Part shown: positions 1-64,000 of the stretch, piece after piece
Numbering within the stretch: position 1 is the stretch's first letter
Layout of the letters: each line of letters begins with the position of its first letter
DNA from: Gluconobacter wancherniae NBRC 103581
GTDB lineage: Bacteria > Pseudomonadota > Alphaproteobacteria > Acetobacterales > Acetobacteraceae
DNA length: 64,000 nucleotides
Direction of reading: 5' to 3'
NCBI RefSeq assembly: GCF_007988885.1
Contig: NZ_BJUZ01000001.1
Location: 1,178,001-1,242,000 of the forward strand
Position numbers and translations under genes: made by a program
The notes under the pieces: generated by a model
Database searches by the model: none
The model's input: the letters and a program-made list of their open reading frames with translations, nothing else
What the model was told of the DNA's origin: nothing

Positions 1-1218
1 CGCGAGACAGTCGCGTATTTCAGAACGCTCATAGAACCTCTGCCCACCGACAATCCGGTAAGGAAGGCCCATCATCATCAAGCGCTCTTCAAACGGCCGC
101 GTCTGAAATCCGGCGCGCATAAGGATGGCGATTTCAGAAAGGGCATGCCCGTTCCCACGGAGACGTTCGACCGCACTGGCAACAACGCGAGCTTCCTCAT
201 CCGAATCGCGAACGCCAATGATCTGGACCCGCTCTCCCTCAGCATCATCGCGGCCGGGACGAAGGGTTTTGCCCAAACGCCCATCGTTATGCGCGATAAG
301 TCCTGCGGCAGCGGCGAGGATCTGAACAGTAGAGCGGTAATTCCGCTCAAGGCGTACGACCTGAGCGCCGGGAAAATCTTTCTCAAAGCGAAGAATATTT
401 TCCACCTCAGCACCACGCCAGGAATAAATCGACTGATCGTCGTCTCCCACGCACGCGATGTTGGATGGACCACTTTCCCGCTTTGCCAAAAGCCTCAGCC
501 AGAGATACTGGATGGTGTTCGTATCCTGATATTCGTCCACCAGAATGTAGCGAAAAATACGGTGGTACTGAGCGAGTACATTGGGCTGTGTCCGTAAAAT
601 TTCGGTCACATGCAGCATCAGATCACCGAAATCACAGGTATTCAGCGCTGTAAGGCGTTCCTGATAAGCTCGGTAAATTGCAAGGGCGTGCCCATTTGCA
701 AAATCGCTGTCTTCGGCAGAAGTCACCCGGTCTGGCGTAAGGCCCCGGTCTTTCCAACGCTGAATGACACCCAACAACTGATTGGGGGGCCAGCGCTTGG
801 TGTCAATTCGCCACGGCTCCATCACCTGCTTGAGGAGGCGAAGCTGGTCATCCGTGTCGAGAATGGTGAATCCGCTATTGAGCCCTACATATTCGGCATG
901 CCGGCGCAGCATTCGCGCGCAGATGGCATGAAATGTGCCAAGCCACAGACCTTCCGCAGGCTCCCCCAGAATAGCCCCGACACGCTCACGCATTTCACGC
1001 GCAGCTTTATTGGTGAATGTCACCGCCAGTATCTGGCTCGGGTATGCGCGCCCCGTCAGCAGAAGATGGGCAAATCGCGTGGTCAGGACGCGTGTCTTTC
1101 CCGTTCCGGCTCCGGCAAGAATCAGAAGAGGGCCCTCGGTAATTTCGATGGCACGTCTCTGTTCCGGGTTGAGGCGGACGAGATAGTCGGGAGTGGGGAT
1201 CAGAGGGTCTTGCGGCAC
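1..1218 (-). CDS. uvrD: UvrD/PcrA-type DNA helicase, N-terminal part (gene runs off the left edge)
   Basis: Superfamily 1A 3'-5' DNA helicase, acting in nucleotide excision and mismatch repair and in clearing replication blocks. About 405 residues are visible. The reverse strand reads a Q-motif (LNPEQRRAI), Walker A (AGAGTGKT), motif Ia (TFTNKAA), motif II (VDEYQDTN), motif III (GDDDQSIYSWRGA) and motif IV (LERNYRS), all in the correct order. The C-terminal 2B and motif V/VI part lies outside the window. The start is taken at GTG 1218, because the reading frame has no ATG nearby; a slightly earlier start is possible. It is divergent from the RadC pair, with only 27 bases between the starts, so the two may share a promoter region. 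UvrD and PcrA cannot be separated from this fragment. Confidence 0.93.
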   Translation of the reverse strand, partial: MPQDPLIPTPDYLVRLNPEQRRAIEITEGPLLILAGAGTGKTRVLTTRFAHLLLTGRAYPSQILAVTFTNKAAREMRERVGAILGEPAEGLWLGTFHAICARMLRRHAEYVGLNSGFTILDTDDQLRLLKQVMEPWRIDTKRWPPNQLLGVIQRWKDRGLTPDRVTSAEDSDFANGHALAIYRAYQERLTALNTCDFGDLMLHVTEILRTQPNVLAQYHRIFRYILVDEYQDTNTIQYLWLRLLAKRESGPSNIACVGDDDQSIYSWRGAEVENILRFEKDFPGAQVVRLERNYRSTVQILAAAAGLIAHNDGRLGKTLRPGRDDAEGERVQIIGVRDSDEEARVVASAVERLRGNGHALSEIAILMRAGFQTRPFEERLMMMGLPYRIVGGQRFYERSEIRDCLA

Positions 1219-1245
1219 ACTCCCGATATAGAGTGAGATGCGCTC

Positions 1246-1935
1246 ATGGCCAACACGTATCCCCAGATTGATCTTTCACGCGGCACCGGACCGCAGGGGC
1301 ATCGTGCCCGAATGCGTAACCGCGTTCTGACAAATGGTGCGAATTCCCTCGCAGATTATGAGCTTCTGGAAATGCTTCTTTTTCTGGGAATTCCTCGCAA
1401 GGACACCAAGCCTCTCGCGAAGGGACTCATTTCACATTTTGGAAGTCTTATTGAGGTTTTTCGTGCCCCAACACAGAGCCTCCGCGCTGCAGGACTCAAC
1501 GATGATACGATCAGAGCCCTCCGTCTGCCCGGAGTTGCAGCCGAGCGCCTCGCCACAGCCGAGTTCCATACACGCCCGGTTCTGGGAAACTGGGAACAGC
1601 TTCTGGCATATCTGGATGCGGCGATGACAGGCGCAATAAATGGCCAGTTCCGCCTTCTGTACCTCGATAATCGCAATCGTCTTTTGGCAGATGAAGCTGC
1701 TCCGGAGCAAACCGAGCAGACCTCCACGAACCGTCAAATCGCCATCAGGGCGCTTGCCCTACACGCTACAGCTCTTATCGGCTTTCACGTGCGCCCGGGA
1801 AAAGCAGCAAAAACATTTTCACAGGATGCAAGGCTGCTGGATTTTGCCATGCGCCCACTTTCTGTAACCCTGCACGACGTCATGATCGTAGGTGAGGGCC
1901 CCCCTGTAAGCCTTAGGCAGGAGCATCTCCTGTGA
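1246..1935 (+). CDS. RadC-like protein with a degenerate JAMM motif
   Basis: 229 residues with the RadC layout: an N-terminal helix-hairpin-helix-like part (YELLEMLLFLGIPRKDTKPLAKGL) and a C-terminal JAB/MPN fold. The strand with ADEA, where RadC carries its conserved Glu, is present. The zinc motif HxHPSG...SxxD reads FHVRPGKAAKTFSQDARL, so the second zinc histidine is Arg and the PSGDPTPS loop is lost. Metal-dependent catalysis is therefore unlikely (inference). The gene overlaps the next radC gene by four bases (GTGA), so the two are translationally coupled. RadC has no proven repair role, and its function remains unclear in general. This copy could be a structural partner of the intact one. 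Confidence 0.85.
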   Translation: MANTYPQIDLSRGTGPQGHRARMRNRVLTNGANSLADYELLEMLLFLGIPRKDTKPLAKGLISHFGSLIEVFRAPTQSLRAAGLNDDTIRALRLPGVAAERLATAEFHTRPVLGNWEQLLAYLDAAMTGAINGQFRLLYLDNRNRLLADEAAPEQTEQTSTNRQIAIRALALHATALIGFHVRPGKAAKTFSQDARLLDFAMRPLSVTLHDVMIVGEGPPVSLRQEHLL

Positions 1936-2675
1936 GCACTGAACAGATAAATGATGGATTTGAGGACGGGATGCTGATTATCCATCCTCAACCAGAAACA
2001 CCCGCTAGCTCTGAGACACAAAGCCTCTCCCCCCAGAATGCCCTTTTGACCGGACGAGGACGTTATCTCGAAGATTCCATCCTCCTGAACCTTATGACAG
2101 CCCTCTTCACCGGGCGGATCAAAGAAGCAGAAGACCTTTCCAGAGTGCTGCACACCCGCTTTGGTTCACTGGCCGGAACCCTCACCGCTACGGACAGGGA
2201 ACTGGGCGGGATAAAAAATATGGGTGCTCATATGCTGCCCATGCTTCGCGTTCTTCAGGAGAGCGCATTGCGCTACAATCATGCGCGCCTCCCGCCTGAA
2301 GATATTCTGGGAAGCGAACGGCAGTTGCTGGATTATCTTACGGCACGCCTGTCACGCGAGAACATAGAGCAATTCCGCATTCTTTTCCTCGATGAGAAAA
2401 AAAGCCTGATCGCGGACGAAGCTCAAGCCCGCGGAACCGTCAATCACACCCCTGTCTATCCACGCGAAGTGGCCAGACGTGCCGTGGAGATCGGTGCGTC
2501 CGGCCTGGTTCTGGTGCACAATCATCCGAGTGGAGATCCAACACCATCCGAAGCTGACTTACAGATGACGCAGCAGGTGAGGGCTGCGCTTGAAGTCGTG
2601 GGGATAGAAGTTATCGATCATCTGATTATCGGAAACGGCTGCCATACAAGTTTCCGCCGCAACGGCTTTCTGTAA
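1932..2675 (+). CDS. radC: RadC family JAB/MPN-domain protein
   Basis: 247 residues. The C-terminal JAMM zinc-binding motif is intact (LVHNHPSGDPTPSEADLQMT), with the upstream conserved Glu in LIADEA. The N-terminal segment has RadC's helix-hairpin-helix character (FGSLAGTLTATDRELGGIKNMG). The first 35 residues are a poorly conserved extension rich in Ser, Pro and Gln. The start is GTG at 1932 and overlaps the stop of the upstream RadC-like gene, which implies coupling. The family is named for a historical radiation phenotype that was later attributed to another gene. A metal-dependent hydrolase activity is predicted from the fold but not established. Confidence 0.92.
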   Translation: MSTEQINDGFEDGMLIIHPQPETPASSETQSLSPQNALLTGRGRYLEDSILLNLMTALFTGRIKEAEDLSRVLHTRFGSLAGTLTATDRELGGIKNMGAHMLPMLRVLQESALRYNHARLPPEDILGSERQLLDYLTARLSRENIEQFRILFLDEKKSLIADEAQARGTVNHTPVYPREVARRAVEIGASGLVLVHNHPSGDPTPSEADLQMTQQVRAALEVVGIEVIDHLIIGNGCHTSFRRNGFL

Positions 2676-2691
2676 GGCAGCCTTGGACCAA

Positions 2692-3807
2692 TCAGGCTGG
2701 CAGAAGGCTTTCGAGCGCCAGCTCTCCCGGCAAGGCGCCACGCGGAAACAGGGTATTCACATGCCCCATCTTTCGTCCTGGCCGCGCTTCGTTCTTGCCG
2801 TATAAATGCAAAGCCATACCATCTGCCGCAAGAATGGCCGGAACGCGTTCCATATCCTGCGGGCCAATCAGATTGTGCATGACAGCGTCCGAATGGCGGC
2901 GTGCATGTGGCAGAGGAAGACCCGCCACCGCACGGATATGCATTTCAAACTGGTCGATCAGGCAAGCATCCATCGTCCAGTGACCTGAATTATGCGGACG
3001 AGGGGCAATTTCGTTCACAAGCAAACTGCCATCAGCAGCATGGAACATCTCGACGCCCATGATGCCAACAAGCCCCAGTTCCGTAGCGATTTTGCTAGCG
3101 ATCTGTTGCGCTTCAACAGCAAGATCCGGCATCACCGGGGCAGGCGCTAAAGTGATATCAAGAATACCATCCCGATGACGGTTCTCGACCGTATCAAAGC
3201 AACGCACAGTGCCATCCATGCCACGCACAACCATGACACTCAGTTCACGCTCAAAATCGACCATGCGCTCGGCAACCAGCGGGTAAGGCAGATCCTGCAG
3301 GCCTGCCAGAGCAGCCTCATCTGCCACCCGGAACTGACCCTTGCCGTCGTATCCAAAACGGGTGGTTTTCAGGATGAGCGGAAAACCGATCTCCGTTAGT
3401 CTTGTGAGATCATCAGGTCCGGAAACTGCCATCCACGGCGCAAGTCGAATGCCAATCTTCGAAAGACGGGTTTTCTCGACGATCCGGTCCTGACTGATGC
3501 TCAGAATACTACCGGCTGGCCGAACGGGGCGGTGCTCAGCCAGCAACGCCAGCCCTTCTGCGCTGATATTCTCGAACTCGAACGTCACGACATCGCAGCG
3601 CGATGCGAAATCCCGCAGCGCTTCCGGGTCATCATAAGCCCCCACGGTTACCGAAGCCGAAACCTCAGAGGCTGGACCCGTTTCCGCAGGGTTGAGAATA
3701 TGAACGCGATATCCAAGTCTGGCTGCAGCCATGGCAGACATTCGCCCAAGCTGACCACCACCAACGATGCCAATCGTGCAACCGGGCAGAAAAACCTGCT
3801 GTGTCAT
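2692..3807 (-). CDS. purK: N5-carboxyaminoimidazole ribonucleotide synthase PurK
   Basis: ATP-grasp enzyme that makes N5-CAIR from AIR, bicarbonate and ATP in purine synthesis; PurE then rearranges the product. The N-terminus has the dinucleotide-like [11 protein letters not shown] motif. ATP-grasp elements follow ([55 protein letters not shown]). The frame opens further upstream, but the start at 3807 ([10 protein letters not shown]) fits the family and gives a four-base ATGA overlap with purE, the usual purEK arrangement. The length of 371 residues is normal. It converges with radC, whose stop is 16 bases away. Confidence 0.96.
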
Positions 3808-4328
3808 TCCGAAGGAGCGTCCGCAACGGCGGCCGTGCGAGTGGCCCGCCAAGCTTCCAGACGCGCGCCCAGACTTGAATCGGAAAGCGCAAGGATAGAA
3901 GCTGCCAACAGGCCTGCATTCGTTGCGCCAGCTTTACCGATAGCTAACGTGCCGACAGGAACACCCCCCGGCATCTGAACGATGGACAACAGACTGTCCT
4001 GACCACTAAGAGCACGGCTCTCCACAGGAACTCCAAGCACAGGCAGCGTCGTCCAGGCAGCGCACATTCCCGGAAGATGGGCCGCACCACCAGCACCAGC
4101 GATGATCACATGAAGACCACGTTTCTTGGCGGTTTTTGAATATTCGACAAGGCGATCAGGCGTGCGGTGCGCCGAAACAATGCGACGTTCATGCGCTATG
4201 CCCAGCTCATCCAGGACATCGCAGGCGTGTCTCATGGTCTCCCAGTCAGACTGGCTTCCCATGATGACGCCAACGCGCAGAGGCGATGTGTCCTGAAGGT
4301 TATCGGTCTCGGAAAGGATGTCGCTCAT
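3804..4328 (-). CDS. purE: N5-CAIR mutase PurE (class I)
   Basis: 174 residues. It converts N5-CAIR to CAIR. The substrate-binding signature [13 protein letters not shown] is near the N-terminus, followed by [11 protein letters not shown] with the catalytic His, and [23 protein letters not shown] and [14 protein letters not shown]. Presence of purK next door marks it as the bacterial PurK-dependent class. The stop overlaps the start of purK by four bases. The start directly abuts the stop of the small DUF465 gene upstream, so the three genes form one operon. Confidence 0.97.
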
Positions 4329-4529
4329 TCAGGCAATGTCATCCGGGATGAGACGGGTCTCAATCCAGGATATCTCATCTTTGAGCTGCAACTTGCGCTT
4401 TTTAAGACGCTGGAGCTGAAGCTGATTGAAAGGGTGGTTCACAAGCCGTTCGATGACCGTATCAAGATCGCGGTGTTCACTGCGGAGCTCGTGAAGACGT
4501 CTCAACATTGTGTTGTTCTCGATCAGCAT
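4329..4529 (-). CDS. YdcH/DUF465 family small coiled-coil protein
   Basis: 66 residues, almost all helical and charged (LRSEHRDLDTVIERL, then LQRLKKRKLQLKDEI). The conserved HxxLD and LKKxKLxLKD patterns are typical of DUF465 proteins in Proteobacteria. The function of the family is unknown. It directly abuts purE on the same strand, which is a common arrangement in Alphaproteobacteria. Translation may instead begin at the internal Met eight residues in (MLRRLHEL). Confidence 0.85.
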   Translation of the reverse strand: MLIENNTMLRRLHELRSEHRDLDTVIERLVNHPFNQLQLQRLKKRKLQLKDEISWIETRLIPDDIA

Positions 4530-4658
4530 CGCAATCGGTCCCGAAATCCGGACAAAAACTGTCTCGCAGCATGGTCGGCTACACTGTGAGGAGTATCATG
4601 ATCGATGCGCCGAACGCCAGAGTGGCACAGCAGTTTATCTACTGCGCCACTATGAACC

Positions 4659-5243
4659 TCAGGACGGGTCGTTCTCGTGCAGATCAAAATCCGCCACAAC
4701 CGGAAGGGCATGGCCCTCACGTGCAAGGCGTTCGTTTGCAGCAGTAACAGCAGCGTTCAGATCGGTCTGCGTGCACAAGCCAAGGATAACCGGGTCGCGC
4801 GGCTTGATGTTCGCACTGTTCCAATGCTGGCGATCACGGACCTTGATAATGGTGTCCTTGGTCGTACCCAGCAGCTTGACGATCTGAATTTCAGAAAGTT
4901 GGGGAAACTGGCGAAGAACGAACGCTATTGCATCGGGGCGGTCATTACGCTTGGCCACCGGGGTATAACGCGCGCCCTTCGCACGACGTGCAACTGGGCT
5001 TGCAGAAGCGAGCATCTTGAGGCGTGCATCAGAGTTTGCTTCGCAGCGGGTAATTTCGCTCTGGGCAAGCTGATGATTTTTTACAGGATCATAGCCGTTG
5101 ATTCCGCCAGCGACTTCACCATCAGCAATAGCCTGAACCTCAAGCGGATGCATCCCGCAAAACTCGGCAATCTGCGTGAAAGTCAGGCCGGTTTTTTCAA
5201 TCAGCCAGACGGCCGTAGCCTTGGGCATCAGCGGCAGGGTCAT
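4659..5243 (-). CDS. TrcR/DUF1013 family protein, putative cell-cycle transcriptional regulator
   Basis: 194 residues. The N-terminal half contains a helix-turn-helix-like segment (LIEKTGLTFTQIAEFCGMHPLEVQAI). The central part has a second one (LSEIQIVKLLGTTKDTIIKVRDRQHW). This is the conserved alphaproteobacterial DUF1013 layout, and databases name the family TrcR. A good Shine-Dalgarno (GAAGGA) precedes the start. It stands alone. The upstream 180 bases contain an imperfect GGTGCC...GGCACC inverted repeat (about 5271-5292), which could be a leader hairpin. No direct evidence for targets is visible. Confidence 0.82.
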   Translation of the reverse strand: MTLPLMPKATAVWLIEKTGLTFTQIAEFCGMHPLEVQAIADGEVAGGINGYDPVKNHQLAQSEITRCEANSDARLKMLASASPVARRAKGARYTPVAKRNDRPDAIAFVLRQFPQLSEIQIVKLLGTTKDTIIKVRDRQHWNSANIKPRDPVILGLCTQTDLNAAVTAANERLAREGHALPVVADFDLHENDPS

Positions 5244-5420
5244 GTCAATGCTTTCCTTCGGGGCGCAGAGGTGCCGGCAGACGCGCAGGCACCGATTGGC
5301 TGACCCAGAGAAGGAAATCCTTGCTCAGGATATGATCGCGGCACCTGCAGGATGCACAGCAATAATAGGACGGGTATGGGGCAGGGCGACCCATCGGGTC
5401 AAGATCGAAAACACATTCAT

Positions 5421-5449
5421 AAAAAAGGGACGCCCATGCGACGCCCCTT
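5421..5449 (-). terminator. Rho-independent terminator downstream of hsp20
   Basis: Read on the minus strand, AAGGGGCGTC, a five-base loop, and GGCGTCCCTT form a ten-pair stem with two G-U pairs, followed by a run of Ts. It lies 11 bases after the hsp20 stop codon. Confidence 0.75.
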
Positions 5450-5459
5450 CAAAATACCA

Positions 5460-5939
5460 TCAAGCCGCCTGTGAAGAAGGCTCTGCTGTGGAGGACGTTA
5501 TATTCTGACCGCTACTGACAGTTCCCGTACCAATCGCAATCCGACGAGGCTTCGCAACCTCCGGCACAAGATGCTTCACCGAAATTGACAGCATACCGTT
5601 CATCAGATCAGCACGCTCGATTTCGATGTGCTCGGCCAGTGCAAAACGACGTTCAAATGCTCGGGTCGCGATGCCGCGGTGAAGCCAGTCACGATTCTTG
5701 CAGTTTTCTGGTACGCTGCCACGGATTACGAGCGTATTGTCTTCAAGTGTAACTTCGACATTCTCAGGACCAAATCCAGCAAGAGCCATGGTCAGAGCGT
5801 AGTCTGTATCACCCGTTTTTTCGATATTATAAGGGGGATAACTCGGAATTGCCTGTGCATTGGCGGCATTGCCAGCCATACGGGCAAGACGGTCAAAACC
5901 AATTGCGCTGCGAAAAAGCGGCGTAAAGTCGTATGTCAT
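5460..5939 (-). CDS. hsp20: Small heat shock protein, Hsp20/IbpA family
   Basis: 159 residues. An ATP-independent holdase that binds unfolding proteins. The N-terminus has the IbpA-like FTPLFRSAIGFDRL. The alpha-crystallin domain runs from about residue 35 (YPPYNIEKTGDTDYALTMALAGF) through LVIRGSVPE, and includes GIATRAFERRFAL and LMNGMLSI. The C-terminal I-x-I oligomerisation motif is present as RRIAIG, followed by a Ser/Thr-rich tail. It is monocistronic. Its expression should be heat-controlled at two levels: a sigma-32-type promoter and a ROSE-like leader covering its Shine-Dalgarno, both annotated separately. Confidence 0.96.
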   Translation of the reverse strand: MTYDFTPLFRSAIGFDRLARMAGNAANAQAIPSYPPYNIEKTGDTDYALTMALAGFGPENVEVTLEDNTLVIRGSVPENCKNRDWLHRGIATRAFERRFALAEHIEIERADLMNGMLSISVKHLVPEVAKPRRIAIGTGTVSSGQNITSSTAEPSSQAA

Positions 5940-6037
5940 AGAAACCTCCTCCTAGGCAGGATTCATCTGGTCAACAGCTCCCTGAACGGCGAACTGCGAT
6001 AGGTTTAATGTCCACGACCCGAAAGGCATCGTGGACA
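5940..6037 (-). promoter_or_regulatory. ROSE-like RNA thermometer in the hsp20 5' UTR
   Basis: In the inferred transcript (minus strand) three hairpins follow one another. Hairpin 1, at 6036-6010, has a perfect eight-pair stem GTCCACGA/TCGTGGAC. Hairpin 2, at 5996-5975, pairs CAGTTC with GAGCTG with one G-U pair. Hairpin 3, at 5960-5945, lets CCTGC pair with GGAGG of the Shine-Dalgarno, with a CUA loop and a G opposite a G. A G-G mismatch in the anti-SD/SD stem next to the start codon is the hallmark of ROSE thermometers on alpha-proteobacterial hsp20 genes. That this leader melts with temperature is inference from these features. Confidence 0.68.
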
Positions 6038-6044
6038 CTATTCC

Positions 6045-6072
6045 AGATGGGCTCTGCACGGCGCATTGCAAG
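6045..6072 (-). promoter_or_regulatory. RpoH (sigma-32) type promoter of hsp20
   Basis: On the minus strand CTTGCAA is followed by 14 bases and then CCCATCT. This matches the heat-shock consensus CTTGAAA-N11-16-CCCATNT at all but one position. The predicted transcription start, about seven bases downstream (near 6038), coincides with the base of the first leader hairpin. Confidence 0.78.
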
Positions 6073-6106
6073 AGGTACTATGCGCCGGAGAAGGGAGAGC
6101 CTGTTC

Positions 6107-6331
6107 TTACTTGCGGGTGCCGATACCAGCAAAACGCTTGTTGAACTTGGCAACCTGTCCGCCCGTATCCATCATACGCTGCACACCGGTCCATGCCGGA
6201 TGGGACTTCGGATCAACGTCCAGACGCAGGGTCGCGCCAGGTGCGCCGTAGCACGAACGCGTCTTATATTCAGTGCCATCGGTCATGATGACGTTGATTT
6301 CGTGGTAGTCGGGATGAATGCCGGACTTCAT
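6107..6331 (-). CDS. rpmE: 50S ribosomal protein L31
   Basis: 74 residues, with the L31 start [22 protein letters not shown] and the C-terminal HPAWTG and FNKRFAG motifs. It lacks the CxxC zinc pairs (only one Cys, in RSCYG), so it is the zinc-independent, longer form. It is a single gene upstream of hsp20 and read in the same direction. The interval to hsp20 carries that gene's own promoter. Confidence 0.96.
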
Positions 6332-6519
6332 GAGGCTCTACTCCATAAAGAAAACTCCGATACCGACCGGAGCGAATCATCTGGGGCGTATAACCGAAAC
6401 GCACGCAGGATGAAAGGAGGCTTTTCGGACTGATTTTCTCCCGGTATGCCTTATTAAGATGCGGGTAAGAACTTCCGACCCGCTGCCGCGCTTAGTGGCA
6501 AACTCGAGAAAGGTTCAAA

Positions 6520-6981
6520 ATGAGCGAAACAAAACGCACCATCCACACACCCGGATGGCTCTCCGACTTTCAGAAATTCATTATGCGCGGCAACGTTCTT
6601 GACCTCGCAATCGGTGTTGTCATCGGTGCGGCCTTCAGTGCCATCGTCAGCAGTGCAGTCAAGGACATCCTCACGCCGTTCATCGGCCTGCTAACCGGCG
6701 GTGTTGATTTCTCCAATATCTTCATAACCCTTAAAGGACCGGTTAAGGATACTCTGGCTGAAGCACAGAAGGCTGGTGCAGTTACACTGAATATCGGCGT
6801 CTTCCTGAATGCCGTGTTCCAGTTCCTGATCGTGGCCTTCTTCATTTTCTGGCTGACACGCATCCTCAGCAAGCTGCACCGCAAGGAAGATGCAGTTCCT
6901 GCAGCCCCTCCTGCACCAACAAAGGAAGAAATTCTGCTGACCGAAATTCGCGACCTGCTCGCCGGCAAGGCTTCTTCCTGA
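6520..6981 (+). CDS. mscL: Large-conductance mechanosensitive channel MscL
   Basis: 153 residues. Inner-membrane channel that opens under hypo-osmotic shock. An N-terminal amphipathic helix (WLSDFQKFIMRGNVLDLAIGVVIGAAFSAIV) runs into TM1. A periplasmic loop follows, then TM2 (FLNAVFQFLIVAFFIFWLTRIL) and a cytoplasmic helix rich in Lys, Glu and Pro, ending EEILLTEIRDLL. All are family hallmarks. The stop shares one base with the start of the lipoprotein gene behind it (TGATG), so they are probably co-translated. Confidence 0.97.
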   Translation: MSETKRTIHTPGWLSDFQKFIMRGNVLDLAIGVVIGAAFSAIVSSAVKDILTPFIGLLTGGVDFSNIFITLKGPVKDTLAEAQKAGAVTLNIGVFLNAVFQFLIVAFFIFWLTRILSKLHRKEDAVPAAPPAPTKEEILLTEIRDLLAGKASS

Positions 6982-7316
6982 TGTTGCTGAAAGCTTCCCA
7001 TTCGAGAATCGCAGCTCGCAAGATCTGCCTCATACTCGTCATGGGAGGCTTTCTTTCTGCATGCGCCGGAACTCCGCCTCACCACGGCGTTCCGCCGTCA
7101 CCCAATGCGCGGCTTTATGCCTATCTGGTTGCTCATGGCATGGCGCGCGGTGCGGTTATGTCCGGCCAGATCAAACCGCAGAACATCCAGCAGATTGCAG
7201 CGGTGGACCTGAGTGCACAGAAGGCCGTTTTTACGGCTCTAGAACGACAGACATCGCGGGATAACATCAAGGCCGATACGGCCCTGACAGATTTTCTAGA
7301 TGCCCTGCCGCGCTGA
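6981..7316 (+). CDS. Small putative lipoprotein
   Basis: 111 residues. A lipoprotein signal peptide ends in a clear lipobox (FLSACAG, Cys about residue 28). The mature part is short and Ala-rich and contains HGMARGAVMSGQIKPQNIQQIAAVD; no family is recognised. Translation is coupled to mscL by a one-base overlap. A strong bidirectional terminator follows. The role is unknown; an envelope function is the only safe inference. Confidence 0.75.
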   Translation: MLLKASHSRIAARKICLILVMGGFLSACAGTPPHHGVPPSPNARLYAYLVAHGMARGAVMSGQIKPQNIQQIAAVDLSAQKAVFTALERQTSRDNIKADTALTDFLDALPR

Positions 7317-7337
7317 CCATCCTACCTGATCCATAAC

Positions 7338-7376
7338 AAAAAAGGGCCCGTGCATTAAGCATCGGGCCCTTTTTTA
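7338..7376. terminator. Bidirectional Rho-independent terminator
   Basis: The arms AAAAAAGGGCCCG and CGGGCCCTTTTTT are perfect complements around a 12-base loop. They lie between the convergent lipoprotein and secF genes, and the A and T tracts serve both directions. Confidence 0.93.
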
Positions 7377-7397
7377 TGAACTGAGAGACAGGATTAT

Positions 7398-8345
7398 TCA
7401 GTCCTGAGAAGTCATCGGAACTTCACGGCGCAACCTTTTCTCTCCCATTAGAAGCAGAAGGGGCGCAGCGATGAAAATCGATGATGACGTTCCCACAACA
7501 ATGCCAAACAGCATGACAGTCGCAAAGCCGGTCAGGGTGCTTCCGCCAAACAATGCGAGCGGCAGAGCAGCAAGGAAGACCGTCATGGACGTACCAAGCG
7601 TACGGTTCAGCGTCTCGTTGATTGAGAGATCAAGCAACTCGCGCAGAGGCATTGTGCGATATTTACGAAGGTTTTCACGGATACGATCATAAACCACCAC
7701 TTTGTCGTTGGTGGAATATCCCAAAATGGTCAGCAGCGCCGCAACCATCACCAGATCAAACTCGAAGCGCGTGATGGCCAGAAAGCCGATCGTCTTGGTT
7801 AGATCCAGGATAAGCGTGACCACAGCACTGATCGCAAATTCCCGCTCGAAACGGAACCAGATGTAAATCAGGATCATCGCAAGACTGAAACCCAGCGCGA
7901 GAAGACCGTCACGGAAAAGTTCAGACGAGACGGACGCACCAACAGCATCAGCACGCAGAACCTGCGTTCCGGGGACAGCCTGCGTGATGGCGTTCTTCAC
8001 ACCATCTACAAGCTTCTGGGTCTGCGCTTCACGGTCCGCACCCTGCGGGGCGCTTATGGAAATACGCACGTCACGCGGGGAGCCGAAAGCCTGAACGGTG
8101 TCAGGGTGGATACCAGCATGCTCCAGCGCCGTTCGTAACTGACCGAAATCAGCAACAGCCGGGGTCTGAGCCTCCACGACGACACCGCCACGGAAATCCA
8201 GCCCAAGCTTCAGGCCAGGTTCAAAAAAGAGGATGACGGAAGCAATGGAGAGAACCGCCGAAACGATGAGCCCCATATGACGGCCACGCATAAAGTTGAT
8301 GCGTCGGTCATCACGGACGAAACGGAACAAGGGACGGGACAGCAT
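7398..8345 (-). CDS. secF: Protein translocase subunit SecF
   Basis: Membrane partner of SecD, using the proton gradient to help Sec-dependent export. About 315 residues from the start chosen here (MLSRPLFRFVRDD), which lies five bases after the secD stop; the open frame extends 15 codons further upstream. One N-terminal TM is followed by the periplasmic domain with LGLDFRGGVVVE, then five C-terminal TMs with the SecF motifs ILGYSTNDKVVVYDRIREN and SINETLNRTLGTSMT. It forms an operon with secD. Confidence 0.95.
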   Translation of the reverse strand: MLSRPLFRFVRDDRRINFMRGRHMGLIVSAVLSIASVILFFEPGLKLGLDFRGGVVVEAQTPAVADFGQLRTALEHAGIHPDTVQAFGSPRDVRISISAPQGADREAQTQKLVDGVKNAITQAVPGTQVLRADAVGASVSSELFRDGLLALGFSLAMILIYIWFRFEREFAISAVVTLILDLTKTIGFLAITRFEFDLVMVAALLTILGYSTNDKVVVYDRIRENLRKYRTMPLRELLDLSINETLNRTLGTSMTVFLAALPLALFGGSTLTGFATVMLFGIVVGTSSSIFIAAPLLLLMGEKRLRREVPMTSQD

Positions 8346-8350
8346 GGCGT

Positions 8351-9895
8351 TCAGACCGGAAGTTCTTTGGGACGGGCGAGGGCATACCACCGCACAACAA
8401 GCACCCGGGAGAGCACAAGCGTCGTGAAGAGGGTTGTAATGATACCGATGGTGATCGTCAGGGCAAAATTGCGGACAGGGCCTGTACCAAACACAAACAG
8501 CATTACGTGCGCCAGAAAAGCGGTAGCGTTACTGTCAATGATGGTGCTGGTCGCACGCTCGAAACCTGCCTGCAGAGCCTGAAGCGGTGCACGTCCACGT
8601 TTCACCTCTTCTCGGATGCGCTCGTTGATTAGGATATTAGCATCAACCGCCATACCCAGCGTCAGCAGCATACCGGCCATACCTGGCAACGTTAGCGTTG
8701 CCTGAAAAAGAGACAGGATCGCAAGCATCAGGATTAGGTTTGCGAAAAGCGCGACATCCGCATACAGGCCAAACCGCCCGTAAAACAGTACCATGAACAC
8801 GACAACGAGCAGGAAACCGACACCCAGGCTGATAACACCAGCATGAATGGAGGCGGCTCCAAGGCTCGGACCGATCGTGCGCTGCTCAATTACAGAGAGC
8901 GGCGCGGGCAAGGCACCCGCACGAAGCAGAAGAGCCAGATCCGAGGCGCTGCGCGCATCAAATCCACCCGTAATCTGCCCGCTGCCAGCCGTGATCGGGC
9001 TGATGATGTTCGGAGCTTCGATAACTTTGTTATCCAGTACGATCGCAAAACGCTTACCAACATTGGTGCGCGTCACGTTTGCAAAGGACTGGGCACCCGC
9101 AGAGTTGAGCTTGAACGTTACCGCCCAGCCGCCAGTCTGTTCGTCAATGACCGCACCCGCATTGGTCAGGGCAGTACCATCGACGTCCACATGATCCTGA
9201 ACCGCGAGTTTACCGTGCGTTTCCTCATCATCGAGCATTGTAGCGCCCGGACCGGCCTCATTCGGATTGGCAGCCAGCAGACGGAATGTCAGCTTGGCTG
9301 TAGTTCCCAGAAGGGTCTTGATTCGCTCAGGATCACTAACGCCCGGGAGTTCCACAACGATCCGGTCATCACCTTCCCGGGCGATGCTTGGATCGATGGC
9401 ACCCGTAGCGTCGATACGGCGGCGAACGATTTCGATGGACTGCGCAACGGCCTCCCTGGCACGCGCCAGCATGGCATCGTGTTGTAGGGCCAGAACAATA
9501 CGACCATCCTTTTGGGCAACCGTAAATTCACCTGGAACAGCAGCAGGAAGGGCCTTCATTGCCTCAAGATCAGAAGCCAGTTCGGCATCGGAGCGGGCTG
9601 CGAAGCTCAGGGACGCAGACTTATCGTCGTGCTGAAAGTCTCGGTATCCCAGAGACTTATCAAGCAATGCCTGACGCGCCTGATCCTGCAGGGACTGCAA
9701 ACGATCATGCTCCAGAGACTGGATATCAAGCTGGAGGAGGAGGTACGAACCGCCACGCAGATCGAGCCCCAGATGCACCTGCCGCCAGGGCAGGGAGGAT
9801 GAAGGGGCATTCAGGAAATTGGGCAGACAAAGCAGAACGCCAATCAGGCAGATGCCTGCGACGCCCAGCAATCTGAGCCGACTGTAATACATCAT
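8351..9895 (-). CDS. secD: Protein translocase subunit SecD
   Basis: About 514 residues. The N-terminal TM (RLRLLGVAGICLIGVLLCLPN) is followed by the D1 motif LGLDLRGGSYLLLQ and a large periplasmic region (P1) with VVELPGV and ITGGFDARSASDLALLLRAGALPAPL. Six C-terminal TMs contain MAVDANILINERIREE and SNATAFLAHVMLFVFGTGPVRNFA. The start is set at the MMYYSRLR pair of Met codons (9895 or 9892); the upstream open frame shows no SecD-like sequence. It lies immediately upstream of secF. No yajC is visible nearby. Confidence 0.95.
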   Translation of the reverse strand: MMYYSRLRLLGVAGICLIGVLLCLPNFLNAPSSSLPWRQVHLGLDLRGGSYLLLQLDIQSLEHDRLQSLQDQARQALLDKSLGYRDFQHDDKSASLSFAARSDAELASDLEAMKALPAAVPGEFTVAQKDGRIVLALQHDAMLARAREAVAQSIEIVRRRIDATGAIDPSIAREGDDRIVVELPGVSDPERIKTLLGTTAKLTFRLLAANPNEAGPGATMLDDEETHGKLAVQDHVDVDGTALTNAGAVIDEQTGGWAVTFKLNSAGAQSFANVTRTNVGKRFAIVLDNKVIEAPNIISPITAGSGQITGGFDARSASDLALLLRAGALPAPLSVIEQRTIGPSLGAASIHAGVISLGVGFLLVVVFMVLFYGRFGLYADVALFANLILMLAILSLFQATLTLPGMAGMLLTLGMAVDANILINERIREEVKRGRAPLQALQAGFERATSTIIDSNATAFLAHVMLFVFGTGPVRNFALTITIGIITTLFTTLVLSRVLVVRWYALARPKELPV

Positions 9896-10040
9896 AACGT
9901 GTCGAGACGTCCTCGGCGGGTTGGGACAGGTCGGAAATATGGTCGGGACCATGCCGTTTCCACCTTACAGATGCAACCTTTCGCAGGAAGTACGATCGCG
10001 CCGTTTGCAGTGCGACGCATGCCTGATAAGCCTGTACTCC

Positions 10041-11033
10041 ATGAATGACCGGCGACAGTTGCGGGTCGGCATCGTCGGTGCCGGCCATTTTGGACGATTC
10101 CATACTCTCAAGGCGAAGGCCAACCCGGCCGAGATGCTGATTGGTCTCTATGACCCAGACCCCGCCCGCGCTGCGACTGTTGCGAAAGAAGCCGGCTGCG
10201 CCTTCATGGAGAGCTATGAGGCCCTTCTGGAGCAGGTTGATGCTGTCATTATCGCAGCACCGGCGGAGCATCATTTCAGACTGGCCAGTCAGGCACTCGA
10301 ACACAAACGCCACGTTCTGGTCGAAAAACCTATCGCCGCCACGCTGGAAGAAGCACACGCGCTAGCAAGACTTGCATACGATTCGGGCTGCGTGCTGCAA
10401 GTTGGCCACCTGTTACGGTATTCCGCCGAACATCACGCAATCACTGAACGGATCAAGCGTCCTCTCTATATTGAAGCAACGCGCATTGCTCCGTTCAAGC
10501 CACGGGGTACGGATGTTTCGGTCATTCTGGATCTTATGATTCACGATCTGGATCTTGTACTCGCCATCGTCGATAGCCCGATTGTGTCGATAGACGCTCT
10601 GGGTGCAGCTGTTTCAAGTCAGCATGAAGATATCGCAAATGCGCGCGTACGCTTTGAAAACGGATGTGTTGCAGCCATAACCGCAAGCAGAATTTCACTT
10701 AAAACTGAACGCCGTATGCGAGTTTTCTCACAAGACGGATACCTTTCCGCCGACTTCATGGAGCGTAAACTCAGCTTCATCAGCAAAGAAAGGGGGATAC
10801 CTCTGCCGGGTACGGGTGGATTCCGACGTGAGGCCGTGAGCTGGCAGGACCACGACAACCTGACTGCCGAACATGATGCTTTCGCAGCATCATGTCTGCA
10901 CGGGGCAACAATCCTTGTTGATGCACAGGCAGGCATCCGCGCACTCGACGCAGCTCTGCGTGTGACGGAGAGCATTAATCATTCAAGAGAGATCATGGAA
11001 ATGTCAGGTTTAATCCCGACACTCCACCCCTAA
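10041..11033 (+). CDS. Gfo/Idh/MocA family oxidoreductase
   Basis: About 330 residues from the start at 10041 (MNDRRQLRVGIVGAG); the frame is open upstream but does not look coding. An N-terminal Rossmann fold has GIVGAGHFGRFH. The family motif EKPIAATLEEA follows, where Lys is catalytic, then LQVGHLLRYS and a C-terminal alpha/beta domain with DLMIHDLDLVLAIVD. It is a predicted NAD(P)-dependent dehydrogenase acting on a sugar or nucleotide sugar; the substrate cannot be told. It is divergent from secD and convergent with the ABC-F gene. Confidence 0.88.
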   Translation: MNDRRQLRVGIVGAGHFGRFHTLKAKANPAEMLIGLYDPDPARAATVAKEAGCAFMESYEALLEQVDAVIIAAPAEHHFRLASQALEHKRHVLVEKPIAATLEEAHALARLAYDSGCVLQVGHLLRYSAEHHAITERIKRPLYIEATRIAPFKPRGTDVSVILDLMIHDLDLVLAIVDSPIVSIDALGAAVSSQHEDIANARVRFENGCVAAITASRISLKTERRMRVFSQDGYLSADFMERKLSFISKERGIPLPGTGGFRREAVSWQDHDNLTAEHDAFAASCLHGATILVDAQAGIRALDAALRVTESINHSREIMEMSGLIPTLHP

Positions 11034-11041
11034 ACCAGAAA

Positions 11042-12847
11042 TTATTGAGCTTCGAGCGCTTCCTTCTTGGCCTCAAGTTCGAGCCACTGTTCTTCCGATG
11101 ATACGAGTTCGGCCTCGGCTTTCTCCAAATCATCGGAAACTTTCTGAAATTTTCCAGCATCACGAGCATACAGGCCAGGGTCTGACAATATTTCGCGGTA
11201 GGCGATAATAGCCTTTTCCAATTTTGCCATCTGCTGTGGCAGCAGATCCAGAACCCTCTGATCCTTGTAAGAAAGCTTCTGGGCTTTTCTGTCTGATTTT
11301 ACTGCAGCTTTTGGAGGTTCGATTTTTTCGGAAGAAACCTGACGCTCAGCAGGCGCACTCCCGCCGCGCTGCGCAAGCATGTCCGAATAGCCCCCGGCAT
11401 ATTCCACCCAGGCACCATCCCCCTCAGCTACCAAAACCGACCCTGCAACCCTATCAAGAAAATCACGATCATGACTGACAAGCAGGACCGTACCCGCATA
11501 GTCAGCGAGCATGTCCTGGAGCAGATCAAGCGTTTCCAAATCCAGATCATTGGTAGGTTCATCAAGAACCATAAGGCTTGAGGGGCGAGCGAGCGCACAG
11601 GCAAGTGTCAGGCGCCCTCGCTCACCACCCGAAAGCTTCCCAACCTGTGTGCGAGCTTGCTCCGGGCGGAACAGAAAGTCCTTCATATACCCAATGACAT
11701 GGCGCTTTTCGTCACCAACCTGCACCATATCGCCACTACCACCCGTGAGAGTTTCAGAGAGCGTCTTATTCGGATCCAGGCTTTCGCGCTGCTGATCAAG
11801 GGTTACCATCTGAACGGACGGACCCATCTGGACCGTTCCGACTTGAGGCTCAAGGCGGCCCGTCAGCAAACGTAGAAGCGTGGTCTTACCTGCACCGTTG
11901 GCTCCAACAACGCCGAGACGGTCACCGCGCAAAATTCTAAGATCCAGATCCTTGACGATTTCGCGATCATCGAAAGCCCAGCCAAGGTTTTCCGCAGCAA
12001 TCGTGATCTTGCCCGTTCCCTCTGCTTCTGTCGCAGACATCTTCAGACTACCCGTTGCACGCGATGAAATTTCACGACGCTCCGCACGCAATTCCGCAAG
12101 TTCTGCAACGCGCCGGACATTGCGCTTACGACGCCCTGTTACGCCATAACGCATCCAGTCTTCTTCACGCGCAATCTGACGATCCAGCTTGTGTGCGTCG
12201 CGTTCTTCCTGCTCAAGAACCTCTTCACGCCATGTTTCATAGCGCGCAAACCCCTGATCCAGTCGACGCGTAATGCCTTGTTCAAGCCACACGACCGAGC
12301 GAGATAGTGTTTCCAGAAGACGCCTGTCATGGCTGATCACAATCACCGCACATCGCGAGGACGCCAGTTCACGCTCAAGCCATGAAATACTTGGAAGATC
12401 CAGATGGTTCGTCGGCTCATCCAGCAACAGGAGATCCGGCTCCGCTGCCAAGGCCTGAGCAAGTGCGCAACGTCGCACTTCTCCGCCTGAAAGGCTTTTG
12501 CAGGATTCCTCACCCGTCATGCCAAGCTCTGCGAGCATCGAGCGGGCACGATAGCTTTCGCTTTCATCCAGCCCTTCGGAAGCATAATCGAAAGTGGTGG
12601 AATATGATGAAAGATCAGGCTCTTGTGCGAGATAATGAACTTTCACGCCAGGCTGCACAAAACGCGTCCCGCCATCGGCCACAAGGTCACCGGATGCTAT
12701 TTTAAGAAGCGTCGATTTTCCGGAGCCATTTCTCCCGACGAGGCAAATGCGCTCTCCCGGGCGAACGCCAAGCTCCGCTCCATCAAGAAGCGGGCGGCCG
12801 CCCAGAGTATAAGTGATATTCTGAAGAAGCAGGATGGGTGCAGACAT
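11042..12847 (-). CDS. uup: ABC-F family ATPase, Uup-like
   Basis: About 601 residues (start MSAPILLLQN). There are two soluble ATP-binding cassettes: Walker A GRNGSGKST with signature LSGGEVRR and Walker B LLLLDEPTNHLDL, then GANGAGKTT with LSGGERGR and LMVLDEPTNDLDL. They are joined by the charged linker typical of ABC-F proteins. The C-terminal coiled coil (SYKDQRVLDLLPQQMAKLEKAI onward) is the Uup DNA-binding-type extension. Proteins of this group act on ribosomes or on branched DNA and tandem-repeat deletion, not transport. The open frame extends nine codons upstream of the chosen Met. Confidence 0.92.
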   Translation of the reverse strand: MSAPILLLQNITYTLGGRPLLDGAELGVRPGERICLVGRNGSGKSTLLKIASGDLVADGGTRFVQPGVKVHYLAQEPDLSSYSTTFDYASEGLDESESYRARSMLAELGMTGEESCKSLSGGEVRRCALAQALAAEPDLLLLDEPTNHLDLPSISWLERELASSRCAVIVISHDRRLLETLSRSVVWLEQGITRRLDQGFARYETWREEVLEQEERDAHKLDRQIAREEDWMRYGVTGRRKRNVRRVAELAELRAERREISSRATGSLKMSATEAEGTGKITIAAENLGWAFDDREIVKDLDLRILRGDRLGVVGANGAGKTTLLRLLTGRLEPQVGTVQMGPSVQMVTLDQQRESLDPNKTLSETLTGGSGDMVQVGDEKRHVIGYMKDFLFRPEQARTQVGKLSGGERGRLTLACALARPSSLMVLDEPTNDLDLETLDLLQDMLADYAGTVLLVSHDRDFLDRVAGSVLVAEGDGAWVEYAGGYSDMLAQRGGSAPAERQVSSEKIEPPKAAVKSDRKAQKLSYKDQRVLDLLPQQMAKLEKAIIAYREILSDPGLYARDAGKFQKVSDDLEKAEAELVSSEEQWLELEAKKEALEAQ

Positions 12848-12911
12848 GCACCCTATGTGTCGCAGGCAGCGCAAGGCCGCAAGAGACGCACTCAGCGAAA
12901 TTCGTCAGCGA

Positions 12912-13652
12912 TCAGATATTCTGCATGCCACCAGTAACGGCCTGATACGTCGCTACCGCAAGCATCATCGGCTCAAAGGGTTTCGTAATGACGAAAGACG
13001 GCTCATGAGTCTCTCCAGTCAGCAGGCGCTCGGGGTAGGCCGTTACAAAAATAACCGGAGCATCATGATGCCGTAGAATGCGCACGACGGCCTGCATTCC
13101 ATCCCCACCTGCACCAAGATTAATGTCTGCCAGAATAAGGCCAGGCTTTGTCTCAGTTGCCAACCGGACCGCATCTGCCTCCGTATGAGCTACACCTACA
13201 ATCCGATGACCACATCTCTCCACCAGATCCTGAATATCCATCGCTATGATGGGCTCATCTTCAATAATGAGAACACTCGTCTGCGCGATGCTTTTCAAAC
13301 CTTCTCGTGCGGCGGTCAGAGCAACAGCAGCATCGTCCTCCGTAATGTCGAGGACAGCCGCTGCAGCAGTGAGCGGCAATTCCTCAAGCGAGGTCAGAAG
13401 CAGCAGAACCCTTTGCTTCAAGGGTATACCAACATCGCCATCAGTTGTTGTGCCCTGAAATTCATGGACGAGCACCTGATACAGAGCAGCGCGCGCGGGA
13501 AGGTCCTCTGCAACTGCATTCCCTGACATCAACTTCTTGAGAGCGGACGCTACGAGACCATCCCCAGTCCGCTGATTACCGGAAAGTGCCCGTGCAAAAC
13601 GGCGTGCATAAGGGAGGGCCCGCACGAGATCCTGATGTGCACGATCAATCAT
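12912..13652 (-). CDS. phyR: General stress response regulator PhyR
   Basis: 246 residues. The N-terminal 120 residues mimic a sigma factor (sigma2/sigma4-like; LVRALPYARRFARALSGN, then LTSLEELPLTAAAAVLDI). The C-terminal receiver domain has acidic pair E131/D132 and phospho-acceptor D176 (LILADINLG). It also has the FVTAYP switch Thr and the ITKPF Lys. When phosphorylated, PhyR binds the anti-sigma factor NepR and frees EcfG. It is read away from the two sigma genes, about 110 bases from the first. All other pathway members follow within 4 kb. Confidence 0.95.
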   Translation of the reverse strand: MIDRAHQDLVRALPYARRFARALSGNQRTGDGLVASALKKLMSGNAVAEDLPARAALYQVLVHEFQGTTTDGDVGIPLKQRVLLLLTSLEELPLTAAAAVLDITEDDAAVALTAAREGLKSIAQTSVLIIEDEPIIAMDIQDLVERCGHRIVGVAHTEADAVRLATETKPGLILADINLGAGGDGMQAVVRILRHHDAPVIFVTAYPERLLTGETHEPSFVITKPFEPMMLAVATYQAVTGGMQNI

Positions 13653-13764
13653 TTAGAGCTGGCCTCTTGCAAAATCTGGGCGTCGCAGCTGTCCTGGCAA
13701 AGGATGCCTTCACGCTTGGAGTGGGAACATGGCATGGCGAGCAATATTAGCCTAGTGTCACCGG

Positions 13765-14370
13765 ATGTCATCCATCCGGCTCTGCAATACTGCAAACGGA
13801 TCCAAGGAGGCCAATCTGCCAAACCAGCGCCACGACAACGCCTCCTCAGAAAAATCCGGCACGACCGCAACGTTCCGCGCAGGATTATTGAGGGTTCTAC
13901 CTGACCTGCGTGGTTTTGCGCGCTTTCTCACGCGTGACCCGGCATCAGCAGATGATCTCGTGCAGGATACCATCGTGCGCGCTCTAGCAGCACAGAGCCA
14001 GTTCGAAGAAGGAACTGTCCTAAAAGCGTGGCTTTTTACAATTCAGCGAAACGCGTTTTATGAGCAAAAACGCAGGCATTCCCGGGAGCAGGAAATACTG
14101 CTCGATATTGAATTGGATATACCACCATCCATTGAAGCACCGTCCCAGCAGAGTGCGCGTGACGCCGTCCAGGATCTGGGAGCGCTTCTGTGGCAGCTCC
14201 CCGAACTTCTTCGTGAAGCGTTAATCCTCGTGGGAGCTCAGGAACTGTCATACGAGGATGCAGCCGTTGTCTGTGATGTGCCCGCGGGCACTATGAAAGC
14301 CCGGGTTTCCAGAGCCCGTTCTCAGCTTGCAATGTTGGCCGGGCATCAGGCCAGCATGGAAAAAGCTTAA
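13765..14370 (+). CDS. EcfG-type RNA polymerase sigma factor, first copy
   Basis: Up to 201 residues. Sigma2 region (LRGFARFLTRDPASADDLVQDTIVRAL, AWLFTIQRNAFYEQKRR) and sigma4 region (LWQLPELLREALILVGAQELSYEDAA, GTMKARVSRARSQL) are those of the ECF sigma factor EcfG that runs the alphaproteobacterial general stress response. The ATG at 13765 has no Shine-Dalgarno. A perfect AAGGAGG (13804-13810) sits five bases before an in-frame CTG at 13816, which would remove 17 poorly conserved residues; the true start is uncertain. An imperfect EcfG-like element (GGAAC-N16-TATT, 13724-13748) lies upstream. A second, different copy follows. Confidence 0.9.
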   Translation: MSSIRLCNTANGSKEANLPNQRHDNASSEKSGTTATFRAGLLRVLPDLRGFARFLTRDPASADDLVQDTIVRALAAQSQFEEGTVLKAWLFTIQRNAFYEQKRRHSREQEILLDIELDIPPSIEAPSQQSARDAVQDLGALLWQLPELLREALILVGAQELSYEDAAVVCDVPAGTMKARVSRARSQLAMLAGHQASMEKA

Positions 14371-14503
14371 TTAATTCTGGCTGAAATCCAACGTTTTTCA
14401 AAAATATTCGAAAAATTTCATCTTTTTTTTCGAAACGATGCAACGATCTTCAAAGGCCGTTCATTGATCATGCAAGAACCGAACGAAACCAGGAGTATTA
14501 TCC

Positions 14504-15079
14504 ATGACGTTCCATGATCAGGTCATCACTATCCTGCCAAAGCTGCGCATCCAGGCTCTTTCCCTGACACGCAACCGCGCGGCGGCAGAAGATCTGGTGC
14601 AGGATGCCGTCTGCAATGCTCTTGCCGCGCAGGACAGCTTCATTCCCGGCACAAATTTTTCTGCGTGGATGCACCGTATTCTTCGAAACCGCTTCATTTC
14701 CGATCTGCGCAAACGTCGGGACACGACGGATATCGACGATGTGCCTGCATCGTCCTTCGCCAGCGCTCCCACCCATGAAGACAGCCTTGCGCTGAAAGAT
14801 CTCTCCATGGCGCTTTCACGTCTGCCTGCAGATCAACGCGAAGCACTTGTCATGGTTGTCATTCAGGGCATGAGCTATGAAGATCTGGCTCTAGCAACAA
14901 ATTGCGCCGTCGGCACCGCTAAAAGCCGCGTATTCCGTGCACGTCGCCAGCTTGAAACATGGATGACCGGAGACGTACCTGCCAACGACAAGCTCCATCA
15001 GAAAGTCCGCGCCCTGCGTAACGCCATGGATACACACCGCCGTAATGGCCAGAATGACACGGAATTGCTTCTCTCCTGA
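14504..15079 (+). CDS. EcfG-type RNA polymerase sigma factor, second copy
   Basis: 191 residues. Sigma2 (KLRIQALSLTRNRAAAEDLVQDAVCNAL, FSAWMHRILRNRFISDLRKRR) and sigma4 (LSRLPADQREALVMVVIQGMSYEDLA, GTAKSRVFRARRQLETWM) regions match EcfG and include the AAEDLVQD motif. A normal Shine-Dalgarno (CAGGAG) precedes the ATG. It lies between the first ecfG gene and nepR-phyK. The two sigma genes differ clearly in sequence, so this is not a recent duplication. Which copy is the main general stress sigma factor cannot be told; this one sits nearer nepR and has the more conventional start. Confidence 0.93.
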   Translation: MTFHDQVITILPKLRIQALSLTRNRAAAEDLVQDAVCNALAAQDSFIPGTNFSAWMHRILRNRFISDLRKRRDTTDIDDVPASSFASAPTHEDSLALKDLSMALSRLPADQREALVMVVIQGMSYEDLALATNCAVGTAKSRVFRARRQLETWMTGDVPANDKLHQKVRALRNAMDTHRRNGQNDTELLLS

Positions 15080-15211
15080 GAAGGAAAGCCAAAAGAGCGG
15101 CTTAGTTGCTAGAGCAATCGGGTTGGGAAATTATTTCCTGACCTGATTGCTTTGTTGCTTGTTTTTTCGTAACCGTTTTCGCCACTCTCTGGCCATAATC
15201 ACGGTTACCGG

Positions 15212-15236
15212 GGAACCTCGGGTGCATCACGTCGTT
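15212..15236 (+). promoter_or_regulatory. EcfG-dependent promoter of nepR-phyK
   Basis: GGAAC at 15212-15216 and CGTT at 15233-15236 are separated by 16 bases, an exact match to the EcfG consensus GGAAC-N16/17-CGTT. It lies 60 bases before the nepR start. The stress sigma factor therefore probably drives its own anti-sigma gene, a known autoregulatory loop in this pathway. Confidence 0.85.
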
Positions 15237-15295
15237 TACTCTCGGGCCCTGAACCCAGCGGCACATTTCTGTTTTTTCAAGTTCAAGGACGAAAG

Positions 15296-15472
15296 ATGAT
15301 CGGAGGACATGCAGACAAACCCTCTCGCTCATCCAGAAAACCTGATGAGGAGCAGAGTTCTCCGTTTGATATCTGGCTTAGCAGAGGCCTGCACCAGCTC
15401 TTCGACGACGTCGCAAACGAGCCTATTCCCGAGGAACTTCTGCGGCTCATCGAGGAAGATCGTAACAAGTGA
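15296..15472 (+). CDS. nepR: Anti-sigma factor NepR
   Basis: 58 residues. The core reads PFDIWLSRGLHQLFDDVANE followed by PIPEELLRLIEED, the two amphipathic helices that define NepR. The first 20 residues are disordered and charged, as in other NepR proteins. It binds and silences EcfG until phosphorylated PhyR takes it away. The stop (TGA at 15470-15472) overlaps the GTG start of the kinase gene by four bases, so the two are coupled. Because of its length it is easily missed by ORF callers. Confidence 0.93.
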   Translation: MIGGHADKPSRSSRKPDEEQSSPFDIWLSRGLHQLFDDVANEPIPEELLRLIEEDRNK

Positions 15473-17388
15473 ATTTTCCAGGGCCAGGTCCATCAGACCC
15501 GTCGCCCAATCAGATTTACCGTCGCATTCGCACCCCGCGTGCGCTTTATAACAGGCTGATTTTCCGGAGCCTCGGCGTTCTGGACACTGTTGGCTCGCGC
15601 GTTATGGCGCTGATTGTCGCCACCACGGTCCCGCTGGCCACGATTGCCGGTATCCTAGCGTGGCACAGTTATGAACAAAATGTTGGCAATGGCAGGCTTC
15701 GCACAGAAGGAGACGCCAGCCTAGCTGCCTCCGAAATCTCACGCGACATGGACAGGACCCACACCGTTCTGGAAATGCTCGCCACAGGCAACCTCTCCAG
15801 CGAAAATGCTTTTCAGGAATTCGGGCTGGTTCAGTCAGTCTCACAAAATCATTTCTGCGCTCTGATCCTTGCAGATGCTGCGGGCAAGCCTTCAGTTACA
15901 TTGCCCCCTCCATCCACTCAAGAACGGGCTATCTGCACAAGCAACCAACCAATTATTACCGCTATTTCTCCGTTGGAAGCACATGCCACATCCGGCATTG
16001 ACATTCTCCGGGGAGAACGCGGTCCGCTTGTTCGTTTTGTCGTACCCATATTCAAGGGCCACACGGTCACGGGATACGTTATTGCTATTCGGACTCTCGG
16101 CTGGCAGCGCACCCATCTTCAAGGTGGAGACCGACGCCTCCTTCTGGGCGCAAGTGATAATGCCCGCCATATGCTCATGATGAGTGACGGATCCATATTT
16201 TCACTTTTCCCCGATCTGGTCGCACCATCACCATTACCGCAGGAAGCCGCGCTCAGGCTTCAGCATGACGCAACAATAGGTGCGTTGCATGATGTTTTTA
16301 TTAGCGACAATACCACATATGCGGTTCAAACCGCTTACAGCTCTGTCAGCCTTGTGGTGGCGACAGAGAGAACAGCTGCAGAAACATACGCGCTCCACCT
16401 ATTCATACTACGTGTTGCCCTTATCGTTGGTTTGCTGACCCTCGAACTTGTGGGCGTTGCGCTGGGAGCCAGATTCTTTCTGGTTGATCCGCTGGAGAGG
16501 CTCGCAAGTGCTGTCGCTGACTGGCGGCGAGGGGCTCCCTTCGATACGCGCATCAATCGCGCCATTCCCTTCGAGATCAGACATCTTGAACGCGCCTTCC
16601 TGCGTGCAACACGTCGGCTTACACGACACGAACGCAACCTGGAGCGTTCCGCGCACAATCAGGACATGTTGATTCGCGAAATACATCATCGCGTGAAGAA
16701 TAATCTTCAGGTCATCGCATCTCTTTTGAATCTTCAGGCAAGCCGTATTCGATCTACGGAAGCACGCGAAGAGTTCCGCCTGGTACGAGACCGGGTGAGG
16801 GCGCTCGCTACCCTTCATCGCTATCTCTACTCCGAGAACGGTTTCTCCGCGCTGGACGTAAAAAGCTTTCTCGAAGAGCTGTGTAGTATTCTTTTTTCAG
16901 CCAACGGAATGGGCGCACAGACACGCGTCCGCCTTGAGCTCGATATTGATCACGTGATGATTTCCCCTGATCAGGCCGTGCCTCTGGCACTTGTGGTAAC
17001 AGAGGCCGTTAGCAATGCGCTTCGCTTTGCTTTTCCAGACGAGATGAGCGGCACAATAAGCATCACCCTTAAAAAACCAGAGAGCACCGAGAGCGAACCG
17101 GCGCGACGTGTTGTGCTGCAACTGCGGGACGATGGTATCGGCATGGCAGCGAGCAGGGCACGGGCGGAAGCAGGAAGGCGTGAGGGAATCGGCCTTCAGC
17201 TCATCCGCGGCTTTGCCCGACAGCTCGACGCAAGCCTTGATATCGAAAACAACGGCGGAACGCTCTACACACTGAAATTCGTACCCGCGCCACCCGGCCG
17301 GACGGCGGTTTCCATGGCCCGTGAAGCCATTGCCAGTCACCAGAAACAGGCGACAAACAGCCAGATACGCGACCGGGAAGACACATGA
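15469..17388 (+). CDS. PhyK-like sensor histidine kinase (HisKA_2/HWE class)
   Basis: 639 residues, GTG start inside the nepR stop. Cytoplasmic N-tail, TM1 about 43-66, periplasmic sensor domain about 67-305, TM2 about 308-336, a HAMP-like segment, then the HisKA_2 dimerisation helix with phospho-His in REIHHRVKNNLQ (406/407). The ATPase domain has ALVVTEAVSNALRFAF (N box), LQLRDDGIGM (G1) and GIGLQLIRGFARQL (G2). Paired with nepR and placed beside phyR, it is most likely the kinase/phosphatase for PhyR. No recognised PAS or Cache motif could be assigned to the periplasmic part by eye. Confidence 0.88.
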   Translation: MNFPGPGPSDPSPNQIYRRIRTPRALYNRLIFRSLGVLDTVGSRVMALIVATTVPLATIAGILAWHSYEQNVGNGRLRTEGDASLAASEISRDMDRTHTVLEMLATGNLSSENAFQEFGLVQSVSQNHFCALILADAAGKPSVTLPPPSTQERAICTSNQPIITAISPLEAHATSGIDILRGERGPLVRFVVPIFKGHTVTGYVIAIRTLGWQRTHLQGGDRRLLLGASDNARHMLMMSDGSIFSLFPDLVAPSPLPQEAALRLQHDATIGALHDVFISDNTTYAVQTAYSSVSLVVATERTAAETYALHLFILRVALIVGLLTLELVGVALGARFFLVDPLERLASAVADWRRGAPFDTRINRAIPFEIRHLERAFLRATRRLTRHERNLERSAHNQDMLIREIHHRVKNNLQVIASLLNLQASRIRSTEAREEFRLVRDRVRALATLHRYLYSENGFSALDVKSFLEELCSILFSANGMGAQTRVRLELDIDHVMISPDQAVPLALVVTEAVSNALRFAFPDEMSGTISITLKKPESTESEPARRVVLQLRDDGIGMAASRARAEAGRREGIGLQLIRGFARQLDASLDIENNGGTLYTLKFVPAPPGRTAVSMAREAIASHQKQATNSQIRDREDT

Positions 17389-17471
17389 CGAGCCACATTC
17401 TGTATAAATAAGGCGCAAGAATTGCCTTAGCCCCTGTCTATGCGCCGTTTTGCAACCTATATGCAGAGGCC

Positions 17472-19166
17472 ATGAAAGCGGACAAGACAATCGCGAAAGC
17501 GTGGGTGAAAGCACAGGGACGGGCAAGCCGTTCGCGCACATCCGTCATAACCGTCGTGGGGCTTTTCTCCACATTCCTGGGCATCCTTCAGGGCTGGGCT
17601 CTTGCCAGAACACTGGCCGCCATCCTGTTGCATGATCCAGACCACGTCGCCCCTGCGATCTGCGTATTCCTGCTGGCCTGCGCGCTCCGGACCGGGCTTG
17701 GCGTCCTGCAGGAGATCTTCGCGAGCTCTGCAAGTGTCGCTGCCAGAAGGCGCCTCCGCCACGAAATTCTCGAGCGCATCCTGGCTGAAGGTCCCGCACT
17801 TCTGCGGCGGCGCCACAGCTCAGCGATTGCGGCAACAATTGTCGATCGCGTTGAGGCACTCGAAGGTTATTTCGCGCGATGGCTGCCAGCATCAAGCCTG
17901 TGGCTGGTATCGCAATGGATCGTCGTTGCTTTCGTGTTCTGGCAGAACAGGCAGGCGGGCATTATCCTTGCGATCTGCTGCGCCTCACTGCCGTTTTTTC
18001 AAGCTGTGTTCGGTATCGCTACCGCCGTGGCTTCCCGCCGCCAGTTTCTGGCAATGACACGTCTGCAAACTCGTTTTCTGGATCGCGTCAAAGGTATTGC
18101 AACAATCGTCCTTTCCGGTGGAACAGAGCGTGAGGCGCAGGCTCTGGCAACAAGCGCTGATGATTTACGCAAACGCACGATGAAAGTGCTTCGTATTGCA
18201 TTTATTGCTTCGGCAACTACCGATGTTGCGATGGTGATCGCGCTGGTTTTGATTGTCGTAACGCAGAGCCATGACCTTCTGTCTGCCACGTCCGAATCAA
18301 TGACAGCCAAGGCACTCTTTGCAGTACTGATGGTGCCAGAAGCTTTCGCCTCCTTTCGCGCATTATCTGCTGCATATCAGGACCGCGCGCACGCTACAGC
18401 ATCAGCTGAAGCAATGCATGATCTTGCTCCGATGCCCGCACACGAAAAAAATCCTTCAGCGCACACCCTGCCAACCAGAACTGCGAAGGGAGTAGCCCTT
18501 AGCGCCGAACACGTGTCGTATACTTGGGATCCGACGCGTGGACCCGCCATCCAGAATATCAATTTCCGGCTGTCTGCGGGTGAAACACTGATCCTCGAAG
18601 GCGAGTCAGGTGCAGGAAAGTCCACACTGATCGAGATGCTCCTTGGCTTCATAAACCCTGAAAGCGGGCGAGTTCTTCTTGGTGAGGCAGATATGAACAC
18701 CCTCACTCCACACCAGGTTTCGTCCTGCATCAGTTGGATTGGCCAAAAACCTGTTATTTTCGCTGGAACCATCCGTGAAAATATCCTGTTCGCCCGGCCT
18801 GATGCTTCCGAAGAGCAGATCCTGGCAGCAGTAAAATCAGCAGCAGTTGATGGTTTCCTTTCAACGCTGCCTGATGGCCTGGACACACGCATCGGAGAAG
18901 GGGGCTTTGGCCTGTCAGGTGGGCAGGCGCAGCGTATTGCCATTGCGCGTGCCTATCTCAAGAATGCCCCTCTGCTCCTTCTGGACGAACCAACCGCGCA
19001 TCTGGACCCCGCTACTGAAGCTGAAATTCTCTCCAGCCTGCATGCGCTCTCCGAAGGTCGGACCGTTATTCTGTGCAGTCACTCCGCACAGGCCAGACAG
19101 TTTCATGGCCGTCACCTGCTTCTGAAACAGGGTCAGGTTGCTGCCTTTACAGGAGAAGCAGCATGA
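17472..19166 (+). CDS. cydD: Heterodimeric ABC exporter subunit CydD
   Basis: 564 residues. Six-TM domain (first 320 residues) followed by an ATP-binding domain: Walker A GESGAGKST, Q-loop WIGQKPVIFAGTIRENI, signature LSGGQAQRIAIARA, Walker B LLLLDEPTAHLDP, switch His in ILCSHSAQ. CydDC exports glutathione/cysteine to, or haem-related compounds at, the periplasm, and is needed to assemble the cytochrome bd quinol oxidase. The gene overlaps cydC by four bases (ATGA). No cydAB genes lie in this window. Confidence 0.9.
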   Translation: MKADKTIAKAWVKAQGRASRSRTSVITVVGLFSTFLGILQGWALARTLAAILLHDPDHVAPAICVFLLACALRTGLGVLQEIFASSASVAARRRLRHEILERILAEGPALLRRRHSSAIAATIVDRVEALEGYFARWLPASSLWLVSQWIVVAFVFWQNRQAGIILAICCASLPFFQAVFGIATAVASRRQFLAMTRLQTRFLDRVKGIATIVLSGGTEREAQALATSADDLRKRTMKVLRIAFIASATTDVAMVIALVLIVVTQSHDLLSATSESMTAKALFAVLMVPEAFASFRALSAAYQDRAHATASAEAMHDLAPMPAHEKNPSAHTLPTRTAKGVALSAEHVSYTWDPTRGPAIQNINFRLSAGETLILEGESGAGKSTLIEMLLGFINPESGRVLLGEADMNTLTPHQVSSCISWIGQKPVIFAGTIRENILFARPDASEEQILAAVKSAAVDGFLSTLPDGLDTRIGEGGFGLSGGQAQRIAIARAYLKNAPLLLLDEPTAHLDPATEAEILSSLHALSEGRTVILCSHSAQARQFHGRHLLLKQGQVAAFTGEAA

Positions 19167-20848
19167 GCGGCTCGTTTCTTCCTAAGCATTCCCCGTCGAG
19201 CACGGATGCACCCAAAGCTCTTGCCCGGATACTGCAGGTCTGGAAGCCGCAATACGGTCGCCTGATCACGGGAATCGTCATAGCAGAACTGGCCGTATGT
19301 GCAGGCCTGACGCTCATGGGGCAGGCGGGTGGACGCCTAACAGGTGCGGTCATTGGGGTTGGCGCCGGATACATGCTTTTGCGCGTGGCAGGTGCCTCCC
19401 AGATCGTATTGCGTTACTTCGAACGCCTGTACACGCACGATGCGATGTTTCGTGCGCTCGCGGACCTGCGTGTCTGGTTTTACCGCAAGCTGGCACGCGG
19501 GGCGGCCGCGGGTTTGGGCTTCCAGCGATCAGGAGACCTCCTGTCGCGGCTGGTTTCCGATGTCCAGACACTGGACAATCTGTATCTGCGGATCATCGTT
19601 CCCATGGCCGCAGCCATCCTGACCCTGCCGGTCGTTACTTTCATCTGCCTCAAAGCTGGCATCGGTGTTGGCCTGACAGTCGCCGCGCTTTTCGTCGTTC
19701 TGGCATTCGTCTTCACATTTCTGGGATCGAAACTCTCCGAGCGCTTTGGTCCAGACATTCTTCGTGCCGAGGCTGATCTCCGCGTGGCATCCCTGGACCT
19801 TGCAGGTGGTTTACGTGAGGCGCGGGCATTCGGTGCAGAAGATGTGCTGGCGAACGCAGTGACCGCCCGTCAGGAAGCGTTGTTCGAAGCACAGAAGCGT
19901 CAGGCTGTCAGAATGGCGCTGATGCAAGGACTTGCAGGCCTGACAGCGAAGGCCGGGGTCGCGGCTGTTCTGTGCGCCCTGGCGGGTATCGTCTTTCATC
20001 AGACGCCCCCCATCATTGGCGTCACAGCGCTTTTCGTAGCCATCACGGCTCTGGACAGTGTCACAGGCCTTTCGCGTGCTGGACTGCTGACGGGTCAGGT
20101 CACCCATGCAGCCGAAAGAATTGTGGATATCGCGGACCGCATACCCGCAGTGGCACAAGGGACTGATCCCCTGCCAACATCCCGTGAAATCAGGCTTGAG
20201 AACGTAACTTTTGGCTGGTCCGAAGGGCGTGATCCTGTCCTGCGTAACCTTTCCCTGACCCTACGTCAGGGAGAGCGTGCAGCTCTCATCGGCCCGTCAG
20301 GCGCAGGAAAATCGAGCATTGCAGCTCTTATTCTGAAAGTCGCCGCGCCACAGCAGGGCCGTATCCTGCTGGGCGGCACTGATATTTCACACCTTTCGGA
20401 TGATGCGCTGCGATCTCAGGTTGCCTGGTTGTCCCAGTCCAGCCACCTGTTCGACGATACGATCCGTGGCAACCTGCTGCTTGGACGCACGGACATCACG
20501 GACGCGGATCTGTGGGATGCACTGGATAAAGCACGAATCGCAGATGTCGTCCGAGAACTGCCGGAAGGCCTGGATACCTGGATTGGTGAAAGCGGCTCGA
20601 AACTTTCGGGCGGGCAGGGACGACGGGTCGCACTGGCGCGTGTGCTGCTCTCCAAGGCCCCTATCCTGATACTTGACGAGCCCGCAACAGGCTTGGATGC
20701 GGATACCGAGCGAGCTTTTCTTCAGACCCTCAATGAGGTGGGGGATGGGCGTTCTGTTCTGCTGATAGCTCATCGCCTCACCGGCGTAGAGCGGCTGGAT
20801 CATGTGTGGTGCCTTGATAATGGCCAGGCGGTCTCCCGTTCCAGTTGA
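19163..20848 (+). CDS. cydC: Heterodimeric ABC exporter subunit CydC
   Basis: 561 residues from ATG 19163 (MSGSFLPKHS), inside the cydD stop; the open frame upstream is only overlap. Exporter TM domain with the CydC-like ERLYTHDAMFRALADLRVWFYRKL near its start. The ATPase domain has GPSGAGKSS, LSQSSHLFDDTIRGNLLLG, LSGGQGRRVALARVLL, LILDEPATGLDAD and LIAHRLTGVE. It is the partner of CydD in the cytochrome bd assembly exporter. Confidence 0.92.
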   Translation: MSGSFLPKHSPSSTDAPKALARILQVWKPQYGRLITGIVIAELAVCAGLTLMGQAGGRLTGAVIGVGAGYMLLRVAGASQIVLRYFERLYTHDAMFRALADLRVWFYRKLARGAAAGLGFQRSGDLLSRLVSDVQTLDNLYLRIIVPMAAAILTLPVVTFICLKAGIGVGLTVAALFVVLAFVFTFLGSKLSERFGPDILRAEADLRVASLDLAGGLREARAFGAEDVLANAVTARQEALFEAQKRQAVRMALMQGLAGLTAKAGVAAVLCALAGIVFHQTPPIIGVTALFVAITALDSVTGLSRAGLLTGQVTHAAERIVDIADRIPAVAQGTDPLPTSREIRLENVTFGWSEGRDPVLRNLSLTLRQGERAALIGPSGAGKSSIAALILKVAAPQQGRILLGGTDISHLSDDALRSQVAWLSQSSHLFDDTIRGNLLLGRTDITDADLWDALDKARIADVVRELPEGLDTWIGESGSKLSGGQGRRVALARVLLSKAPILILDEPATGLDADTERAFLQTLNEVGDGRSVLLIAHRLTGVERLDHVWCLDNGQAVSRSS

Positions 20849-20899
20849 CCCGCCCTGCCGCTCAGGGCACCTAGACGCAGATAACCTTACTACGACAGG

Positions 20900-21313
20900 A
20901 TGACAGACATGTTTCGCCTTCCCGTTTCACTTCGTCTCGCGGCTCCCGTTTTTGTCCTGTCCGCTGCACTGGCTGGTTGTGCACAAGACACATCGCGCGA
21001 CAGCTATGTTGTCTTTTTCGATCGTGACTCCGTAACGCTGAACCCGATCGCACAAGCCGTTATCCACAAGGCCGCCGTCGCTGCTCGTGCAGAACATGCC
21101 ACCCATATTCAGGTTGCAGGGTCAGCTGGTGCTAATGGTGACCCGGATGTTCTGAAAGAACTGGCCACTGCACGCGCGAAGGCAGTCGCCATGCGTCTGC
21201 AGGAAGAGGGGATTGAAGGGGCAGAAGTCTCTCAGACAACCACTCCCGACACTGATATCGACTCATCTCACGTCGCACTTCGTCGTGTTTCAATCACGAT
21301 CAACCCCAAGTAA
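20900..21313 (+). CDS. OmpA-domain lipoprotein
   Basis: 137 residues. Signal peptide with lipobox ALAGCAQ (Cys about residue 28). The mature part is a short OmpA-type peptidoglycan-binding domain: YVVFFDRDSVTLNPIAQAVI, a central HIQVAGSAGANGDPDVLKELATARAKAVAMRL and RRVSITI at the end. Such proteins anchor the outer membrane to the cell wall. It is shorter than Pal and lacks some Pal positions, so a Pal-like role is not claimed. It lies 51 bases after cydC. Confidence 0.82.
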   Translation: MTDMFRLPVSLRLAAPVFVLSAALAGCAQDTSRDSYVVFFDRDSVTLNPIAQAVIHKAAVAARAEHATHIQVAGSAGANGDPDVLKELATARAKAVAMRLQEEGIEGAEVSQTTTPDTDIDSSHVALRRVSITINPK

Positions 21314-21325
21314 TTCCTGAGCCCG

Positions 21326-23179
21326 GTGAAAGGTGACAGCCCCGCTTCCCTGAACATTGAGCCCGGATCCTCTCCAGAACATGTTCTGGCAGGGGTATTC
21401 GGCTTTCCGGCATTTCGCGGCCTTCAGTCTGAGGCCGTCGAAACCGTTATGCGTGGTGAGGATGTTCTTGTCCTCATGCCGACTGGCGGGGGAAAGAGCC
21501 TCTGCTATCAGGTCCCCGCACTGTGCAGGGACGGTATGGGCCTTGTTGTCTCTCCCCTGATCGCCCTGATGGACGATCAGGTGGCTGGCCTCCGGCAGCT
21601 GGGCATCCGCGCTGCTGCTCTTCATTCAGAACTCGAACCGGATGAGCGCGGCACCCTGCGCGATGACCTCAAGTCAGGCCGGATCGACATTCTCTACATA
21701 TCGCCGGAAAGACTTCTTCAGCCAGCAACAAGCGCTGCACTTGCACGGCAGAAGATTTCGGTTATCGCGATCGACGAGGCTCACTGTGTGTCGGCCTGGG
21801 GGCATGAATTCCGTCCCGAATATCGCGCATTGGCCTCTTTGCCTGAGCTATTTCCCAATGTTCCACGCATTGCCCTGACAGCGACTGCAGACCCGAGAAC
21901 GCAGAACGATATCCTCTCGGTTCTTGGAATGCCCGATGCACGGGTCCTGATGGCGAGCTTCCATCGCGCCAATCTTTTCGTTGAGGCGCGCCCCAAGGGT
22001 GGCGAAAGCAAACAGCTTCTCGATACGCTGGAAAACCATCGTCAGGGTGCGTCGATCGTCTATTGTGGAAGCCGCAACAAGACAGAGCGGGTTGCGACAA
22101 TGCTTCGGGGCAAAGGCATAACCGCGCTTGCCTTCCATGCAGGCCTTTCACCAATAGAAAAACGCGCCGCTCTCATGCGTTTTCGCTCCGGTGAAGACAT
22201 GGTGATTGTCGCCACAATTGCATTTGGCATGGGCATTGACCGCCCTGATGTGCGCTGCGTCGTCCATCTGGACATGCCCTCCTCGCCGGAAGCATACTAC
22301 CAGCAGATCGGCCGAGCTGGCCGCGATGGGGAGCGTTCGGACACCTTACTTCTCTATGGCGGCGAAGACATGGCCCGCGCGCGACACTGGCTTGAACAGT
22401 CCAATGCGCCTGACAGCGAAAAACGTGTCATGCAGTCTCGTCTGGAGAGCATGATTGCGCTGACCGAAACCACGGGATGCCGGACACAGGCTCTTCTGGC
22501 CTGTTTCGAAGAGACATTGCCAGAACCATGTGGCCATTGTGACAACTGCATCAATCCGGTCTCGACATTCGATGGCACGGAGGCTGCACAGAAAGTTCTT
22601 TCAGCGATCTATAGAACAGGTCAGCGGCTGGGCGCTGTTCATCTGACATCCGTGCTGAGAGGCAAGCTCAATCCAACACTGGAAAGGCATGCTTACCAGC
22701 ATCTTTCGGTATTCGGTGTCGGCAAGGATCAGACTGAAGCCTGGTGGCGTGCGGTGATCCGCCAGCTTATTGCCCGCGGCGCAATCAGAATGCATGGCGA
22801 GCATGGAAGCCTGGGCCTACAGATTGAAGTGGCCAGACCCATCCTGCGCGGGGAAGAACGCATTGCACTGCGTCAGGATCCTGCCCGCACGCTTGTAACC
22901 ACAGTGAAGGCCAGCCAGGCCGAAAACGATGCTCTCGACCCGATGGAACGCATCGTCTTTGATGCTCTGCGGTCTTGGCGATTAACGGAGGCCCGTGAGC
23001 AGGAAATTCCACCTTACGTCATTTTCCATGACTCGGTGCTGCGCGATATCGCGCGCGAACATCCTGCGAGCAAGGCAGAACTCGGCAGCATACGCGGCGT
23101 GGGCGGTTCCAAGCTTGAGCGCTATGGCGATTCCGTTCTCGCCACGCTGCGCGAACTGACCAGTACTGTGACGGCCTGA
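21326..23179 (+). CDS. recQ: ATP-dependent DNA helicase RecQ
   Basis: 617 residues, GTG start. Helicase motifs in order: FGFPAFRGLQSEAVE, Walker A MPTGGGKS, DEAH box IDEAHCVSAWGHEFRPEY, TATADPRT, FAMGID-type motif (ATIAFGMGIDRPDVR) and QQIGRAGRDG. The zinc-binding cysteines (C in TGCRTQALLACFEE, then CGHCDNC), a winged helix and a C-terminal HRDC domain (IVFDALRSWRLTEAREQEIPPYVIF) complete a full-length RecQ. It acts in recombination and replication-fork repair. Confidence 0.96.
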   Translation: MKGDSPASLNIEPGSSPEHVLAGVFGFPAFRGLQSEAVETVMRGEDVLVLMPTGGGKSLCYQVPALCRDGMGLVVSPLIALMDDQVAGLRQLGIRAAALHSELEPDERGTLRDDLKSGRIDILYISPERLLQPATSAALARQKISVIAIDEAHCVSAWGHEFRPEYRALASLPELFPNVPRIALTATADPRTQNDILSVLGMPDARVLMASFHRANLFVEARPKGGESKQLLDTLENHRQGASIVYCGSRNKTERVATMLRGKGITALAFHAGLSPIEKRAALMRFRSGEDMVIVATIAFGMGIDRPDVRCVVHLDMPSSPEAYYQQIGRAGRDGERSDTLLLYGGEDMARARHWLEQSNAPDSEKRVMQSRLESMIALTETTGCRTQALLACFEETLPEPCGHCDNCINPVSTFDGTEAAQKVLSAIYRTGQRLGAVHLTSVLRGKLNPTLERHAYQHLSVFGVGKDQTEAWWRAVIRQLIARGAIRMHGEHGSLGLQIEVARPILRGEERIALRQDPARTLVTTVKASQAENDALDPMERIVFDALRSWRLTEAREQEIPPYVIFHDSVLRDIAREHPASKAELGSIRGVGGSKLERYGDSVLATLRELTSTVTA

Positions 23180-23195
23180 ACCGAGACCTCAGGAG

Positions 23196-23711
23196 TTACT
23201 GAGGGTTAGGCTCGCTACGCGGTGGGGCGTCAGGAGAAGTCACTTCGAAGGACACGGTCACACTGTCTCCACCCATAAAGCTGAATGTAAACGGCACCCG
23301 GCTGCCAACTGCTGGCATCTGAGTGATCCCACTGCACAAAAGATGATAACCCGAGGGCGGGAAAATCATCTTGGAATCATGTGGGAGCGCAAGATGGGAA
23401 AAGAGATTTTCGGTTGCCTGAGTTGTTTCCTGATTACTGTGACGAGCAGCAATTTCATGACAGACCGGCGAGGTTATGCCCTGAAGCAGATGGTCAGCTC
23501 CATCATCATTACGGATCGTGAAATATCCTGAGGCACGCTCTGGGAAATGGAGAGACTGCCGCAATGTGCCATGCAGGACCACGATATGCTGCTGATTTGA
23601 TGCATGATCAGGGGCCGCAACCTGAGTTTGGGCGAAAGCCTGCGGAATTGTCATGCAGGTAACAGCAGCAAGAAGGGTAAAAAGGCGTTTCAACGAAAGT
23701 CTCCCGCTCAT
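23196..23711 (-). CDS. PCu(A)C-like periplasmic copper chaperone, atypical
   Basis: 171 residues. Cleavable signal peptide (RLFTLLAAVTCMTIPQAFAQ). The fold resembles PCu(A)C (DUF461): ASGYFTIRNDDGADHLLQGITSPVCHEI, PPSGYHLLCSGI and the final PFTFSFMGGDSVTVSFEV. PCu(A)C proteins carry Cu(I) on His and Met side chains to cytochrome oxidases. The usual H(M)x10Mx21HxM pattern is not intact here: the Met positions are missing and Cys/His appear instead, so metal binding may differ. It is divergent from nrdR. Confidence 0.72.
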   Translation of the reverse strand: MSGRLSLKRLFTLLAAVTCMTIPQAFAQTQVAAPDHASNQQHIVVLHGTLRQSLHFPERASGYFTIRNDDGADHLLQGITSPVCHEIAARHSNQETTQATENLFSHLALPHDSKMIFPPSGYHLLCSGITQMPAVGSRVPFTFSFMGGDSVTVSFEVTSPDAPPRSEPNPQ

Positions 23712-23798
23712 GTGGATGCTCTATTTGGGTCCAAACGCATGATTCGGTAAACTGCTTCCATCCTCCCGTGCTCCAACGGCAATAGTTCAGGACAGTGC

Positions 23799-24305
23799 AT
23801 GCGTTGCCCCTTCTGCGGAAATGAAGACACACAGGTCAAGGATAGCCGCTCCAGCGAAGACGGAACCGCTATCCGCAGGCGGCGTGTATGTTCGGCGTGT
23901 ACCCAGCGCTTCACGACGATCGAGCGCATCCAGCTTAGGGAACTCACTGTCATCAAGGCAGATGGGCGGCGGCTTCCTTTTGACAGAGACAAACTTGCCC
24001 GCTCCATTCGTGTTGCACTCCGCAAGCGTCCTGTTGAAGAAATTCGTCAGGAACGGCTGGTAAACGGGCTTGTCCGCCAGCTTGAAGCATCCGGTGAGCA
24101 GGAAATCGCATCCCATCATATCGGGGAACTGGCGATGGACGCATTGCGCGAAGTGGATGGGGTGGCCTATGTCCGGTTCGCCAGCGTGTATCGCGACTTT
24201 CGTGAAGTTGAGGCCTTCTCCAAGATCCTTGACGACATGAAGCCTCTTACCGCACTTGAAAGCTCAACCACCGCCCGGGAGACCGGGCCTCAGGAGACAT
24301 CATGA
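23799..24305 (+). CDS. nrdR: Transcriptional repressor NrdR
   Basis: 168 residues. N-terminal zinc ribbon with MRCPFCG and VCSACTQRF (Cys 3, 6, 31, 34), then the ATP-cone domain starting at [22 protein letters not shown]. It senses ATP/dATP and represses ribonucleotide reductase genes. It heads a coupled cluster, overlapping nusB by four bases (ATGA), the usual nrdR-nusB neighbourhood in this class. Confidence 0.97.
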
Positions 24306-24781
24306 CCGCCACCAGCGCGCCCCCAATCCGCACGCCGCGTCGCAGCCGTACCATCGCTCGCGTTGCAGCCGTGCAGGGGCTGTTTCAGTGCGAACAGTCC
24401 GGCGATACGGCTGAAACCGTAATCGACCAGTTCGAACGGCATCGTCGCGTCACGCCGTCGGCTTCTTTCGAGGACGGCCATATTCCTGATGCCGACCTCA
24501 AACTGTTTGCCGAAGTGGTGCGTGGCGTCACGTTCAAACAGGACACCATTGACGCTACGTTAAGCGACGTTCTGCCCGAGCAGTGGCCTATCAGCCGCCT
24601 TGACCCGGTATTGCGCGCACTGCTACGTGCGGCAACCTTCGAGATCGGAACAGAAACGGCCTCACGTATCATCATCAATGAATACATGGACGTCGCACAC
24701 GGCTTCTTCTTTGGCGACGAACCCAAGATGGTCAACGGCATCCTGGACACTCTTGCTCGCCGCCACGACGCACAGGTCTGA
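24302..24781 (+). CDS. nusB: Transcription antitermination factor NusB
   Basis: 159 residues. NusB fold: [17 protein letters not shown] near the N-terminus and the C-terminal [47 protein letters not shown]. With NusE (S10) it binds boxA in ribosomal RNA leaders. Coupled to nrdR upstream and three bases from thiL downstream. Confidence 0.96.
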
Positions 24782-24784
24782 TAC

Positions 24785-25732
24785 ATGGCGGGCGAATTCG
24801 ACTTTATCGCCCGTAATTTTCGGCCGCTGGCTGGCCCGGGAGCCTTCGAACTACGCAATGACGGTGCTGTCCTGTCGTCATTGCCCGGCGAAGAGTTCGC
24901 AATCTCGACCGATACGATGGTTGAAGGCGTTCATTTCCTGCCCAATGACCCACCCGGCACGATTGGCCGCAAACTTTTGCGCTGCAACCTTTCTGACCTT
25001 GCTGCCATGGGGGCCAAACCCCACGCTTATACGCTGAACGTTACAATTCCCCGTAACGGCCGATATTCCAAGAGCTGGTTTGACGCATTTTCACAGGGGC
25101 TTGCAGCAGATCAGGATCAATACAGGATCTTCCTGCTCGGCGGCGACACGACATCAATAGATGGCCCTCTGGTACTGAGCGCCACCGTTTATGGCCGCCT
25201 GAAGATCGGAACAGCACTCCATCGGAACTCTGCGAAGCCGGGAGATGGCGTCTGGGTAACAGGGACCATTGGAGATGCCGCCCTTGGCCTTCAGGTTCTG
25301 CAAGGCAAACTTCACGATGAAACTGGTTTCCTTGCAAACCGGTATCACCTGCCACAACCCCGAACGGACGTGCCACTCTATGGCCTTGTCAGTACGGCAA
25401 TGGATATCTCCGACGGCCTGATTCAGGATTGCGGCCATATTGCCCAAGAATCAGGCGTGAGCCTTCACATCAATGCCGCGAATATACCACTCTCCACGGC
25501 AGCGCAGCAGCTTGGAGAGAGCGTTCAGGCGTTATGCATGAGCGGTGGTGATGACTACGAACTTCTCATGACATGCCCCCCACAGAACGAAAGCGCTCTC
25601 GTGGACGCCTTTCGGCTGCATGGCATTATGATCAGCAGAATCGGAGAGGTTGTCCCGGGCTCACAGGTTCGCGTTATTGACGCTCATGGCCATGACATAA
25701 TTTTGGACAAGATCGGCTGGCAGCATTTTTGA
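24785..25732 (+). CDS. thiL: Thiamine-monophosphate kinase ThiL
   Basis: 315 residues. Phosphorylates thiamine monophosphate to the active cofactor, thiamine diphosphate. Motifs: N-terminal FDFIARNFRPL, ISTDTMVEGVHFL (metal and nucleotide binding), LLRCNLSDLAAMGAKP, FLLGGDTTS, MDISDGLIQD and LCMSGGDDYELL, all in the order of the PurM-like family. Third gene of the nrdR-nusB-thiL cluster. Confidence 0.95.
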   Translation: MAGEFDFIARNFRPLAGPGAFELRNDGAVLSSLPGEEFAISTDTMVEGVHFLPNDPPGTIGRKLLRCNLSDLAAMGAKPHAYTLNVTIPRNGRYSKSWFDAFSQGLAADQDQYRIFLLGGDTTSIDGPLVLSATVYGRLKIGTALHRNSAKPGDGVWVTGTIGDAALGLQVLQGKLHDETGFLANRYHLPQPRTDVPLYGLVSTAMDISDGLIQDCGHIAQESGVSLHINAANIPLSTAAQQLGESVQALCMSGGDDYELLMTCPPQNESALVDAFRLHGIMISRIGEVVPGSQVRVIDAHGHDIILDKIGWQHF

Positions 25733-25750
25733 TCTGCCAGCCTCCTACCA

Positions 25751-26944
25751 TCACGCGGGATCGGTCAGAGCCTTTTCATAAAGGCGATGAATCTTATACG
25801 GCTCAGGAACCAGTGATTCGGCCAGACTTCTCATGCCAGTGTCAGAAGCCTGGATCCATCCCAGCTCAACCCATTCATAGGGCAGCGCGCTGCGACGACG
25901 CATGAGCTCCGAAATTGCAAGAGAGGGCAGAAGTGCACCAAGCATCGTTCCGCGAAGACGCCGTGTTACCCCCAGAAGGATGACGCGGGCAGAATGAAAA
26001 CGGTGCGTCAGAAGGCGCGTACCAAGCTTGACCCATCCCAATAAGGACGGAAAACCGTTCAGGTCGCCCGCGATATCATAAAGATTTGGGACAACCAGGG
26101 CCATCGCGACCGGCTCGCCGTCCTGATCGATCTGTACGTAATGCTCGGGCCGAAGCAGTGGCTTCAGCTGGTTGATCATGCTCTGCATTTCGTAGTCCTG
26201 AAGCGGAACGAAATTATATTTCCCACTCCAGGCATCGTTATAAAGGCGGCGCAGAACTTCACCCTGAGACGCAATCTGCTTCTTGGAGAGCCGGTTAACC
26301 GAGATTGATCCCAATCGTCCTTCGCCAATCTGGAGATCGCCCGGAACACGAAAACGTGCTTCCGTTTCGGCGTTCAACTCAAGCCTGTAGCTCAAAAGAT
26401 CTTCGGAAATAGGGAAACCGGCAGCCTCGATAAAGCCACCGAGTTCTTTCGGATGCCAGGGCATCGCAATCATCGGCGGTTCGTCCTGCCCACGCACCAT
26501 CTGTCCGGATTCACCATTTCCGCTCAGTGTGACCGGGCCACGAATGCGCTCCATGCCCTGAAGACGGAGCCACGCTGAAGCTGCGTCCAGTAGCGCGCTA
26601 ACAACGTCGCCATCAGGAAGCGCATCCAGTGCACCAAAGCTGCCGACGTTCTCCCCCCAGTACTGGACGGCTCGATGATCCACGATCGCCGCGATGCGAC
26701 CAACCGGACGGTCGCCGCGCCATGCCAGAAAATATCGTATGCTGGCATGGCGAAAAACTGCCGAACGGCGCGGGTTCAGAAGGTCATTCTGCTCCATGTC
26801 GAGCGGCGCAACGAAACCTGGCATACCCTTGTAGAGATGCCTGGGAAGCGTAATGAACTGTCTGAGCTGCCGGCGCGTCGTGACGGGACGGATGATCAGT
26901 GTGTCCTTCGATGGAGGCATCTGCAGACTATCCGTCGACGTCAT
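25751..26944 (-). CDS. GNAT-fold N-acyltransferase family protein (possible bacterial ceramide synthase)
   Basis: About 397 residues from Met 26944; the frame is open for 23 more codons. It begins IIRPVTTRRQLRQFITLPRHLYKGMPGFVAPL and continues FLAWRGDRPVGRIAAIVDH, the pattern of a long GNAT-like family often mislabelled as a dATP pyrophosphohydrolase. A second acyltransferase-like half follows (EHYVQIDQDGEPVAMALVVPNL). From memory, a Caulobacter member of a similar family makes ceramide; this link is inference and needs checking. It is divergent from an SDR gene. Acetic acid bacteria are known to make sphingolipids. Confidence 0.6.
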   Translation of the reverse strand: MTSTDSLQMPPSKDTLIIRPVTTRRQLRQFITLPRHLYKGMPGFVAPLDMEQNDLLNPRRSAVFRHASIRYFLAWRGDRPVGRIAAIVDHRAVQYWGENVGSFGALDALPDGDVVSALLDAASAWLRLQGMERIRGPVTLSGNGESGQMVRGQDEPPMIAMPWHPKELGGFIEAAGFPISEDLLSYRLELNAETEARFRVPGDLQIGEGRLGSISVNRLSKKQIASQGEVLRRLYNDAWSGKYNFVPLQDYEMQSMINQLKPLLRPEHYVQIDQDGEPVAMALVVPNLYDIAGDLNGFPSLLGWVKLGTRLLTHRFHSARVILLGVTRRLRGTMLGALLPSLAISELMRRRSALPYEWVELGWIQASDTGMRSLAESLVPEPYKIHRLYEKALTDPA

Positions 26945-27083
26945 AGAAAAGAACCTTGGACTTCTGGCCGGCATGCAAAGCCGGGAAAGCGGAAGATGGG
27001 TCCCGAAAAGCACGGGGTCGCGTCACATTGCATGTGAGGGCTATACCCGTTCAACAATTATCCGGCCATGAGAAATAAACACT

Positions 27084-27890
27084 ATGACGTCTGATCCTCG
27101 CATTTCTGCCACACAAAATGGTCGACACATTCTCATAACCGGTGCCTCAAGCGGCATCGGAGCAGCGTTGGCGCGCTATTATGCCCGTCCGGGAAATCAC
27201 CTTACTCTGTGGGGAAGGAACACCGAACGGCTCGAAAAATGCGCGCAGGAGGCACGCAGGAAGGGAGCGGCTGTCACAATCCTCGCACTTGATCTGTGTG
27301 ACACGCAAGCAGCGCTAAGCGCTTTCATCGCAGCGGATGATGCCCGAGCAGTAGACATGCTTATCCTTGGGGCAGGACTCGGAGATATTCGCCCGGTAGG
27401 GGCTCTAGCGGAAAAAGCAGAGGATGTTCTCGCAATTTCGCTCGTAAACTTCACGACCCCCGTCACCCTGGCATCCGAAGCTGCAGGGCGCATGGCCGCA
27501 CGCAAAAAAGGCTGGATTGGGCTTATCGGTTCCGTAGCAGCGTTTCATGATCTTCCGGTGGCCACGGCATATAGTGGCTCAAAAGCAGGTCTCGCACGCT
27601 TCAGCACGGCTCTACACGCCGCCATGACACCTCATGATGTGAAGGTGACGCTCATATCTCCCGGATACGTGGACACCGCCATGAGCCAACGACTGGAAGG
27701 CGCCAGACCATTTCTTGTTTCTGCAGAAAAAGCAGCCCGACTGATCGCAAATGCAATGGAGAAGGGACGCGCCCATCTGCTCTTTCCATGGCCATTCCAG
27801 CTGGTACGCTTGCTTGAAGCAATCATGCCTCGGGCACTGGTCCATCGGATTGTAAGATCAGCCAAGGTTGTCCAGCGTCCACAACTATAA
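27084..27890 (+). CDS. Short-chain dehydrogenase/reductase
   Basis: 268 residues. Classical SDR: cofactor motif TGASSGIGAAL, structural motif LILGAGLGD (in place of NNAG), catalytic Ser in GLIGSVAAF and the YxxxK motif YSGSK. The Arg after the glycine motif (WGRNTERLEK) suggests NADPH preference. The C-terminal 30 residues (LLFPWPFQLVRLLEAIMPRALVHRIVR) form an amphipathic or membrane-associating tail, as in lipid-acting SDRs. Substrate unknown. Given the divergent acyltransferase neighbour, a 3-ketosphinganine reductase-like role is one possibility. Confidence 0.82.
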   Translation: MTSDPRISATQNGRHILITGASSGIGAALARYYARPGNHLTLWGRNTERLEKCAQEARRKGAAVTILALDLCDTQAALSAFIAADDARAVDMLILGAGLGDIRPVGALAEKAEDVLAISLVNFTTPVTLASEAAGRMAARKKGWIGLIGSVAAFHDLPVATAYSGSKAGLARFSTALHAAMTPHDVKVTLISPGYVDTAMSQRLEGARPFLVSAEKAARLIANAMEKGRAHLLFPWPFQLVRLLEAIMPRALVHRIVRSAKVVQRPQL

Positions 27891-27992
27891 GGATTACCCA
27901 AACGTCACGAAACTTGACGGCACGCCCGGGGTAGGCAACTTGGTGCGGATTCGGTCAGGTTGGACCGTTAGAATACCAGAGGATTGCCTGTC

Positions 27993-28961
27993 ATGAGAGA
28001 AATCGTCGCGGTCGACATAGGTGGAACACACGCACGTTTTGCGATCGCCACGGTTGATGAAGGCCGAGTTATCGAACTCGGCGAAGCAACGACGTTGAAA
28101 TGCTCCGAGCATGCCAGTCTTGCACTGGCCTGGGAGGCATTCAGTCGCCAGATCGGACGGGCACTCCCACGAGAAGCCGGTATCGCGGTTGCATGTCCTG
28201 TGACCGGCGATATCCTCAAGATGACCAACAATCCCTGGATCATCCAACCAACGCAGCTTTCCTCCAGACTGGGGTTGGACAACTTCAATCTCGTCAATGA
28301 CTTCGGTGCGGTCGCTCATGCCGTGGCTCAACTTGATGCCTCACAGATGCAGCATCTTTGTGGCCCCGAGATCGATCTTCCCACTGAAGGTGCGATCACG
28401 ATCGTAGGGCCGGGAACCGGTCTCGGCGCGGCTTGTCTGCTACGTAGAAGTAACAAGTATTTTGTTATGGAAACCGAAGGCGGACACCTCGATTTTCCGC
28501 CGCTGGACGAACTCGAGGACCGTATTCTCCATGTTCTGCGCCGCCGTTTTCGTCGCGTGTCAGCAGAACGCATTGTCTCCGGTCCTGGACTCACCAATCT
28601 TTACGAAGTGATCGCAGAGATCCAGGGGTTGCCCGTTACTCTGACAGACAATCGCGCGCTATGGACGAAGGCACTTGAGGGCTCTGATACGATGGCATCT
28701 GCCGCTCTCGAACGATTCTGCCTGAGTCTCGGCGCAGTTTCGGGCGATCTGGCACTGGCTCACGGCGCACGCGGCGTAGTCATCGGCGGAGGTCTCGGTC
28801 TGCGCCTGGCCAATAGCCTTGCACATTCCGGCTTTGCAGAACGCTTCGTGGCCAAAGGACGCTTTGAGAACATGATGAGCGAGATGCCAGTCAAAATCAT
28901 CATGCATCCACAGCCCGGACTTTACGGCGCCGCAGCAGCATATGCTGAAGCACATTCCTGA
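27993..28961 (+). CDS. glk: Glucokinase
   Basis: 322 residues. Phosphorylates glucose with ATP in the cytoplasm. Family motifs: VAVDIGGTHARFAIA (phosphate 1), LVNDFGAVAHAVAQL (catalytic Asp), TIVGPGTGLGAA, METEGGHLDFPP and VIGGGLGLRLA. The ATG at 27993 is preferred over the TTG nine bases upstream because AGAGGA lies about ten bases ahead of it. It is the last core gene before the prophage remnant; the att-like repeat begins about 40 bases after its stop. Confidence 0.95.
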   Translation: MREIVAVDIGGTHARFAIATVDEGRVIELGEATTLKCSEHASLALAWEAFSRQIGRALPREAGIAVACPVTGDILKMTNNPWIIQPTQLSSRLGLDNFNLVNDFGAVAHAVAQLDASQMQHLCGPEIDLPTEGAITIVGPGTGLGAACLLRRSNKYFVMETEGGHLDFPPLDELEDRILHVLRRRFRRVSAERIVSGPGLTNLYEVIAEIQGLPVTLTDNRALWTKALEGSDTMASAALERFCLSLGAVSGDLALAHGARGVVIGGGLGLRLANSLAHSGFAERFVAKGRFENMMSEMPVKIIMHPQPGLYGAAAAYAEAHS

Positions 28962-29002
28962 AAAGGAAAAATCTTGCTCTGATTTTCGGAAGGAAAGCCT
29001 TC

Positions 29003-29023
29003 TGGAGGTCCGAGCGAGAACGA
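29003..29023 (+). repeat. Left attachment-like repeat (att copy of the tRNA-Cys 3' end)
   Basis: TGGAGGTCCG is identical to the start of the repeat at 39539; it continues AGCGAGAA against GGCGGGAA, giving 16 of 18 matches. It lies 41 bases after glk. The two mismatches suggest an old junction, or chance beyond the ten-base core. Confidence 0.6.
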
Positions 29024-29204
29024 CATGATTAGCAATATCAATAACTTAGATATGTAAAACTGCGTAATTGCCCTACGCAAAACTGTCATTTTTTGCGCAT
29101 TTTGTAAAACGATTTGCCTACCTCCTGTGAGCAATCTGACTAACCCCCTGAAATTCCTCGCAAACAAATCTTCGTTCCAAAATTCATTTGACGCGGCCCT
29201 TCAT

Positions 29205-29219
29205 GTTCTCTTTTTGTTC
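29205..29219 (+). promoter_or_regulatory. LexA (SOS) box
   Basis: GTTC-N7-GTTC, a perfect match to the alphaproteobacterial LexA operator, 20 bases upstream of the umuD remnant's start codon. It places the umuDC pair under SOS control. Confidence 0.85.
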
Positions 29220-29238
29220 CAATAGACAGGAGGCGAAC

Positions 29239-29618
29239 ATGGCATATCGTGGCGACCGGACGACGGGTTTTGCATCACCAGCCGCAGATAACATCGAGGA
29301 CCCTATCGACTTGATGGCGGCTGCCCTGGATCTGCGCCAACCAAGCCGTTATCCGATTCGCGTTGAGGGTGAAGCCTTGATGGGGAGAGGGATCAAACAC
29401 GGGGACATCTTGGTAGTGGACTCTGCTGTAGCGCCACATACGGGTATCGTAGTGGTGGCTACCGTAGGGTCTGAAATGCGCGTTTGCAAACTGACCCAGC
29501 GCGAGGAGAGTGATGGCTGAAGCCCTCTGGCGCCGATGTCACCGCAATACAGGTTCAGGAAGACACTGACGTCTCAATCTGGGCCGTAGCCACTGGCTTA
29601 GTCCGAACCGACGTCTGA
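29239..29618 (+). pseudogene. umuD: umuD-like S24 peptidase gene, frameshifted
   Basis: The first frame (ATG 29239, strong CAGGAGG before it) gives 93 residues to a stop at 29520. It contains YPIRVEGEALMGRGIKHGDILVVDS and RVCKL. In UmuD the catalytic Ser lies in the GDSM position; here it is GEAL, so the nucleophile is gone. The missing C-terminus is found in the next frame (VQEDTDVSIWAVATGLVRTD), ending at a TGA at 29616-29618 that overlaps the umuC start. A frameshift near 29517-29523 therefore splits the gene. Catalysis and the normal UmuD dimer are both unlikely. Confidence 0.85.
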
Positions 29619-30877
29619 TGCACGTCTTTGGACTTATCGACGGCAATTCCTTCTATTGCTCCTGCCAGCGCGCATTTGAGCCGCGCCTGAAACATGCACC
29701 TGTCGTGGTTCTGAGTAATAATGACGGCTGTGCCATTGCCCGGACTCATGAGGCGAAGGCTGCAGGTATCAGGATGGGCGACCCCTGGCACCTTGCTCGG
29801 AAGAGGCCCGAAAGCGCTCATGTCGCTTGGTACTCATCAAATTATGCGCTCTATGCCGATATGTCTCGACGTATGTATCAGGTGCTCAGTGAGCGTGTAC
29901 CGGCTGTTGAGCCTTATTTCATTGGCGAGATGTTCCTCGACCTGAGCAATCCTCCTGGCGATCTTTATCAGCGCTGCTCGCGACTGCGTCAGGACGTTCT
30001 CAAGCATGCCAAAATCCCGACCTGCGTCGGATGGGGGCCAACCAAGACAATTGCAAAGCTGACGAATGGGCTCGCCAAGGCTCATCCAGAGCTGAACGGG
30101 CTATGCGACCTCACGGATAATGCCGTTCGTCAACACTGGTACGCTCGAACAAGCATAGATGAGGTATGGGGCATCGGACGACAGACCACCCAGAAACTTC
30201 AGGAGATGGGCATCCGGGCAGTTGCCGATTTTGTTACACTGGATGCGAAGAGCGTACGACAAATGCTGACAGTCGTTGGTGGCCGGGTGCAGGCAGAGCT
30301 TCGTGGGCAGTCATGCCTTCCGCTATTGGATGTCTCAGGTCAGCGAAAGTCGATCGCCTCTACCCGCACGTTTGGCAGACTGCTGACGGAGTGGCATGAA
30401 ATCCGTGAAGCGATAGCGCACTACGCAAGTCGCGCTGCAGAGAAATTACGAGAGGATAATCTCGAAGCTGCGCATCTGTCCGTCCTGATACAGACAAACC
30501 CGCACAATGGTGACCCCTGGTACGCTCGCAATATTGCAATTACGATCGAGCCGACGTCAGACACCCGTGACCTGGTCCAGCACGCAACGAAGCTGGGCCG
30601 AGCTATCTGGCTTTCAGGATACCGGTATTTTAAGGCAGGCGTAATCCTGACGGATCTCCGCCCCGCAGGAACCCAGGGGCTCATGTTTAGCGGCCGACCG
30701 CCAGAGAAGTCCGCGACAGCGATGCTTGCCTTAGACGTAATTAATGCGAGGTTCGGATCAGGGACATTGCGAACAGCGTCGACAGGGCAGGAAAGAACAT
30801 GGAGCCCGCGCCAGGCGATTCTCTCTCCGCGCTACACGACAAGGCTAGAGGAAATTGCAATTGCCCGAAGTTGGTAA
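29618..30877 (+). CDS. umuC: Y-family DNA polymerase V subunit UmuC, catalytic site altered
   Basis: 419 residues, full length. Palm motif LIDGNSFYCSCQ (first metal Asp), then PVVVLSNNDGCAIAR, SSNYALYADMSRRMY, CVGWGPTKTIAKLTNGLAK, EVWGIGRQTTQKLQEMGI and a little-finger domain ending RYTTRLEEI. The second catalytic motif, normally SIDE, reads FIGE (VEPYFIGEMFLDLS). The metal-binding Asp is Gly and the Ser is Phe, each one base change from the usual codon. Error-prone synthesis is therefore probably lost while the frame stays open. It is transcribed with the broken umuD behind a LexA box. Confidence 0.9.
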   Translation: MHVFGLIDGNSFYCSCQRAFEPRLKHAPVVVLSNNDGCAIARTHEAKAAGIRMGDPWHLARKRPESAHVAWYSSNYALYADMSRRMYQVLSERVPAVEPYFIGEMFLDLSNPPGDLYQRCSRLRQDVLKHAKIPTCVGWGPTKTIAKLTNGLAKAHPELNGLCDLTDNAVRQHWYARTSIDEVWGIGRQTTQKLQEMGIRAVADFVTLDAKSVRQMLTVVGGRVQAELRGQSCLPLLDVSGQRKSIASTRTFGRLLTEWHEIREAIAHYASRAAEKLREDNLEAAHLSVLIQTNPHNGDPWYARNIAITIEPTSDTRDLVQHATKLGRAIWLSGYRYFKAGVILTDLRPAGTQGLMFSGRPPEKSATAMLALDVINARFGSGTLRTASTGQERTWSPRQAILSPRYTTRLEEIAIARSW

Positions 30878-30976
30878 TGACCATTTTCGCCTCATTTCCA
30901 CATGAGGATAACGTTGACCAGATGGAATTTGTTATTATCCACGCACATAGAAACAAATTCTTTTGAGAGGTTGGTT

Positions 30977-31555
30977 ATGGAAAAATTACGTCCATTTATA
31001 GCCGCTACGATTTTTATCGTTGGAACATGTTGGGCTATTTCTGACTTTATTTCCTATTCTGGTATTTTTGCATCCTTAGCCGTTTTTCTTGGGTCCACAG
31101 CTCTCGCGTTAGGCATATCCCCTGGTCGGGAATCCTTACCTATTGCAACGGAATTAGGAGGGATTTTTGCGCTGTTTTTTGCAGTAGGCTCGTGGCTCCT
31201 TCATGCTCCCGCATTTGATATTGATAAATTAAAATCAGAAAATAATATTTCACATGCAATAATGGAAAATATAAACACAAATCTTATACCTCAGAACCAA
31301 TGGGAAAAATTACTGCGCAGTTGCACCTTGCAAAGTACGGCAGACCAAATCTCAACGGTAATTCAGGCTCAAGAAATCGAAAATCCAGAAGAGGTTGCAT
31401 TTACGAAAAGAGCAACTGGAAACAATTATCAACCCCCAAAAGATAAATGCATTGATGAAGTAAATAAAATTAATAAAGAATATCCAGATTTCTTTATTTC
31501 AGTAAAAAAAGACATAGAAAAAATTAACAAGAAAAAATATAGAATAAGTTTTTAG
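30977..31555 (+). CDS. AT-rich hypothetical membrane protein (moron-like)
   Basis: 192 residues from ATG 30977, with AGAGG ahead. Two or three N-terminal hydrophobic segments (FIAATIFIVGTCWAISDFI, IFASLAVFLGSTALALGIS, ELGGIFALFFAVGSWLL) are followed by a hydrophilic, Lys/Asn/Ile-rich C-terminal 110 residues. No family is recognised. The DNA is clearly more AT-rich than the flanking chromosome. The gene lies between umuC and the lysis genes and runs opposite to the latter, typical of cargo picked up by a phage. Two conserved-looking Cys lie in the soluble part (RSCTLQ, DKCIDEV). Confidence 0.6.
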   Translation: MEKLRPFIAATIFIVGTCWAISDFISYSGIFASLAVFLGSTALALGISPGRESLPIATELGGIFALFFAVGSWLLHAPAFDIDKLKSENNISHAIMENINTNLIPQNQWEKLLRSCTLQSTADQISTVIQAQEIENPEEVAFTKRATGNNYQPPKDKCIDEVNKINKEYPDFFISVKKDIEKINKKKYRISF

Positions 31556-31700
31556 TAAATAACGATAAAAATTATATCCATACGCTTTGTGAAGGAAATT
31601 TTTGATTCTGGTTTCGTTTTTAGAAACATTTATGGGGAAATTCCCCGTATTGGAGTGATATCAATCCGAACCTGACAGTCCGTTATCGCCGTCATTGTAA

Positions 31701-31907
31701 TCACCTGACCAAACATTCGCTATGAATCTGCGACATCTGCACAGCGCTTTCCACAAGCGCTGGACATTCCTGCCGATGTGCGCGGATCTCGATCGCCATT
31801 TCCTTCTGGAATTCGGCAGACCAAGGATGCAGGGCAGGACATATAACTTTGACCCGCGTGCCAGCGCAGCCGGCCAGGCACAGACACAATGCAATCGCGC
31901 GCATCAT
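31701..31907 (-). CDS. Rz1-like spanin lipoprotein candidate
   Basis: 68 residues. Short signal peptide with lipobox CLAGCAG (Cys about residue 14). The rest is small and contains several charged residues. It overlaps the Rz-like gene upstream by four bases, and follows the holin and endolysin genes, the position of an outer-membrane spanin. The assignment rests on context and lipobox; sequence similarity is not visible to the eye. It differs from many Rz1 proteins in not being Pro-rich. Confidence 0.55.
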   Translation of the reverse strand: MMRAIALCLCLAGCAGTRVKVICPALHPWSAEFQKEMAIEIRAHRQECPALVESAVQMSQIHSECLVR

Positions 31908-32134
31908 GCTTCCCCTTTATCCAATGCAGCCAGAAGCTCATCCGTGGTCTGTGGCGCCTCCGCTGCACGCTGCGCTCTTGCCTGTTCTGCTGCCAGCTCG
32001 TCCTGGACAGCACTGACATCCTGATCAGCTGTCTGCGCTTTTTGGGATCGCCCTCCAGCACGATAGAGGCCAACGCTCGACGCCACACCCACAAGGAGCA
32101 TGACGCCGAGAATTGCCAGGCTGGCAGTATTCAC
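31904..32134 (-). CDS. Rz-like inner-membrane spanin candidate
   Basis: 76 residues. N-terminal TM (SLAILGVMLLVGVASSVGLY) followed by a periplasmic coiled-coil-like stretch (VSAVQDELAAEQARAQRAAE). This is the architecture of inner-membrane spanins. It overlaps genes on both sides by four bases (ATGA), so the three small genes are coupled. It is shorter than lambda Rz, as seen in other small spanins. Confidence 0.55.
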   Translation of the reverse strand: MNTASLAILGVMLLVGVASSVGLYRAGGRSQKAQTADQDVSAVQDELAAEQARAQRAAEAPQTTDELLAALDKGEA

Positions 32135-32388
32135 TGCGCCGTCTGCGCGGCTGCAGGTGTTGTCTGAAACGCCTTTTCCAGATCGAGCGCACCTTCAAGC
32201 ATTTTCGCGGCCGCCGCATCAATCGCGTTGACGTCCACATGGTCTGCCAGGCGCGTGACCATTGCCCCCAGGACGCCCTGGAGGATCATGCCACTGACAG
32301 CCACACCCTGCTGGATGGCAGCCGTATCGGCTTTACCCAGGGACTGGTTCACAAGGGCCTCGAGTGCTGGAACAGAAGACAGCGACAT
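32131..32388 (-). CDS. Small phage protein in lysis cassette, unknown
   Basis: 85 residues. The start at 32388 (MSLSSVPAL) is chosen because GGAAAA, placed right after a terminator hairpin, acts as Shine-Dalgarno; the same arrangement precedes the endolysin. A five-codon longer version is possible. The sequence is Ala/Val-rich with a possible weak membrane segment (GVAVSGMILQGVLGAMV). No family recognised. It might be a second holin or antiholin, judged only by position. Confidence 0.5.
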   Translation of the reverse strand: MSLSSVPALEALVNQSLGKADTAAIQQGVAVSGMILQGVLGAMVTRLADHVDVNAIDAAAAKMLEGALDLEKAFQTTPAAAQTAQ

Positions 32389-32402
32389 AAGGTCATTTTC
32401 CA

Positions 32403-32428
32403 TAAAAAAAGCCGCCTTGATGGGCGGC
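32403..32428 (-). terminator. Terminator-like hairpin, copy 1 of a repeated element
   Basis: Minus strand: GCCGCC, six-base loop, GGCGGC, then seven Ts and ATGGAAAA. It ends the holin transcript and directly precedes the next gene's Shine-Dalgarno. A near-identical copy lies at 33290-33315. Confidence 0.7.
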
Positions 32429-32517
32429 AGTGTGATCGTCGGTCTGACAGCAGGATTGCTGCCTCCTTCGGCGATGATGTGCAGGATTGATCCCGGCCCG
32501 AGCAGGGGCGAGCTCAG

Positions 32518-32778
32518 TCAGGCTTTTGGTTTTGGGCTGGAAACCGGAGCCGGGATCTTCCCGGGTGGCACGCTTCTGGTTCGACCGGCTTCGAGTCTGT
32601 TGGCGGCCCATCCAACATTCAGCCCGATCAGCGAGACGAACTGGAAAGCAGCTGCCAGGCATGAGCTGTCTTTGGGTGGACGCACAAAGACCGTGATCAG
32701 CTTGCAGGCGATGATGAAGAGGGCGACCCACAGCTCATACCGGGCGGGGATTTCGTTGAGGAAGCCACTAAGGTCCAT
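32518..32778 (-). CDS. Holin-like membrane protein
   Basis: 86 residues with two hydrophobic segments (LWVALFIIACKLITVFV and CLAAAFQFVSLIGLNVGWAAN) and a Pro/Lys-rich tail. Size, topology and the two-base gap from the endolysin gene suggest a holin that lets endolysin cross the inner membrane. No named holin family is recognised. Confidence 0.6.
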   Translation of the reverse strand: MDLSGFLNEIPARYELWVALFIIACKLITVFVRPPKDSSCLAAAFQFVSLIGLNVGWAANRLEAGRTRSVPPGKIPAPVSSPKPKA

Positions 32779-32780
32779 GC

Positions 32781-33277
32781 TCAGACCTCCGCTTCAGCAA
32801 GAGCAGACAGGCGGCCGAGAAACACGTCCCGCTCGATCGCGCGTCTGCGTGTCAGTCCCGCGAGTACGACCAGGCGGCCGTCCACCGTGGCATGATTCCA
32901 TAGCCTGAACTGGTCGGCAGCAAGGTCAAAGGATCCCACATTGAGGAAGCGGAGCAGCGTGGACCCGTGACGGCGGCTGTGCCAACATTGTATTGCCAGG
33001 ACAGCAAAGCCGCGCGTTGTGCGTCCGTTACAGGAACGCGTAGCATATTCTGCAGATCTGTATTGAGCGTCTGAAGACGCTGCATGACCAGGCTTTCTGC
33101 CTCGGCCAGAGTGATCGGCTTTGTGGTCGCTGTAACCGGCGTGCCGCTGGCCAGAAAGCGACTGCCAATCCCGATGGTCCAGTAACCCGCAGGGCAGCGA
33201 TAGGGCGCAAGTCCGCACCCCTCGAAGTCCGGACGGCGCAGAAGTGCAGCCGCCAGAACCAGAGTGTTCGTTTTCAT
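32781..33277 (-). pseudogene. Phage endolysin (GH24 lysozyme), frameshifted
   Basis: The first frame (ATG 33277) has the active-site start RRPDFEGCGLAPYRCPAG, YWTIGIGS and the conserved ALLSWQYNVGTAAVTG, then goes out of frame. The missing end (STLLRFLNVG, AADQFRLWNHATVDG, LAGLTRRRAIERDVFLGRL) is present in another frame. The switch is in a run of three Cs on the plus strand at 32964-32966; one extra C would restore the gene. The catalytic Glu and Thr are present, with Cys at the position of the usual Asp, as in many GH24 enzymes. A real mutation or a sequencing error in the homopolymer are both possible. Confidence 0.85.
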
Positions 33278-33289
33278 TCGGTTTTTCCA

Positions 33290-33315
33290 TAAAAAAAGCC
33301 GCCTCAAAGGGCGGC
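33290..33315 (-). terminator. Terminator-like hairpin, copy 2 of a repeated element
   Basis: Minus strand: GCCGCC, six-base loop, GGCGGC, seven Ts, then ATGGAAAA ahead of the endolysin ATG. The hairpin arms, T-run and trailing bases match the copy at 32403-32428. Confidence 0.7.
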
Positions 33316-33544
33316 TGGTGATTGGAACTGCCTTAAGGGCAGGTTAGGGAATTTCATTCAATTCTTAAGAGTATATACAATATATTTTCGCTTTTTTAAA
33401 TCCCATAAAATCGAATTTAATTTAATCGAAAAATAAGAACTCAATGAATACAAATTTTGAAGAATCATAGTCATTACAAAAAAAATAAATTAATTCTCTG
33501 AATGATCGATTCGCCTAATCCATTGCGGAGGATCAGGAGCAAAT

Positions 33545-33898
33545 ATGAAATTCGCATCAAATATTCGCCAATTCGCCCTACCATCATTTATAATGTTAGT
33601 GGTTGCGGCTTGTGGCTCGCAGGAGCAATCCAAACCTAAAGATACACAGTTACTCCCCATTCAAAGCACTGCTAACCAGTGTGCTAAGCAAATCTTTGCT
33701 ATTGGACACACCCAAGTTGGACAAACAAATTTGTTTGAGACGCCCTATAATATCAAAGAACACATAGCGAAATCCAGTAACCTTTCGGACAGAACATGGG
33801 AAACGATCATGTTACCGTCCGCGTCTATTCCAGCAGATGGCTCGAATAAAGGTGCCGCGTGGAGAGCCTGCATGGCCGGGAAAGGATTCCAGCTTTAA
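33545..33898 (+). CDS. AT-rich putative lipoprotein (moron-like)
   Basis: 117 residues, good Shine-Dalgarno (CAGGAG). Signal peptide with lipobox VVAACGS (Cys about residue 23). The mature part contains NQCAKQIFAIGHTQV and WRACMAGKGFQL, so two further Cys could form a disulphide. No family recognised. It lies alone on the plus strand among minus-strand late genes, with about 230 AT-rich bases before it holding no other gene, which fits phage cargo expressed from the lysogen. Confidence 0.65.
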   Translation: MKFASNIRQFALPSFIMLVVAACGSQEQSKPKDTQLLPIQSTANQCAKQIFAIGHTQVGQTNLFETPYNIKEHIAKSSNLSDRTWETIMLPSASIPADGSNKGAAWRACMAGKGFQL

Positions 33899-33909
33899 AC
33901 TCTTCCACT

Positions 33910-34311
33910 CTACCGCCCAACGGACAGGGCGATATGGACGGCGCCGGATCCGAGGATGGAGGTTGCCAGGGTGATCAGGGCGGTGACGACGGCCTTGCCG
34001 CCCATGACGCGGTCGACCTTGGAACCTACGGTCTTGATCTCGCTGCCCAGCTCGTCTTTGAGGTCCGTGATCTGGGTGCGCAGGGAGGCGATTTCCGTGC
34101 GCATTTCCGCCCGCAGGTCGGACTGGCCATCGCCCAGTCCGGCTGCGATTGTTTCGAGCTTCAGCACCCGGTCCTCGAGATAGCGGATCCGCTCCACCTG
34201 GTCGGGGTTGGCATCAGCTTTAGGCTGTGTGTCAGGCATCATATATCCAGAGAATGGGCCGCGCGGAGGCGGCGGAGGGACAGAAGGGCGCGTGTCAGGC
34301 GAACCAGCCAT
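33910..34311 (-). CDS. Phage protein with coiled coil and C-terminal membrane anchor
   Basis: 133 residues: Pro-rich start, a coiled coil at about 37-105 (VERIRYLEDRVLKLETIAAG, LRTQITDLKDELGSEIKTV), then one TM (VVTALITLATSILGSGAVHIAL). Similar small coiled-coil/TM proteins sit near lysis genes in many prophages; function unknown. The start may instead be Met 24 or 25 (MMPDTQPKAD), which would remove the 17-base overlap with the preceding gene. Confidence 0.6.
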   Translation of the reverse strand: MAGSPDTRPSVPPPPPRGPFSGYMMPDTQPKADANPDQVERIRYLEDRVLKLETIAAGLGDGQSDLRAEMRTEIASLRTQITDLKDELGSEIKTVGSKVDRVMGGKAVVTALITLATSILGSGAVHIALSVGR

Positions 34312-34504
34312 GCCGGCGCCCGGTGGTCACGATGGGTTTGGCGCGCACCACTGCCAGAAGGGATGTGCGGTAGACGTTGGCCTTGATGTCCGCAGGCCGG
34401 ACAACCGCCAGCACTGAAAGGCGCTTCACACCAATGGCGTCGTCCTGCGGACGCGTAACAGCCAGCAAAGAGAGGCGGGTCGTGGTCAGGGTTGGGTCAC
34501 TCAT
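34295..34504 (-). CDS. Small phage protein with three internal repeats
   Basis: 69 residues built of three units: RLSLLAVTRPQ, RLSVLAVVRPAD and RTSLLAVVRAKP, spaced 18-22 residues apart. No family recognised. It begins three bases after the tail-fibre-like chimera ends, so it is part of the same transcript. The repeats suggest a short beta-rich protein possibly linked to the tail fibre. Confidence 0.55.
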   Translation of the reverse strand: MSDPTLTTTRLSLLAVTRPQDDAIGVKRLSVLAVVRPADIKANVYRTSLLAVVRAKPIVTTGRRHGWFA

Positions 34505-34507
34505 GGA

Positions 34508-36076
34508 TCAGCTCCCCGAGATCAGGCCAAATTCCAGCGCGGACAATGCGGCCGCAGACCAAGGCTTGCCCGTGGCCGGATCGGTATCGAATGCCCAGAC
34601 CAGGCCGGTATTGACGATGGACATGGCCTTTTGCGCGCCCAGCTGGTCCGTGCTGGCAGACGTGATTTTCCCCGTGAGATGCTGCGGCGCATTTTCCATG
34701 GCGCTGCCATAGGCCGTCAGGCGCAGGCCCGCGATTTCATGGGTACTTTCGTCGAGGGTTATTCCATTGCTGGTAAAACTCATGGCCTGTCCGGCCTGCG
34801 TACTGGAATATCCATTTCCCGAGGGTGGGCTGGCCGCAAGCCCCGAAACACCAGCACCCGTCCAATCCGCATGCGCACCCGCCTTACTGGGCCACAGTCG
34901 CGTGATGGATGCACCGATCGTCGGATAATCCGCCACAATCCCGTAATTCAGGCTGCAGTTTTCACCGTAGAGATCGTCGACCACCCCAAACCCTACCGTG
35001 GTCAGCCCCCCCCCGAACCCCGAGAGGTCTACATCGGCGGTGGAGACCAGAGCTTCATTGATATAAAACTGTACTGCGCCGCTGGCGCTTCCCACTCCTT
35101 TAATGTTGAGGTCAAACAGCACATTGTTGCCATTGCGGATCCCCGAGGATGCCGTCAGATCCGTCCAGGCCGTAGCACCGGCAAGCTTGCACGACACGTC
35201 CATTTTCTCGGTGTGCTGCTTTACAGCCTCGACCAGCACATCGGCTGGAACGCCGTCCCGCAGAAAACGCCCGCAGATGCTCTTGGCGAACCCGGCCTGA
35301 CCGTCTGGCAGACATCCAACCTTGAGGACGCGGGCGACAGTCTGGGAGATCAGGGCTTCTGAAATCTCCAAGGCCGGTTTGTCGGTTTCTGCCGGTTTCG
35401 TAGAATCAGAAGGGGATATATCTTTCTCTAATTCTAGATCTACGGAAAACCCTGAAACCGGTTTTGAAACCGAAACCCCGGAAACCAAAACCGCTTTTGA
35501 AAACTGGTTTTGGTTTTCGGTTTCCGAAATCGCCCCACCGTCGATAGACGACAGCAAGCGCATTTCACGTTGTTCGACGGCTTCGCGCTCCCGATGCACA
35601 TAAGCGTCTTCCGCTTTCTCTCCTTTACGCGGGCGCCCACCCTTGGAGGCATTCGCCCGGGAGGTCCTAGCCTTAACGCCCGCTTCTGGTGCGAACTCTC
35701 CAGCTTCTTGACGCACCTTGAACTCTTCCAGCCTGCGCTGCTGCTCTGCACGGGCGGCAGCACGCTCCTCACGACGGATCTGGCGTTCCACAAGGTGGGG
35801 GCTGTAGAGCGCCCCGTCTTCGTCCCGAAGGATGAACCGCGTGAACTCAAGTTCTGGCAGGACACGGCGCAACACCTCGACATGCTCACACGCCATCTGC
35901 GCCACCTGAGCGTCATCCAACGCGCGACCACCAACGCGGAACACCACGTCACGGGCGGATTTCAGAGCGTCCATCAGAGAGTGAAATACACCGCGTTGTT
36001 CTGCCGGGAGAACCTTCAGGAAGGCCATCGCAGGAACATTGGCCCGATCGAACGTGGCAGGGATCTGGAGCATCAT
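34508..36076 (-). CDS. Chimeric ORF: replication-type N-terminus fused to tail-fibre-type C-terminus
   Basis: 522 residues. Residues 1-290 look like a phage replication or DnaT/DUF1376-type protein: ILRDEDGALYSPHLVERQIRREERAAARAEQQRR, a basic ASKGGRPRKGEKAED linker and a helical domain (GFAKSICGRFLRDGVPADVLVEAVKQHTEKM). From about residue 295 the style changes to a Gly/Ser/Thr-rich beta protein (VLFDLNIKGVGSASGAVQFY, SNGITLDESTHEIAGLRLTAYG), as in phage tail fibres. The join at about 35190 is where all structural genes should be, so it is best explained by one large deletion. The start overlaps the CII-like gene (ATGA). Function of the fusion unlikely. Confidence 0.65.
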   Translation of the reverse strand: MMLQIPATFDRANVPAMAFLKVLPAEQRGVFHSLMDALKSARDVVFRVGGRALDDAQVAQMACEHVEVLRRVLPELEFTRFILRDEDGALYSPHLVERQIRREERAAARAEQQRRLEEFKVRQEAGEFAPEAGVKARTSRANASKGGRPRKGEKAEDAYVHREREAVEQREMRLLSSIDGGAISETENQNQFSKAVLVSGVSVSKPVSGFSVDLELEKDISPSDSTKPAETDKPALEISEALISQTVARVLKVGCLPDGQAGFAKSICGRFLRDGVPADVLVEAVKQHTEKMDVSCKLAGATAWTDLTASSGIRNGNNVLFDLNIKGVGSASGAVQFYINEALVSTADVDLSGFGGGLTTVGFGVVDDLYGENCSLNYGIVADYPTIGASITRLWPSKAGAHADWTGAGVSGLAASPPSGNGYSSTQAGQAMSFTSNGITLDESTHEIAGLRLTAYGSAMENAPQHLTGKITSASTDQLGAQKAMSIVNTGLVWAFDTDPATGKPWSAAALSALEFGLISGS

Positions 36077-36522
36077 GCCGAGGCCCCTGTCTTTTCTATC
36101 CCGCGCACGATCTTGAGGGCATGATCGACAACACGGCGAAGCTTGGTCAGCTCATGCCCAAGGCTGTGGGCTTCCTCGACCGTCACGATGCCATCCGCCA
36201 GAACGCGGATCGTCATCTTCATGGTGTCGTTGGCCTTGTCAGCAACGTCTTCCATGATCTCGGCCACATCGCCATGACCCAACTGGATCGGCGTCAGGTT
36301 GTAGCCAAGCTCGTGCGCCATGGTCTGGAGAATGAAAGGCTCTTGGGCAAATTCGTCCAGCACGATGGCGATATCCACCGGCGCTGTCGTTGTGGAGTTC
36401 CGGTTTTGATATTCCGAAATCCGGGCCCGACCGACGCGGGTAACGGCTGCCGCGGCATCAATGCCACCAATCGCACGAACCGCCATTTGCGTGGCCGTTT
36501 TGAGGGCAGGGACGTGATTCAT
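36073..36522 (-). CDS. CII-like phage regulatory protein
   Basis: 149 residues from Met 36522 (frame open four codons further). The N-terminal half reads LKTATQMAVRAIGGIDAAAAVTRVGRARISEYQNRN followed by APVDIAIVLDEFAQEPFILQTMAHELGY, like the Phage_CP76/CII family of P2-type regulators. The C-terminal half is helical. It overlaps the downstream chimera by four bases and is second in the rightward-from-Cro transcript. Confidence 0.7.
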   Translation of the reverse strand: MNHVPALKTATQMAVRAIGGIDAAAAVTRVGRARISEYQNRNSTTTAPVDIAIVLDEFAQEPFILQTMAHELGYNLTPIQLGHGDVAEIMEDVADKANDTMKMTIRVLADGIVTVEEAHSLGHELTKLRRVVDHALKIVRGIEKTGASA

Positions 36523-36586
36523 GGCTTCACCCACGCACGACGATCAGCCATCTTGCGCGCATCAATAGCGAACGGAGTGACGGCAC

Positions 36587-36838
36587 ATGGCTGATGAATG
36601 GAAACTGAAAGAAGACGGCAACCTCGATATTTCGAGCCTGACAGGCTTCCGCACGGTGGTGATCCAGGACGGTGCCGTTGTGTTGCAGCTAAAGGCTGCA
36701 ACCGCCGCAGAACACTTCCCGGAAGGCGATAAGCTCGAACAGTTTTCTCTGTCCCCGCAAACAGCTGCTGAACTGGGACGAGATCTGCTCGATGCCGTGG
36801 AAATTCTTCTGCAAAAGCCCGCAGGCGAGGTCCACTAA
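36587..36838 (+). CDS. Small phage protein, unknown
   Basis: 83 residues, ATG with GGAG ahead. It is acidic, with SSLTGFRTVVIQDGAVVLQLKAAT and a helical end LSPQTAAELGRDLLDAVEILL. No family recognised. It runs against the cro-CII transcript, between those two genes, so it could be an antisense-oriented regulator or cargo; nothing more can be said. Confidence 0.55.
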   Translation: MADEWKLKEDGNLDISSLTGFRTVVIQDGAVVLQLKAATAAEHFPEGDKLEQFSLSPQTAAELGRDLLDAVEILLQKPAGEVH

Positions 36839-36925
36839 GTCCCGTTGAGAACGGGCAAGACTGCAAGACATCATCTTGCTGACGGCTGTATGAGTGCTGT
36901 TTACCTTCGGGCATATGAAGGATGC

Positions 36926-37135
36926 TCATGCTGCCGCTGTTCCCAAGTTATGACGTGCCTGAGGGAATATATCTGGACGGATTATGTGCGGGTCGAGATT
37001 AGCGAGCCGCGCGACCGTGATGACGTGAATTGGTGGCACTCGACGCCACTTACAAACAGCAGAATGAGATCGCTGTATGGCCGCCCCCACCTTCTTAGGA
37101 CCTCCTGCGGCCCGTATCACATCTTCAATATCCAT
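36926..37135 (-). CDS. Cro-like (YdaS-type) repressor
   Basis: 69 residues. Helix-turn-helix with the YdaS/Cro pattern: AAGGPKKVGAAIQRSHSAVCKWRRVPPIHVITVARLANLDP. It starts the early transcript on the minus strand and faces the XRE repressor gene across an operator-bearing 90-base interval, the classic lysis-lysogeny arrangement. Confidence 0.8.
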   Translation of the reverse strand: MDIEDVIRAAGGPKKVGAAIQRSHSAVCKWRRVPPIHVITVARLANLDPHIIRPDIFPQARHNLGTAAA

Positions 37136-37142
37136 AGCTTAA

Positions 37143-37195
37143 TGTGAGCATGACTCACATATACATGTCAAGTTTGTGCGTGAGTAAAGCGCACA
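37143..37195. promoter_or_regulatory. cro promoter with operators O1 and O2
   Basis: O1 (37143-37159) is a perfect palindrome TGTGAG-N5-CTCACA. On the minus strand TTGACA (37171-37166) lies six bases ahead of it, so O1 covers the spacer and -10 of the cro promoter. O2 (37175-37195), TGTGCG-N9-CGCACA, is a second, different inverted repeat near the repressor promoter. Confidence 0.75.
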
Positions 37196-37227
37196 CATTG
37201 AGCCGCTAAGCTGTGCAAAGTTTTCAC

Positions 37228-37575
37228 ATGGAAAAGACGGCCAGAATTAGCGATAGAATTAAAAGCCTTCGAAAGAAGCTGAAGCTAAAGCAGGCTGATT
37301 TTGTCGCCGGCCTGAATATTTCGAGGTCATATTTATCGAAACTTGAGACAGGTGAAGAGCAACCAGGAAGGGATTTGCTCATCAGAATGTCACAAGAATT
37401 CAATGTTTCGCTGGATTGGCTTACATCTGGTACCGAAGATGCCGTCCCAGCGAGAGCTGTCAATGAGCAAGAGGCACTCTTGTTGATGGCCTTCCGCTCT
37501 TTACCGCCTGACGAGGCTGAGACACACCTGAAACTCATGCTGCAGCACGCAAACAAGGATAGATTAGATCAGTAA
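37228..37575 (+). CDS. XRE-family phage repressor
   Basis: 115 residues from ATG 37228 (a GTG five codons upstream is possible). N-terminal helix-turn-helix (SLRKKLKLKQADFVAGLNISRSYLSKLETGEEQPG), ending SLDWLTSG as in many C-type repressors. No S24 peptidase domain follows, so it cannot be self-cleaved on RecA filaments in the lambda manner. The likely targets are the TGTGAG-N5-CTCACA sites on both sides of its gene, implying control of cro, itself and the operon downstream. Confidence 0.85.
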   Translation: MEKTARISDRIKSLRKKLKLKQADFVAGLNISRSYLSKLETGEEQPGRDLLIRMSQEFNVSLDWLTSGTEDAVPARAVNEQEALLLMAFRSLPPDEAETHLKLMLQHANKDRLDQ

Positions 37576-37587
37576 GAAATTATTTCA

Positions 37588-37637
37588 TGTGAGCAAATCT
37601 CACTTTTTTATTGACTGATATGTTCGCTTAACTCACA
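37588..37637 (+). promoter_or_regulatory. Second repressor-controlled promoter with operators O3 and O4
   Basis: O3 (37588-37604) is TGTGAG-N5-CTCACT; O4 (37621-37637) is TGTTCG-N5-CTCACA. TTGACT at 37611-37616 sits between them, with O4 occupying the spacer up to the -10, the same layout as at O1. The unknown gene-xis-int operon downstream should thus be silenced with cro. Confidence 0.7.
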
Positions 37638-37640
37638 TTT

Positions 37641-37668
37641 ATCTCCATCGTATCGACGCGATGGAGAT
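37641..37668 (+). repeat. Perfect ten-base inverted repeat over the Shine-Dalgarno
   Basis: ATCTCCATCG, an eight-base spacer, then CGATGGAGAT. The right arm contains GGAG, the ribosome-binding site of the gene starting at 37673. It can be an RNA hairpin that hides this site or a protein operator. Confidence 0.7.
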
Positions 37669-37672
37669 CATT

Positions 37673-38137
37673 ATGTCATTGCCCGCAGGTGAGCCGCGCC
37701 CGTCTCACGCAACCATCAGCCTCAGTGCTGTCGCTTCCGTTCCCTTACTGCGCCCGCTTCACCCTCTGCTGCGAGGGCATACGGATCGCACGTTCGCAAA
37801 ATATCTGTCTGGCCGCTCTGTCGCCGTTCAAAGCAAGGCGCGTGAGAAACGCGTCTGCCTGATCTATGCGCGGGAACGGGCAAAAGATGCGCCAAACGGC
37901 GGTATCGCAAAGGCTTATGCCCAGACCGCGAACGAAGTAGAGAATGAACTGGTCGCTCTGCTGCACGCAACACGGCCAGCCGATCCGGTCCCATTTCCCG
38001 AACCACCTGTCGCATCCGCCCCACAGACGCTGAACGACTTGCTCGAACACTCAGCACCTCAAGGGCGCGGCCTTCGCCTCACGAGCTTCCTACGCTTCTG
38101 CACAGACCTGCTTCCGGGAGGGCGCGATGTCCACTGA
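37673..38137 (+). CDS. Hypothetical phage protein
   Basis: 154 residues from ATG 37673 (ATG 37661 also in frame, but inside the inverted repeat). It contains HPLLRGHTDRTFAKYLSGRSVAVQSKAREKRVCLIYARERAKD and then a helical, later Pro-rich stretch. No family recognised. First gene of the repressor-controlled plus-strand operon that leads into excisionase and integrase. Confidence 0.55.
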   Translation: MSLPAGEPRPSHATISLSAVASVPLLRPLHPLLRGHTDRTFAKYLSGRSVAVQSKAREKRVCLIYARERAKDAPNGGIAKAYAQTANEVENELVALLHATRPADPVPFPEPPVASAPQTLNDLLEHSAPQGRGLRLTSFLRFCTDLLPGGRDVH

Positions 38138-38212
38138 GATCAGGGATAGGAGATAGCCGGTGATGACCAAGAACGAACAGCGCCATCAGTTCTGGCCTCA
38201 GGGGTAACAAGG

Positions 38213-38452
38213 ATGAGTGAAGCAATGACCCCGCGCTGCCTGCCCATCCGGGCCGCTGCGGAATATTTAGGGATCAAAGAGAGCCTATTTCGTGAACGCG
38301 TGGCACCGGAAATTGCCTCGTTTTCGATCGGAAGCAGACGTCTTTGGGATAGAAAAATGCTAGATCGATGGCTGGATAGGCAATCGGGTATCGAGGAAAC
38401 AGCTTTTATTGCAAAGCCCCGCACCGCCCTGGACGAGTTGCTGAACACCTGA
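38213..38452 (+). CDS. xis: Excisionase-like DNA-binding protein
   Basis: 79 residues. Winged-helix/MerR-like motif CLPIRAAAEYLGIKESLFRERVAPEI, then IGSRRLWDRKMLDRWLDRQ, the pattern of AlpA/Xis proteins. Its stop overlaps the integrase start (TGATG), a typical xis-int pairing. It would direct recombination towards excision, but the integrase partner is broken. Confidence 0.75.
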   Translation: MSEAMTPRCLPIRAAAEYLGIKESLFRERVAPEIASFSIGSRRLWDRKMLDRWLDRQSGIEETAFIAKPRTALDELLNT

Positions 38453-39486
38453 TGGTCTCTGTACGAGTAAAGTACCTGCAACGTCATCGGGGCAGGGACA
38501 GGAAGATCCGTGTGTATTTCAGGCATCCGCAACTTCCGCGCCAAGCATTACCGGATTTTGATGACCCAGCGTTCTGGCCTGCCTATCACGCCGCGATGGC
38601 CCAAATTCCGAAAGTCGAACCGAAAGCCATTCGTGGCATCGGGACGTTCGCGCGATTATGTGAGGACTAGCTCAAGAGCAACGCCTTCATCTCGCTCAAG
38701 TCATCCACGCAGGTGGGGCATCGCAACATCGTCTTGCGGATGATGCGGAAGAACTTTGCCACATTCCATGTTTCGGACTTCGAGCCCAAGCATGTCAGGG
38801 CTATCATCAACCGGTTCTCGGACCGGCCTGCCTCCGGAAATCGTTGGCTGAGGATCTTCAGCATTCTGTTCCGCTTGGCGATAGAGCAGGATCTGATTCA
38901 GACAGATCCCGCCCGTGATGTCCGGCGCCTCAAAGAGAAAGCAGAAGGGGCAAGGGCGTGGACTGAGGTAGAGGTAGCTCAGTTTCAGGCCCACTGGCCC
39001 CTTGGGTCCCGAGCGCGGACAGCCTTCGCACTCCTGCTTTACACAGGACAGAGGCGTTCGGACGTGGTGAAAATCGGTCCAGCCTGCATCAAGGAAGGCA
39101 TGATTGCGGTCACGCAGCAGAAAACGGGGACGAGCTTGATGGTTCCCATTCTCAAAGATCTCGCATTAGCCTTGGCTGCAACGTCAGATGTGAAAGCTTA
39201 CTATTTGGAGGTCACACCCGGACGAAAGCCATCTTCCGATTCGCTAGGCAATCTCATGAAGGATTGGACGCTGGCGGCAGGCTTACCGCCCGATCTTTCA
39301 GCACACGGCCTGCGAAAAACTGCGGCTCAAAGGCTGGCCGAAGCGGGATGCACCACGCATCAGATCGCAGCGATTACCGGCCATAAAACACTATCGGAAG
39401 TGGAGAGATACACGCGCTCAGTCGATCAGAGGAGACTGGCAAAGCAGGCAATGGCACTGCTAGAGGCTGTAAAACCAAATGCGTAG
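38452..39486 (+). pseudogene. int: Tyrosine-recombinase phage integrase with internal amber codon
   Basis: One frame from ATG 38452 to 39486 is interrupted only by TAG at 38668-38670 (codon 73). Sequence before (FARLCED) and after (LKSNAFISLKSSTQ) joins into the normal arm/core-binding region if this codon were Tyr. The catalytic part is complete: first Arg in YTGQRRSDVVK, HGLRKTAAQ (His-x-x-Arg), GHKT and the nucleophile Tyr in VERYTRS. A fragment starting at a Met near 38713 could still be made, but would lack the N-terminal DNA-binding region. It ends 50 bases from the tRNA-Cys 3' end. Confidence 0.88.
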
Positions 39487-39538
39487 AATTGTAAAACCGG
39501 CTAGAAATTGGCTATTTTCTGCGGGTTAAAATTATCTG

Positions 39539-39559
39539 TGGAGGTCCGGGCGGGAATCG
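39539..39559. repeat. Right attachment site, 3' end of tRNA-Cys
   Basis: TGGAGGTCCGGGCGGGAA, covering the CCA, discriminator and acceptor stem of tRNA-Cys. It pairs with the att-like copy at 29003 (10 identical bases, then 6 of 8). Confidence 0.65.
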
Positions 39560-39612
39560 AACCCACATTCGCGGATTTGCAGTCCGCTACATCACCACTC
39601 TGCCACCGGACC
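39539..39612 (-). tRNA. tRNA-Cys (anticodon GCA)
   Basis: 74 bases with an encoded CCA. Acceptor stem GGTCCGG/CCGGACC, anticodon loop CTGCAAA within the stem GCGGA/TCCGC, T loop TTCGATT. The gene stays intact because phage DNA replaced only its 3' end with an identical copy. It is the integration target of the adjacent element. Confidence 0.96.
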
Positions 39613-39760
39613 TCGGGGGCAGGGGCTATATCCTCTTTCGTGCCGGATTGGTCAAGAGCAATATTCGTGAGCAGAATGGATTTTTCTTATGCCGCCAGTC
39701 AGGCTATTAAGTTCTGACTCACGAATGCTGCGATACAATACGCAGGTGGCAGGATATCTC

Positions 39761-41218
39761 ATGACCGCAGGACGTATCAGTGTGATGAACCTTACCCGGC
39801 CTTTCAGCTTCGGGTTGCTGTCGATTCTCCTTAGCGGCACGGCTCTCGCACAGAAATACGATGGCAGCGGGTCTCCCACCTTTGTTCCGCACACAATTCA
39901 GGAAGCTTTTTCAGCCGCGTACCTGACCAACCCTCAACTCCGAGAGGAGCGCGCAAAGCTGCGTGCGATCGACGAGCAGGTCCCTACAGCACAGGCAGGA
40001 TGGCGCCCGACGATTCAGGGCAGCATGAACCTGACCTACTATAACGGCAGCACCGATTACGCTGCTACGGGCGGTTATCTTGGAAGTGCGCGCACATACC
40101 AGACGCCTGGTTATTCAGGGGGCCTACAGATTACGCAGCCACTGTATCAGGGCGGAAAAACCGTTGCTGGCATTCATGCCGCGATGAACCAGGTGATGGC
40201 AGAACGCGCGCGCCTTATCTCTACTGAACAGGAAGTGTTCACCAACGTCGTAAGCGCATATGTAGGCGTTATCGAAGACGAGCAGATGCTTCAGCTCAAT
40301 ATTAATAATGAGCGCGTTTTGCAGCAGCAGCTACAGGCGACAGAGGAGCGTTTTCACGTCGGTGAAATTACCCGCACGGATGTGGCTCAGGCACAGGCCG
40401 CGCTCGCAAGCGCAACGGCACAGCGGCAGCAGTCTGAAGGAACGCTTCAGACTGCACAGGCAACCTACCTGCAAGTCGTGGGCATCGCAGCGCCTTCCAA
40501 TCTGATTGCACCACAGCCCCTGAACCTGCCAGTTAAAAGCGAGCAGGAAGCCGTTGCCCTAGCTGTCGAGAATAACCCAAGCGTTGTGAATGCCCTGTTC
40601 ACGGAAGCACAGAGCAAAGACAATGTATCGGTGCAAATTTCGGCCATCATGCCGAAAGTCTCTGCCTCATTGAATTATCAGCACTCCATCAACCAAGGCT
40701 ATGGCCACTCGTCGATGGATAACAAGTATGGAATGGTCTCGTTCAACCTTCCTATTTATCAGGGTGGTTCCGAATACGCTGCCGTGCGCGAAGCAAGGCA
40801 GGAATCCCAGAGCGCCCATCACGAAGTGGACGTCCAGCGCAGGACTGCACTTCAGCTTGCCGCAGCCAACTGGCAGCAAATGGTTTCCTACAAACAGTCT
40901 ATTGCCAGTAACCGTGAAGCAATTTCAGCAAACGTTATTGCTCTTGATGGTGTGGAACGTCAGGCTCTCGTAGGGACAAGTACCACCCTTGCTGTGCTGC
41001 AGCAGCAGCAGACACTGCTACAGGCTCAGCAGGCTCTTGTTCAGAACCTTGGCAGCCTTGTGATCACTTCCTACAACGTTGCCGCCGCAATTGGTCGTCT
41101 TACAGCCGCGGATCTGAAGCTCGGTGTCCCCCTTTATGACGAGAAAGCCTATTACAATGCGGTCAAGAACCGCCTTTGGGGCATCAGTGATTACGCCCGC
41201 AATCAGCCTGGCCGCTAA
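39761..41218 (+). CDS. tolC: TolC family outer membrane protein
   Basis: About 485 residues. The start at 39761 (GGCAGGA ahead) is preferred; 39785 is the alternative. Signal peptide (RPFSFGLLSILLSGTALAQ). Two repeated outer-membrane efflux protein units: first HTIQEAFSAAYLTNPQLREERAKLRAIDEQVPTAQAGWRP and GGLQITQPLYQGG, second SEQEAVALAVENNPSVVNA and MVSFNLPIYQGGSEYAAVREA. Long helical repeats rich in Gln and Ala lie between them. It serves as the exit duct for a type I secretion or efflux pump, which is not encoded here. Confidence 0.92.
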   Translation: MTAGRISVMNLTRPFSFGLLSILLSGTALAQKYDGSGSPTFVPHTIQEAFSAAYLTNPQLREERAKLRAIDEQVPTAQAGWRPTIQGSMNLTYYNGSTDYAATGGYLGSARTYQTPGYSGGLQITQPLYQGGKTVAGIHAAMNQVMAERARLISTEQEVFTNVVSAYVGVIEDEQMLQLNINNERVLQQQLQATEERFHVGEITRTDVAQAQAALASATAQRQQSEGTLQTAQATYLQVVGIAAPSNLIAPQPLNLPVKSEQEAVALAVENNPSVVNALFTEAQSKDNVSVQISAIMPKVSASLNYQHSINQGYGHSSMDNKYGMVSFNLPIYQGGSEYAAVREARQESQSAHHEVDVQRRTALQLAAANWQQMVSYKQSIASNREAISANVIALDGVERQALVGTSTTLAVLQQQQTLLQAQQALVQNLGSLVITSYNVAAAIGRLTAADLKLGVPLYDEKAYYNAVKNRLWGISDYARNQPGR

Positions 41219-41254
41219 GGCCCGGCGCTCTCAGATACGGAAAATCGACCTGTC

Positions 41255-41737
41255 ATGACTTCTCCCAGTCTCAATCAGAATCCGACCAATGAAAACGATG
41301 AGACAATCCAGGACGTCCTGAGTTCGATACGACGTATCCTGCACGAAGATCCCTCTCAAAAACCAGCCGACAAAAATGATGACGAGGAACTGACGTTGGA
41401 CTCTTCGATGATGGTCTCACCACCAACTTCAGCTACCCCAAGCCCTCAGAAGGACCCGGAGACAGCGCATCAGGATGAACTGATGGGGGCAGGCACAATG
41501 GCTGCTGCCGAACGCTCTCTGGACGCACTCCATGCTGCTTTCAATGAACGCCGTGCACGTAACGGGATGCAGATTTCCAGCGATACTGTTGTCAGCAGTG
41601 CAGGGGGCATGACCATTGAAAACATGGTCCGAGCCGAAGTGCGCGAGATGGTACGCACGTGGCTGGATGCTCATCTCCCCTCGATGGTAGAAATTCTTGT
41701 GCGCTCAGAAATAGCCAAACTCCGCCCACGGGACTAA
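41255..41737 (+). CDS. PopZ-like DUF2497 protein
   Basis: 160 residues. N-terminal ETIQDVLSSIRRILHEDP, an acidic, Pro/Ser-rich disordered middle, and C-terminal MTIENMVRAEVREMVRTWLDAHLPSMVEILVRSEI. These are the two end modules of the alphaproteobacterial cell-pole organising protein PopZ. It lies directly upstream of valS, the conserved position. A polar-scaffold role is inferred from family only. Confidence 0.88.
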   Translation: MTSPSLNQNPTNENDETIQDVLSSIRRILHEDPSQKPADKNDDEELTLDSSMMVSPPTSATPSPQKDPETAHQDELMGAGTMAAAERSLDALHAAFNERRARNGMQISSDTVVSSAGGMTIENMVRAEVREMVRTWLDAHLPSMVEILVRSEIAKLRPRD

Positions 41738-41792
41738 ATCTTCCAAGACAAGTTTTCCGTTTTACCGCCTGTTATTCTCTCTCTGGATTGTC

Positions 41793-44459
41793 ATGCTCGA
41801 AAAAAGTTTTGTTCCCGCCGATCACGAAGCCACACTATATGCACAGTGGGAAAACAGCGGATCGTTTGCGGCGAACCCCGAAGCGCCCGGTGAAGCATTT
41901 TCCATCATGTTTCCGCCGCCAAACGTCACGGGAACACTCCATCTCGGGCATGCACTGAATTTCGTTCTGCAGGATATCCTGATCCGCTGGAAGCGTCAGG
42001 CAGGTTATAATGTCCTGTGGCAGCCCGGCACAGATCACGCAGGCATTGCCACGCAGATGGTTGTCGAACGTGCCCTGGATAAAGAAGGGAAGAGCCGAAC
42101 CGCGCTTGGCCGCGAGGGATTTCTGGATCGCGTCTGGGACTGGAAAAAGGAATCCGGCGGAACGATCGTCCAGCAGCTGCGCAAGCTGGGAGCTTCGGCA
42201 GACTGGGAGCGCGAGCGCTTCACAATGGATGATGGTCTGTCACGCGCGGTCCGCAAGGTCTTCGTGCAGCTTCATCAGGAAGGCATCATCTACCGCGACC
42301 GCAGGTTGGTGAACTGGGACCCGGCGTTCCGTTCAGCAATCTCGGATCTCGAAGTTGAGAACCGCGAAACCAAGGGTTCAATGTGGTATCTGCGCTATCC
42401 GCTTGAGGATGGTCGCACGATCACCGTGGGAACAACACGCCCGGAAACGATGCTGGGTGACGTTGCAGTTGCCGTGAATCCAGAAGATGAACGCTACACC
42501 GATATGATCGGCCAGTTCGTCACATTGCCTTTGACCGGGCGCCGCATTCCTATCATTGGCGACAGCTACTCGGATCCTGAAAAGGGAACCGGTGCAGTTA
42601 AGATCACGCCTGCACACGATTTCAATGACTTTGAAGTGGGCAAGCGCCATAGCCTGCCAGCCCCGACTGTTCTGGATGAAACCGCCAGAATCTGGATCGG
42701 AGAAGTCGAGGACGAACTGCGTGACATAGAAGGGCTCGCATCGATTGAATTCGTGCGTGCCCTTGCAGGCGCAAGCCGTGAAGATAGCCGCAAGCGTGTT
42801 GTTGAAGAGCTTGAGCGTACCGGCTGGCTTGAAAAAATCGAACCGCACAAGCTTCAGGTGCCATACGCCGAACGCGGCGGCGCGATTGTCGAACCACGTC
42901 TCACCATCCAGTGGTATTGCGACGCGAAAAAGCTTTCCGGTCCCGCAGTAGAAGCGGTGGAAACTGGAAAAGTCGTGTTTGAACCGCGCCAGTGGCAAAA
43001 CACGTTCTTTGCATGGATGCGCGATATCCAGCCATGGTGCATCAGTCGGCAGTTGTGGTGGGGACACCGTATTCCTGCGTGGTATGCGCCTGATGGCAGC
43101 GTGTTCGTCGCGGAAAATGAAGAAGATGCGAAAGCTCAAGCCGGAGCAGGCGTGGAGCTGACACAGGACGAAGACGTTCTCGATACGTGGTTCAGCTCTG
43201 GTCTATGGCCGTTCAGCACACTTGGCTGGCCCGACAAAACACCTGAGCTCGCAAAGTATTATCCAACGAGCGTGCTGGTCACGGGCTTTGACATCATTTT
43301 CTTCTGGGTTGCCCGGATGATGATGATGGGATTGCACTTCATGGATGAAGTGCCGTTCCAGACCGTTCTGATTCATGGTCTTGTCCGTGATGAGAAGGGC
43401 CAGAAAATGTCCAAGTCCAAGGGGAATGGACTGGACCCGATGGACCTCGTCGCGGAATTTGGTGCGGACGCAACCCGACTTGCCATCTGCTCAGGCACGG
43501 GTCCCGGACGCGATATCAAGCTCGGCCGTACACGCGTGGAGGAGCATCGCGCATTCGTCACGAAGCTCTGGAATGCTGCGCGTTTCCTTGAGATGAATGG
43601 CGCGCACCCAGTCGAGGATTTTGACCCCTCAAAGGTTAAAAGCGGTTTGGGACGCTGGATTCTTTCGGAAACCAATAATGCGATTGCAGAAGCTGAGCGC
43701 GCACTGACAGCATATCGCTTCGACGAATACGCAAATTGCTGCTACCGTTTTGTGTGGAGCCGCTTCTGCGACTGGTTCGTGGAATTTGCAAAGCCGGTCT
43801 TTGCTGCCGAAAATGACGAGACAATCGAGATCCGCGCTGTCAGCGCTCATGTCCTTGGTCTGATCCTGCGCCTTATGCAGCCTGTGACGCCCTTCGTGAC
43901 GGCTACATTGTGGAAAGAGCTTGGCTATGCAGGCTCTTTCGAAACGGTCCGCTGGCCGGAAGCCATGGTTGTATCAGAAGCTGGGGAAGCAGAAGCAGAG
44001 CTGGACTGGGTCATTCGCCTCATCGGCGAGATCCGCACGGTGCGTTCGGAAATGAACATACCGCCGTCCCAAAAAGCCCCTTTGCTCCTGCGTGACGCGG
44101 ACCCGAAGAATCTTGATCGCGCCAGAACATGGGCTGAGGCAATTGGCCGCATGGCACGTGTGTCGGATGTCGAGGTCCTCACGGCTGATGCACCGCGCAA
44201 TGCAGCGCAGATCGTGCTCGACGAGGCAACGATTTTCATTCCTCTGGAAGGTTTGATTGATCTGGATGCAGAGCGCATGCGCCTGCAGAAGGAAATTGAC
44301 AAGAACGAAAGCGAAATCGTCAAGGTTGAGCGCAAGCTTGGAAATGCCGATTTCGTCGCACGTGCAAAACCAGAAGTAGTTGAAGAAAATCGCACGCGTC
44401 TGGAGACGTTCCAGCGTGATCTCGGTCGCTTCAAAGCTGCTCTTGCCCGTCTGGCCTGA
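41793..44459 (+). CDS. valS: Valine-tRNA ligase
   Basis: 888 residues. Class I synthetase: HIGH-type motif PPPNVTGTLHLGHALN, CP1 editing domain with TRPETMLGDVAVAV, and KMSKSKGNGLDP. The C-terminal coiled coil (LDAERMRLQKEIDKNESEIVKVERKLGNADF) is diagnostic of ValRS. Full length. The last 17 bases overlap a possible start of the following hydrolase gene. Confidence 0.97.
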   Translation: MLEKSFVPADHEATLYAQWENSGSFAANPEAPGEAFSIMFPPPNVTGTLHLGHALNFVLQDILIRWKRQAGYNVLWQPGTDHAGIATQMVVERALDKEGKSRTALGREGFLDRVWDWKKESGGTIVQQLRKLGASADWERERFTMDDGLSRAVRKVFVQLHQEGIIYRDRRLVNWDPAFRSAISDLEVENRETKGSMWYLRYPLEDGRTITVGTTRPETMLGDVAVAVNPEDERYTDMIGQFVTLPLTGRRIPIIGDSYSDPEKGTGAVKITPAHDFNDFEVGKRHSLPAPTVLDETARIWIGEVEDELRDIEGLASIEFVRALAGASREDSRKRVVEELERTGWLEKIEPHKLQVPYAERGGAIVEPRLTIQWYCDAKKLSGPAVEAVETGKVVFEPRQWQNTFFAWMRDIQPWCISRQLWWGHRIPAWYAPDGSVFVAENEEDAKAQAGAGVELTQDEDVLDTWFSSGLWPFSTLGWPDKTPELAKYYPTSVLVTGFDIIFFWVARMMMMGLHFMDEVPFQTVLIHGLVRDEKGQKMSKSKGNGLDPMDLVAEFGADATRLAICSGTGPGRDIKLGRTRVEEHRAFVTKLWNAARFLEMNGAHPVEDFDPSKVKSGLGRWILSETNNAIAEAERALTAYRFDEYANCCYRFVWSRFCDWFVEFAKPVFAAENDETIEIRAVSAHVLGLILRLMQPVTPFVTATLWKELGYAGSFETVRWPEAMVVSEAGEAEAELDWVIRLIGEIRTVRSEMNIPPSQKAPLLLRDADPKNLDRARTWAEAIGRMARVSDVEVLTADAPRNAAQIVLDEATIFIPLEGLIDLDAERMRLQKEIDKNESEIVKVERKLGNADFVARAKPEVVEENRTRLETFQRDLGRFKAALARLA

Positions 44460-45321
44460 TACAAAGATCCTGTTGATTGCTGTTCTGGCCTTTCTGCCCA
44501 GAACAGCAATCGCAGAACCTTTTCCCCTTGGAAAAAGTCAGCAGAATGCGCTGCTGCCAACACTTTCTTTAAGCGTTGATATTTTTCGTCCTACGCACTG
44601 CACTGAACGATCAATTCTGCTGGTTTTTGCAGGAAAATCTCGCAATAGCGATACCTACAGAGACGATAGCATTCCGCTGGCCCGGACCACCTGTAGCATC
44701 GTCATAGCACCGCATTTCGACCGCGATCGCTTCCCTAACTGGCAATATCAACGGGGCGGTATTCCGCAGAGGCCGGGAGAGCCCGCAGCAATCTCGCTAG
44801 TCGAGCCATTGATCAACTGGGCACGACATGAGACCGGCAACACCACTGCTCCCATCATCCTCATTGGTCATTCAGCAGGAGCCCAGTTTCTGGGAAGAGT
44901 GGCAGCTTACACCCAGACGGACACATCAGCGATCGTCATCATGAACCCGTCAACCTACGTACTTCCAGACATGAAAACCGCAGCGCCTTACGGGTTTCGG
45001 AACTTCTGCGTGGAAGACGCAAAGAAATGTCTAAGCCCGTATCTACAGACAAAGCTCAATTTTTTGCTGGGCGCAGATGATGACGACACTTCCCATCATC
45101 TGGTGCAAACACCTGAGGCAATGCAGCAGGGCGCTAACAGGCTGGAGCGCGGCCAGAGAACATTTCAGCTAGGCCAGAAAACAGCCTCTCTGCTGCATAT
45201 TCCGTTAGGTTGGTCCCTGCAAATAGTGCCCGATACCGGCCATAATGGCCGGAAAATGATGGCCTCTTCTCAACTTAGAGAGACCATCAACACAATCATT
45301 ACCCACGCTTCTTCACGATGA
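44443..45321 (+). CDS. Secreted alpha/beta hydrolase
   Basis: About 292 residues from TTG 44443, which yields a proper signal peptide ([18 protein letters not shown]); no ATG is available and the start is uncertain. The catalytic Ser is in [12 protein letters not shown], with a late His in [11 protein letters not shown]. Four Cys in the mature part fit a periplasmic protein. Substrate unknown. The 3' end overlaps the convergent ilvD gene by 23 bases. Confidence 0.75.
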
Positions 45322-47155
45322 TCTGCGACAGATCGCGGACTGCACCATTCGCTGCGCTTGTCGTCATGGCCGCGTAGGCTTTCAGTGCCTGCGATACAAC
45401 ACGATGACGATCAGGCTGCCATGCCTTGTCCCCACGGGCGTTCATACGCTCGCGGCGGTTGGCAAGTTCTGCGTCCGTCACATCAAGATGCATACTGCGG
45501 TTCGGAATATCGATAACGATGCTATCCCCGTCTTCGACAAGCCCGATCAGGCCACCTTCGGCAGCCTCAGGTGAGATATGCCCGATGGACAGTCCCGAAC
45601 TTCCTCCAGAAAAGCGACCGTCAGTGATCAGCGCACACGACTCAGCGAGCCCCTTGGATTTGAGGTAGCTGGTTGGATACAGCATCTCCTGCATACCGGG
45701 ACCACCCTTGGGCCCCTCATAGCGGATCACCACAACGTCTCCATCCGTGATGCGGCCGCCCAGAATGCCAGAAACTGCATCATCCTGACTTTCAAAAACG
45801 CGAGCGATCCCCGTGAACGTCAGAACCTTGTCCGATACGCCAGCCGTCTTCACGATAGCGCCGTCTTCCGCAAGGTTCCCGTACAGAACAGCCAAACCGC
45901 CATCCTGAGAAAAGGCATGAGCGCGGTCACGCAGAACGCCAGCTGCACGATCCAGATCCAGCTCATGATAACGGCTCGATTGGGAGAACGCATGCACCGT
46001 CCGAACACCACCAGGCGCCGCACGAAAGCGCTCACAGGCCTCAGCGTCTCCGTTGACGATGTCCCATTTTGCAAGAGCATCGGCAATGGTCGGCGCATGC
46101 ACCGTTGGCAATGACGTGGTGATCAGGCCTGCGCGGTCCAGCTCACCCATGATCGCAGGAATACCGCCAGCACGATGGACGTCTTCCATGTGAACATTCG
46201 CCTTTGCAGGCGCAACCTTGCAGAGGTTTGGAACCTTACGTGACAGCCGATCAATGTCCCCCATATGGAAATCCACTTCACCCTCACGCGCAGCAGCCAG
46301 CAGATGGAGCACGGTGTTGGTGGATCCGCCCATGGCGATGTCGAGAGTCATTGCATTTTCAAACGCCGCACGCGATGCGATGCTGCGAGGAAGAACAGAG
46401 GCATCATCCTGCTCGTACCAGCGACGCGCCAACGCCACGGAGCGACGACCAGCCTCAAGAAACAGTTCACGACGATCCGCGTGCGTTGCCAGAAGGGACC
46501 CGTTGCCTGGCAACGCCAGTCCTAGTGCCTCGGTCAGGCAGTTCATGGAATTTGCTGTGAACATACCCGAGCAGGAACCACAGGTCGGGCAGGCAGAACG
46601 CTCGATCTGTTCAGATTCATCATCCGTCACCTTCGGATTTGCTGCAGCCACCATAGAATCCACCAGATCGAGCTTACGCTCAACTCCGGGCCCATTGAGC
46701 TTACCCGCTTCCATCGGGCCACCTGAAACAAACACCACGGGAATGTTGAGACGCAGGGACGCCATGAGCATACCCGGCGTGATCTTGTCGCAGTTGCTAA
46801 TGCAGACGATCGCGTCTGCACAATGCGCATTCACCATATATTCAATGGAATCTGCAATCAGCTCCCGGGACGGCAGCGAATAAAGCATTCCACCATGACC
46901 CATAGCGATGCCATCATCGACTGCGATCGTATTGAATTCCTTGGCAACACCGCCTGCTTCCTCAATCGCAGAGGCCACAAGCGCTCCCATGTCCTTCAGG
47001 TGGACATGGCCTGGGACGAACTGAGTGAACGAATTGGCGACTGCAATAATGGGCTTGCCGAAATCACCGTCCTGCATACCGGTCGCACGCCACAGGGCGC
47101 GTGCACCTGCCATATTACGGCCATGAGTAGTGGTGCGGGAACGGTAGGCAGGCAT
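45299..47155 (-). CDS. ilvD: Dihydroxy-acid dehydratase
   Basis: 618 residues from [17 protein letters not shown], the family start; the frame extends upstream. Dehydrates 2,3-dihydroxy-3-methylbutanoate and its homologue in valine, leucine and isoleucine synthesis. Fe-S ligands in [12 protein letters not shown] and [20 protein letters not shown], and the C-terminal [23 protein letters not shown]. It is divergent from the ester hydrolase, with 150 bases between them. Confidence 0.96.
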
Positions 47156-47307
47156 GAGAGAAACTTTCATAAAAATCAGAGGGGAGGTTAGATAGCGAAA
47201 AATTCTCCAAAAGGCCAGTCTGTGCAAGATATGAAAAGAAAACACGTCAGGACTTGTCGCTGGCAGTCAGGAAAGGCCAAACTCCATTCAAAGTTCAGGA
47301 GCCCGTT

Positions 47308-49224
47308 GTGAACCGTATTCTTCTCAGTTTCAGCACCGCCATAGCCGCATTCTGTATGAATGCCGCAAATGCCCAGTCCACAGGCCCCGATACCCTGCAG
47401 ACAGGCAGCGATATCCCTGCACATGTTAGCATGCCGACGGATGCACGTGACTATATCAAACGCGACGTCATGATACCCATGCGTGATGGTGTCAAACTTC
47501 ACACGGTCATCGCCATTCCGAAAAATGCCCATCAGGCTCCTATCCTTCTGACGCGTACGCCTTACCACGCAAGCGAACGCCTCAACCGCATTCCAAACGC
47601 GCCCTCAATCCGCTCGATCAGCCCCCAAGGTGACGGAGTGTTCATCGAGGAAGGCTATATCCGCGTCTTTCAGGACGTTCGTGGAAAATACGGCTCTGAA
47701 GGCAATTACGTGATGACGCGGCCTCCGATAGGCCCGCTGAACACAAGCAAGACAGATGACACGACCGACGCCTGGGACACCATCGACTGGCTCGTGAAAA
47801 ACGTTCCGGAAAGCAATGGCCGCGTTGGCATGACGGGATCATCCTATGAAGGCTGGACGGTCGTCATGGCCCTCCTTGATCCGCACCCCGCGCTTAAGGT
47901 AGCCGCCCCTGAGAGCCCGATGGTTGATGGCTGGATGGGAGACGACTGGTTCCATTACGGCGCATATCGCCAGACCAGTTTCGACTATTTCACGGCGCAG
48001 ATGAGCGGAGCCGGTTCAGGTGATGGCATCCCGCGTGATCAGGCAGACGATTATACCACGTTCCTTCAGGACGTATCGGCGGGGAACTTCGCCACAAAGT
48101 CCGGGCTGGACCAGTTTCCCTGGTGGCGCCGCATGAAGGCACACCCTGCATATGACGCATTCTGGCAAGATCAGGCCCTCGACCACCTTATCACCAAACA
48201 CCCCCTGAAGGTCCCGACAATTTGGGAGCAGGGGCTTTGGGATCAGGAAGACATGTGGGGCGCCATTCATTCATGGCAGGCCCTGCGTAACCGCCATCCT
48301 CAGGTACCCAATATTCTGGTCATGGGCCCCTGGCGGCATAGCGGCGTGAATTACGACGGTTCGACGCTCGGACCGCTGCACTTCGACGGTGATACCGCTC
48401 TGTGGTATCGGGCAAACGTGATGCGGCCATTCTTCGATCATTACCTCAAGGACGCACCCGACCCGCATTTCGATGAAGCCATCATTTATAATACTGGCGA
48501 AAATCACTGGGATCATTTCCGCAACTGGCTTGAGGGATGTGGTGATACCTGCGCCATGACGGGCGAGCGCCTGTACCTGCAACCGGGAAACAGCCTTTCG
48601 TTCAAGCGAACACTGCCAGGGTCTGACAGCTATGTTTCCGATCCGGCGCATCCCGTGCCGTTCCTCCCGCGCCCATATTCCATGAGCGACAGCGCGCGCT
48701 GGAAGCCATGGCTTGTTGCGGATCAACGCTTTGCCGAAAGCCGTCCGGACGTGCTCACCTACGAAACACCTGTCCTTGATCAGCCTGTGCGCGTTTCAGG
48801 CGTGCCAACCGCAGATCTGTTTGCCTCTACCACCGGCACGGATGCGGACTGGGTCGTCAAGATCATTGATGTAATGCCCGGGGTAACGGCTGACCGCCCG
48901 GAAATGGGTGGGTATGAACTTCCAATGTCCATGGATATTTTCCGTGGCCGTTACCGCTCTGACTTTGCGCATCCATCAGCCATCCCAGCTGGTCAGGTAC
49001 AGGAATACAAATTCACGCTTCCGGCGATGAACCATGTCTTCCAGAAGGGCCACCGCATCATGGTGCAGATCCAGTCCACCTGGTTCCCACTCTATGACCG
49101 CAACCCGCAGACCTTTGTGCCCAATATCTTCAACGCAAAGGCTTCGGATTTCCATATCGCAACCCAGACAATCTATCGCGGTGGAAACAACGCCAGTGCC
49201 GTGTGGCTGCCGGTAGTGAAATAA
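47308..49224 (+). CDS. Alpha-amino acid ester hydrolase (CocE/NonD family)
   Basis: 638 residues from GTG 47308 (AGGAG seven bases ahead), giving signal peptide MNRILLSFSTAIAAFCMNAANAQ; the open frame starts 18 codons earlier. The nucleophile Ser is in GMTGSSYEGWTV, the form known from the ester hydrolases of Acetobacter turbidans and Xanthomonas. Later YNTGENHWDHFRNW, the carboxylate cluster of that group and a jelly-roll C-terminal domain (DWVVKIIDVMP, GHRIMVQIQSTWFPLYDRNPQT) are seen. Periplasmic enzyme that cleaves or transfers alpha-amino acyl esters and beta-lactam side chains; natural substrate unknown. Confidence 0.85.
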   Translation: MNRILLSFSTAIAAFCMNAANAQSTGPDTLQTGSDIPAHVSMPTDARDYIKRDVMIPMRDGVKLHTVIAIPKNAHQAPILLTRTPYHASERLNRIPNAPSIRSISPQGDGVFIEEGYIRVFQDVRGKYGSEGNYVMTRPPIGPLNTSKTDDTTDAWDTIDWLVKNVPESNGRVGMTGSSYEGWTVVMALLDPHPALKVAAPESPMVDGWMGDDWFHYGAYRQTSFDYFTAQMSGAGSGDGIPRDQADDYTTFLQDVSAGNFATKSGLDQFPWWRRMKAHPAYDAFWQDQALDHLITKHPLKVPTIWEQGLWDQEDMWGAIHSWQALRNRHPQVPNILVMGPWRHSGVNYDGSTLGPLHFDGDTALWYRANVMRPFFDHYLKDAPDPHFDEAIIYNTGENHWDHFRNWLEGCGDTCAMTGERLYLQPGNSLSFKRTLPGSDSYVSDPAHPVPFLPRPYSMSDSARWKPWLVADQRFAESRPDVLTYETPVLDQPVRVSGVPTADLFASTTGTDADWVVKIIDVMPGVTADRPEMGGYELPMSMDIFRGRYRSDFAHPSAIPAGQVQEYKFTLPAMNHVFQKGHRIMVQIQSTWFPLYDRNPQTFVPNIFNAKASDFHIATQTIYRGGNNASAVWLPVVK

Positions 49225-49274
49225 GGAAGGTGCCTCCCCATATGGAGAGGCTCTCTTTCAGGAGCCCATTTTCC

Positions 49275-49817
49275 ATGAGCACACACTCTTCTATCCTGCT
49301 GGGCGGCGGCTGCTTCTGGTGCGTCGAAGCCGTCTTCACCGGCCTGCGCGGCATCATTTCAGCCGATCCGGGCTACGCGGGCGGCCACATCGATAATCCA
49401 AGCTATGAAGCAGTCTGCACCGGCAAGACAGGACATGCTGAGGTGGTGAAAGTCGTTTTTGACGCGACCGAAATATCTCTTCATGACGTTCTGCGCGTCT
49501 TTTTCACGACCCACGATCCCACACAGCTCAACCGTCAGGGAAACGATGTGGGCACGCAATACCGGTCCGTCATTTTTGGAGACGATGCACAACAGCAGAT
49601 CGCACGCGAAGTCGTGTCCGAGATCACTTCAGAAGGGATCTGGTCCGCTCCGATCGTAACTTCCATCGAAGGACCAGCACATTTCTGGCGGGCCGAGGAA
49701 AAACACCTCGATTACTTCGCCCGCAATCCCGAAACAGCCTATTGTGCTGCCGTTGTAGCCCCCAAGGTTGCGAAAGCACGAAAACTCTATCGCGACCGTC
49801 TCAAGCAGCCCGACTAA
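49275..49817 (+). CDS. msrA: Peptide methionine sulfoxide reductase MsrA
   Basis: 180 residues from ATG 49275 (CAGGAG ahead); the longer frame overlaps the preceding gene. Active-site GGGCFWCVEAVF with the nucleophile Cys, then PGYAGG, TGKTGHAEVVKVVFD, DPTQLNRQGNDVGTQYRS and HLDYFARNP. Reduces the S-form of methionine sulfoxide in proteins. The resolving Cys may be the one in AYCAAV near the C-terminus. Confidence 0.97.
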   Translation: MSTHSSILLGGGCFWCVEAVFTGLRGIISADPGYAGGHIDNPSYEAVCTGKTGHAEVVKVVFDATEISLHDVLRVFFTTHDPTQLNRQGNDVGTQYRSVIFGDDAQQQIAREVVSEITSEGIWSAPIVTSIEGPAHFWRAEEKHLDYFARNPETAYCAAVVAPKVAKARKLYRDRLKQPD

Positions 49818-49837
49818 GCTACCCGTCTTCGGGCCGC

Positions 49838-51148
49838 CTATTCCTCATCATCGAGGCTGAAGCGGTCCGACTCTTCATCGTAATCAAAGAGTTCTGCATA
49901 TCTTGCCCAGCCAATGGCCGTCGTGAGTGTCTGGCGCGCGTAATCGGGAGACATACTTTCTTCCAGTTCACGCCGGAACCGCGATGCATCCACCAGATGG
50001 CTGGAGCGCTCATCAAGAACGCCACGAATGGAGCGCAGAAGCGGTATGTAATGCAGCAGCGCTGTCCGCATGATGTCTCGGCGCGCATCCGCATCACCCG
50101 CAACAAACTCCATGCCATCTGCCGTAAGCAGAATATCTCCGTCCTCCAGTTCAGCGAACTGCAACAACTCAAGGGATTCGCCCAGCGGCAGGAGATTATC
50201 CAGCGTCATCTGAAGGCGTTGCGCGAGCTCCGGCAGATCAGCGCGCCCTGAGAGTGGCTCGCTCCCCAGAACCTCCATCAGGCCTACCAGAACCTCAACA
50301 GGCAGATCGGGCAGAACGACGGATAATGGAGCGTTACCATTTAGGGCCGCAACACTCGGTCCAAGCTCCGCCTCGGAAACAATCGGCGCACGGCGGGTCA
50401 TCAGAGCGTATATCTGATCAACAAACCGCCGAAAATCCGCATCCTCCCGATTACGGGGATGCTGGAAGGGAACCGAGATTTCGTGAGTAACACGCCCAGG
50501 GCTGGACGAAAAAATAAGAATTCTGTCGCACATGAGAACCGCTTCTTCGATCCCGTGTGTCGCCAGAACCATAGCCTTGAGTGTGAGCCGTCGCTCTGCC
50601 CAAAGCTCAATCAAATCGGTACGGAGATTTTCCGCACTAAGAAGATCCAGTGCAGAAAAAGGCTCGTCCATCAGTAGCAATGAAGGCTGGAGTGCAAGTG
50701 CACGGGCAAAAGCCACGCGCTGCTCCAAAGCTTCAGAAAGCTCTTTGGGATAGGCGTTTTCATACCCTCCAAGCCCCACGATCTCGATGGCATCATCAAC
50801 CATCTCCTCGCGTTGAGCCCTAGGCACACGGCGCGCCTCCAGCCCCAGTGCAACATTCTGGCGAAGTGTCAGCCAGGGGAACAGCGCACCCGACTGAAAC
50901 ACCGTGGCGACATCATCAAGGGCACCCGATGTTTTCTGTCCTTCCCACAGCACCGAACCGGACACAGGTTGCGTCAGCCCGGACATAATCCGCAGCAAGG
51001 ACGACTTTCCCGATCCGGAGCGCCCGAGAAGACCAAGGATCTCACCCTCCTGAACATCAAAGCTGACCTGATCGAGCACGACCAGATCAACACTGCTTTC
51101 CTTGAGATATGTCTGACGGCAGTCATGCAGGCTGAGAAGAGCATTCAT
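49838..51148 (-). CDS. ABC importer ATPase (nitrate/sulfonate type) with AAA-associated C-terminal domain
   Basis: 436 residues. ATPase domain at about 1-260: GRSGSGKSSLLRI, Q-loop VFQSGALFPWLTLRQNV, Walker B LLLMDEPFSALDL, switch His in LATHGIEEA. The signature motif, normally LSGGM, reads LSEALEQRVAFARAL, so the key glycines are replaced. The C-terminal 170 residues (PLSVVLPDLPVEVLVGLMEVLG..., RFRRELEESMSPDYARQTLTTAIGWARYAELFDYD) match the AAA-associated domain fused to this ATPase group. It is coupled to the permease by a four-base overlap. No substrate-binding protein gene is nearby; substrate unknown. Confidence 0.85.
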   Translation of the reverse strand: MNALLSLHDCRQTYLKESSVDLVVLDQVSFDVQEGEILGLLGRSGSGKSSLLRIMSGLTQPVSGSVLWEGQKTSGALDDVATVFQSGALFPWLTLRQNVALGLEARRVPRAQREEMVDDAIEIVGLGGYENAYPKELSEALEQRVAFARALALQPSLLLMDEPFSALDLLSAENLRTDLIELWAERRLTLKAMVLATHGIEEAVLMCDRILIFSSSPGRVTHEISVPFQHPRNREDADFRRFVDQIYALMTRRAPIVSEAELGPSVAALNGNAPLSVVLPDLPVEVLVGLMEVLGSEPLSGRADLPELAQRLQMTLDNLLPLGESLELLQFAELEDGDILLTADGMEFVAGDADARRDIMRTALLHYIPLLRSIRGVLDERSSHLVDASRFRRELEESMSPDYARQTLTTAIGWARYAELFDYDEESDRFSLDDEE

Positions 51149-52791
51149 GTGAGTGTATATTTCTGAGCGGCATGAACGGCCAGGGGCTGTAGCACCAGAC
51201 GATCCAGAAGCATTGAAAGGAGGACCAGCAAGGTCAGGGCCGGGATCTGCGCACTGACAACCTGCCGGAGCGTATCAGAAAGAAGCTGTTCGCCCAGACC
51301 CGATCCTGAATGAGCAAACGCTTCCGCAATCATTACTGTGTTCCACAAAGGCATAGCCGCGATCAGCAGTCCTCCGCACAGATTGGGCGCCATCAGAGGC
51401 AGCAGGACACGTCGCCACAGGAGCGGCCCTTGCAGGCGAAGCCCCTGTACGACCTGCCTGAGTTCAGGCGGAACACCCTGCGCTGCATCCAGAACCGCGA
51501 CACCCACAAGCCAGTGCGTCCCGAGGAACAACAGGACGGCAGGCGGCAGGCCACCAAAAATACGAAAGACCGGATAGAGCAGAACTGCCGGAAACAGCGC
51601 ACAAAGAACGGACAGCGTTCTGACCCTGCGCCGCAAAGCGCTGCTCGCATTCCCCATCAGCAACCCAACAGGAACCCAAAGAACAACCGAGAGTATCAAC
51701 GCTCCACAGACATGGGACAGCGTCAGCAGTCCGATTAGGACATCATAGAGCAGCACGTTCAGGATACGCCCCCACCAGAGAGCGGCCACGAAACTCATGA
51801 TTGCCAAAACAGGCAGAATGGCGGGCGGTGAACGCCTCTCTGACTGAAGATGCGACACATCCGGAGTGCAGATACGCCCGATGCGCCAGTTCCCAACACC
51901 CCCGATAGTACTACGCATGAGCAGGCTGGCACGGCTTAGAAAAGAAGAATGTCGCCAGATCTTCAAAATCCATGAACCATTGCGCGCATGGCCGGTTGGC
52001 GGACCATCAAGGCGATAACGCTGCGACCATCCAAGCAGGGGCCTGGTCAAGCACTGATCCACCATTACGATCAGCAGAAATGTGATGCCAATGGCTTCGA
52101 ATAACCACAGTGGCTGATGCTGCATCATTCCAAGCAAAGCAAGTGTGCCCGCACCACCATGATCATGATGCGTCATCAGTTCGACGATCGCCTGCGCGCA
52201 TAAAAGCCGGAACCAGACACCAGACATGGCGCTTGCAGAGCGATGCACGATCATCGGGAGCGAGAGAGGCATCTGAAGGCGCCAGAAACGCTGCCATTCC
52301 GTCAGGTGTAAGCTGTGTGCGACGCGTTCCAGATCGGCAGGGACAGTTTCTTCGGCATCCAGCGCAGCCGTAACCACACGCCAGACCATTCCCGAAGCCG
52401 CAACAAGAATAATTGCAACGAGTGGGGGCAACAGGCCAGTCAAGAGCCCAATCAGGCCAAGTCCAGGCGTCGCACGCCCGACTGAGAGGGCCGGCACCAG
52501 AAAGGCACGAAATGTTTTGGAAAGGCGGGCGAGGCCCATCAGGAAAAGCGAACATACAGCGACGGCCAGAAGCACCATCAGCATGTCCAGGAACGTGATT
52601 GTCAGATTTTCCCAGAAGGAAAACCCTGGAACTGCTGGAAAGGCCGATAAAGGGATAACCGGCCGCCATGTTCGTGACCACACGAGCGCCATTGCCGCCG
52701 CGAAAAACAGAATCGCTATTTCCGAACCGTTCATGCGCTGTTTCCAGCGATGCATGATCCGCATGGGCATGGCCAGAGGGCTGCCCGTCAT
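51145..52791 (-). CDS. ABC importer permease, two fused BPD domains
   Basis: 548 residues, start with GGAGGAAA ahead. About 11-12 TMs in two halves. Each half has a binding-protein-dependent permease module with an EAA-like loop: AHSLHLTEWQRFWRLQMPLSLPMIV in the first, VQGLRLQGPLLWRRVLLPLMAPNL in the second. The linker (about 270-325) is hydrophilic. A single chain therefore supplies both membrane halves. It forms an operon with the ATPase downstream. The fused form and the AAA-associated ATPase are known to occur together. Confidence 0.85.
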   Translation of the reverse strand: MTGSPLAMPMRIMHRWKQRMNGSEIAILFFAAAMALVWSRTWRPVIPLSAFPAVPGFSFWENLTITFLDMLMVLLAVAVCSLFLMGLARLSKTFRAFLVPALSVGRATPGLGLIGLLTGLLPPLVAIILVAASGMVWRVVTAALDAEETVPADLERVAHSLHLTEWQRFWRLQMPLSLPMIVHRSASAMSGVWFRLLCAQAIVELMTHHDHGGAGTLALLGMMQHQPLWLFEAIGITFLLIVMVDQCLTRPLLGWSQRYRLDGPPTGHARNGSWILKIWRHSSFLSRASLLMRSTIGGVGNWRIGRICTPDVSHLQSERRSPPAILPVLAIMSFVAALWWGRILNVLLYDVLIGLLTLSHVCGALILSVVLWVPVGLLMGNASSALRRRVRTLSVLCALFPAVLLYPVFRIFGGLPPAVLLFLGTHWLVGVAVLDAAQGVPPELRQVVQGLRLQGPLLWRRVLLPLMAPNLCGGLLIAAMPLWNTVMIAEAFAHSGSGLGEQLLSDTLRQVVSAQIPALTLLVLLSMLLDRLVLQPLAVHAAQKYTLT

Positions 52792-52895
52792 GGCGTTTTG
52801 TTTCCTCCCAACGAAGACTGTCCGTTCAACAGTAAAGGCGGCTCCGGGGGAGGCTCAAGGGAATTCTTCACGGTTCTGCAGACCAGCTCCGACAA

Positions 52896-53363
52896 TCAGT
52901 GCCCAGTGCTACCAAAACCACCAGCACCACGGTCGGTTTCGTCCAGCGTATCGACTTCCTGCCAGTTAAGGCGCGAGACAGGCGCCAAAACGCCCTGCGC
53001 GATGCGCATGCCACGTTCGATGACGAAAGCCTCAACCCCTGCATTCATTACGATGATCCCAATCTCACCACGATAATCTTCGTCGATCGTGCCTGGCGTG
53101 TTTGGAAGCGTAATGCCGTGTTTCAGCGCCAGTCCGGACCGTGGGCGCACCTGAAGCTCATATCCTGCGGGAAGGGCGACACACAGCCCCGTGGGAACAA
53201 GAGCCCGCGCACCGGGAGGAAGCGTAATGGCTTCAGAATTCGCCGCCAGGAAATCAAATCCTGCAGCGCCCGCCGTAGTATATGCAGGGAGTGGAAGACC
53301 TTCGGAATGGGGAAGGCGAATAATGCGAACATCAACAGGTGTGGTATTCATCCGCAGGGTCAT
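52896..53363 (-). CDS. dut: dUTP diphosphatase
   Basis: 155 residues (Met 53351 is an alternative start). The five trimeric dUTPase motifs: [56 protein letters not shown] and the C-terminal [10 protein letters not shown]. Hydrolyses dUTP to dUMP. Same strand and order as coaBC upstream, as in many Proteobacteria. Confidence 0.97.
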
Positions 53364-53388
53364 ATCGCGGATCGTGCTTCAGATGAAG

Positions 53389-54573
53389 TCAGTGCGCGAT
53401 GAGAAATTCCTCAATCCTGTCCACAAGCAAGTTTGCAACACTGCGTTTATCCATTTCAGGCCAGTTCACAGCCTCTGTTCCATCAATCAGGGTAACGGTG
53501 TTGCGGTCCGCTCCAAACACACCCTGCCGGACGTCATTGGCCACAAGCCAGTCGCATCCTTTGCGTATCCGCTTGGCTTTTGCGTTCACAAGGACATCAT
53601 CCGTTTCAGCCGCAAACCCGACAACAAGCTTTGGCCTCTGCGCGTGCCGACACAAAGCGGCTAAAATGTCGGGATTCTCGATCAACTCCAGAGTTGGTGG
53701 CCCCTCAGAGGTCTTCTTGATCTTGCCCGTAGCCTGAACTTTCGCCCGCCAATCACTGACCGCAGCTGTGCAGACAGCGACATCAACAGGGAGTTCCGCT
53801 TCGCAGGCTGCAAGCATTTCACGTGCCGTCGAAACCTGAATCCGCCTCACACCCGATGGAGCCGCTAACGCCGTCGGACCACTGACCAGCGCAACATCCG
53901 CCCCACGAAAGGCAAGAGCTTCTGCAATCGCGTAGCCTTGTTTTCCTGAAGAATGATTGGAAAGAAACCTGACTGGATCAAGCGGCTCAACGGTTGGGCC
54001 CGCCGTCACCAGAAATCGCCGCCCCGCAAGCGACCCGCCTCGTGCAAGCTGCCCCAGAACGGCATCACGAATTGCCCCCGGCTGGCTAAGACGCCCAGGG
54101 CCAAATTCGCCACAAGCCATGCTGCCCTCATCAGGCCCAATAAAACCGACGCCACGCTGCCGGAGCAATTTCAGATTAGCCTGTGTCGCGGGATGTTCCC
54201 ACATCCGTACATTCATGGACGGTGCCAGCAGAATGGGCGTGGTCGTAGCGAGCAGCAAAGTCGTGGCGAGATCATCAGCCATGCCCTGAGCCATACGCGC
54301 CATCAGATTGGCCGTAGCAGGACACACCACCACCAGATCAGCGCTTCTGGCCAGTGCGATATGGCCAATTTCGCTCTCCTGCGTGGGGGAGAACAAGGTG
54401 TCGTGAACACGCTCGCCTGCAAGAGCTTCCAGACTGAGTGGTGTAATGAATTCCCGGGCAGAAGCCGTCATTACAGGCGTAACTGCAATGTTTTCAGCAC
54501 GAAGAAGCCGTACGAGTTCAAGCGTCCTGTAAGCCGCGATACCACCACCAACGATCAACAGGACGCGGCTCAT
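53389..54573 (-). CDS. coaBC: Bifunctional phosphopantothenoylcysteine decarboxylase/synthetase CoaBC
   Basis: 394 residues. CoaC domain: VLLIVGGGIAAYRTLELVRLL (FMN site), catalytic His in ESEIGHIALARSADL, APSMNVRMW and the Cys loop GSMACGEFGPGR. CoaB domain: FLVTAGPTVEPLDPVRFLSNHSSGKQG and ANDV. Two steps of coenzyme A synthesis in one protein. It starts three bases after ubiE ends. Confidence 0.96.
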   Translation of the reverse strand: MSRVLLIVGGGIAAYRTLELVRLLRAENIAVTPVMTASAREFITPLSLEALAGERVHDTLFSPTQESEIGHIALARSADLVVVCPATANLMARMAQGMADDLATTLLLATTTPILLAPSMNVRMWEHPATQANLKLLRQRGVGFIGPDEGSMACGEFGPGRLSQPGAIRDAVLGQLARGGSLAGRRFLVTAGPTVEPLDPVRFLSNHSSGKQGYAIAEALAFRGADVALVSGPTALAAPSGVRRIQVSTAREMLAACEAELPVDVAVCTAAVSDWRAKVQATGKIKKTSEGPPTLELIENPDILAALCRHAQRPKLVVGFAAETDDVLVNAKAKRIRKGCDWLVANDVRQGVFGADRNTVTLIDGTEAVNWPEMDKRSVANLLVDRIEEFLIAH

Positions 54574-54576
54574 AGG

Positions 54577-55365
54577 TTACAGACGCCAACCGGAGTGAAT
54601 GGCAGCAATACCACCCGAAAGGTTGCGATACTGCACACGCTCGAAGCCTGCATCGCGCATCATCTGCGCCAGCGTCTCCTGATCGGGGAACATGCGAATG
54701 CTTTCTGCGAGATATTTGTAGCTCTCGGAATCCTTGGCGATGATCTGCCCCATTTTCGGAAGCACCTGAAACGACCAGACATCATAAACCGGCGCCAGAG
54801 CCGCGATTTCGACGCGTGAAAATTCAAGACAAAAGAAGCGGCCACCGGGCTTGAGCACACGGCGCGCCTCTCGCAGGACCGCATCCTTGTCCGTGCAGTT
54901 GCGTAGGCCAAATGCAATCGTCACGCGGTCGACTGAGCAGTCAGGAAGCGGAATAGCCTCGGCATCCACCACGCAGACTTCGATCTGCCCGATCAGGCCT
55001 GCCTTGATTGCGCGATCACGCCCTACTGAAAGCATCGCAGCGTTGATGTCTGACAGGATCGCAGGACCACCACCGGCACGCAGCCAGCCAAACGTGATGT
55101 CTCCCGTACCACCAGCAAGATCAAGCAACCTCATATTGGGGCGAGCACCGAGCATCCCCACAAAAATCCGCTTCCAGACGCGATGGATACCAAGCGACAT
55201 GACATCGTTCATGACGTCATATTTACTGGCTACGCTCTCGAATACGGCGCGCACCATTGGCTTCTTCTCATCACGCGGAACGTGACGAAAGCCGAAATCG
55301 GTGGTGTCTTCCGGGCTCTGGGAAGACGGGAAGGGCGGATTGATGGGATCAGCGCTATCGGTCAT
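54577..55365 (-). CDS. ubiE: Demethylubiquinone/demethylmenaquinone methyltransferase UbiE
   Basis: 262 residues. SAM-dependent C-methyltransferase of ubiquinone synthesis. VFESVASKYDVMNDVMSLGIHRVWKR, SAM-binding LLDLAGGTGDITFGWL, FGLRNCTDKDAVLREARRVLKPGGRFFCLEFS and the C-terminal YRNLSGGIAAIHSGWRL are all UbiE hallmarks. First gene of ubiE-coaBC-dut and divergent from mutM by 30 bases. Confidence 0.96.
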   Translation of the reverse strand: MTDSADPINPPFPSSQSPEDTTDFGFRHVPRDEKKPMVRAVFESVASKYDVMNDVMSLGIHRVWKRIFVGMLGARPNMRLLDLAGGTGDITFGWLRAGGGPAILSDINAAMLSVGRDRAIKAGLIGQIEVCVVDAEAIPLPDCSVDRVTIAFGLRNCTDKDAVLREARRVLKPGGRFFCLEFSRVEIAALAPVYDVWSFQVLPKMGQIIAKDSESYKYLAESIRMFPDQETLAQMMRDAGFERVQYRNLSGGIAAIHSGWRL

Positions 55366-55395
55366 GGCGCAATCGTTATATCGTCATGACCAGAC

Positions 55396-56250
55396 ATGCC
55401 AGAGCTACCAGAAGTCGAAACCGTTATGCGTGGCCTGCAGGCGGCCTTTCAGGGCCAGAGCCTGAGCCACGTCATTGTCCGCAGAGCGGACCTCAGATGG
55501 CCATTTCCAGCCAATCTGCCGCAGCGCCTTGAAGGGCGGAAAGTCCTGTCTTTCCGCAGGCGCGCCAAATACATTCTGATGCGCATTGAAGGTGGCCAGA
55601 CACTTCTCATCCATCTCGGCATGTCAGGTCGGATGAACATCGGCCCCGCAAACCCGAACGCGACTCCACCCCTGCACGAGCATATGGTGCTACAAACGGC
55701 AAATGGCTTCAGGGCAGGGCTCGTTGATCCGCGCCGCTTTGGAATCGTGGATCTTTTCCCAACCAACGCCGAAGACGATCATCGCCTCCTATCCGCTTTG
55801 GGCATCGAGCCATTATCTGACGCTCTGTCCCATACCTCCCTGAAAGCCATGTTCTCAGGACGACGAACCCCCATTAAAACGGCTCTCCTGGATCAGAAGC
55901 TCGTCGTGGGACTTGGTAACATCTACGTTTGTGAAATCCTGTTCCGGGCAGGCATCCATCCAGAACGAACTACAGGTTCGATAAAAGACGCAGAACTGCG
56001 CGATATCGCCCGGATCATTCCCGATGTACTGAATGAAGCCATTGCGTCCGGAGGATCATCGTTGCGGGATTACGTGCAGACAGACGGCAGCAAAGGTGGC
56101 TTCCAGGAGCTGCATAGAGTGTATGGGCGGGAAGGCGAGCCATGCCCGACCTGCGCTTCCTCTGGTCGCACGGAGAATATCCTCAGGATCACGCAGTCAG
56201 GGCGATCAACATTCTATTGTGCGCGCTGCCAAAAAGCCCCGGCTGGGTAA
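55396..56250 (+). CDS. mutM: Formamidopyrimidine-DNA glycosylase MutM
   Basis: 284 residues. MPELPEVETVMRGL with catalytic Pro2/Glu3, Lys in RRRAKYILMRI, HLGMSGRM, VGLGNIYVCEILFRAGI (helix-two-turn-helix) and a C-terminal zinc finger CPTC...CARC. Removes 8-oxoguanine and other oxidised purines. Divergent from ubiE, followed by rpsT. Confidence 0.97.
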   Translation: MPELPEVETVMRGLQAAFQGQSLSHVIVRRADLRWPFPANLPQRLEGRKVLSFRRRAKYILMRIEGGQTLLIHLGMSGRMNIGPANPNATPPLHEHMVLQTANGFRAGLVDPRRFGIVDLFPTNAEDDHRLLSALGIEPLSDALSHTSLKAMFSGRRTPIKTALLDQKLVVGLGNIYVCEILFRAGIHPERTTGSIKDAELRDIARIIPDVLNEAIASGGSSLRDYVQTDGSKGGFQELHRVYGREGEPCPTCASSGRTENILRITQSGRSTFYCARCQKAPAG

Positions 56251-56367
56251 AACTCTTTGCGTCTGATGTGTATAAAATGTGCAAAACGCTTGACGCCCCC
56301 CGTGATACCGGAGTAGACGGCGCCAATCATTTCCGCGACCACACAACAAGACTGAACCGAAAGATCC

Positions 56368-56637
56368 ATGGCAAACACTGCTTCTGCCCGTAAGCGTATC
56401 CGTCAGAACGAACGTCGCCGTGAGCGCAACGTTGCCCGCATGTCCCGCATGCGCACCTTCGTAAAGAAGGTCGAACAGGCTATCCTGTCCGGTGACAAAG
56501 CCGCAGCTTCCGAAGCTTTCAAGGCAGCACAGCCTGAAATGCAGCGCGCTGCAGGCAAGGGCGTGGTCGCAAAGAACACGATCAGCCGCAAGCTGTCCCG
56601 TCTATCCGCTCGCATCAAGGGTCTGGCAACCGCCTGA
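56368..56637 (+). CDS. rpsT: 30S ribosomal protein S20
   Basis: 89 residues: [21 protein letters not shown] start, [15 protein letters not shown] and the end [22 protein letters not shown]. Basic three-helix protein binding 16S rRNA. Upstream TTGACG (56290) with a TAGACG 18 bases later could be its promoter. A strong terminator follows. Confidence 0.97.
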
Positions 56638-56660
56638 TCCCGACTGCAGAGTCTGGACTA

Positions 56661-56696
56661 AAAGAACGCGCTCCCAAAAGGAGCGCGTTCTTTTTT
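56661..56696 (+). terminator. Rho-independent terminator after rpsT
   Basis: AAAGAACGCGCTC and GAGCGCGTTCTTT form a perfect 13-pair stem with a seven-base loop, followed by more Ts. Confidence 0.93.
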
Positions 56697-56949
56697 GCCA
56701 AGGGTCCAGAAAGCACGAGCGCGGGAGAATAGGCCCTGACCTTTCTTCCAGCTTGCTTCGGCAGAGGCGGAAGCTTATCGTGTCTGGATGCACTCAATGT
56801 GCCGGACACTTTTTCCCGCAAACTGCTAAGCCTTCTGTGCCGTTAAAGGCGCGGAAGGGTTTTCTGTCTCCGGCATGTTCCTGGCTTTTTCTAAGCCAAG
56901 GCAAATAAACTACGCCCCCTGAGGGGTAAGACTGAAAGGGGGTATCAAG
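56697..56949. other. Intergenic region upstream of dnaA
   Basis: The rpsT-dnaA gap is 312 bases, including the terminator. No gene, no cluster of TTATCCACA-type DnaA boxes and no obvious AT-rich unwinding stretch is seen, so there is no evidence that oriC is here. A GGGGG run just before the GTG acts as the dnaA Shine-Dalgarno. Confidence 0.6.
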
Positions 56950-58359
56950 GTGGAAAACGCTCAGTATCTGGACGCCAGCGCCTCCGCCCCCGGCACAGCG
57001 AACCCACTGGAAGCCGCGTGGCTTCGGGTTCGCGACAAGCTGAAAAGCGAAGTTGGCGAAGTCGAGTACCGCACATGGCTGCGGCAGATCGTTCTCGGCC
57101 CGATCGAAGAAGACGAAATCGTCCTTTACCTTCCGACGCGCTTTCTGCGGGACTGGGTTCGCAGTCAGTACGGTGAACGTCTGCAGACATTATGGCGCAC
57201 GGAAAATGACGTCGTCCAGCGTGTTGAGCTGCAGGTGAAGCGTGGCCTCACGCCATCAGCACCGACGCCGGAAGAAGCCACTGAATTTACCGAAGAAATA
57301 CCAGCCACACCGGCAGCACCTGAAATTCGCAGTGATCTTGCTGTACCGCTCGATCCGCGGTTCTCCTTTGATTCCTTCGTCGTAGGCAAGCCAAACGAAT
57401 TTGCCTACGCCTGCGCACGCCGCGTAGCAGAAAAGCCTTCCAGCCCAGGCTTCAACCCGCTGTTCCTTTATGGTGGCGTAGGCCTTGGCAAAACGCATCT
57501 GATGCATGCCATCGGCTCCGAACTGACAAAGACGGGTAACGTCTCGGTAGCCTACATGTCTGCCGAAAAGTTCATGTATCGTTTCATCGCGGCCATCCGC
57601 TCGCAATCCACGATGGAATTCAAGGAACAGCTGCGTTCGGTAGATGTCCTGATGATCGACGATCTTCAGTTCCTCATTGGCAAGGACAATACGCAGGAAG
57701 AATTCTTCCATACGTTCAATGCCCTTGTTGATGCCGGCCGTCAGATCGTTGTCAGCGCAGATAAAAGCCCGTCCGACCTCTCTGGCCTCGAAGATCGTCT
57801 GCGGACCCGTCTGGGCTGCGGCATGGTTGCTGATATCCACGCAACCACGTTCGAGCTGCGCATTTCGATCCTGGAGGCAAAAGCCAAGGCATCGGGCACA
57901 GTCGTTCCAGCCAAGGTGCTGGAGTATCTGGCACACAAGATCACGACCAACGTTCGTGAGCTCGAAGGCGCTCTGAACCGCCTTGTGGCACATGCTGATC
58001 TCGTTGGCCGTCCGGTGACACTCGATACGACGCAAGATGTCCTCAAGGACATGCTCAAGGCGCATGATCGCCGCGTCACGATTGAGGAGATCCAGCGCAA
58101 GGTTGCCGAGCACTGGAATATCCGCCTGACAGATATGTCCTCAGCACGCCGTGCTCGCGCAGTGGCCCGGCCACGTCAGGTAGCCATGTTCCTTGCTAAG
58201 CAGCTTACCAGCCGCAGCCTGCCCGAGATCGGTCGCAAGTTTGGCAATCGTGACCACACTACGGTCATGCACGCTGTCTCTCGCGTTGCCGAACTGATGG
58301 AACAGGATCCGTCCTTCGCAGAAGACGTGGAACTGATGCGGCGAATGCTCGAAGGCTGA
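56950..58359 (+). CDS. dnaA: Chromosomal replication initiator DnaA
   Basis: 469 residues, GTG start after AAAGGGGG. Domain I (AAWLRVRDKLKSEVGEVEYRTWLRQI), a variable Thr/Pro/Glu linker, AAA+ domain (FVVGKPNEFAYACARRVAE, GGVGLGKTHLMHAIG, LMIDDLQFLIGKDNTQEEFF) and domain IV with the DnaA-box motif FGNRDHTTVMHAVSRV. It heads dnaA-dnaN-recF-gyrB. Confidence 0.98.
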   Translation: MENAQYLDASASAPGTANPLEAAWLRVRDKLKSEVGEVEYRTWLRQIVLGPIEEDEIVLYLPTRFLRDWVRSQYGERLQTLWRTENDVVQRVELQVKRGLTPSAPTPEEATEFTEEIPATPAAPEIRSDLAVPLDPRFSFDSFVVGKPNEFAYACARRVAEKPSSPGFNPLFLYGGVGLGKTHLMHAIGSELTKTGNVSVAYMSAEKFMYRFIAAIRSQSTMEFKEQLRSVDVLMIDDLQFLIGKDNTQEEFFHTFNALVDAGRQIVVSADKSPSDLSGLEDRLRTRLGCGMVADIHATTFELRISILEAKAKASGTVVPAKVLEYLAHKITTNVRELEGALNRLVAHADLVGRPVTLDTTQDVLKDMLKAHDRRVTIEEIQRKVAEHWNIRLTDMSSARRARAVARPRQVAMFLAKQLTSRSLPEIGRKFGNRDHTTVMHAVSRVAELMEQDPSFAEDVELMRRMLEG

Positions 58360-58459
58360 GCAATTGCCACATTCTGAGCGCGGTACGTCTTTCGTGCCGC
58401 GCTTTGCTCTGCTAAGAAACTGCGCTTGAAATTCAGACCGTTATGCATGGGATAAGACG

Positions 58460-59584
58460 ATGAAATTCAAGGCCGACCGCACCCTGCTGCAACGGGCACT
58501 CGCACACATTCACGGCGTGGCAGAAAAGCGGAATACCATTCCCATTCTGGCCAACGTCCTGATTTCTTATGAAGGCGACACACTGCGCCTGACAGCGACC
58601 GACATGGAAATCGCGGTTGTTGAAGAAATCGCCGCGACCGGAGAGCGCTCAGGCGCAACGACAGTACCCGCCGCCGTACTGTTTGAAATCGTACGCAAGC
58701 TGCCAGATGGCGTTCATATCGAATTCGACCATCCGCAGAGCGATGCCCCGCTTGCGCTGAAAGCCGGCCGATACGCGACGAGCCTCAATGTTCTTCCTGT
58801 CGACGATTTTCCTGCCATGGTCGCAGGAGATCTGCCGCACCGCTTCAACCTGCCAGCCGGGACGCTGAAGGGTCTGATTGACCGCACCAAATTTGCAATC
58901 TCCACTGAAGAAACACGGTACTACCTGAACGGCATATATCTGCACGTCTCAGAAGGCCCTGCGGGTCCCATGCTGCGGGCTGTGGCTACGGATGGTCATC
59001 GCCTTGCACGCGTTGAAACAGAACTCCCCGAAGGTGCACTGGGCATGCCCGGAGTCATTATTCCCCGCAAAACGGTCGCTGAACTGCGCAAGCTGCTAGA
59101 TGAAGGCGCTGCTGATCTGGAAATTTCCCTTTCCGACACGCGCATCCAGTTCCAGGCAGGCCCGGTCCTGCTGACGTCCAAGCTTATTGACGGAACTTTC
59201 CCGGAATATGAGCGCGTAATTCCCAAGGGTAATGACCGCATCCTTCGCGTCGGAAAACGCGACTTCGCGGCAGCCGTTGGCCGCGTCGCAGCGATCAGCC
59301 AGGAGCGTTCGCGTCCGGTAAAGCTTTCGGCAACACAGAATCTCCTGACTCTTTCCGCTATCAGCCCCGATCAGGGCGTTGCGCATGAAGAGTTGGACGA
59401 GAATACCGTCACGTATGATGCACCGCCGATCGAGATCGGGTTTCAGGCACGTTACCTGACCGACATCACCGACCAGATCGACGTAGAAGTTGAATTCGCG
59501 TTTTCAGACAGCTCAGCGCCAACACTGGTCCGAGACACAGGATCACCTTCTGCACTATACGTCCTGATGCCGATGCGGGTCTGA
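58460..59584 (+). CDS. dnaN: DNA polymerase III beta sliding clamp
   Basis: 374 residues. Three clamp repeats; N-terminal MKFKADRTLLQRALAHIHGVAEKRNTIPILANVLI, RYYLNGIYLHV, VATDGHRLARVETEL and the C-terminal YVLMPMRV that forms the protein-binding pocket. Processivity factor of replication. Confidence 0.98.
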   Translation: MKFKADRTLLQRALAHIHGVAEKRNTIPILANVLISYEGDTLRLTATDMEIAVVEEIAATGERSGATTVPAAVLFEIVRKLPDGVHIEFDHPQSDAPLALKAGRYATSLNVLPVDDFPAMVAGDLPHRFNLPAGTLKGLIDRTKFAISTEETRYYLNGIYLHVSEGPAGPMLRAVATDGHRLARVETELPEGALGMPGVIIPRKTVAELRKLLDEGAADLEISLSDTRIQFQAGPVLLTSKLIDGTFPEYERVIPKGNDRILRVGKRDFAAAVGRVAAISQERSRPVKLSATQNLLTLSAISPDQGVAHEELDENTVTYDAPPIEIGFQARYLTDITDQIDVEVEFAFSDSSAPTLVRDTGSPSALYVLMPMRV

Positions 59585-59594
59585 TCGGCTCCCA

Positions 59595-60698
59595 TTGCAT
59601 CTTAAAAGGCTGGCCCTCACGGATTTCCGAAACTACCGGCACTGCGTGTGGGAACCATCGGCTTCAATCACCGTCCTCACTGGCGAAAACGGATCTGGAA
59701 AAACCAATCTTCTGGAGGCCGTTTCACTTTTGGCTCCAGGGCGGGGACTACGTGGCGTTTCAATCCAGATGTTGCTGCGTCAAGGCGCAGAACGCTGGGG
59801 CATTGCTGCCACACTCTCTGAGGCGCTGGACGAATATCGTATTGGTACAGGGTCTGACCCTGCCGGCAATGCACGGCGGGTTTTCATGCTGGACGGCGAA
59901 AAAATCCGCTCTCAGGCAGAAATAGGAAATATCTTTTCCTGTGTCTGGCTTACTCCCCAGATGGATAGGCTTTTTCTGGAAGGTGCATCCGGGAGAAGGC
60001 GGTTTCTGGATCGTCTGGTCATGGCACTTACTCCAGACCACGCAAGGCAGATAGCAGCGCATGACCGTTCTGTTTCCAGCCGCAATCGCCTGTTGTCCGA
60101 ACGACCCAATGAAAGTGGATGGATTGCGTCTCTTGAAGACTCAATAGCGCGTCATTCTGTGGCCGCAACGGCCGCGCGCTTCACCTTAATTGAGCGCATG
60201 AACGGACATCCATCTGAAAATAAAGAATTTCCTCGGACACTCATTCATTTAAACTGCCCAATCGCCGCACGGCTTCAGAACAGCCCAGCACTCAGCGTAG
60301 AGGACTGGCTCCGCGGCGAGTTGGCGAGAAGCCGCGATCAGGACCGTCAGAAAGGGAGCACTTCAGCAGGGGCACACCGGGCAGATTTTTCACTATCGGA
60401 TGCAGAAACAGGTCGGAGTGCAGAAATTTCCAGCAGCGGCCAGCAAAAGGCGATGCTGCTTGGAACGGTCCTCTCTCATGCCCATCTCATAAAAGAAGCT
60501 CGGGGTTCAGCGCCCGCCATTCTTCTGGATGAACCCTTGGTACACCTTGATGAACGCCGGAGAGATGCGCTGCTGGAAAGCATTGCACATGTTGAAAGCC
60601 CCGTCCTGCTAACGGGAACTGATCCGCAACCCTTCGAGCGCCTGAGAGGCCATGCAGGGTTCGTTTCTGTTGCAAGCGGCACCCTGAAGCCACACTGA
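59595..60698 (+). CDS. recF: DNA replication and repair protein RecF
   Basis: 367 residues, TTG start ten bases after the dnaN stop. LTDFRNYRHCVWE, Walker A GENGSGKTNLLEAVSLL, signature SSSGQQKAMLLGTVL and Walker B AILLDEPLVHLDERR. Loads RecA at gaps with RecO/RecR. Fits the conserved order dnaN-recF-gyrB. Confidence 0.95.
   Translation: MHLKRLALTDFRNYRHCVWEPSASITVLTGENGSGKTNLLEAVSLLAPGRGLRGVSIQMLLRQGAERWGIAATLSEALDEYRIGTGSDPAGNARRVFMLDGEKIRSQAEIGNIFSCVWLTPQMDRLFLEGASGRRRFLDRLVMALTPDHARQIAAHDRSVSSRNRLLSERPNESGWIASLEDSIARHSVAATAARFTLIERMNGHPSENKEFPRTLIHLNCPIAARLQNSPALSVEDWLRGELARSRDQDRQKGSTSAGAHRADFSLSDAETGRSAEISSSGQQKAMLLGTVLSHAHLIKEARGSAPAILLDEPLVHLDERRRDALLESIAHVESPVLLTGTDPQPFERLRGHAGFVSVASGTLKPH

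Positions 60699-64000
<3,302 letters not shown>

Follow-up and report, generated by a model that had tools for sequence, protein, structure and literature searches.

Reciprocal losses in a pair of RadC-type proteins of the Acetobacteraceae suggest a two-part enzyme

Two overlapping RadC-type genes of Gluconobacter wancherniae encode proteins that have each lost a different part of RadC. Ordinary RadC carries an N-terminal module and a JAMM zinc site on one chain, and the two proteins described here carry one each. Protein A keeps the N-terminal module and has lost the zinc site, and protein B keeps the zinc site and has lost the conserved residues of the module. Judging from sequence, these duplicated copies with complementary losses probably make up an obligate two-part enzyme, with A providing the N-terminal module and B the hydrolase. 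The pair lies in a window of 64,000 nucleotides, which is the whole stretch of DNA analyzed, and the features around it are as follows:

1 to 1218, minus strand: uvrD/pcrA-type helicase gene, divergent from A and running off the window
1246 to 1935, plus strand: RadC-A, 229 aa, ATG start; N-terminal module intact, JAMM zinc site lost
1297 to 1317, plus strand: GHRARMR motif of the N-terminal module of A, residues 18-24
1693 to 1695, plus strand: Glu150 of A, at the JAMM Glu column (family column 134)
1786 to 1827, plus strand: dead zinc-site segment of A, H181 V R183 ... F191 S Q D194
1932 to 1935, plus strand: 4-bp overlap of A and B; A stop TGA at 1933-1935, B start GTG at 1932
1932 to 2675, plus strand: RadC-B, 247 aa, GTG start; JAMM site intact, N-terminal module degenerate
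2418 to 2420, plus strand: Glu163 of B, at the JAMM Glu column
2517 to 2558, plus strand: intact zinc-site segment HNHPSGDPTPSEAD of B, with H196, H198, S206 and D209
2692 to 3852, minus strand: purK, convergent with B

The genome has no PF04002 matches other than A and B, which score 54.8 and 140.7 bits, respectively, against a cut-off of 22.1. The best named matches of A come from Gluconobacter. The coordinates agree with the first-pass annotation, which had described two RadC-type genes overlapping by four bases. This overlap (1932/1935) suggests that the translation of A and B is coupled in this genome. PF20582, the model of the N-terminal module, matches A at 30.8 bits (cut-off 27.1), in keeping with the earlier reading that A retains its N-terminal (HhH) region; B gave no match to this model at E 1. 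With TIGR00608 (cut-off 133.85), B scores above the cut-off (175.2) and A below it (99.5). The equivalog cut-off of 180 for NF000642 is reached by neither (A 103.2, B 174.2).

The zinc site consists of a Glu, an HxH and an SxxD. B reads EHHSD and is complete, with the HNHPSG...PSEAD motif intact as first described. A reads EHRFD and is incomplete, since the profile alignment places H, R, F and D at family columns 167, 169, 177 and 180. The Glu of the ADEA motif is kept in A, as had been noted. That A is without the zinc histidines is correct for the second His, which is replaced (R183), but the first (H181) is still present. The SxxD that A was said to retain did not hold up: in the family alignment the Ser column is Phe (FSQD) and the Asp alone aligns.

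RadC copies were compared using a 218-column profile built from 58 active copies (55 ordinary copies and three B copies let in by the selection rule). Separate profiles for the N-terminal domain (columns 1-92) and the JAMM domain (columns 93-218) were built from 54 ordinary copies only. A copy was classed as A if its N-terminal score was at least 75, HHSD was absent and its JAMM score was below 95. Class B required an N-terminal score of at most 55, HHSD and a JAMM score of at least 90, and the ordinary class required at least 95, HHSD and at least 150. Because HHSD is a sorting criterion, its presence in B and absence in A is a definition and not a finding. Seven of 323 copies fell outside these classes (fragments, a B copy with an internal stop and a fusion). 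After identical copies were removed, there were 81 A, 89 B and 92 ordinary sequences.

Across these distinct sequences, the median N-terminal score is 95 for A, 31 for B and 123 for ordinary RadC, and the median JAMM score is 59, 163 and 203, respectively. The 20 N-terminal columns that are at least 90% conserved in ordinary RadC are kept at 97% in A and 32% in B, and the 39 JAMM columns conserved in ordinary RadC are kept at 52% in A and 83% in B. GHRxRxR is present in all 81 A sequences and 88 of the 92 ordinary sequences, and in none of the 89 B sequences; the raw B frames were also searched and lack it (0/89). The first-pass annotation had confined the asymmetry to A. The zinc site of A is indeed dead, but B has in turn lost the conserved residues of the module, GHRxRxR and DTKP, which A keeps. 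Chance or a misreading of the window is ruled out, since the same reciprocal pattern recurs across genera.

The first-pass annotation had named a constant His-to-Arg change in A as a sign of a pseudoenzyme role. At column 169, the second zinc His, Arg is found in only 11 of the 81 A sequences, with His in 11, Ala in 11 and other residues in the remainder. Column 167, the first zinc His, is His in 23, Arg in 21 and Tyr in 13 of the 81, and both zinc histidines are retained in a single A sequence. Since column 169 is variable, the Arg found in the window is one of many states at this position, and the active-site face of A has drifted. The variability of these columns rules out both a fixed His-to-Arg switch and the idea that A has gained a new metal site. 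The JAMM Glu (column 134) is Glu in 70 of the 81. Columns lost in A include E117, Y147, E150, H167, N168, H169, S177 and T184, and the JAMM core is kept (Y106 95%, L124 95%, E134 86%, D200 89%, S211 95%). Three further JAMM-domain residues, W100, N128 and H199, are present in 61, 71 and 65 of the 81 A sequences compared to 2, 38 and 9 of the 89 B sequences, and they may face the N-terminal module.

The pair was sought across the Acetobacteraceae, as the first-pass annotation had suggested, and B was found in all 70 genomes with an A of the clade type. The pair, or a fusion of it, is present in 70 of 249 sampled genomes, eleven of which were left out of the dead-copy screen, and in 31 of 102 genera. 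The 70 are made up of the window's genome, 61 of 68 genomes in a first set and 8 of 160 in a second set (G017, G059, G080, G086, G102, G108, G159 and G236), where the other 152 were judged by PF04002 score alone, so that a B without an A would look ordinary. The 61 comprise 58 assigned by class together with G009 (A cut by contig ends), G013 (A recognized by profile) and G066 (fused). Further copies in G132:C102 and G043:C57 were left out of the count, and low or partial matches in G016, G064, G067, G078 and G237 were uncounted; the low-scoring copy of G237 is without both halves. RadC is widespread, with matches in 8 of 14 control genomes, and among the 249 Acetobacteraceae genomes a RadC match is absent in nine.

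A and B can also be absent together. G029 and G116 (genus g30) have neither, and G077 and G144 (genus g77) have no RadC match. In an rpoB tree, 24 genomes with the pair or fusion form one group with G029 (25 rows, SH-aLRT 98); G029 sits on a long branch inside this pair-bearing group and G077 lies outside it. The class rules also give an A-type copy in G058, where B is missing, and a B-type copy in G090, where A is missing; both copies lie outside the two clades described below. Genera g4 and g59 and genomes G012 and G017 still have another RadC copy, with an ordinary score.

Several loci depart from the usual pair. Half-way pairs, in which A is dead and the N-terminal module of B is only partly eroded (N-terminal scores 62-72, between the class limits), were seen in g59 and g4 (L254-L257). 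Four genomes of genus g97 (L083 and L263-L265) carry two tandem full-length RadC genes, both of which have GHR and HHSD; the split pair may have started from such an undivided state. The B gene of G126 (L174:2032-2889) has an internal TGA, and that of G046, from the same genus, is intact; this is either an error or a recent loss. The B gene of G017 is split into two frames. A head-to-head A/B pair (L027/L260) was found on a contig labelled Acidobacteria. That contig has the same length as one of G080, which is placed in the Acetobacteraceae, and its label is therefore probably wrong.

Phylogenetic trees place A and B in separate clades. In a tree of 104 rows, A forms one clade (96/94, 36 rows) and 38 of 39 B rows form another (100/99), which is sister to ordinary copies of other Acetobacteraceae (98/81). 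A tree of 68 rows, to which g4, g18, g59, g97 and both fusions were added, again shows one clade of A (100/98, 20 rows) and one of 19 of the 20 B rows (100/100); the fusion halves in this tree are long-branched or have few filled columns, so their exact placement is unsure. When 46 columns covering the GHR motif and active site were removed, A and B were still one clade each (SH-aLRT 99, nine rows each). Because the clades persist without the lost columns, a grouping of A merely by common loss is ruled out. Outside the clades are the A-type L217 of G058 and the B-type L213 of G090, which groups with the ordinary copy of G090 itself. L213 and L214 (G090) thus represent an independent RadC copy without the N-terminal module beside an ordinary copy. 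Since A and B are not sisters and B groups with ordinary copies, the trees do not support a single tandem duplication. A and B may stem from an older duplication that also has ordinary descendants.

The gene order in the window is a divergent uvrD/pcrA-type helicase gene, A, B and then a convergent purK-purE. On the fetched stretches, a helicase homologue was found at 75 of the 81 A loci, and 70 of the 83 B loci had a purK homologue; neither was found at any of the 55 ordinary named loci. Between the start codons listed for the uvrD/pcrA-type gene (minus strand) and A (plus strand) there are 27 bp (1219-1245). This gap, taken with the association of A with the helicase gene, hints at common control of the two genes or at a connection with DNA repair. 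In five genomes of genus g41 the two RadC genes are apart, A next to the helicase gene and B next to purK, which means that the locus was split between A and B and that each gene outlasted the break. In G013, the distance between A and B is about 109 kb. A gene for a HAD hydrolase lies on the opposite strand between A and B in six of eight A-B stretches, from six genera (L150, L151, L159, L185, L190 and L196), and the remaining two stretches gave no Pfam match. An opposite-strand gene in this position leaves no simple operon in those loci. An operon as the general cause of conservation is ruled out by the HAD interruption and the separation in g41.

Selection on each gene was estimated from dN/dS. 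For 13 Gluconobacter loci, the median was 0.070 for A and 0.050 for B. Domain values were calculated as domain dN over whole-gene dS, with the domains cut at fixed alignment columns. They were 0.043 for the N-terminal domain and 0.092 for the JAMM domain of A, and 0.111 and 0.018 for those of B, a bias opposite to that of A. Nine other groups gave medians of 0.05-0.33, some with few usable pairs or near-saturated dS. The domain bias was as in Gluconobacter in 10 of 10 groups for B and in 8 of 10 for A (not g85 and g101). The low dN/dS, the single clade and a partner found in all 70 genomes indicate that A is an old pseudoenzyme kept under purifying selection, in line with the role suggested in the first-pass annotation. 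The alternative raised there, that A would be randomly decayed in close relatives, is contradicted by the same dN/dS range and by GHRxRxR in every A sequence.

Rate correlation between A and B was also calculated. With rpoB as the sole control, the partial r was 0.70, and 0 of 2000 label shuffles were as high. In a comparison with RecO, the values given rpoB were 0.66 for A-B, 0.60 for A-RecO and 0.39 for B-RecO. Because the RecO control comes near the A-B value, the rate correlation adds little and is not counted as support.

AlphaFold2 models of the single chains are confident for each protein alone (pLDDT 89.4 for A and 86.8 for B), and both contain a helical region and a JAMM fold. The GHR motif of A lies in its first helix (16-30), to which a short helix (34-39) corresponds in B. 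By sequence, the helical region resembles the HhH regions of Hef, XPF and topoisomerase V. A and B are homologous to the RadC family by sequence (PF04002 and PF20582; TIGR00608), and both models match 2QLC (A E 4.8e-08, B E 6.4e-12), the only RadC structure entry found and one limited to the JAMM domain. The B model matches 5LDA at 7.9e-04 and the A model does so more weakly (1.0e-02). Proteasome entries are weak fold matches of both models, and BRCC36-KIAA0157 is a weak match of one of them.

Two natural fusions were found. G066 has a single 626-codon frame beside the helicase gene, whose parts score 58 bits (N-terminal module), 6 bits (dead JAMM remnant) and 134 bits (active JAMM domain). 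Among 30 genomes of relatives searched, this type of fusion was found in G066 only. G108 has a 523-codon frame with dead and active RadC halves, in which the A half is without GHR, and a separate pair is also present. The G066 fusion is the stronger evidence of the two.

The half missing from one protein is retained in the other, and this suggests that A and B must work together. We propose that RadC genes were duplicated within the Acetobacteraceae and that the two copies lost complementary parts. Copy A would have retained the N-terminal helical module (GHRxRxR, DxExxE and DTKPxA) and the JAMM fold and lost the zinc site, while the conserved module residues would have disappeared from copy B, which retained the JAMM zinc hydrolase. 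With one function lost from each copy after duplication, both would now be needed. The premise is that ordinary RadC self-associates, in which case its two functions need not share one chain. A and B would then most likely form a physical complex, either a heterodimer or a hetero-oligomer, and act in trans; A would position or recognize the substrate, presumably a DNA-related one, and B would hydrolyze it.

The first-pass annotation had drawn a comparison with Rpn11 and Rpn8, in which the dead partner shapes the active one. It was right that a zinc-less paralogue is kept with an active one and incomplete in placing the asymmetry in one partner alone. In a model of this kind, as with Rpn8 or CSN6, the dead JAMM domain of A would pair with the JAMM domain of B and shape or activate its site, and the loss of the module from B would be incidental. 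The conserved JAMM core and low dN/dS of A fit this model, and CSN5/CSN6 is a known heterodimer. Nevertheless, we consider it unlikely, because the N-terminal module is the best conserved part of A (97% compared to 52% of JAMM columns), the JAMM domain of Gluconobacter A evolves about twice as fast as its N-terminal domain, and the loss of the module from B is left unexplained. Since the active partner also lost conserved residues, A most likely supplies the missing part, beyond shaping B. Another possibility, to which we also give a rather low probability, is that the two have independent roles, with A using its module for a function of its own, perhaps with the helicase, and B acting as a lone JAMM-only hydrolase. 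This would suit the separate attachment of A to the uvrD-type gene and B to purK, their distance in g41 and G013, and a rate correlation that hardly exceeds the RecO control. It does not account for losses that are complementary instead of random, for the presence of B wherever clade A is found, for the joint absence in g30 or for the G066 fusion.

The remaining alternatives carry very little weight. A neutral ratchet, in which mutual dependence arose through drift (subfunctionalization) with no new property, would give the same anatomy, and the tandem g97 copies with GHR and HHSD and the partly eroded pairs in g4 and g59 could be its intermediates. Nothing decisive speaks against it. It is compatible with the two-part enzyme and differs from it only in why the arrangement was fixed; we regard it as very improbable. 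Least probable is that A is a duplicate in the course of decay and loss. The active site is gone and its loop varies in length, but GHRxRxR is invariant, the median dN/dS is 0.05-0.33 in ten groups and A is one clade in three trees. A as a pseudogene is ruled out by the dN/dS values and the invariant motif.

Pairs of active and inactive MPN (JAMM) proteins are known from eukaryotes: Rpn11-Rpn8, CSN5-CSN6 and BRCC36-KIAA0157. A and B resemble them in that a zinc-less JAMM paralogue is kept beside an active one, here in 70 of 249 genomes. They differ in being bacterial members of the RadC family with a presumed contact, and in that the active partner B has also lost a second module. There is an about even chance, on present comparisons, that acetic acid bacteria and several related genera have as their RadC an obligate, independently evolved hetero-oligomer of active and dead JAMM proteins, with the substrate-handling module on one chain and the zinc hydrolase on the other. 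If so, it would be a bacterial parallel to the eukaryotic pairs. It would also mean that RadC generally works as an oligomer, with an N-terminal module and a zinc hydrolase able to act in trans, and A and B would be natural separation-of-function proteins for the RadC family. Deleting either A or B would take away a single part of RadC.

No description of such a RadC pair was found in the open PMC literature, with preprints outside the scope of the search, in line with the earlier statement that a coupled bacterial RadC heterodimer is undescribed. In Francisella, RNA polymerase alpha1 and alpha2, paralogous subunits of a duplicated gene, are reported to form a heterodimer (PMC3294249). For A and B, a heterodimer is proposed and the losses are reciprocal. 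In RadC-like DinG, the RadC JAMM domain is fused to a helicase, and the sections available of that paper describe no inactive partner (PMC11981726). The DinG paper cites a work titled 'RadC, a misleading name?', and the Bacillus RadC is called of yet unknown function in another paper (PMC4474612). In Zymomonas, radC is among the genes listed as needed at a critical high temperature (PMC5571576). Elsewhere in the window (5460-5939, minus strand) is a small heat shock protein gene, whose best NCBIfam match is IbpA at 144 bits (cut-off 212).
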